From a virus: a DNA stretch of 25,668 nt. Each line of letters opens with the position of its first letter. Position 1 is the first letter of the stretch. The position numbers and the translations under genes were made by a program. Where the stretch lies: IMG/VR virus record IMGVR_UViG_3300047175_000270, positions 1-25,668 of that record; one strand, 5' to 3'. The notes beneath the pieces are model-generated. The model saw only the letters and a list, made by a program, of their open reading frames with translations, made no database searches and was not told where the DNA came from. Positions 1 to 25,668 of the stretch are shown piece by piece.

Positions 1-846
1 ATGCCCTGCTTCCTCCAGGCCTTCGAGCTTTCCCGCGCGCACCTCGTCGGCCCGGCCACGGACGGCCCGATTGCCGTGCGGCGTGCCGAGCCGGGCGATC
101 TGCTGCGGCCGGGCGATCCGCTGCTGTTGAGCGGCGCCGATCTCCCGGGCAGCTATTTCTATCGCGGACCGGCCAACCATGAGGGGCGGCAGGTTGGCTT
201 CGTGCTGGCGCATGCCGGCGGCGGGCTGCTGCTGCTGAGCGATTTCGCGCCGGCGCCTGGCCTCGAGATCGCCATCGGGGAAAAAGCCGAGCGGCTGATC
301 GGGCTGTTGCCGGGAACGCTGATCGATACGCCCGAGGGGGAGCGGCCGGTTGAAACGCTGATGGCGGGCGATCTGGTGTACCGGCGCGCGGCGGCGCCGG
401 AGCCGGTCCGCCGGGTGAGCCGGCGGTTTACCAGCGCGGTGTTCACCGATGTGCTGCACGCGGCGCCGGTGCGGATCGGCGCGGGCGCGCTGGGCGGCGG
501 CGTGCCGCGACGCGAGCTGGCAGTGTCGGGCGATACAGCATTGCTGCTGGGCGGCGTGCTGGTGCAGGCGGGTGCGCTGGTGGATGGCCGCGCCATCAGG
601 CGGGACGAGGCGCCGGACGCGCTGACGACGCATATCCAGATCGAGCTGCCGGCGCACGCGCTGATCAGCGTGGAGGGCGCGGTGGTGGAAAGCTATTGCG
701 AGGTGGGCCGCATCGCCGCTAGCCCGCAGGATCTGGACGACGACGAGCCGGCCGGCGACAGCTTCGGCGCGCCGGAGATGGATCTGCCGCGCGCGCGGTC
801 GCACCGGCAAGTGCCGTATGCGGTGCGGGCGCTACTGGGCGTCTAG
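1..846 (+). CDS. Hint-domain protein (Hint_2 type), probably host gene
   Basis: The reading frame opens at base 1 with ATG and gives 281 residues, so it may be complete or may begin upstream. Around residues 103-124 it carries the signature of Hint (Hedgehog/intein) domains: LPGTLIDTPEGERPVETL followed by a GD pair. A later VEGAVVESYCEVG (about residues 224-236) fits the end of the fold. Proteins of this type in alphaproteobacteria are often extracellular, calcium-binding or autoprocessing. The usual nucleophile just before the PGT turn is a cysteine (CFLPGT). Here the equivalent position is glycine (IGLLPGT, Gly101), so self-processing is doubtful. It reads toward the prophage and is followed by strong inverted repeats, so I take it as flanking host DNA. 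The family call is by motif recognition only. Confidence 0.7.
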   Translation: MPCFLQAFELSRAHLVGPATDGPIAVRRAEPGDLLRPGDPLLLSGADLPGSYFYRGPANHEGRQVGFVLAHAGGGLLLLSDFAPAPGLEIAIGEKAERLIGLLPGTLIDTPEGERPVETLMAGDLVYRRAAAPEPVRRVSRRFTSAVFTDVLHAAPVRIGAGALGGGVPRRELAVSGDTALLLGGVLVQAGALVDGRAIRRDEAPDALTTHIQIELPAHALISVEGAVVESYCEVGRIAASPQDLDDDEPAGDSFGAPEMDLPRARSHRQVPYAVRALLGV

Positions 847-869
847 GGCACGTTGGTATCAAGTGGGCT

Positions 870-922
870 CAAGGCAAGGCCAGGGGCTCCGCCCCTGGAC
901 CCCGCTGGGGGCGAGCGCCCCC
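870..922. repeat. GC-rich dispersed repeat, copy 1
   Basis: Two perfect hairpins lie side by side. CCAGGGGC (880-887) pairs with GCCCCTGG (891-898) over a 3-base loop, and GGGGGCG (907-913) pairs with CGCCCCC (916-922). The 18 bases at 872-889 recur in reverse complement at 20587-20604 inside the head protein F gene, so this is a mobile or multi-copy element and not a single terminator. Similar GC-rich repeats are, to my knowledge, common in Acetobacteraceae genomes; that is recollection, not checked. Confidence 0.75.
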
Positions 923-981
923 AGACCCGCATTCATGGGAGTCCGGTCCGAAGGCCGTACTCCCATGAATGCGGGTCTGGG
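920..981. terminator. Perfect 23-base inverted repeat
   Basis: Arms 920-942 and 959-981 are exact reverse complements (23 of 23), separated by a 16-base loop. The transcript would form a very stable hairpin about 75 bases after the Hint gene stop. There is no run of T after it, so it is not a textbook intrinsic terminator. It may be a bidirectional terminator, a REP-like element or a protein site. The left arm abuts the dispersed repeat and shares three C bases with it. Confidence 0.6.
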
Positions 982-1066
982 TGTTGTCGGACACACGAGG
1001 ATGGAATGCCGGGATCAACCGGTCCTACGCGGGATGAAGTGGGACAGATCAGGGGGTTGGCTCCAA

Positions 1067-1137
1067 AAATCACGCGACCGCGATAGGTGATTTGGCTGTC
1101 CGGAAAGCGGTGATGATCGACGCATTTGGACAGCCAA
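1067..1137. repeat. Two nested inverted repeats
   Basis: AAATCAC (1067-1073) is matched by GTGATTT (1087-1093). TTGGCTGTCC (1092-1101), which overlaps the end of that right arm, is matched by GGACAGCCAA (1128-1137), ten of ten bases. Paired spaced inverted sites like this could be protein binding sites, for example near a transposon end, but I cannot show that. Confidence 0.45.
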
Positions 1138-1225
1138 GACCGGAAGGGTGTTGGCGGGCAACACGATGGAGCGCGGCGGCTGGGCAACGTTCTCAGAGGC
1201 TGCCCAGAGCGCTCTCAGAGCGAGG

Positions 1226-1750
1226 TTATTTGGCGAAGGGGTTCTCGCCGCCGCCGTTGCCGCCGCCGATGCCTGAACACGTGCGGAAGGCGGCGAGCAC
1301 AACCTTGCTACCATCGAGCGCGATGGAGATCGGCTTGGCGCTGCCGACCTGGACGGTCATTGACGGCGCTGCTGCGATTTTATCGAGCAGACCCGGCGCC
1401 TGGTCCGGAGGAAGAACCGCATCAACCATGGTGCTGGTGTTCGCCGCTACGGTGAAAGGGCTGCGATCAGCGCCGATAATCAGCACGATCTGGCCGCTGA
1501 CGTTGGCGGGCAACGACCATTCAGACTTGGTCATGCGAATTTCGAGGCCGTCATCACTCGAACGGAAGCCCAGGCCATCATGGCTCATGGCTATGCAAAC
1601 GTCCGGAGGGGCGGTTTCGGACGTGTGATGAGCGGCAGCGCCCCAGCTCCCATTGACCGCAATCGGTATGAGCTCTTCGTCGGCCCGGGCGCCGGTGGCC
1701 GCGCCGGCGAGAGCCATCAAGGCAAACAGAGTCCCGATCTTTTTGCTCAT
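1226..1750 (-). CDS. Small secreted protein with signal peptide, function unknown
   Basis: This encodes 174 residues. The N-terminus is a clear Sec signal peptide: basic SKK, a hydrophobic stretch and a likely AxA cleavage site after residue 23 (ARA|DE). The mature part has one cysteine early (Cys52) and one late (Cys158), suggesting a disulfide, and a beta-rich pattern that vaguely recalls IalB-like periplasmic proteins of alphaproteobacteria. The tail is glycine-rich. The opposite strand is also open here, but the signal peptide supports the minus strand. It could be a host gene just outside the prophage or a cargo gene left of the repressor. Hairpins just past its stop may terminate it. 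Confidence 0.65.
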   Translation of the reverse strand: MSKKIGTLFALMALAGAATGARADEELIPIAVNGSWGAAAHHTSETAPPDVCIAMSHDGLGFRSSDDGLEIRMTKSEWSLPANVSGQIVLIIGADRSPFTVAANTSTMVDAVLPPDQAPGLLDKIAAAPSMTVQVGSAKPISIALDGSKVVLAAFRTCSGIGGGNGGGENPFAK

Positions 1751-1819
1751 GTATGCTGTCCGTGGGGTTGAAGGTGGATTAACGCGGAAGAAAAGCGACC
1801 TATCGCATGGCTTAGGCGG

Positions 1820-2017
1820 CTATACTGACGGCGAGTGCTTGGGGTTGCCCTGACGCTTCGTCGCCGCGTGCAGGTAGATGTTGATAGTGATCCCTGCAGG
1901 CTTTGACTCATGTTGTGAGTGTGCGTGAAAAGTGCCGCCACGGTCTTGAACGGACGGGTTTGCCCGCACGATGCTCCGCACCAAATCTGTGATTGTGTGG
2001 ACATCCTGAGCGTTCAT
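1820..2017 (-). CDS. Small 65-residue protein, unknown
   Basis: The start ATG is preceded by GGAGGT with 5-base spacing (2023-2028 read on the minus strand), one of the best ribosome binding sites in the window. The product has a short polar N-terminal helix-like part and a beta-like ITINIYLHAA segment. No family was recognised. It lies downstream of the repressor in the same direction and could be in its transcript. Overlapping frames (1747-2004 and 1908-2093, minus) look much less protein-like. Confidence 0.5.
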   Translation of the reverse strand: MNAQDVHTITDLVRSIVRANPSVQDRGGTFHAHSQHESKPAGITINIYLHAATKRQGNPKHSPSV

Positions 2018-2089
2018 CCGCGACCTCCGATCCGGGGCTGAAAGTGGCGGAACGGACGTTCCCGGTCAAGGCGGGCGGTAGGGCTGGAG

Positions 2090-2695
2090 TCACATTTTTC
2101 TCAGCCTCCTTTCGCGATCCTCAGCCTCCTTTCGAGCCGCATCGAGCAGGGCGACCACCTTACGTATGGCGGAAGCTATATCGGTTTCGCCAACCAGCGT
2201 GTCGTAGATCTGCGCGACGATCCGGCCCAGGTTTCCTGGATCGACTGTGTCCAGTCGTTCGGCAAAGACCCCCATCGCCATGACGATTGAGGCGCCGAGC
2301 TTGTTGGCACTGAAGTCATCGCCGATGAGAGGGGGCTGTTCCTCGGCGTCAGACGCCGCGGGACGGGTCACGCCGGCCGGGCCGACGAGCATCGCATCCG
2401 CTTGGGTGACCTTGCCAAGCGAGTAGGCCTTCATCGGGCCGTCGCCCGTGGCGAGCCATTGCAGATTCACTCGACAGGCGCGTGCCAGGGCGATCATCGC
2501 GGAAGCACGCATCTCCCGGCCGAGAAGGTAATTGCTGATCGTGCCGACAGGCACGCCAGAAGCTTCGGAGACGGGTTTGCTGCCTCCAGCGGCCTTGATC
2601 GCAGACCGGAGCCGGGAGGTGCGGGAGTCTACGTTACCCCTCTCTTCCGAGGGCGTTACGTCGTCGGCGGATAAGGCTCCCTGGGGCGTCTTCAT
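2090..2695 (-). CDS. Phage repressor, CI/c-like HTH protein
   Basis: This encodes 201 residues, divergent from the early genes, which is where Mu-type phages keep the c repressor. Residues 25-88 form a helix-turn-helix domain of the CI type ending in the typical LQWLATGDGP. The rest is a helical C-terminal part (about 125-201) and not an S24 peptidase, so RecA-stimulated self-cleavage is not expected. The recognition region (NYLLGREMR) is nearly identical to that of the HTH protein at 4425-4850. The last residues are encoded by a 20-base tandem repeat that changes frame (2100-2134). No good ribosome binding site precedes the ATG. Function as repressor is inferred from position and fold. Confidence 0.8.
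   Translation of the reverse strand: MKTPQGALSADDVTPSEERGNVDSRTSRLRSAIKAAGGSKPVSEASGVPVGTISNYLLGREMRASAMIALARACRVNLQWLATGDGPMKAYSLGKVTQADAMLVGPAGVTRPAASDAEEQPPLIGDDFSANKLGASIVMAMGVFAERLDTVDPGNLGRIVAQIYDTLVGETDIASAIRKVVALLDAARKEAEDRERRLRKM
2100..2134. repeat. Tandem repeat with 20-base period at repressor 3' end
   Basis: CTCAGCCTCCTTTCG occurs at 2100-2114 and again at 2120-2134, exactly 20 bases apart. On the coding strand the first copy reads as RKEAE and the second, in another frame, as ERRLR. Because 20 is not a multiple of three, loss or gain of one unit changes the repressor C-terminus. Confidence 0.85.
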
Positions 2696-2856
2696 GGAAT
2701 TACCAACGCAATCAGCGACTTATAGCCGGAACTGCGCCTCGCATTCGAGTTTTTGCGTTCCGATCAGCCGTAACGTTTCCGGATACGAACTTTCTGATGG
2801 ACCAACGCTCGCCGTTGGGGTAACAGCAAGGAACATTGGACTCGGATACGAGGGAA
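2696..2856. promoter_or_regulatory. Divergent early control region between repressor and ner-like gene
   Basis: About 160 bases, more A+T-rich than the surroundings, separate the leftward repressor from the rightward early genes, so promoters for both and the operators should be here. Visible elements are a dyad CCAACG-CTCGC-CGTTGG (2802-2818) and a TATAAG-like box reading leftward (2724-2719). I could not find convincing -35/-10 pairs, so operator and promoter positions remain open. Confidence 0.5.
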
Positions 2857-3165
2857 ATGAGCGGACAGCCGATCGATTGGCACTGGGAGCAGGTGAAGTC
2901 TGCCATCCGCATGCGCGGGGTCACTCTGGAGGAGCTGTCAATTCTGCTCGGGTACAGAGGCCGAGCGAATGTCGCCATCGTTGGCATAGTGGCTTGGCCG
3001 AAAGTACAGGCCGGCATCGCTTCATTCCTCAATATGAGGCCGCAGGACATCTGGCCCAGCCGCTACGACGCGGAAGGCAAACCGGTCCGGAAGCCTCGTT
3101 CCGATCGTGGTGAGCGTAAGACACGGCGCCGCGTTGAAACACCCCAAAAACAGGAAGCCGTATAG
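2857..3165 (+). CDS. ner: Ner-like (Nlp family) DNA-binding regulator
   Basis: This encodes 102 residues from the ATG at 2857; an upstream TTG at 2836 is in frame, and neither has an ideal ribosome binding site. The N-terminal half matches the Ner/Nlp pattern: DWHWEQVKSAIRMRGVTLEEL, then WPKVQAGIASFLNMRPQDIW and SRYD. The W-P-K-V and I-W-P-S-R-Y elements are the hallmark of Mu Ner relatives. Ner in Mu turns down early and repressor transcription. The C-terminal 30 residues are basic and probably disordered. It is the first rightward gene, exactly where ner sits in Mu. Confidence 0.85.
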   Translation: MSGQPIDWHWEQVKSAIRMRGVTLEELSILLGYRGRANVAIVGIVAWPKVQAGIASFLNMRPQDIWPSRYDAEGKPVRKPRSDRGERKTRRRVETPQKQEAV

Positions 3166-3167
3166 GC

Positions 3168-3965
3168 ATGGAAATCCGCGAAATTCCGATCGGTGCAATC
3201 GACCGGAGCGATCGGTTGCGCAAAGTCGACCCGGACTTCGCGGGTATGATCGCGGCATCGTTCGCCGTTCACGGGCAGCGGACCCCAATCGAGGTGCGTC
3301 CGGTTGAAGGCGGCCGGTTCAGGTTGATAGCTGGCGCTCACCGGGTCGACGCCGCCGAGCAGCTCGGCTGGGCGACGATCAAGGCGGTGGAAAAGGCGGT
3401 TGATGACCTGACCGCTACGCTCCTGGAGATCGACGAGAACCTGATGCGGCACGAGCTGACCGCTTTGGATCGGGCCATCTTTCTGGCCCGGCGCAAGGTG
3501 ACGTACGACCTTTTGCACCCAGAAGCGGCGAAGCGGGGACGGCGGAAAGGAATTGGGCTAAAGTTTAGCCCAATTAAAAGCTTCGCCGAAGACGTAGCTG
3601 AGCGGCTGAAAATCAGCGGCAAGGCAGTCGATCTGGCGGTGCGGCGGTTCAACAAGCTGAGCCCTAACGTTCGCGATCGGCTGTCCGGGACCAGGATCGC
3701 CGCCAAAGGCGTCTGGCTCGATCAGATCGCCCGACTTCAACACGACCGCCAGATTGCAGTGGTCGAGGAAATGCTGCGGCAGGGCGGCGCTGAGACGCCG
3801 GCTTTGGCAATTCAGCGGCTATTCCCGAAGCTGCCCCGGCCGCCCGCGGCGCAGCTTCCCCGGCTTACGAGAGCCTGGGAGCTGGCGAACGCCGAGGAGC
3901 GGGAGGCCTTCGTTCTGTGGCTGCGGAAGAACGGCGGACTGCCGAGCCGCGGTAAGGGCGCCTGA
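3168..3965 (+). CDS. ParB-like nuclease-fold protein
   Basis: This encodes 265 residues. The N-terminal third has the ParB/Srx fold signature: an initial IREIPIGAI strand, GQRTPIEVRP, and the box GAHRVDAAEQLGW at residues 56-68, equivalent to ParB box II. A helical DNA-binding-like part follows (about 138-180). ParB-like proteins appear in the early region of many alphaproteobacterial Mu-like phages, usually without ParA; none is seen here. The gene starts 2 bases after the ner-like stop. A perfect 25-base palindrome (3551-3575) falls in a loop between the two parts. Role in the phage is unknown; regulator or DNA-organising protein are options. Confidence 0.8.
   Translation: MEIREIPIGAIDRSDRLRKVDPDFAGMIAASFAVHGQRTPIEVRPVEGGRFRLIAGAHRVDAAEQLGWATIKAVEKAVDDLTATLLEIDENLMRHELTALDRAIFLARRKVTYDLLHPEAAKRGRRKGIGLKFSPIKSFAEDVAERLKISGKAVDLAVRRFNKLSPNVRDRLSGTRIAAKGVWLDQIARLQHDRQIAVVEEMLRQGGAETPALAIQRLFPKLPRPPAAQLPRLTRAWELANAEEREAFVLWLRKNGGLPSRGKGA
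3551..3575. promoter_or_regulatory. Perfect 25-base palindrome inside the ParB-like gene
   Basis: AATTGGGCTAAA (3551-3562), a central G, then TTTAGCCCAATT (3564-3575): both arms match at all 12 positions. It is A+T-rich against a very G+C-rich background and encodes residues about 128-136 of the ParB-like protein. It may be an operator, a parS-like loading site or an RNA hairpin. Confidence 0.7.
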
Positions 3966-3966
3966 C

Positions 3967-4428
3967 GTGGCGCGGCAGCCCCCTACACAGCAAGCCGATC
4001 TGCTGGAATGGACGCCGCCGGAGCCGGTGGTGCGGTTCGAGCCGCGCGTGGTGCAAGCCGCGACGCTGGCATCGAAGATAGCCAAGGCGATCGGGCAGTC
4101 TCTCCGCGATCACCCACAGACGCGACCGCAGGTGGCTGCGGAAATGAGCCGGTTTCTAGGGCGTGAGGTGCGCGCGAGCAGCCTGGACACCTACGCCAGC
4201 GAGGCGAAGGCCGATCACGTGATCAACGTGGTGCTGTTCATGGCCCTGCTGCACGCGACGGGCGACCGGCGGCTATTGGAAATGCTGGCAGCCGATATGG
4301 GCTGGGCCGTGATCGAGCGGCGCTGGCTGCGGCTGATCGATCTGGCGGCCTTGCAGGAAAAAGAGGCCGAGCTGCGCAGCCAATCGTCGGCGCTGCGGCG
4401 ACTGGCGCGGGCGGAGGGAACGCTATGA
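3967..4428 (+). CDS. Phage regulatory protein, CII-like (uncertain)
   Basis: This encodes 153 residues from a GTG one base after the preceding stop; the upstream open frame is an out-of-frame reading of the ParB-like gene. The middle (about residues 40-110) is helical, with SLDTYASEAKADHVINVV followed by LLHATGDRRLLEMLA. This arrangement (choice of determinant, then a TGD motif and a C-terminal helical tail) resembles phage CII/CP76-type regulators. It ends with a charged coiled-coil-like helix. It overlaps the next start by 4 bases, so the two genes are probably translationally coupled. The family assignment is by resemblance only. Confidence 0.65.
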   Translation: MARQPPTQQADLLEWTPPEPVVRFEPRVVQAATLASKIAKAIGQSLRDHPQTRPQVAAEMSRFLGREVRASSLDTYASEAKADHVINVVLFMALLHATGDRRLLEMLAADMGWAVIERRWLRLIDLAALQEKEAELRSQSSALRRLARAEGTL

Positions 4429-4850
4429 AAAACGAGGAATTCACGGCGCGGCTGAGGGGCGCTGTTTGGCGGAACGGCGGGGTGCGGGCCATAGCGGCAA
4501 TGTCTGGCGTCCCGGCCGGTAGCCTTGGAAATTACCTGATGGGCCGCGAGATGCGTGGATCCAGGGCCGCGGCAATCGCCAAAGCATGCGGGGTTTCAGT
4601 CGATTGGCTGCTCACGGGTGAAGGCGTGGAGCGGCTTCCCGATCCTCCCGAGGAGGTTTCACAGTCGATGTCCTCGGCGACGTCAGAAGATGTCGCCGAT
4701 CTGATCGGTTCGATATGGATGCTGATCGAGCAGGAGTATTTCAGCCGGGCGGAAGCTTTGGGAATTGCCAGAGCGCGATTTGAGACGGCTCAAAAGGCCT
4801 ACTTAGCGGTCCAAAATATGCGCGCGCGATCGGGCTCTACGAAGGCATGA
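4425..4850 (+). CDS. HTH regulator related to the repressor
   Basis: This encodes 141 residues. Residues 28-67 match the repressor HTH at 23 of 40 positions by my hand alignment, including NYL-GREMR in the putative recognition region and a C-terminal WLLTGEG. The remaining part is a short helical domain. It lies directly before the transposase and overlaps it by 4 bases (ATGA). Because its DNA-contacting residues nearly equal those of the repressor, it may bind the same operators and act as a counter-regulator. That is inference. Confidence 0.75.
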   Translation: MKNEEFTARLRGAVWRNGGVRAIAAMSGVPAGSLGNYLMGREMRGSRAAAIAKACGVSVDWLLTGEGVERLPDPPEEVSQSMSSATSEDVADLIGSIWMLIEQEYFSRAEALGIARARFETAQKAYLAVQNMRARSGSTKA

Positions 4851-6823
4851 CCGAGCTGCGGGCCTGGTTTTCAGCGGCGGAATTGGCGGCGTTTAAGCTG
4901 CCTTCGTTCCCCTCGACCAAGAAGTGCGTGCTGGAATTCATGGCGCGCGAGGACTGCAATCGTCCAGACCGAGAGGGGATTTGGTGGCGCCTGAGGAAGG
5001 CGAGTGGCGGCGGTGTGGAATACAATTTGAGCGTGCTGCCTCAGACGCCGCAGAGTGCGTTGCTGCATCGGCTGCGGGGCGAGGCGAATACGGCGGCGCC
5101 GGTGGTGGATACGCGCGTGGCGATGGATCGCGACGCGGCTTGGGTGCGGTTCAACCAGGTTTCGGAGAAGCAGCGGCGCAAGGCGCAGCAGCGGCTTGCG
5201 GCGGTGGTGGCCTATTACGACAAGCTGGCGGTCTGTTGGCTGAGCGAGCCTGCGGTGCAGAGCGTGTGCGCCGATTTCAAGGTTGGGCACTCCGCACTTT
5301 ATTCGTGGATCGCGCGGGTGAAGCATGTCGATCGTGCCGATTGGGTCGCGCACCTGATCGAGGCGCGGATCGGCGTGGGGACCGAAGCCGACTGTTCGCC
5401 AGAAGCGTGGGACATGCTCAAGGCGCTGTATCTGCGGCCTGGGCACCAGTCGTTCGAGACTTGCTATCGCAGCGTCAAAAGGGTTGGCGAGGGCAAAGGG
5501 TGGGTGGTGCCGTGCGCGCGCACGCTGAAACGGCGGATCGAGAAGATACCGCTGCAGGCGCGGGTGATGGCGCAGCAGGGGCCGGAGCAGCTGAAGCGGA
5601 TGTATCCGGCGCAGCGGCGCGACCGGGGCGTGTTCCGCGCGCTGGAGGCGGTGTGCGCGGACGGGCACCAGCTGGATGTATTCGTGAAATGGGACGACGG
5701 CACGGTGGGGCGGCCGATGCTGATGGCCTTCCAGGACCTTTACAGCGGCATGATCCTGAGCTGGCGGATCGACCGTTCCGAAAACAAGGAAATGATCAGG
5801 CTCGCGTTTGGCGATCTGGTGGAAGAATTCGGCATCCCGGATCACTGCTACCTGGATAACGGCCGGGCCTTTGCCTCCAAATGGATATCCGGGGGCGCCA
5901 AGCGACGGTTCCGGTTCAAGGCGAACCTGGACGACCCGATCGGCGTGATGGGCACGTTGGGCGTGGAAGTGCATTTTGTGACGCCCTATTCGGGGCAATC
6001 CAAGCCGATCGAGCGGTCATGGCGGGATTTTGGCGACAGCATCAGTCGCGATGTGCGGCTAGCGGGGGCCTATACCGGGCCGAACGTGCGGGAAAAGCCG
6101 GCTGATTATGGGACGCGCGCGGTCAGCCTGGATGAGCTGATGCGCGTGATCGCCGACCAGGTGGTGGAGCATAATTCGCGCACCGGGCGGAAAACCCAGG
6201 TGTGCGGCGGCAAGCTATCGTTCCGGCAGGCGTTCGACGGCAGCTATCGCGATGGCGAGATCAAGAAGGCCACGGCGATGCAGCGGCAGCTTTGGCTGCT
6301 GATGGGCGAGGTGCTGACTGTGCGGCAGCCCGATGCGGCGCTGCATCTGATGAACAACCGCTACTGGTGCGAAGACCTGGTGCAGCTGATGGGCAAGCGG
6401 GTGACCGTGCGGTTCGATCCGCAGCGGCTGCATGACGATTTGAAGGTCTATACGCTGGACGGCCGCTTTCTGTGTGCGGCGCCCTGTGTGGCCGATGTGG
6501 GCTTCAACAGTGTGACGGCGGCGCAGGAGCAGGCGCGCAATCGCAAAGCCTACATGCGGGCCGCCAAGACGGTTTCAGAGCTGGAGCGCGGCATGTCGAT
6601 CGAGACGTGCGCGGCGCTGTTGGACAGCGTGCAGCGGGCGCCGGAGCCGGCGCCCGAGGCCAAAATTGTGCGGCTGATTACCCAGGGCAGCGCTGCGCGC
6701 GCCGCGGTGATCGAGGCTGCTGACGAGATCGCTGCCGACGATGGATTGAGCGAGACGGACCGGCTGTTTCTGCGCGCGAACGCGAAGCTGCGGCTGGTGC
6801 GGGAGGAGGCGGCGGAGGTCTGA
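4847..6823 (+). CDS. A: Mu-type transposase A (DDE recombinase)
   Basis: This encodes 658 residues, about the length of MuA. The N-terminus (1-70) has the MuA end/enhancer-binding winged-helix pattern (LRAWFSAAELAAFKLPSFP, then WWRLRKASG). Helical DNA-binding domains follow (about 100-240). The catalytic core has D272 in VCADGHQLDVFVKW, D337 in CYLDNGRAFASKW and E389 in QSKPIERSW, equivalent to the MuA DDE triad and almost at the same numbers. A beta-barrel Mu_transpos_C region and a C-terminal tail (about 560-658), which in MuA contacts B and ClpX, come next. It catalyses replicative transposition and integration of the phage. Confidence 0.96.
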   Translation: MTELRAWFSAAELAAFKLPSFPSTKKCVLEFMAREDCNRPDREGIWWRLRKASGGGVEYNLSVLPQTPQSALLHRLRGEANTAAPVVDTRVAMDRDAAWVRFNQVSEKQRRKAQQRLAAVVAYYDKLAVCWLSEPAVQSVCADFKVGHSALYSWIARVKHVDRADWVAHLIEARIGVGTEADCSPEAWDMLKALYLRPGHQSFETCYRSVKRVGEGKGWVVPCARTLKRRIEKIPLQARVMAQQGPEQLKRMYPAQRRDRGVFRALEAVCADGHQLDVFVKWDDGTVGRPMLMAFQDLYSGMILSWRIDRSENKEMIRLAFGDLVEEFGIPDHCYLDNGRAFASKWISGGAKRRFRFKANLDDPIGVMGTLGVEVHFVTPYSGQSKPIERSWRDFGDSISRDVRLAGAYTGPNVREKPADYGTRAVSLDELMRVIADQVVEHNSRTGRKTQVCGGKLSFRQAFDGSYRDGEIKKATAMQRQLWLLMGEVLTVRQPDAALHLMNNRYWCEDLVQLMGKRVTVRFDPQRLHDDLKVYTLDGRFLCAAPCVADVGFNSVTAAQEQARNRKAYMRAAKTVSELERGMSIETCAALLDSVQRAPEPAPEAKIVRLITQGSAARAAVIEAADEIAADDGLSETDRLFLRANAKLRLVREEAAEV

Positions 6824-6844
6824 ACACCTCCGCCGCCGGAGGTG
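6808..6844. promoter_or_regulatory. Competing hairpins at the A-B junction
   Basis: GGCGGCGGAGGT (6808-6819) pairs perfectly with ACCTCCGCCGCC (6826-6837). The same middle segment can instead pair with CCGGAGGTG ending at 6844 (8-base stem). The first hairpin covers the stop codon of A; the two are mutually exclusive. There is no T run, so this looks like a translational or attenuator element and not a plain terminator. Confidence 0.45.
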
Positions 6845-6870
6845 ACTGCTACAACACAGAGAGGGTTATC

Positions 6871-7854
6871 ATGACGGATACCGAGTTGGCTACAGCGGCG
6901 GCGGATCACGCCGCGCTGCGACAGCGTGTGCGGGATATCCAGGCTGGGGAGCGGCTGAACCAGAAGCAGCTCGCGACCGAGAGCGGGATCGCTTACGGCA
7001 CGTTCACCAACTGGCTGGGCGGCACCTACGAGGGCGACCTGGATAAATTGGGCGCGCGGGTGCTGACCTGGCTGGAGAGCCGGCCGAAGCGTTCGCGCGT
7101 GCAGGCATCGATGCCGGACGCTCCGGGGTTCACCGAGACGCCGTCGGCCGAGTTGTTCATGACCACGCTGGAGCATGCGCAATACATGCCAGACATGGTT
7201 CTGGTAATCGGCGCGCCGGGCCTGGGCAAGACCATGGCGGCGACCCGCTATCAGAGCCGCAACCCGAATGTGTGGATGGTGACGGCGGAGCCGTGCGGCG
7301 GCTCGGCGCGGTCGCTGCTGGAGTTGATCGCGGGATCCATGGGGTTCGCGACGGCTGGCGTTTCGGCGCCGCGGCTTTCCAGCGAGATCGCGCGCAAGGT
7401 GCGCGGATCGAAGGCGCTGCTGGTGATCGACGAGGCGCAGCATCTGCTGCCGATGGCGCTGGATCAGCTGCGCACGCTGCACGATGCGGCCGGCTGCGGC
7501 GTGGGACTGGTGGGCAACGAGACGATCGTGGCGCGAATTTCCGGTGGCGGGCGCACGCATTTTGCCCAGCTGACCAGCCGCGTGGGCATGCGCATCCAGC
7601 GGCTGCGGCCGATGCCGGCGGATGTTGGCACGCTGCTGGATGCGTGGGGTGTGGAAGACCGCGAGCAGCGCGGCACGCTGAACGCGATCGCGCAGAAGCC
7701 AGGCACGCTGCGGCTGATGACGAAGGCGCTGCGGCTGGCCCACAAGCTGGCGAGTGCCGACGGCAGCGAGCTGCTGCACACGCACATCCAGGCCAGCTGG
7801 GCGCGGCTTTCGAACAATGAGGATTTGGGGCGCGGGAAAGGAGTTGAGGCATGA
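6871..7854 (+). CDS. B: Mu B-type AAA+ ATPase, target-DNA activator
   Basis: This encodes 327 residues. An N-terminal HTH (about 25-65: LNQKQLATESGIAYGTFTNWL) is followed by an AAA+ domain with Walker A GAPGLGKT (114-121) and Walker B LLVIDEAQHL (183-192). This HTH plus ATPase order is that of Mu B, which coats target DNA, delivers it to the transpososome and gives target immunity. The ribosome binding site AGAGG stands 6 bases before the ATG. It follows A after a 47-base gap with competing hairpins and overlaps the next gene by 4 bases. Confidence 0.95.
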   Translation: MTDTELATAAADHAALRQRVRDIQAGERLNQKQLATESGIAYGTFTNWLGGTYEGDLDKLGARVLTWLESRPKRSRVQASMPDAPGFTETPSAELFMTTLEHAQYMPDMVLVIGAPGLGKTMAATRYQSRNPNVWMVTAEPCGGSARSLLELIAGSMGFATAGVSAPRLSSEIARKVRGSKALLVIDEAQHLLPMALDQLRTLHDAAGCGVGLVGNETIVARISGGGRTHFAQLTSRVGMRIQRLRPMPADVGTLLDAWGVEDREQRGTLNAIAQKPGTLRLMTKALRLAHKLASADGSELLHTHIQASWARLSNNEDLGRGKGVEA

Positions 7855-8147
7855 ACCCGCGCATCGAGGAGACGCTGAGCCTGGCGGCGTCGGCGGAAAA
7901 TGAGCTGCTGCTGCGGGCGGCGGATTGCGTGGTGAGCGCGCGGCATCTGAACGATGCGGGATCGCGTGACAGACTGTTCGACGAGGCGGCTTCGCTGCGG
8001 CGGATTGCAGAATTCGTCGGCGCGATCATTCGCAACATGGAGGCGGAACGGGATGCGCAGCGGCCGCGGCTGGCGCGAGAGCAGGGTCTGAGCCGGGCGC
8101 ACCGGGCGCGGTTGCGCAAATTGGTGGTGCTGGGAGGCGGCGCATGA
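7851..8147 (+). CDS. Phage early protein of unknown function, 98 residues
   Basis: The start overlaps the B stop (ATGA) and the end overlaps the next start (ATGA), so it sits firmly in the early operon. The product is alpha-helical throughout, with an acidic N-terminal half and a basic C-terminal half (REQGLSRAHRARLRKLVV). No family was recognised. The position after B is where Mu carries small semi-essential early genes such as kil and gam, but it does not resemble Gam. Confidence 0.6.
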   Translation: MNPRIEETLSLAASAENELLLRAADCVVSARHLNDAGSRDRLFDEAASLRRIAEFVGAIIRNMEAERDAQRPRLAREQGLSRAHRARLRKLVVLGGGA

Positions 8148-9148
8148 GCGCGCATCTGGCGCACGATGCGGAGCGGATGGTTGCGGTGCTGCCGTTGGTG
8201 GAGCGCGCGATCGCCACGCTGCGCGCCGAGCTGGATGCGCTGAGCAAGAGCCTGCATGCCGCACGGATGGCCGCGGGGGAGCTGGCGCCGCCGCCGGAGG
8301 TGCCGTGGAGCCGGGAGCGGCTGAACATGCTCGCCGAGCTGGGCGGCACGATGGGGATGGCGAACCTGCACGGGGCGCTGAACGCGCTGCCGGGCCCGGT
8401 GCTGACGCTGAAATCGGTGCAGCTGCGATGGTGGAGGCTGAAGCGCGAGAAAGGCATCGTGCGCCGCCACGCCGCGATGGGGGAGGCGTGGACGCCCGAG
8501 CGGCTCGCGCTGCTGCAGCGGCGGCCGGCGGGCACGGCGTTGGAGATGGTGCGCGCGGAGCTGAATGCGCTGCCGGGGCCGGCGGTTTCGGCCGGGGCGG
8601 TGCGGCACAAAATGAACCGGCTGGGTTTGCGGACGCCGACGCGGCGGCGAGTCCCGCCGCCGGTGGCGCCAGTTGAAACCACTCTCAACGCGCTTTCGAG
8701 TGAGGCGGCTGTGGTGGAAACGCCGACGGCTGACGTAGCCGAGGCTAAGCAGCCGCCAGCTTCGGTCCCGCTGGCACCCGCGCCGCATCCGTTTGATCGG
8801 CCGCTCCAAGCGTTTGAGCGGCCGCGCGCCATTCCGCGGATGCCGGCCGCCGTGCCGGCACCGCCGCCGAAGGCGATCGTGGCCGATCTGGATCAGATCC
8901 GTGGGTGGCTGCAGCGCAAGGGGCTGACGATCGACCCGAGCGATCTGGATCGGGTGAACAGCTACTGCCTGCGGATTGGCGCGCCGCGGTTCATCCTGGG
9001 CGAGCGCGTGACGGCGGCGAGAGCGGCGGAATGGGGCCGCAAGGCTGGCCTGGGCGACGATCCGCCGCTGTTCGCCATCAACATGAAACGTCGGACGCTG
9101 GGGATGGCGATCTTCATCACGCCGGCACAGCAGGAGACGCTCGCATGA
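8144..9148 (+). CDS. Protein with two Myb/GcrA-like repeats and a C-terminal domain
   Basis: This encodes 334 residues and the family was not recognised. After a coiled N-terminal helix (1-45) come two internal repeats, residues about 55-104 and 116-163. Each begins W-S/T-x-E-R-L-x-x-L, contains LNALPGP and ends in a basic helix with RL. The pattern (Trp, helix, turn, basic helix) is like GcrA or Myb/SANT DNA-binding modules. A long Pro/Ala linker (about 168-240) leads to a compact C-terminal domain (about 245-334). Probably a DNA-binding accessory factor; this is inference from the repeat pattern. Confidence 0.6.
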   Translation: MSAHLAHDAERMVAVLPLVERAIATLRAELDALSKSLHAARMAAGELAPPPEVPWSRERLNMLAELGGTMGMANLHGALNALPGPVLTLKSVQLRWWRLKREKGIVRRHAAMGEAWTPERLALLQRRPAGTALEMVRAELNALPGPAVSAGAVRHKMNRLGLRTPTRRRVPPPVAPVETTLNALSSEAAVVETPTADVAEAKQPPASVPLAPAPHPFDRPLQAFERPRAIPRMPAAVPAPPPKAIVADLDQIRGWLQRKGLTIDPSDLDRVNSYCLRIGAPRFILGERVTAARAAEWGRKAGLGDDPPLFAINMKRRTLGMAIFITPAQQETLA

Positions 9149-9360
9149 AGCTGCGGATCGAGATCGAGATCGACGATAGCGGCACCAGCCAGGAAACCGT
9201 AGTGCAGGCGATCGGCGCGCTGGCGCGGTATGTGAACGGCATCAGCGCACTGAACTACGTGCCATCCAGCGTGCCGCTGTTCACCGGGCCTGAGGGCAAG
9301 ATGGTCGGCCGCGCCTACGTGGAACACGACGCGCGCGCGGTGACCGAGGGGCCGGGCTGA
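9145..9360 (+). CDS. Small phage protein, 71 residues, unknown
   Basis: It begins with ATG overlapping the previous stop (ATGA). The product starts with alternating charged and hydrophobic residues (KLRIEIEIDDSG), suggesting a beta strand, followed by a helix. The frame is open further upstream, but that part is an antiphase reading of the preceding gene. No family was recognised. It overlaps the next gene by one base (TGATG). Confidence 0.55.
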   Translation: MKLRIEIEIDDSGTSQETVVQAIGALARYVNGISALNYVPSSVPLFTGPEGKMVGRAYVEHDARAVTEGPG

Positions 9361-9680
9361 TGTCGCGACGGTTTTCAAGCCGGCATCTGCCGCTGGTGGA
9401 ACCGAAGCCTGGGCACGAGATTTACCCGGCGCTGGCGACGGCACCGGGCTTCGTGCTGCGCAACCTATCCGCGCTGAATTACAGCCTGCACCACACGGTG
9501 TGGCAATATTGCGATCACGGCATGCGGCTGCGCGACATGCTGCGGCCGGGCTTTTTGAACCCGCATTCACGCGAGATTGCGACGGGCGATGCGCTGCTGG
9601 CGATCGCCGCCGATCGCACCGTGTGGCTGGCGGTGAAGCGGCTTCCCAACAGCGGGGTGACACTGACATGGGCGCGATAA
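9360..9680 (+). CDS. Phage protein of unknown function, 106 residues
   Basis: It starts at the ATG that shares a base with the previous stop. The product has no signal peptide or membrane segment; the middle is rich in aromatic and histidine residues (LNYSLHHTVWQYCDHG). No family was recognised. The next small gene begins inside its 3' end. Confidence 0.55.
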   Translation: MSRRFSSRHLPLVEPKPGHEIYPALATAPGFVLRNLSALNYSLHHTVWQYCDHGMRLRDMLRPGFLNPHSREIATGDALLAIAADRTVWLAVKRLPNSGVTLTWAR

Positions 9681-9766
9681 CCATGCTGGCGGCGGTGCTG
9701 ATTTTCGCCGCGGGCGCCATCTTTGGTGCGTTTGCCGCGGCGCTGGCCCGCGCGGGGCGCGACTGA
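9668..9766 (+). CDS. 32-residue single-pass membrane peptide
   Basis: ATG at 9668 lies within the end of the preceding gene, in another frame. The product is almost entirely one hydrophobic helix (residues about 4-26) with a basic C-terminal end (ARAGRD). The stop shares a base with the next start (TGATGG), which supports real translation. Early-region membrane peptides in phages can be toxic or Kil-like, or alter the membrane; function here is not known. Confidence 0.45.
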   Translation: MGAITMLAAVLIFAAGAIFGAFAAALARAGRD

Positions 9767-10194
9767 TGGCGCATTCGGTGGAAAAAACCGGGCTGATCCG
9801 CAAGCTGCACGTGGCGCAGCGGCAGATGGCGCTGACCGATGACAGCTATCGCGCGATCCTGAAGCGGATCACCGGCAAGGATAGTTCGCGGGTGATGACG
9901 GTGGCCGAGCTGGACGCGGTGATGCGCGAGTTCAAACGGCTGGGCTTCGCCGCGAAGCCGAAGGTGGTGATCAGCGACAAGCTGCACGTGCGCAAGGTTT
10001 TCGCGATCTGGAAGGATATGGCGCCGCTGCTGCGCGATCCCTCCCGCACCGCGCTGCGCAGTTTCGTGAAGCGGCAGACCGGCGTGGATGACCCGAATTT
10101 TCTGGATGTGGCGCAGGCCGGGAAAGTGACGGAGGCGCTGAAGGCGTGGAGCAAGCGCGAGCGGGCGAAGCAGATGGAGGCGGCGGATGGTTAA
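9766..10194 (+). CDS. gemA: GemA-like regulatory protein (Mu gp16, DUF1018)
   Basis: This encodes 142 residues. The N-terminus (LIRKLHVAQRQMALTDDSYR, then ITGKDSSRVMTVAEL and MREFKRLGF) is the typical start of the Mu gp16/GemA family. In Mu, GemA affects host gene expression and DNA topology. Residues about 65-130 form a second helical part (VRKVFAIWKDMAPLLRDPS). It stands in the expected early position and overlaps the next start by 8 bases. Confidence 0.85.
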   Translation: MAHSVEKTGLIRKLHVAQRQMALTDDSYRAILKRITGKDSSRVMTVAELDAVMREFKRLGFAAKPKVVISDKLHVRKVFAIWKDMAPLLRDPSRTALRSFVKRQTGVDDPNFLDVAQAGKVTEALKAWSKRERAKQMEAADG

Positions 10195-10465
10195 GATCAC
10201 CGCGCGGCGCCGCTCGCCCGCGATCTTCGGCGGGCTGACTGACCGGGATTTCGTGGCGACGCTGCCGCGCAAGATCTTCGTGGCTGATGGCAAGAATTTG
10301 CGGGTGACCTCGCGCGAAGCGGCGGTGATCGCGCAGGCGGGCCGGCTGCAGCGCCAGGGCCTGATCAGCATGAAGCCAGATGCGGCGAGCAAAGGCGGCG
10401 CGGGCTATTTCTGCGACCTGGCGCTGACGCAGTTGGGGCGCACCATTTTCGGGGTGCGGGCATGA
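10187..10465 (+). CDS. Phage protein of unknown function, 92 residues
   Basis: This is a small basic protein with a winged-helix-like C-terminal half (REAAVIAQAGRLQRQGLISM, then a strand and LTQLGRTIF). That layout suggests nucleic-acid binding, but no family was recognised. It overlaps GemA by 8 bases and the next gene by 4 bases. Confidence 0.55.
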   Translation: MVKITARRRSPAIFGGLTDRDFVATLPRKIFVADGKNLRVTSREAAVIAQAGRLQRQGLISMKPDAASKGGAGYFCDLALTQLGRTIFGVRA

Positions 10466-10695
10466 GTGCGATCGCGATCGTGCACGAGGTGGCGACGGCG
10501 CACGGGCTGCCGGACAGCGCGATTTATGGCTACTCGCGGCGGGCGCCGGTGGTGCGGGCGCGCGACGAGGCTTCGTGGCGGGTGCGGCGGGAGATGGGCT
10601 GGAGCCTGCCGAAAATTGGCAGGCTGCTGCGCCGCGATCATACGACCGTGCTGGTGGCGATCCGGCGGCACCAGGCCCGCGTGGACGCGCCATGA
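10462..10695 (+). CDS. Stand-alone DnaA domain IV-like protein
   Basis: This encodes 77 residues that cover only the DNA-binding domain IV of DnaA. Visible are R-APVVRARDEASWRVRREMG (26-46), SLPKIGRLL (48-56) and the signature RRDHTTVLVAIRRH (57-70), close to the GRDHTTV DnaA signature. There is no ATPase part. Such proteins could occupy DnaA boxes and interfere with host replication initiation or recruit host replication proteins during replicative transposition. The fold call is strong; the role is inference. Confidence 0.85.
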   Translation: MSAIAIVHEVATAHGLPDSAIYGYSRRAPVVRARDEASWRVRREMGWSLPKIGRLLRRDHTTVLVAIRRHQARVDAP

Positions 10696-10955
10696 CCAGC
10701 GACCTGGCGCTGCAAATCCTGAGCGATACGCGGGCAGCCGGCGATATGCTGCTGCATGTGCGGCTGACAGCTGCGCATGACAGCTTCGAACGCAATTGCG
10801 CCAGCGCAAGCCTGTTCCTGTCGGCGACCAAGATCCACGCGCGGGATTTCGGCGCCAGGCGCGGGCGTCTGGTGAGCGCGGAGGAGCTGCTGGTGGCCGC
10901 CGGCGAGCTGGCGGCGCATTTTGCCGAGCTGATGGCGGCGGAAGACCAGCGATGA
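10692..10955 (+). CDS. Small helical phage protein, 87 residues, unknown
   Basis: It starts at an ATG overlapping the previous stop by 4 bases. The product appears all-helical with alternating Ala/Leu and charged residues. No family was recognised. It overlaps the next start by 4 bases, continuing the coupled chain. Confidence 0.55.
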   Translation: MTSDLALQILSDTRAAGDMLLHVRLTAAHDSFERNCASASLFLSATKIHARDFGARRGRLVSAEELLVAAGELAAHFAELMAAEDQR

Positions 10956-11218
10956 CGCGCGCGCCGGCTGCTCCCGACGCTGTTGCCGAGCTAAGATTTT
11001 TGAAGCGGCTGCCGCTGACGATCTATCGGCCGATCCGGGCGGCGTATCTGACGCCGGCGACGGTCGCGGAAGACGCGATGATCGCGCGCATGATCAAATT
11101 GGGCGTGGTGGATCAGGTGCCGGCCGCGTTCGAATGCCGGATGGGCACCTTCGCGTGCGTTCGCCTGACGGCGCTGGGCGCGATGACGCTGCGGCGGCTG
11201 GAGTGCGGCGGCCGGTGA
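10952..11218 (+). CDS. Small phage protein, possibly winged-helix, 88 residues
   Basis: ATG overlaps the previous stop. Residues about 20-88 (LTIYRPIRAAYLTPATVAED, AMIARMIKLGVVDQV, then a strand and ALGAMTLRRL) suggest helix-helix-wing. No family was recognised. It is followed by the Mor-like gene, which begins with GTG inside its stop (GTGA). Confidence 0.55.
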   Translation: MTRAPAAPDAVAELRFLKRLPLTIYRPIRAAYLTPATVAEDAMIARMIKLGVVDQVPAAFECRMGTFACVRLTALGAMTLRRLECGGR

Positions 11219-11604
11219 ACGACGCCGCTGCCATCCCCGCGCCGGCGGAATTCGCGGAGCTTGCCGAGGTGGTGGGCGATGCGGGTTTACTCGCGCTGGT
11301 GGAGGCGTATGGCGGCACGCGCATCAACGTGGGCATGCAGCCCTCGGCCGGCATGATCGACCTGCTGGGCGACGAGGCGGCGGGCGCACTGAGCCGAGTG
11401 TATGGCGGCACGAAGCTGACGATCCCGCTGGCCAAGCGCTGGCGGGTGCTGATCTATCTCAGCCGCGGGCTTTCGGCGGACGCCATTGCGCGCCGGCTGA
11501 ACGTGGGGATAGACACCGTGTGGCGCACGAAACGACTGGCGCGGGAACGCGCCGCGCGCGGCGGCCAGGCGGCGCAAATCCAGCAGATGCGGCTGCCGCT
11601 GTAA
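11215..11604 (+). CDS. Mor/C-like late transcription activator
   Basis: This encodes 129 residues from a GTG that overlaps the preceding stop. The core LGDEAAGALSRVYGGTKLTIPLAKRW (residues about 51-76) plus an HTH (GLSADAIARRLNVGIDTVWRTKRL, 85-108) follows the Mor family layout, in which a dimerisation part ends in a G-G-x-x-I-P strand before the HTH. A second copy of the strand motif, AYGGTRINVG, occurs at 31-40. In Mu, Mor and C switch on middle and late genes. Here a single such protein lies directly before a candidate late promoter and the lysis genes, the position expected for the late activator. Confidence 0.75.
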   Translation: MNDAAAIPAPAEFAELAEVVGDAGLLALVEAYGGTRINVGMQPSAGMIDLLGDEAAGALSRVYGGTKLTIPLAKRWRVLIYLSRGLSADAIARRLNVGIDTVWRTKRLARERAARGGQAAQIQQMRLPL

Positions 11605-11619
11605 GCAGCGGCGCGGTGT

Positions 11620-11635
11620 GCAGTTGCTAGGGTAA
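11620..11635 (+). promoter_or_regulatory. Candidate late promoter (Plys equivalent)
   Basis: GCAGTTGCTAGGGTAA stands 33 bases before the lysozyme-like gene. TGCTAGGGT has the form of an extended -10 box. GCAnnTGC forms a small dyad overlapping it. An almost identical element, GCACCTGCTAGGGTAA, stands 35 bases before gene I. No good -35 box is visible, consistent with activator dependence. Confidence 0.6.
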
Positions 11636-11668
11636 TCAGCCCGCGGTTGTGCACGCCATACAGGGTCT

Positions 11669-12160
11669 ATGGCGATCAAGACACCGATCCTGGACCAGCT
11701 GCGCAGCCGTGTCATTATTCCGGCGCTGACGGCGATCAATCTGGACGGTGGGGCGGCCCGTAATCTGCTGCTGGGCACGGCGGCTCAGGAAACCGGCGGC
11801 GCCTATCTTGCGCAATATCCGTCCGGGCCGGCTCTGAGCTTCTGGCAGATCGAGCCGGGCACGGCGGTGGACGTGGTGCGCCAGGTGAGTGAGCGCTCCA
11901 TGATCCGGTGGACGTTGCTGCAGAAGCTGTTGGCGCCTAATCCTGGGCCGCTGAGCCAGATCGCCACTAACCTGATCTATGCCGCGGCTCTGTGCCGGTT
12001 GAAGTATTGGCTGGTGGAAGAGGCGCTGCCGGCGGCGGATGATATGCCCGCACTCGGCGCCTACTGGAAGAAATACTACAACACCGATGCAGGCGCCGGC
12101 ACGGTGGAGGAATTCGTGCAGAATTTCGAAACGCGGATTGGTGCGCCCCCCGATGCATGA
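11669..12160 (+). CDS. Lysozyme-like phage protein, probable endolysin
   Basis: This encodes 163 residues with no signal peptide. NLLLGTAAQETGGAYL with a Glu at the end of a helix (Glu41), then GPALSFWQIEPGT, gives the arrangement seen in lysozyme/lytic-transglycosylase-like phage proteins (catalytic Glu after helix, then a G-x-x-Q-x-E/M strand). Residues about 100-150 are helical (LKYWLVEEALP, LGAYWKKYYNT). It is the first gene after the candidate late promoter, where Mu carries its lysis gene. No experimental family name could be matched; the fold is inferred. Confidence 0.6.
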   Translation: MAIKTPILDQLRSRVIIPALTAINLDGGAARNLLLGTAAQETGGAYLAQYPSGPALSFWQIEPGTAVDVVRQVSERSMIRWTLLQKLLAPNPGPLSQIATNLIYAAALCRLKYWLVEEALPAADDMPALGAYWKKYYNTDAGAGTVEEFVQNFETRIGAPPDA

Positions 12161-12177
12161 TGTTTGGAGCGCCGTCG

Positions 12178-13134
12178 ATGCGGGCTGATATGCTGCACGT
12201 TGTCACCGCGATCTATAACCCAATCCGCTGGAAGACGCGGATAGACCATTACAATCGCTTTCGCGCGCAGATGCTCGCCGCCGGCGTGAAGCTGCATGTG
12301 GTGGAATGCGCGCTGGGCAGTCGGCCGTTCGAGCTGAGCGGCGACGCGGCGGTGACCTACACCGGCGTGCGGGCCGATACCCTCGCCTGGAACAAAGAAA
12401 ACCTGATCAACCTGGGCTTGCGCGGGCTGCCTGACGACGCCCGCTACGTTGCTTGGGTGGATGCCGACGTGGAGTTCCGTAACCCGAACTGGGCCGCGGA
12501 GACCGTGCATTCGCTGCAGCAATACGCCGTCGTGCAGCCGTGGAGCGAAACGCTGGATTTGGGCCCAGCCGGCGAGCCGATGCAGCAAAACGGCGCGCAT
12601 GTGCAGATGGGCTTCGCGAAGGCGTGGCGCAGCGAGGGCGCGGTGCGCGCCTATAAGACCGGCACCGCGCACGACGCCTACTCTTATCCGCATCCCGGCT
12701 ACGCTTGGGCGATCCGACGCGACGTGCTGAACAATATCGGCGGATTGATCGAGGCGTCTGGCCTCGGCGCGGGCGACCATCAGATGGCGATGGCGTTCAT
12801 CGGCAACATCAACGCCGGCGCCATTCACGGGCAGACGAGCGCCAGCTATCAGGCCGTGGTGCGCGCCTGGTGCGAGCGCGCGTTCAAATACGTGCAGGGC
12901 AATCTTGGCTTTGTGCAGGGCACCGTTGAGCACTGGTACCATGGCGAGAAGGCCAAGCGGCACTACCAGGGCCGCTGGGACATCCTGATCCGGCACGGCT
13001 TCGATCCGGTCACCGATATCAAGCGCAACCTGCATGGCGTGATCGAGCTGGCTGGCAACAAGCCCGCGATGGAGCGGGACTTCGACACCTATTTCCGCCA
13101 GCGCGACGAAGACGCCAACACCCGTGGCTGGTAA
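12178..13134 (+). CDS. Glycosyltransferase-like protein (GT-A fold), cargo gene
   Basis: This encodes 318 residues from ATG 12178, which has GGAG 8 bases upstream; in-frame ATGs at 12157 and 12160 lack such a site. LHVVTAIYNP at the N-terminus is the first strand of a GT-A fold. WVDADVEF (DAD at about residues 95-97) is the metal- and nucleotide-sugar-binding DxD motif. HPGYAWAIRRDVLNNIGG followed by GLGAGDHQMAM looks like the acceptor/catalytic segment. No membrane segment is present. It is not part of the Mu core set; it may modify phage DNA, virion or host surface sugars. Confidence 0.75.
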   Translation: MRADMLHVVTAIYNPIRWKTRIDHYNRFRAQMLAAGVKLHVVECALGSRPFELSGDAAVTYTGVRADTLAWNKENLINLGLRGLPDDARYVAWVDADVEFRNPNWAAETVHSLQQYAVVQPWSETLDLGPAGEPMQQNGAHVQMGFAKAWRSEGAVRAYKTGTAHDAYSYPHPGYAWAIRRDVLNNIGGLIEASGLGAGDHQMAMAFIGNINAGAIHGQTSASYQAVVRAWCERAFKYVQGNLGFVQGTVEHWYHGEKAKRHYQGRWDILIRHGFDPVTDIKRNLHGVIELAGNKPAMERDFDTYFRQRDEDANTRGW

Positions 13135-13151
13135 AAAGGGAGGCTGCATCT

Positions 13152-13811
13152 GTGTCTGATGTGATCGAAACGGCGGTCGAGACGAAAGCCAAGAGCTTTC
13201 TGGTCTCGAAGACTTTCTGGGCCAACGTGATCGTGACGCCGGCAGGCGTCTGGCTCGCCTCGCACAATTTCGTCCTGGATGCGCAGACCCAGGCGGAGCT
13301 GGTGATGACGGGCATCGGGTTCATGAACCTGGTGCTGCGCAAGCTGACGACGCAGCCAGTTTCGTTGAGCCTGCCGGCCAAGAGCCCTGCGGCCGGCGTG
13401 ACGGCGCCGGTGAGCAAGACGCTGGGCATCGTGCTGGCGTTCTGCCTGCTGGGCGGCGGCCTGTCGGGGTGCGCAGGCACCACGCCGCAGGATCAGCTGA
13501 ATGCGGTGGAGGCCGGCTATACGATCTCCACAGCGCTAGGGAACGCCTATATCGCGCTGCCGACGTGCGGCACGCCGGGGGTGACCAAGGTGTGCAGCCA
13601 GCCGGCGACGGTGAGTGAAATTCAGCGTTTGGAGGCGGTGATCCCGACCGATCTCGCCGCCTTGCAGGTGGCGATTACCGCGAACGCGGCCACCAGCAGC
13701 TTCTTTGCAAAGCTGACCGCCGATGTGGGTGCGCTGGCGGTGATCGTGGCCACGCTGCCGACCGCGGGACCGAGTGCCGCGCCGGCTGCAGCGCCCGCTA
13801 CCGCCTCCTGA
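13152..13811 (+). CDS. Holin-like segment joined to a lipoprotein-like domain
   Basis: This encodes 219 residues from GTG, with GGGAGG upstream. Residues 15-65 (SFLVSKTFWANVIVTPAGVW, then a GIGFMNLVLRKLT segment) resemble small phage holin-type membrane proteins. Residues 87-107 form a second, lipoprotein-type signal: SKT, hydrophobic stretch and lipobox LSGC (Cys107). The remainder (108-219) is an Ala/Thr-rich, probably periplasmic domain with two further cysteines. An in-frame GTG at 13410 would yield the lipoprotein alone. Probably part of the lysis set, for example holin plus outer-membrane spanin subunit; the fusion is unusual. Confidence 0.6.
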   Translation: MSDVIETAVETKAKSFLVSKTFWANVIVTPAGVWLASHNFVLDAQTQAELVMTGIGFMNLVLRKLTTQPVSLSLPAKSPAAGVTAPVSKTLGIVLAFCLLGGGLSGCAGTTPQDQLNAVEAGYTISTALGNAYIALPTCGTPGVTKVCSQPATVSEIQRLEAVIPTDLAALQVAITANAATSSFFAKLTADVGALAVIVATLPTAGPSAAPAAAPATAS

Positions 13812-13834
13812 GCGGCGTGTGAACGGCCGAGCGC

Positions 13835-14041
13835 ATGGACGTGGTGGACAAGGCGCAGGAGGCCGAAGAGGCGCTGCGCGAGGGTGTTCTGAGCCTGCTG
13901 CAGCGGCATGCGCCGCTGACGCAGTCCGGAACCGATTGCCTGCGCTGCGGGCGGGAGATTGACGAACGTCGCCGCATCGCACTGCCGGGCTGTTGCCTCT
14001 GCTTCATGTGCCAGGAAGCGACGGAACGGCTGTGCCGATGA
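13835..14041 (+). CDS. TraR/DksA-type C4 zinc-finger protein
   Basis: This encodes 68 residues. A helical N-terminus (1-28) is followed by CLRCGREIDERRRIALPG (from Cys35) and CCLCFMCQE, with the C4 finger formed by Cys35, Cys38, Cys56 and Cys59. This is the classic short TraR family layout. TraR proteins enter the secondary channel of RNA polymerase and change promoter choice; many Mu-like phages carry one in this position. It overlaps the following open frame by 4 bases. Confidence 0.88.
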   Translation: MDVVDKAQEAEEALREGVLSLLQRHAPLTQSGTDCLRCGREIDERRRIALPGCCLCFMCQEATERLCR

Positions 14042-14052
14042 ATGGAGAACCC

Positions 14053-14451
14053 ATGAGCTGGATGCCGCAAAGCTGGGAGGATTGGGCCGCGTTTACCGCG
14101 GTGGCCGCCTTTGTGGGCACGCTGCTGTATTTCAGCCTGCGCGCAAAGCTGGGCGGGGATTTCTTCACCCGCGACAAAGTCATGCAGCTTCACAATGAAA
14201 ACGTCGGTCAAATTGAGGGCCTGCACAAGGATCATCGCGACATGGTGCACCGGTTGAGCAACCTGGAGCAGAAGTTTCTGACGCTGCCGACGCGCGAGGA
14301 TGTTCGGCGCACCGAGGACAAGGTGGGCGAGCTGAGCACCAATATCGCCGGTCTGAGCGCCTCGGTGCGCGGGCTGGTGGAAAGCGGCGAGCGCACCTTC
14401 ACCCAGCTGCAATTGCTGACGCGCGCGCAGCTGCAGGACAAAGACCGATGA
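14053..14451 (+). CDS. DUF2730-type membrane/coiled-coil protein (Mu gp25-like)
   Basis: This encodes 132 residues from ATG 14053, preceded by GGAGA at 5-base spacing; an in-frame ATG at 14038 overlaps the TraR stop and is the alternative. One membrane helix (WAAFTAVAAFVGTLLYFSL) is followed by a long coiled coil with LPTREDVRRTEDKVGELS, typical of DUF2730 proteins that sit before the terminase genes in Mu-like phages. Function unknown. Confidence 0.75.
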   Translation: MSWMPQSWEDWAAFTAVAAFVGTLLYFSLRAKLGGDFFTRDKVMQLHNENVGQIEGLHKDHRDMVHRLSNLEQKFLTLPTREDVRRTEDKVGELSTNIAGLSASVRGLVESGERTFTQLQLLTRAQLQDKDR

Positions 14452-14750
14452 GCTATAGCCAGCTGCTGGCCGAGGCGCGGCGGCGCAAGGTGCTGGAGGT
14501 GCTGTTCATCGCGCCGGGCAACCGGGCGAACGATGCTGCGCTGCGCGCAGTGATCGAGCGCAAGATCGATGTGGCCGATCGGGCGCTGGTGCGCGCGGAT
14601 ATGAGCTATCTGGAGGTGCACGGCCTGGTGCGCATCGATAAGCTCGCCGATGACGGCGACGATATCTGGATCGCCACGCTCACCGATGCGGGATCCGCGG
14701 TGGCGCGCGGGCGCCAGCACATCGGCGTTGCGGATCGCGAGCTGGGCTGA
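14448..14750 (+). CDS. Winged-helix phage protein (Mu gp26/VpaChn25_0724-like)
   Basis: This encodes 100 residues: an N-terminal helix (LLAEARRRKVLEVLFIAPGNRAND), then a recognition helix (DRALVRADMSYLEVHGLVRI), a wing strand (IWIATLTDAGSAVARG) and the end HIGVADRELG. This matches the layout of the gp26-like proteins placed between DUF2730 and the small terminase in Mu relatives. It overlaps neighbours by 4 and 1 bases. Confidence 0.75.
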   Translation: MSYSQLLAEARRRKVLEVLFIAPGNRANDAALRAVIERKIDVADRALVRADMSYLEVHGLVRIDKLADDGDDIWIATLTDAGSAVARGRQHIGVADRELG

Positions 14751-15328
14751 TGACGCGCCCAAGCTCGATCGACCAGCTGCCCGAGGACATCCGCAGCACA
14801 ATCGGCAAGCTGCGGCAGAACGGCTGGACGATCGATCAAATCCGCGAGCACCTGGTGGAGCTGTATGACCGGGCGCCGAGCCGATCGGCGCTGGGGCGGC
14901 ACATCAAGGGCATGGATAAGATCGCCGAGCGCATGCGCATGTCGCGGATGATGGCCGAGCAGCTCGGTCGCACCGTGGGCGACGCCAAGGTGAGCGAAGT
15001 TGCGCAGATGAACGTGGAGCTGCTGAACGGCGCCATCCTGGAGCTGTTCATGAGCCACGCCGACGGCGACCTGGAGGGGATCGACGAGAGCGGCAAGGCG
15101 GCGCTGGCCGGCAATCCCAAGGGCATCGAGGCGATCGCCAAGGCGATGGATCATCTGGCGCGCGCATCGAAGAGCAACATCGAATTTGTCGCCGCGGCCG
15201 AGAAGCGCGCCGAGGAGCGCACGAAGACCGCCGCGGCCGCCGCGGTGGAGACGGTGGCCAAGGCGCGCGGGATCACCGGCGAGACGCTGAACGCGATCAA
15301 GCAGAGCATCTTTGGGGTGGGCAAATAA
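14750..15328 (+). CDS. Small terminase subunit, Mu gp27-like (DUF3486)
   Basis: This encodes 192 residues. The N-terminus RPSSIDQLPEDIRSTIGKLR, WTIDQIREHLVEL and SRSALGRHIKGMDKI is the DUF3486 HTH signature. A long helical, Ala-rich and charged C-terminal region follows (about 60-185). In Mu, gp27 acts as the small terminase that recognises the packaging end of the DNA and works with gp28. It ends directly against the next gene with no gap. Confidence 0.9.
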   Translation: MTRPSSIDQLPEDIRSTIGKLRQNGWTIDQIREHLVELYDRAPSRSALGRHIKGMDKIAERMRMSRMMAEQLGRTVGDAKVSEVAQMNVELLNGAILELFMSHADGDLEGIDESGKAALAGNPKGIEAIAKAMDHLARASKSNIEFVAAAEKRAEERTKTAAAAAVETVAKARGITGETLNAIKQSIFGVGK

Positions 15329-15568
15329 ATGCAGCTCGCTCTGCCGCAGAGCGTGACGATTGCGGGTGTGGGCTTGTGGCGCGGCGGCCAGACCGAGCTG
15401 GCGGACATGACGGTGTATGTGAAGCCGACGATGCAGGAGAAGCTGCTGGTGGTCGAGATGCGCGGCGCGCCGGCGAAGCTGATCAAGGTATCGCTGACAG
15501 ACGAGCAGCTCGGTGAGCTGCGGCAGTTTTTTGCGGCGACGGCGTCTTTGACCTCTTCGAAAGCATAG
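15329..15568 (+). CDS. Small phage protein, first of a paralogous pair
   Basis: This encodes 79 residues, starting immediately after the small terminase stop. It is a beta-rich N-terminal part followed by VSLTDEQLGELRQFFAATAS near the end. The protein has the same length and the same end motif as the next gene (LLLAPDQLEALAGFFGAAAG), so both probably share a fold. No named family was recognised. Placement between terminase subunits suggests a structural or packaging helper role, without proof. Confidence 0.6.
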   Translation: MQLALPQSVTIAGVGLWRGGQTELADMTVYVKPTMQEKLLVVEMRGAPAKLIKVSLTDEQLGELRQFFAATASLTSSKA

Positions 15569-15572
15569 GGCA

Positions 15573-15812
15573 ATGGCCGAGAAGCTGCTCAGTCTTTCGC
15601 TGGACCACGTCGGCGCCTGGCATGAGGGCGCGTGCGGGCAAAGCTCCCTGCAGGTGAGCTTGCGGACCGACGTTGGACTGGCGCAGCCGGAGCTATCGGT
15701 GCAGCTGCTCGGTGCGCAAACGGTGAACATGACGCTGTTGCTGGCGCCCGATCAGCTGGAGGCGCTGGCGGGCTTTTTCGGCGCAGCGGCCGGCATCGCG
15801 GACCTTCTGTGA
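15573..15812 (+). CDS. Small phage protein, second of a paralogous pair
   Basis: This encodes 79 residues starting 4 bases after its neighbour. Strand-rich segments (LLSLSLDHVGAW, SLQVSLRTDVGL, ELSVQLLGAQTVNMTLLL) are followed by DQLEALAGFFGAA. The arrangement and length match the preceding protein, though identity is low outside the helix. No named family was recognised. Its stop shares a base with the next start. Confidence 0.6.
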   Translation: MAEKLLSLSLDHVGAWHEGACGQSSLQVSLRTDVGLAQPELSVQLLGAQTVNMTLLLAPDQLEALAGFFGAAAGIADLL

Positions 15813-16039
15813 TGGATGCGGAGGAAATTCGCTGCGAAGCGCTAAGGCACGCGGTCGCATCAGTCCGGCCAATGCGAGCCGGCGAAAACATGGCGGCGGA
15901 GCAGACGCACGTGATCTCCGTCGCGGTGCTGTTCCAGACCTTCATCGCTGAGGGAGGGTCCGCGGCCTACCGATTGCTCGGCGTGATGGATCCGGCGCCG
16001 GTGCTGCGCCTCGTGCGCGAGGGCGAAAGCAGTGAGTGA
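15812..16039 (+). CDS. Small phage protein, 75 residues, unknown
   Basis: It starts at the ATG that shares its first base with the preceding stop (TGATG). The product looks helical, with no membrane segment and no recognised motif. It overlaps the GTG start of the next gene by 8 bases. Confidence 0.5.
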   Translation: MDAEEIRCEALRHAVASVRPMRAGENMAAEQTHVISVAVLFQTFIAEGGSAAYRLLGVMDPAPVLRLVREGESSE

Positions 16040-16586
16040 TCTGCTGATCCGCCGCCGGGCCACCTTCGATCGCAGCCGCACGCTGCGGTTCACGCTGGAG
16101 CGCAGGTGGGATGATCGGCCGCAGGTTTGCTTTATCGGGCACAATCCCGCGGAAGCGGACGAGGTGCGCGATGATATGACTTGCACCCGCTGGATGCATT
16201 TTGCGCGCGCTTGGGGGTTCGGCGGCTTAGTTGGGGTGAACCTCTATCCATTGCGCACGAGCAAGCCAGAAGCGGTGCGTCGTTGGGCAGATTGGCAGAG
16301 CCATGGGCCTGACTGGGGCACGCGCGACGTGCTGTTGGAGAACGTCGATATCGTCGCTCGTGAAGCCAAGCGCGCCGCCCTTGTAGTCGCTTGCTGGGGT
16401 GCGATCGCGCGCGATGAGCTTTGGGTGGACCACGTCATCGAGGAGATCACGACCGGCGAGGCGCCTTGGCCCAACCTGTATGTCTTCGGACTGACCAGCG
16501 CAGGCGCGCCGATCCATCCGATGGCGCGCGGCCGGCACCGAGTGCCGAACGATGTGCAACCGGTTCTATGGAAGTCTGAACAGTGA
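16032..16586 (+). CDS. DUF1643 domain protein
   Basis: This encodes 184 residues from GTG. CFIGHNPAEADEVRDDMTCTRWMHFARAWGFGG, GVNLYPLRTSKPEAVR and LVVACWGAIA (given here as separate segments) are the DUF1643 landmarks: N-P-S/A, D-x-T-x-x-R/C-W, V-N-L-Y/F and V-x-x-W-G. The biochemical function of the family is unknown to me. It lies between the small and large terminase genes, overlapping both neighbours, so it is co-expressed with packaging genes, which is not the Mu arrangement. Confidence 0.8.
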   Translation: MSDLLIRRRATFDRSRTLRFTLERRWDDRPQVCFIGHNPAEADEVRDDMTCTRWMHFARAWGFGGLVGVNLYPLRTSKPEAVRRWADWQSHGPDWGTRDVLLENVDIVAREAKRAALVVACWGAIARDELWVDHVIEEITTGEAPWPNLYVFGLTSAGAPIHPMARGRHRVPNDVQPVLWKSEQ

Positions 16587-18199
16587 CTTCCACCGCGCTC
16601 TCAACCACTTCTCTGACCGGTCTGCCCGACGTCTTTCTGACGTATCAGCAGCAGCTCTGGCGCGCCATCGACGAGCATCAGCTGGTGGTGGTGGAGAAGA
16701 GCCGGCGCACCGGGTTCAGCTGGGCGATGGGGGCGATCTCGGCGGCGACCGCCTCGGCCGAGCGGATCAGCGGCGGCCAGGACGTGCTGTATATGGGCTA
16801 CGAAAAGGAGATGACCCGCGAGTTCATCGACTACGTGGGCAGCTTCGCCAAGCAGTTCCAGATGCTCGCCGGCGACGTGGAAGAGGGCGTGTTCAGCGAC
16901 CCTGATCACCCCGAGCGCGACATCCAGGTGTTCCGCATCAAGTTCGCCAGCGGCTTCGAGACGGTGGCGCTGCCATCGGTGCCGCGTGCGCTGCGCGGCA
17001 AGCAGGGTCTGGTGATCTTGGATGAGGCCGCCTTCATGGATGACCTGGAGGAGGTGCTGAAGGCCGCGCTGGCGTTGCTGATCTGGGGCGGCAAGGTGGT
17101 GGTGATCTCCACCCATAACGGCGAGACCAACCCGTTCAACACGCTGATCACCGATATCCGCGCCGGCCGCCGGCGCGGCAAGGTGCTGCGGCTGACGTTC
17201 GATGAAGCGCTGGAGCAAGGGCTGTATCAGCGCATCTGCCTGACGCGCGGGCTGCCGTGGTCGCCGGCGGCGCAAGACAACTGGGTCGCGGAAATCCGGG
17301 CGATCTACAAAGACAACGCCGACGAAGAGTTGGACGTGATCCCGAACCCCAGCACCGGCGCCTATCTGCCGGGGCCGCTGCTGGATGCGCGGGTCGACAA
17401 GTCCGTAAGCGTACTGCGCTGGACATCGCCGCCGGGCTTTGCGCTGTGGGCGGAGCATTTGCGGGTGGCAACGGTGCTGGACTGGTGCAACGAGGAGCTG
17501 GCGCCGCTGCTGGCTTGCCTGAGCCCAAGCGAGGCCCACGCGCTGGGCGAGGATTTCGGGCGCATCCGCGATTTGACGGTGCTGTGGCTGCTGGCGATCT
17601 GCCGCGACCTGGTGCGGCGGACGCGCATCGTGGTGGAGTTGCGCAACGTGCCCTACGAGCAGCAGCGCCAGATACTGTTCTTCATCCTGGATCGCACGCC
17701 GCGGTTCCGCGCCGGCGTGCTGGATGCAACCGGCAACGGCGGCTACCTGGCCGAGGTGGCGATGCAAAAATACGGCGAGCGCATCCAGGCGCTGATGCTG
17801 AACGAGCCGTGGTATCGTGAAAACATGCCGCCGTTCAAAGCCGCACTTGAAGACAGCATGATGACGCTGCCGGCCGATATCGAGGTGCAGGACGATCTGC
17901 GCATGCTGCGCCTGGTGCGCGGCGTGGCGCGCATTCCCGAGCGCCGGTTGTCCGACGACAAGCAGCCGCGGCACGGCGACGCGGCGATCGCCGCCTGCCT
18001 GGCCTATGCGGCGAGCCGGATGGAGCCGGAGGAATATGAATATCGTGCCGCGCCGGTGAAGGCGGCGGATGATTTCGCCGGCCTGAGCAGCTCGGCCGGG
18101 CGGCGCTGGAGCGATCGTTCGCGCGCGGCCGAGGAAGACCGCCGCACGCCGGGGCGGTCGATCCTGCCGGCATTCCGTGGAGGCGCATTTGGCCGATAA
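16583..18199 (+). CDS. Large terminase subunit, Mu gp28-like
   Basis: This encodes 538 residues from GTG overlapping the previous stop by 4 bases. The ATPase part has an atypical Walker A (VEKSRRTGFS, 37-46), Walker B LVILDEAAF (143-151) and the coupling motif ISTHN (175-179). The nuclease part has D324 in LGEDFGRIRD and D381 in VLDATGNGGYLAE, the acidic residues of the RNase H-like domain. It packages phage DNA into the prohead by the headful mode in Mu. The C-terminus is low-complexity and basic. It overlaps the portal start. Confidence 0.93.
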   Translation: MTSTALSTTSLTGLPDVFLTYQQQLWRAIDEHQLVVVEKSRRTGFSWAMGAISAATASAERISGGQDVLYMGYEKEMTREFIDYVGSFAKQFQMLAGDVEEGVFSDPDHPERDIQVFRIKFASGFETVALPSVPRALRGKQGLVILDEAAFMDDLEEVLKAALALLIWGGKVVVISTHNGETNPFNTLITDIRAGRRRGKVLRLTFDEALEQGLYQRICLTRGLPWSPAAQDNWVAEIRAIYKDNADEELDVIPNPSTGAYLPGPLLDARVDKSVSVLRWTSPPGFALWAEHLRVATVLDWCNEELAPLLACLSPSEAHALGEDFGRIRDLTVLWLLAICRDLVRRTRIVVELRNVPYEQQRQILFFILDRTPRFRAGVLDATGNGGYLAEVAMQKYGERIQALMLNEPWYRENMPPFKAALEDSMMTLPADIEVQDDLRMLRLVRGVARIPERRLSDDKQPRHGDAAIAACLAYAASRMEPEEYEYRAAPVKAADDFAGLSSSAGRRWSDRSRAAEEDRRTPGRSILPAFRGGAFGR

Positions 18200-19799
18200 A
18201 CCCACCATGCGCCAACTTCTGGATCAGTTCGGGCAGCCGGTATCGCCCGCGGTGATCGCGCAGATGCGCGAGGAGATCAGCCCGCCGAGCGCGATCGCCA
18301 GCCGGCCGCCGTTCGCCGGGCACATGGCGTTCGGCATGGATCCCGGGCGGTTGGGATCGATCGTGCGCGCGGCCGACGACGGCAGCAGCCAGGAATGGTT
18401 CATCCTGGCCGAGGAGATCGAGGAGCTGTTTTCGCACTACGGCTCGGTGCTGTCCAAGCGGAAACGCCAGGTGAGCCAATTGCCGCTCACGATCGAGGCG
18501 GCGCGCGGCGGCGGTGAATACGATACCCACGCGGATTTCGTGCGCGACTGGATCGACAGCGACGTGCTGGCAGGCGCGATGTTCGACATCATGGATGCCG
18601 TGGGCAAAGGATTTTCCGCGCTGGAGATACTGTGGGAGCAGCGGCCCGGCTATTGCGCGCCCAGCCACATCGAATATCGGCCGCAGCGGTTTTTCGAGAT
18701 TTCCTGGAAGGACGGCCGCACCATCTGGCTGCGCACCGGCGCGGGCTTCGTGGATCTGGCGCCGCTGAAATTCCTGGTGCACGCGCACCGCAGCAAATCC
18801 GGCAACATCGTGCGCGGGGGGCTGACGCGCCAGGTGGCGTTTTTGTGGATGTATTCGGCCTTCAACATCAAGGATTGGGCGGTATTCTGTCAGGCTTATG
18901 GCTTCCCGATCCGCGTGGGGCGGTATGGGCCGGAGGCATCGGATACCGATCGCAACGTGCTGTGGCGCGCGGTGAGCACGATCGCCGGCGACGTGGGCGC
19001 GATCATTCCGAAATCCATGGAAATCGAGTTCGTCAAAGACAGCGAGCGCAACGCCGGCAGCGAGCTGTATCTGAAGCGGGCGGACTGGCTGAACCGCGAG
19101 GTCAGCAAGCTGGTGCTGGGCAGCACCGCGGGCACCGAGGCGATCGCCGGCGGCCATGCGGTGGGGCGCGAGCACCGGCAGATCGAAGACGACGTGGAGA
19201 AATTCGACGCCGGGCTGCTGGCCACCAGCATCACGCGGCAGATCGTGCAGCCGATGATCGCGCTGACCTTCGGCCCGCAGGAGCGCTATCCGGTGCTGCG
19301 GATCGGCCGCCAGGATCAGGTGCCGCTGAATGACGTGATCGCCGGTGTGGTGAACATGGTGCCGCTGGGGCTGCGACCGCGCGTGGACGAGATCATGAGC
19401 CGGCTGCAGCTGACGCCGGCGGATGCGGGCGAGGAGACGCTGATGCCGCCCCCAGCGCCGCCCGTGGCGCCGCCCAAGGTGATCGAGGCGCCGGTGCCCG
19501 AGCAGAATAGCCGGAAGCTGCTGACGCGGCTGCTGACGCGCCAGACCGGCGAAATCCCGCCCGAGGTGGTGGAGCGGCTGACCGACAATCTGGCGGCCGA
19601 TGCGCAAAGCGCGCTCGCCGGCATGACGGAACAGGTGCGCGCGGTGTTCGACCAGGCCGACAGCCTGCACGATCTGGCGCATCGGCTGTCGGAGCTGCAG
19701 CTGGATCCGTCGGCATTCGCGAAGGCCATGCAGCAGGGCATGGCGATGGCCGAGCTGGTGGGCCAGGCGGCGTTGCTGGACGAGCTGCGGCCGCATTAG
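18189..19799 (+). CDS. Portal protein, Mu gp29-like (DUF935)
   Basis: This encodes 536 residues if started at TTG 18189, which has GGAGG 5 bases upstream; in-frame GTG 18177 and ATG 18207 lack a good site. The DUF935 signature MDAVGKGFSALEILWEQ is near residue 140, preceded by LAEEIEELFSHYGSVLSKRKR. LVLGSTAGTEAIAGGHAVGREH is a further family motif. The C-terminus has a Pro-rich linker and a helical tail. The portal forms the ring through which DNA enters and leaves the head. It overlaps the large terminase by 11 bases. Confidence 0.93.
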   Translation: MADKPTMRQLLDQFGQPVSPAVIAQMREEISPPSAIASRPPFAGHMAFGMDPGRLGSIVRAADDGSSQEWFILAEEIEELFSHYGSVLSKRKRQVSQLPLTIEAARGGGEYDTHADFVRDWIDSDVLAGAMFDIMDAVGKGFSALEILWEQRPGYCAPSHIEYRPQRFFEISWKDGRTIWLRTGAGFVDLAPLKFLVHAHRSKSGNIVRGGLTRQVAFLWMYSAFNIKDWAVFCQAYGFPIRVGRYGPEASDTDRNVLWRAVSTIAGDVGAIIPKSMEIEFVKDSERNAGSELYLKRADWLNREVSKLVLGSTAGTEAIAGGHAVGREHRQIEDDVEKFDAGLLATSITRQIVQPMIALTFGPQERYPVLRIGRQDQVPLNDVIAGVVNMVPLGLRPRVDEIMSRLQLTPADAGEETLMPPPAPPVAPPKVIEAPVPEQNSRKLLTRLLTRQTGEIPPEVVERLTDNLAADAQSALAGMTEQVRAVFDQADSLHDLAHRLSELQLDPSAFAKAMQQGMAMAELVGQAALLDELRPH

Positions 19800-19808
19800 G
19801 CTGCGGCG

Positions 19809-21152
19809 ATGCCACAGATCGTTCCCGCCGCGCTGGGGTTAAAGCCAAAGGACGCGATCGACTTTCTGCGCGAGAAGGTGGCGGTCACCAGCGAACACTG
19901 GACCGACGTGTGGAAGCAGGCGCATGCGCGCAGCTTCATGGTGGCCGGCGCATCCAGCCAGGCGCTGGTGGACGATCTGCACGCCGAGGTGATCCGCGCG
20001 ATCGACAAGGGCACCACGCTGCGGGATTTCCGCAAGCAGTTCGATGCGATCGTGGCCAAGCACGGCTGGGTGCATAACGGCTCGGCCGCCTGGCGCGCGC
20101 AGATCATCTACGAGACTAATCTCTCGACCGCCTATTCGGCCGGCCGCTACGCGCAGATGACGGCGCCCGGCACGCTGGAGGTGTTCCCCTACTGGCAATA
20201 CGTGCACAGCGGCAGCCGGCATCCTCGGCTGCAGCATCTGGCGTGGAACGGGCTGACGCTGCGCGCCGACGATCCATGGTGGAACACCCATTATCCGCCG
20301 AACGGCTGGCGCTGCGGCTGCCATGTGCGGCCGATGATGCGGCGCGAGCTGGCGCGACTGGGCAAGGATGGACCCGACACAGCGCCACCGATCGAGACGC
20401 GGCCATGGGTGAACAAGCACACCGGCGAGACGCACCAGGTGCCGGTGGGGATCGATCCAGGGTTTGACTACAATGTGGGCAAGGCCTGGCAGGGGCCGGT
20501 GCCGCATGACACGAGCGTGCTGAAGCCGGGCGGCGATGCGTTCGAGCCGGCGCCGCAAAAGTCAGGTGCTCGAACAGCGGGGGGCAGAGCCCCTGGCCTT
20601 GCCTCGCCGGTGACTGCGCCGGCGCCGGAACCGGCGCCGAGCCCAGGCGCAGCACAGCAGGACAGGCCACGCAAGCGGCCGGTGCATCAGCCGGGCATGA
20701 CGTACGGCGACTGGGTGCAGAAGGTCAGCGAGGCGAAGCGGCCGGACGGAACGGTGTGGTCGATCGGCCGGCTGCCCGACCTGGTGGTGCGCACGATCCC
20801 GAAGGATGCGCCGCGCAGCATCCTGATTAACGCGGCACAGTTGGCGCACATGGTGCGCGACACGAAGAGCAATGCGCTGCCGTTGGCCGAGCTGCTGGCG
20901 CTGCCGCAGCTGCTGGCCCAGCCCCAGGCGATCCTGCGTGACGATCGCGACCAGAACGGGGATTTGATCTTCGTGTTTCCTGTGCCGAACGATCCGCAGG
21001 GACGGCTGGCCAAGGTGATCGTAGCGGTGGGGCGGCTGCACATGAAGATCGACGACAAGCGTCCGCTGGTGAATACTGTGCGCAGCGCGGGCCTGGTGCC
21101 GCGCTCCGAATTGGGGCGGCCGAATTACAAGCTATTGCAGGGGCATCTGTAG
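19809..21152 (+). CDS. F: Head morphogenesis protein F with C-terminal nuclease-like domain
   Basis: This encodes 447 residues. Residues 1-175 form the SPP1 gp7/Mu F domain: AWRAQIIYETNLSTAYSAGR, then HSGSRHPR, LAWNGLTLRADDPWW and YPPNGWRCGCHV (163-173). Residues 250-292 are a Pro/Ala/Gly linker partly encoded by a dispersed repeat (20575-20604). Residues about 295-447 form an extra domain ending in LHMKIDDKRPLVNTVRSAGL and RPNYKLLQGHL, which resembles the phage Barnase-EndoU-ColicinE5-RelE-like (PBECR) nuclease domains often attached to F-type proteins. F works in head assembly; the tail may act on DNA or RNA on entry. The nuclease call is by pattern only. Confidence 0.85.
   Translation: MPQIVPAALGLKPKDAIDFLREKVAVTSEHWTDVWKQAHARSFMVAGASSQALVDDLHAEVIRAIDKGTTLRDFRKQFDAIVAKHGWVHNGSAAWRAQIIYETNLSTAYSAGRYAQMTAPGTLEVFPYWQYVHSGSRHPRLQHLAWNGLTLRADDPWWNTHYPPNGWRCGCHVRPMMRRELARLGKDGPDTAPPIETRPWVNKHTGETHQVPVGIDPGFDYNVGKAWQGPVPHDTSVLKPGGDAFEPAPQKSGARTAGGRAPGLASPVTAPAPEPAPSPGAAQQDRPRKRPVHQPGMTYGDWVQKVSEAKRPDGTVWSIGRLPDLVVRTIPKDAPRSILINAAQLAHMVRDTKSNALPLAELLALPQLLAQPQAILRDDRDQNGDLIFVFPVPNDPQGRLAKVIVAVGRLHMKIDDKRPLVNTVRSAGLVPRSELGRPNYKLLQGHL
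20575..20604. repeat. GC-rich dispersed repeat, copy 2, within F
   Basis: Bases 20587-20604 are the exact reverse complement of 872-889 (18 of 18). Just upstream, CAGCGGGG (20575-20582) matches the reverse complement of the same element again, with an internal deletion of several bases between. It encodes part of the linker TAGGRAPGLA, in frame, between the F domain and the C-terminal domain. Confidence 0.75.
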
Positions 21153-21272
21153 CCGGGGGGATACGCCACATCCCTCAAGTAGGCGCTTGCGCGATATACA
21201 GGCCAGTACAGCGTTTCGTGGTCCCGGCTACCGGACCATGCTACAGCGTTGTCAGCGAAAAGGCGAGATGGA
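21153..21272. promoter_or_regulatory. F-G intergenic element: hairpin between direct repeats
   Basis: TACAGCGTT occurs at 21207-21215 and 21242-21250. Between them TGGTCCCGG (21219-21227) pairs with CCGGACCA (21231-21238) over a 3-base loop with one bulge. GATATA at 21193-21198 could be a -10 box. The rest shows nothing further. Purpose unknown. Confidence 0.4.
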
Positions 21273-21824
21273 ATGACGGGCGCGGCGCTGACTTTCACCT
21301 TCGACGACGCCGATGTTCGCGAGGCGCTGAGCAAGCTGCGCGCGCTGGCGGCCGAGCCGGGGCCGCTGCTGGCGGCGATGGGATTTGGCCTGGCGCGCAA
21401 CGTGCGCGATCGGTTCATGGGCGAGCACGATCCGGACGGAAACCCCTGGGCGCCACTGATGCCGGCCTATGAGGCCGAGAAGACCGGCCCGGGGATCCTG
21501 CGCGAGAAGGGCATGAGCGGCGGCCTGATGGGCAGCATCACCAGCGAGGTCGAGGCCGGCGAGGTGACGGTGGGCAGCAACAAGGTCTATGCCGCCGTGC
21601 ACCAGTTTGGCGCCACCATCAAACCGAAGGATGCGCCGGCGCTGATCTTCCGCATTGGCGATCGGCTGGTTTGGGCGCGCCAGGTGACCATTCCGGCGCG
21701 GCCATATCTCGGCTTTGGTCATGACGATGAAACCATGCTGGTGGAGGTCGCCGAAGACTACATGGCGCACGCGCTGGGCGGGCCGGTTCCGGCGGCGGCC
21801 AGCTGGGGCGCGAACGGCGAATAA
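21273..21824 (+). CDS. G: Virion morphogenesis protein G (Phage_tail_S family)
   Basis: This encodes 183 residues from ATG 21273; in-frame TTG 21249 is less likely. LARNVRDRFMGEHDPDGNPW (R-F-x-x-x-x-x-P-D-G-x-P-W), then LMGSITSEVEAGEVTVGSN and YAAVHQFGATI are the landmarks of the G/HK97-gp10-like family. In Mu-like phages G takes part in head-tail joining or tail assembly. It follows F, as in Mu. Confidence 0.88.
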   Translation: MTGAALTFTFDDADVREALSKLRALAAEPGPLLAAMGFGLARNVRDRFMGEHDPDGNPWAPLMPAYEAEKTGPGILREKGMSGGLMGSITSEVEAGEVTVGSNKVYAAVHQFGATIKPKDAPALIFRIGDRLVWARQVTIPARPYLGFGHDDETMLVEVAEDYMAHALGGPVPAAASWGANGE

Positions 21825-21982
21825 GAGGCCCTGGGCAAGCCTGAGAGCGGGCTGAGAGCAGCCGCCCGCCCGATGGGAGCGGCCCGGCGGGCGCGCCCGC
21901 CAGCGGCGGCCGTGGCGGGTGATCCGGGTTAGCACCTGCTAGGGTAAACGCCACGCCGCACCGCAGGGCAATTTCGCCGTGG
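21825..21982. promoter_or_regulatory. G-I intergenic region with GC palindrome
   Basis: A perfect 16-base palindrome GGCGGGCG-CGCCCGCC spans 21886-21901 and could stop or pause transcription after G. The direct repeat GAGAGC/GAGAGCA near 21844-21860 is minor. The late promoter motif follows at 21932. Confidence 0.5.
21932..21947 (+). promoter_or_regulatory. Candidate late promoter (PI equivalent)
   Basis: GCACCTGCTAGGGTAA stands 35 bases before gene I and matches the Plys-like site at 11620-11635 in 14 of 16 positions. TAGCA-CC-TGCTA (21930-21941) forms a dyad overlapping the extended -10-like TGCTAGGGT. Mu has late promoter PI at this same place. Confidence 0.62.
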
Positions 21983-23017
21983 ATGAACACGGTCACTCTG
22001 TATTTCACGCTGCCGACTGCTGCCGGCCACGCCGGCGCGATCGACGCGAGCGTTGAATGGCTGCACCTGGTGCCAGCGGGAACGTTCCGCGCCGCCGATG
22101 GGCGCGGGCCTTGGAAGCTGACCGATGCGGCGGCGGTGATCGCCGCCAGCATGGCCAACGGCGCGCTGACGCTGGATGTGAACCACGCGACCGATCACGC
22201 CATGAAGACCGGCGGCGACGCGCCGGCGCATGGCTGGATCGTGGAGCTGCAATCGCGCGCCGACGGGATTTGGGGCCGCGTGGATTGGAACGCCTCAGGC
22301 AAGCAGCTGCTGGCCAATCGCAGCTACCGCGGCGTGAGCCCGGTGATCAACGTCGATAAGACCGGGCGGGTGACGCAAATCCTGCGCGCCGCGCTGACCA
22401 ACACGCCGGCTTTGACCAGCCTCACCACCCTTCTCAGCAAACAGGATCAGACCGTGGATGTGACGCAACTGCGGGCGGCGCTGAAGCTGCCCGAGACCGC
22501 CGACGAGACCACCATCCTCGCGACCATCACCCAGCATGCCGAACAGCGCGGCGCGGTGGAGACGCTGGTGCAGCGCGCGGCCACCGCCGCCGGTGTGACC
22601 GCCGCGACGCCGGACGCGCTGGTGCTGGCGCTGGCCGCGCAGAAGGCCACCACGGTGCCGAACGAAACCGTGGTGCAGCTGCAAGCGCAGATCGACACGA
22701 TGCGCACCCAGCGCCTGACGGAGACGGCGACCAGCTTCATCGACACGGCGATCAAGGCCGGCAAGCCGATCGTGGCCAGCCGCGAGGCGCTGATCGCGAT
22801 GCACGCGAAGGACCCCGCCGGCATCGAGAAGCTGGTGAACGCGATGCCGAGCATCAACGCCGGCGGCACCGCGGTGACCAAGATCGCGCTGGCCGAGAGC
22901 GATGACGGCGATGCGCTCGACGAGACCGAGATGGCCACCTGCAAAAAGATGAGCCTCGATCCAAAGGAATTCGCCAAGACGAAGAAGGCGCAGCGCAAAG
23001 CGAAGGAGGCCGCATAA
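21983..23017 (+). CDS. I: Protease/scaffold protein I (Mu gp32-like)
   Basis: This encodes 344 residues. The protease half has WLHLVPAGTFR, then TLDVNHATDH with His68 and SYRGVSPVI with Ser119, the D-x-N-H and S-P motifs typical of I-type prohead proteases. The second half (from about 158) is an Ala-rich, helical scaffold region with charged tail. In Mu the scaffold Z is made from an internal start in I; here GTG 22454 has AGGA 7 bases upstream and would give the 187-residue scaffold alone. The late promoter candidate lies directly before it. Confidence 0.9.
   Translation: MNTVTLYFTLPTAAGHAGAIDASVEWLHLVPAGTFRAADGRGPWKLTDAAAVIAASMANGALTLDVNHATDHAMKTGGDAPAHGWIVELQSRADGIWGRVDWNASGKQLLANRSYRGVSPVINVDKTGRVTQILRAALTNTPALTSLTTLLSKQDQTVDVTQLRAALKLPETADETTILATITQHAEQRGAVETLVQRAATAAGVTAATPDALVLALAAQKATTVPNETVVQLQAQIDTMRTQRLTETATSFIDTAIKAGKPIVASREALIAMHAKDPAGIEKLVNAMPSINAGGTAVTKIALAESDDGDALDETEMATCKKMSLDPKEFAKTKKAQRKAKEAA
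22454..23017 (+). CDS. Nested scaffold protein from internal start in I (Z-like)
   Basis: GTG at 22454 is in frame with I (residue 158) and preceded by AGGA with 7-base spacing. The product, 187 residues, begins VDVTQLRAALKLPE and contains only the helical scaffold part. Mu I/Z is the precedent. The start is inferred; no other evidence is available. Confidence 0.45.
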   Translation: MDVTQLRAALKLPETADETTILATITQHAEQRGAVETLVQRAATAAGVTAATPDALVLALAAQKATTVPNETVVQLQAQIDTMRTQRLTETATSFIDTAIKAGKPIVASREALIAMHAKDPAGIEKLVNAMPSINAGGTAVTKIALAESDDGDALDETEMATCKKMSLDPKEFAKTKKAQRKAKEAA

Positions 23018-23428
23018 ATGGCGTTGACTGCAGATGTGGTGCTGAAGCGCCGCGGTCCGCCCAAGGGCGGCGAGTATGGCTACTACGTCGCGCCGGGCGA
23101 GAAGGTGTTTCGCAACAGCCTGGTCGGGCTGAACGCGGCCGGCCAGATGCAGCGCATCCAGACCAGCGGCACCGTGGCGTTCCTCGGCCTGGCAGCCATG
23201 GCCTACGACAACACCGCGAGCGCGGCCGCGAGCGTGACGCCGGTGGAAGCGCTGCGCGGGATCTGGCGCCTGGTGGTGCCGAGCGCGATCCCCGCCAACC
23301 TGAACGCGACCGTCTACGTGGTCGACGACAACACGCTGACCCTCACCCAATCCGGATCGCTGCTGGTGGCAGGCAACCTCGATGGCATCGAGGCTGGCTT
23401 CACCTGGGTCCGTCTGCTCGGAGGCTAA
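23018..23428 (+). CDS. Small head protein, probable decoration/stabilising protein
   Basis: This encodes 136 residues beginning immediately after I. It is beta-rich with many Gly, Ala, Thr and Val residues: GYYVAPGEKVFRNSLVGLN, then LAAMAYDNTASAAASV and ATVYVVDDNTLTLT. Small beta proteins between protease and major capsid are usually decoration proteins in head gene clusters. No specific family could be named. Confidence 0.65.
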   Translation: MALTADVVLKRRGPPKGGEYGYYVAPGEKVFRNSLVGLNAAGQMQRIQTSGTVAFLGLAAMAYDNTASAAASVTPVEALRGIWRLVVPSAIPANLNATVYVVDDNTLTLTQSGSLLVAGNLDGIEAGFTWVRLLGG

Positions 23429-23434
23429 TCACCA

Positions 23435-24352
23435 GTGCCAGACGCCATTACTTTCCCGTTGCTGACGTCGATCAATATCGGCGTGCAGACTGCGTTCAAT
23501 ACGCAGCTGTGGACGGCGCCCACCGTGCAGGAACAGATCGCCTTCCAGGCGCAAAGCACCGGCGCCGGCGAAATCTACCCGCGCCTGGATATGCTGCCCG
23601 GGTTGCGCGAATGGGTGGGTGATCGCGTTGTCAATCAGCTCAGCCTGCTGACTTTCTCGATCCAGAACCGCGAGTTCGAAGAGACCATCGCGGTGCGTCG
23701 CAATGACATCCTGGATGACAAGTATGGCCTGCTGACGCCCGCGGCCGCCCAGCTGGGCGCGGATGCCGCGGTGTTGCCCGACCAGCTGATTGCGGCCGCC
23801 ATGAAGAATGGCCACACCGCCATCACCTACGACAACCAGAACTTCTTCGACACGGCGCATCCGAACTTCAATCCGGACGGCACGCCCACCACGGTGGCGA
23901 ACTACGTCACCGGCGCCGGACCGGCCTGGTATCTGCTCGATACGCGCCGCCCGCAGCGCGCCTTCATCTTCCAGCGCCGCAAGCCGTTCGAGATCATCCC
24001 GAAATTCGCGATGGACGATCCGCAGGTATTCTGGAACCGCGAATTCGAGTGGGGCGTGGATGGCCGCTGCGCGGCCGGCTATGGCCTGTGGCAGCTGGCC
24101 TACATGAGCATGGCGCCGCTGACGCATGACAACGTGATCGCCGCGCGCACCGCCATGACGCAAATCCGCCGGCCGAGCGGCGCGCCGATGGGCATCAACC
24201 CGAACCTGCTGGTGGTGCCGACCGCGCTGTATCCGACCGCGCTCGCGCTGTGCACCAACGAATTCCAGCCGCTGAGCGGCACCGCCACGTCGCTGGTGCC
24301 CAACCAGTTCCGCGGCATGGCCAAAGCGGTGGAAGACGTCTGGCTGAACTAA
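23435..24352 (+). CDS. T: Major capsid protein T (Mu gpT-like)
   Basis: This encodes 305 residues from GTG, with GGAGG 11 bases upstream. FNTQLWTAPT, YPRLDMLPGLREWVGDR, IQNREFEETIAVRRNDI, DDKYGLLTP and NFFDTAHPNFN are landmarks of the Mu T family. A gpT-like ending NPNLLVVPTALYPTA is also clear. The length is close to that of Mu T. It is the main building block of the head. Confidence 0.95.
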   Translation: MPDAITFPLLTSINIGVQTAFNTQLWTAPTVQEQIAFQAQSTGAGEIYPRLDMLPGLREWVGDRVVNQLSLLTFSIQNREFEETIAVRRNDILDDKYGLLTPAAAQLGADAAVLPDQLIAAAMKNGHTAITYDNQNFFDTAHPNFNPDGTPTTVANYVTGAGPAWYLLDTRRPQRAFIFQRRKPFEIIPKFAMDDPQVFWNREFEWGVDGRCAAGYGLWQLAYMSMAPLTHDNVIAARTAMTQIRRPSGAPMGINPNLLVVPTALYPTALALCTNEFQPLSGTATSLVPNQFRGMAKAVEDVWLN

Positions 24353-24420
24353 GCGGCTTCGCGGCCGCGGTGGGATAATTCGGCCGGCGCTCGCCGGCGG
24401 AGCAAACAGAGGGACTTTCA
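24353..24420. promoter_or_regulatory. T-gp35 intergenic hairpins and possible promoter
   Basis: CCGGC and GCCGG around 24384-24397 form a short stem with a GCTC loop, and TGGGATAAT (24371-24379) reads as an extended -10 box without an obvious -35. GGGA stands before the next ATG. Confidence 0.35.
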
Positions 24421-24924
24421 ATGCACTTGGTTGTTACCTGCGGGCGCCCCGGCATGCATCGCGGCGGTCAGGCGAACCCGGCCGCCGCCGTCTATCCGCT
24501 CGACCATTTCTCCGAAGCGCAGCTGCTGGATCTGTTCGCCGATCCGCACATCAGCGTGGTGGTGGGTCATCCGATCAGCTTGGCGACGGCGCCGGAATAC
24601 GCCGTGCAGCGGCCGCTGGCAGCGATTGCGCATGCGCGCCTCGCGGCGCTGCTGACCGAGCTGCACCCGGCGCCGCAGCACACCGATGCGACAGCCGACA
24701 CCGTCGTGACGGACAAGGCGGTGGCTGACGCGGATGCGCGCACCGGCAAGGTGGTGGAACACGCCAACGCGGCCGACACGCCGATCGGCGCGGTGATCGA
24801 TCCCCAGGCGGCCGCCCAGGCGGCCCTTGTGAAGGAAGAGATCGCCGGCGATATCCCGGTCGATACAGCCGGCGGCGTCGCCGGCGAGACGGCCCGCGCC
24901 GTGCGCGCCCGCGGCCGCGCCTAG
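24421..24924 (+). CDS. Mu gp35/HI1506-like protein
   Basis: This encodes 167 residues. The N-terminal part (GRPGMHRGGQANPAAAVYPL and FSEAQLLDLFADPHISVVVG) matches the FluMu N-terminal domain, where a conserved G-x-x-R/H-x-G-x turn is followed by a strand and D-P-x-I/L-x-V. The remainder is Ala/Asp-rich and disordered. Its place after the major capsid gene agrees with Mu. Function unknown. Confidence 0.75.
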   Translation: MHLVVTCGRPGMHRGGQANPAAAVYPLDHFSEAQLLDLFADPHISVVVGHPISLATAPEYAVQRPLAAIAHARLAALLTELHPAPQHTDATADTVVTDKAVADADARTGKVVEHANAADTPIGAVIDPQAAAQAALVKEEIAGDIPVDTAGGVAGETARAVRARGRA

Positions 24925-24934
24925 CCCCTGATCG

Positions 24935-25450
24935 ATGGCGTACGCCACCTCCGACGATATGATCGCGCGGTTTGGAACGACGGAGATGATCCGTCTGTCC
25001 ACGCCGTTCGGCCAGGATATGGTGGCGGTGGTCGAGGACCCGATCGATACCGCGCTGGATGATGCCAGCAGCCTGATCGACAGCTTTCTGCGCAAGCGCT
25101 ACGCCGTGCCGCTGCTGGCCGCGCCGCCGGAAATCCGCCGGGCCTGCCAGCTGCTGGCGCGCTATGATTTGTATCAGGGCGAGCAGAAATCGCCGACCGA
25201 AGCGGTCACGAAGGATCGCGACGAGACTATGGCCTGGTTGCGCAGCGTGATGCGCGGCGATGTGGTGCTCGATCTGCGCGAGATGCTGTCGGCTGATGAA
25301 AGCACGGCAATGACCAATGCCGCGCCGGCCGGCGCCGACAACGCCGTGTTCATCCGCGGCGGCGGCGCGCTGGACGATGCGTTCAGCCAGCCGAGCAGCG
25401 ACCTTGCGAGCTCCAGCACCGTTGATGGCAGCTTCTGGGGTTCGCCATGA
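24935..25450 (+). CDS. Mu gp36-like head-tail protein (DUF1320)
   Basis: This encodes 171 residues. YATSDDMIARFGTTEMIRLS, DTALDDASSLIDSFLRKRYA and PEIRRACQLLARYDLY are the DUF1320 landmarks. It resembles head-tail adaptor proteins. The C-terminal part is Gly/Ser/Ala-rich. It overlaps the next start by 4 bases. Confidence 0.9.
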   Translation: MAYATSDDMIARFGTTEMIRLSTPFGQDMVAVVEDPIDTALDDASSLIDSFLRKRYAVPLLAAPPEIRRACQLLARYDLYQGEQKSPTEAVTKDRDETMAWLRSVMRGDVVLDLREMLSADESTAMTNAAPAGADNAVFIRGGGALDDAFSQPSSDLASSSTVDGSFWGSP

Positions 25451-25668
25451 GCGGCACCGAAGCGACCCCGCTGGTTATTACCCCGGGGCCACTGGAAATG
25501 GCGGCGATGGGCTTGGCCGCGCGCGTGCAGACCGTGTTCACCAGCAAGCGGTTCAATTTCGAATACGTGCCGGCGCGCATGACGATCAAGCAGTGGGATC
25601 GCCTTGGCGGCCTCGCGCCCTTCGTGGGGCTGGGCTGGAAGGGTATTCCGGTGCGGTCCGAATTCGAG
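25447..25668 (+). CDS. Start of next structural gene, Mu gp37-like (truncated by window)
   Basis: ATG overlaps the stop of the gp36-like gene (ATGA). Seventy-four codons are visible up to the window edge without a stop. The segment RVQTVFTSKRFNFEYVPARM and WKGIPVRSE could belong to a gp37-type (DUF1834) protein by position, but the visible sequence does not prove it. Confidence 0.6.
   Translation, partial: MSGTEATPLVITPGPLEMAAMGLAARVQTVFTSKRFNFEYVPARMTIKQWDRLGGLAPFVGLGWKGIPVRSEFE

Follow-up and report, generated by a model that had tools for sequence, protein, structure and literature searches.

A 25.7 kb virus record from IMG/VR (IMGVR_UViG_3300047175_000270, positions 1–25 668, referred to below as the window) holds the early region of a Mu-like prophage, and the coding sequence of its ParB-like gene contains a perfect 25 bp palindrome. 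What reads this palindrome, and why does it lie inside a gene? The first-pass annotation, made without database searches, had proposed as its lead idea that a phage ParB-like factor carries its own site within its gene, with a repressor operator or an RNA hairpin as alternatives. This lead idea is strongly supported by the recurrence of palindromes at one specific position in homologous genes, by residue–base covariation and by a held-out test. It is very likely that the ParB-like protein recognizes the palindrome within its own gene as its cognate DNA site, a conclusion that rests on covariation and not on binding data.

The palindrome lies in the linker of a ParB-like protein

The palindrome consists of the arms AATTGGGCTAAA and TTTAGCCCAATT around a central G, with complementarity at 12 of 12 positions. 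The earlier description of a perfect 25-base palindrome thus held exactly at the position given in Table 1, as did that of an A+T-rich element in a G+C-rich region (a G+C content of 36% versus 64% for the ParB-like gene and 66% for the window). In first-order Markov sequences, 0.025 palindromes with arms of at least 12 bases and a centre no longer than 2 nt would be expected per 25.7 kb; the palindrome is real and a chance origin is excluded. Even when 3 or as many as 7 mismatches are allowed, the window contains no other copy. The exact sequence has no match in IMG/VR, and a consensus scan identified neither a terminator nor a promoter at the palindrome.

The encoded protein matches PF02195 (E = 5e-8, above the cut-off) and phrog_3264 (E = 3.5e-53). 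Its AlphaFold model, for which the alignment input was restricted to the window and the fetched-locus sequences, has a mean pLDDT of 91.8. The best structural matches obtained with Foldseek are Noc, ParB and KorB, with Noc (7nfu) at the top, and ParB structures in their CTP- or CDP-bound form are matched as well. Residues R16, R18, G36, G56, R59, E87 and N91 of the ParB_N domain are invariant in 58 homologues, and R16, R18, G56, R59, E87 and N91 correspond to the CTP-pocket residues of ParB. The criterion of membership of the ParB/Noc/KorB family, with a ParB_N CTPase fold and its nucleotide-pocket residues, is met.

In the model, the HTH comprises helices 139–147 and 151–163. The codons under the palindrome specify residues 128–136, inside a linker (residues 121–140) that separates the ParB_N domain from the HTH and is modelled with low confidence (pLDDT 63–73 versus about 95 on either side). 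Because the palindrome falls in this low-confidence stretch, its earlier description as lying in a loop that is free to vary is correct.

The gene is surrounded by the regulators and transposition genes listed in Table 1, in an order that is similar in phages RcapMu, RcWaterboi, Aussie and StopSmel; RcapMu, Aussie and StopSmel are laboratory phages of R. capsulatus and S. meliloti. The HTH protein encoded upstream of transposase A and the CI-like repressor are paralogues, with 51% identity over a 61-residue HTH region.

Table 1. Positions of the palindrome and of the surrounding features in the window.
Feature	Position	Strand	Basis or remark
CI-like repressor, divergent	2090..2695	-	HTH_3 and phrog_4
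Ner-like regulator, directly upstream of the ParB-like gene	2836..3165	+	PF13693, E = 2.6e-15
ParB-like protein, 265 aa	3168..3965	+	ParB_N CTPase-fold domain, HTH and C-terminal helices
ParB_N/CTPase-fold domain, residues 2–92	3171..3443	+	
Perfect 25 bp palindrome, AATTGGGCTAAA-G-TTTAGCCCAATT	3551..3575	none	Proposed site for binding (loading) by the ParB-like protein
Recognition helix of the HTH, residues 151–163	3618..3656	+	AlphaFold model and covariation
Covarying codon 152 (Lys)	3621-3623	+	
Covarying codon 155 (Asp)	3630-3632	+	
Covarying codon 156 (Leu)	3633-3635	+	
HTH protein between the ParB-like gene and transposase A	4425..4850	+	
Mu-type transposase A, downstream of the ParB-like gene	4847..6823	+	PF02914, E = 2.5e-50
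Mu-type transposition protein B	6871..7854	+	PF09077, E = 2e-19; later genes lie beyond

Palindromes recur in the linkers of homologous genes

Homologues were collected from phage records, one plasmid, bacterial genomes and IMG/VR, and 139 non-redundant genes were kept. Most are about 28–45% identical to the window protein, and a Mu-type transposase is present in the locus of 110 of the 127 homologues for which at least 1 kb of downstream sequence is available. Their linkers vary in both length and sequence.

Perfect palindromes with arms of at least 9 bp occur in 64 of the 139 linkers, and 54 have arms of at least 11 bp. The remainder of the same genes, which amounts to seven times more DNA, contains only ten and one, respectively. 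When synonymous codons were shuffled within the genes (200 trials), the 54 observed palindromes dropped to a mean of 0.9 and a maximum of 3. If imperfect sites are included, 100 of the 139 linkers reach a symmetry of 11 or more of 13 pairs, compared with about six in the shuffles. Chance alone would bring about 23 of the 139 to 10 of 13 pairs, and a clear linker site (at least 10 of 13) is missing in 19, for example in L020 and in the second genes of tandem pairs. The sites measure 24–31 bp, mostly odd, occupy all three codon phases and lie 0.3 to 35 residues before the HTH.

The letters of the palindrome change from lineage to lineage while its place remains constant. The linker site reads CGGTGGGAAAA-c-TTTTCCCACCG in RcapMu, AACAGGGTAAT-g-ATTACCCTGTT in StopSmel and ATCGAAGGGCAC-cga-GTGCCCTTCGAT in Aussie; the closest to the core of the window palindrome is that of locus L049, CAAAGGCTAAA-c-TTTAGCCTTTG. 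Within 7 mismatches, no second site is present in the genomes of RcapMu, Aussie and StopSmel or in the window. A search of plasmids for close DNA relatives returned only a 71 bp conserved ParB stretch. The first-pass annotation had suggested looking for the same palindrome in relatives and had regarded its absence there as part of a refutation. Taken as conservation of letters this would be misleading: the sequence is not conserved, but a palindrome at the same place is.

Two variations on this arrangement were observed. The linker of L002 contains tandem near-perfect copies, GATCAGAACGACAA-AG-TTGTCGATCTGATC and TCAAAACGACAA-GG-TTGTCGATTTGA, each within a repeated DQNDKVVDL stretch; this may represent a doubled loading site, where loading itself is inferred. 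Tandem pairs of ParB-like genes are found in one bacterial order (L019/L030, L037/L041, L022/L031, L045/L046 and related loci), and in the pairs that were inspected the linker palindrome is usually in the first gene and absent from the second.

Residues of the recognition helix covary with half-site bases

Sites were picked by symmetry alone, before any comparison with the protein. The bases of the half-site were counted outwards from the centre, with a shift of one for sites of even length, and were compared with every protein column. Correlations between half-site bases 7–11 and residues 137–140 were excluded because these codons may overlap the site.

The three strongest residue–base links all fall in the recognition helix and join residue 155 to base 6, residue 156 to base 3 and residue 152 to base 5. 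With Gln or Glu at position 155, base 6 is G in all cases (34/34 and 20/20, respectively). With Arg it is C in 32 of 32 sites and with Lys in 9 of 11, while the aromatic residues Phe, Tyr and Trp are paired with A (6/6). Together, these classes agree with base 6 in 101 of 103 sites. Arg156 is accompanied by G3 in 72 of 81 resolved sites, whereas Leu, Ile, Met or Ala at this position is accompanied by T3 in 27 of 28. Arg152 is always found with C5 (94/94). Base 6 can be predicted from residue 155 alone at 96%, while the runner-up among all columns reaches 68%. Arginine to guanine, and glutamate to the cytosine of the partner strand, are the usual chemistry of such contacts, and the code is consistent with this.

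Could this covariation be a by-product of shared codons or of shared ancestry? Shared codons cannot cause it, since the site ends at least 26 nt ahead of codon 152, and the code linking residue 155 to base 6 is valid whichever of the three codon phases the site occupies. On a tree of the N-domain, the class of residue 155 switches about 26 times and base 6 about 25 times; in ten of ten independent supported pairs the two switch jointly (p = 0.002). The distance between sites tracks the distance between HTHs with the N-domain distance held constant (partial r = 0.24, p = 0.001), and shows a partial r of -0.04 with the N-domain distance. Aussie and StopSmel, which come from one host strain, are separated by an N-domain distance of 0.08 and an HTH distance of 0.28, and their sites differ too.

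The code was then applied to a held-out set of 103 new non-redundant homologues from two further IMG/VR scans. Among resolved cases in which 10 or more of the 13 pairs are symmetric, base 6 was predicted correctly in 88 of 88. At a threshold of 11 of 13 pairs, Arg156 is found with G3 in 42 of 42 cases and other residues are found with T3 in 35 of 36.

In the window, Leu156 is paired with T3, a combination seen in 18 of 18 cases, and Asp155 with C6, which holds in four of four, the window included. Lys152 faces G5, and in the family this residue is paired with either C or G. The window's own site is a weak test of the code because Lys152 and Asp155 are less common residues. The place of the site, its palindromic form and the residue–base code are shown by computation, while physical binding is inferred. 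The criterion that the HTH reads a palindromic site is met through covariation only, at residues 152, 155 and 156.

A model for site recognition and clamp loading

In the model that we propose, a dimer of the ParB-like protein would read both half-sites through the recognition helices of its HTHs. Across the family, base pairs 3, 5 and 6 from the centre are predicted to be contacted by residues 156, 152 and 155, respectively. The site would be housed in codons for a disordered linker that tolerates nearly any sequence and that adjoins the codons of the DNA-binding domain. As the site adjoins the HTH codons, recombination carries both the site and its reader, and the two may be inherited or exchanged as a single cassette.

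Binding would then load a clamp gated by CTP, which would slide out along the early region, as do ParB, Noc and KorB. Two features underlie this inference, namely the invariance of the CTP-pocket residues and a fold shared with these three proteins. We favour clamp loading as the likeliest function, by a modest margin only, since CTP binding and hydrolysis, closing and sliding are all deduced from fold and motifs. The clamp may limit expression of the parB–A–B operon or may organize the phage DNA for transposition, and the fast change of the code would keep the sites of one Mu-like phage out of reach of others resident in the same host.

Distinct linker sites are found in distinct ParB-like prophage genes of one bacterial genome in G552 (L053 and L074), G617 (L071 and L075) and G788 (L077 and L078). 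Differing sites in co-resident prophages are what is expected if the sites keep phages apart, and these cases are too few to serve as a test.

Alternative explanations

The main rival concerns function only. The site may be a roadblock operator at which a bound, non-sliding dimer stops RNA polymerase inside its own gene, which would provide negative feedback on the ParB-like gene and on the downstream transposase genes; the site would still be the protein's own. This is possible, as there is one site per phage genome tested and it is located in the opening portion of the early operon, ahead of A and B. The relative KorB also acts as a repressor (PMC11790492). On the other hand, the invariant CTP-pocket residues R16, R18, G56, R59, E87 and N91 would be needless in a plain operator-binding repressor, and operators normally sit at promoters. 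A clamp-loading site and a roadblock operator both remain compatible with the data.

An mRNA hairpin, acting to restrict expression or to set the pace at which the protein folds, is very unlikely. The predicted fold is stable (-26.8 kcal/mol, z = -5.0) and relatives keep the stem despite an altered sequence, but every DNA palindrome folds likewise as RNA. Among near-symmetric sites the mismatches are 49 G–T versus 51 A–C, without any preference for G–U. RNA pairing is disfavoured by this balance because selection for it would raise G–T over A–C. Compensatory changes with tolerance of G–U, the criterion for a structured RNA, are thus not met. In addition, 100 of 120 sites are symmetric about one base, and many have a centre of 1 nt, which is too short for an RNA loop. 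RNA pairing also leaves the residue–base code with the HTH helix unexplained. The hairpin that had been listed earlier as an alternative is disfavoured on the grounds of the missing G–U excess and of the covariation with a DNA-reading helix.

It is equally improbable that the palindrome is an operator of the phage repressor or of Ner that happens to fall in the ParB-like gene. All three regulators are adjacent and repressor operators are palindromic. However, the single-residue covariation is with the helix of the ParB-like protein (covariation with Ner or the repressor was not compared), and RcapMu and RcWaterboi have other, unrelated palindromes between repressor and ner: TTCTCTGTTTACTAAACAGAGAA at 3160–3182 in RcapMu (L159) and TTTGCACTTTACTAAAGTGCAAA at 1815–1837 in RcWaterboi (L162). 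Since these phages carry a different palindrome there, it is unlikely that the repressor uses the linker site as its operator. The repressor operator of the earlier annotation is disfavoured on both counts. TTCTCTGTTTACTAAACAGAGAA and TTTGCACTTTACTAAAGTGCAAA themselves share a common centre and differ in their arms; they are likely to be repressor or Ner operators that also diversify.

Chance, a coding by-product such as a conserved N-D-x-x-S-F peptide, or a short mobile palindromic element is all but excluded: one class of sites (AACGACA..TGTCGTT) does overlap a recurring NDxxSF peptide, but synonymous shuffles lose the palindromes, the sites use all codon phases at variable distances from the HTH with letters unrelated between lineages, and the held-out code is correct.

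Comparison with ParB, KorB and Noc

The proposed system resembles ParB–parS (Spo0J, Caulobacter ParB) in its ParB_N CTPase fold, its palindrome-reading HTH and its single loading site, which for the phage is a proposal. The recognition helices are equivalent, with residues 150–156 aligning in a profile alignment with approximately residues 172–178 of C. crescentus ParB, the contacts of which have been described (PMC7383237). In B. subtilis, spo0J is a known case of a parB gene that harbours a parS site. Chromosomal parS is 16 bp long and near-constant across bacteria, whereas the phage sites measure 24–31 bp, are mostly odd in length, are specific to their lineage and lie in the linker codons of their own gene. 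The canonical 16 bp parS, TGTTTCACGTGAAACA, matches nothing in the window when up to 3 mismatches are allowed.

Unlike ParABS, the phage system has neither ParA nor a ParA-binding motif. The motif is absent from all 139 homologues, and no ParA is annotated in RcapMu, Aussie, StopSmel or RcWaterboi. A ParABS-type role in partition is unlikely for this reason, and control of early genes or of transposition is inferred to be the likelier task.

KorB of plasmid RK2, a structural match to the ParB-like protein, is a repressor of the ParB family; it is loaded onto DNA at a short palindrome and slides with CTP (PMC11790492). Its operator OB is TTTAGCSGCTAAA. In contrast to the phage site, OB sits at promoters and in several copies. 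In the window, TTTAGCSGCTAAA is matched only with 2–3 mismatches near chance level, and never at the palindrome. The hexamers GCTAAA and TTTAGC of the window palindrome are those of OB turned inside out, a resemblance that we treat as coincidence.

Noc, the site of which is NBS, is the best structural match (7nfu), and its specificity changed through a few recognition residues (PMC7383237). Noc switched its code once from that of ParB, whereas the code linking residue 155 to base 6 switched about 25 times in the sampled phage family. Noc sites are scattered over the chromosome, unlike the phage linker site.

The same family is represented by PHROG 3264 (`ParB-like nuclease/partition protein'), with members in the alphaproteobacterial Mu-like phages RcapMu13, Aussie_9 and StopSmel_7 that occupy the same place as the window gene, between ner and transposase A. 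These members are annotated by homology only, and their records contain no annotated binding site.

A possible self-contained specificity cassette

Earlier work on ParB and Noc has already addressed changes of specificity within the ParB family (PMC7383237). For a phage parB gene with its own site we found nothing relevant in the literature that was searched, a scope that leaves out most subscription journals and preprints, and the text of a 2025 survey of the ParB-CTPase fold (PMC12704722) contains neither `palindrom' nor `Mu-like'. A family-wide, co-diversifying intragenic phage site has no precedent that we could find in the searchable literature.

A bolder reading can be formulated, which as a joint claim could as easily fail as hold. 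It states that transposable phages of one large family each carry a specificity cassette that is complete in itself, namely a clamp of the ParB type with its sole loading site in its own linker codons, beside the codons that read the DNA. Site and reader would co-diversify repeatedly and form a natural library of matched protein–DNA pairs, and the purpose would probably be to lessen interference among co-infecting or co-resident Mu-like phages in transposition or early-gene control. If this is true, Mu-type transposition would have a regulator that had not been seen before, the ParB-like protein, acting from a linker site.

A widespread phage protein annotated merely as `ParB-like' thereby gains a predicted DNA site and a readable recognition code. 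About 200 natural ParB-type protein/site pairs with single-residue switches are open to testing. The use of a coding linker as the store for a regulatory site keeps reader and site linked through recombination. The family also points to a ParA-less ParB-type clamp, the clamp being inferred, that would control early genes or transposition in Mu-like phages.

Left flank of the prophage

To the left of the prophage genes, positions 1–846 of the window form a complete ORF with a Hint_2 domain (PF13403), which is probably part of the host flank. Just past this ORF, at 920–981, an inverted repeat has 27 bp arms that are 96% complementary around an 8 nt spacer; it may be a terminator or a remnant near the prophage border.
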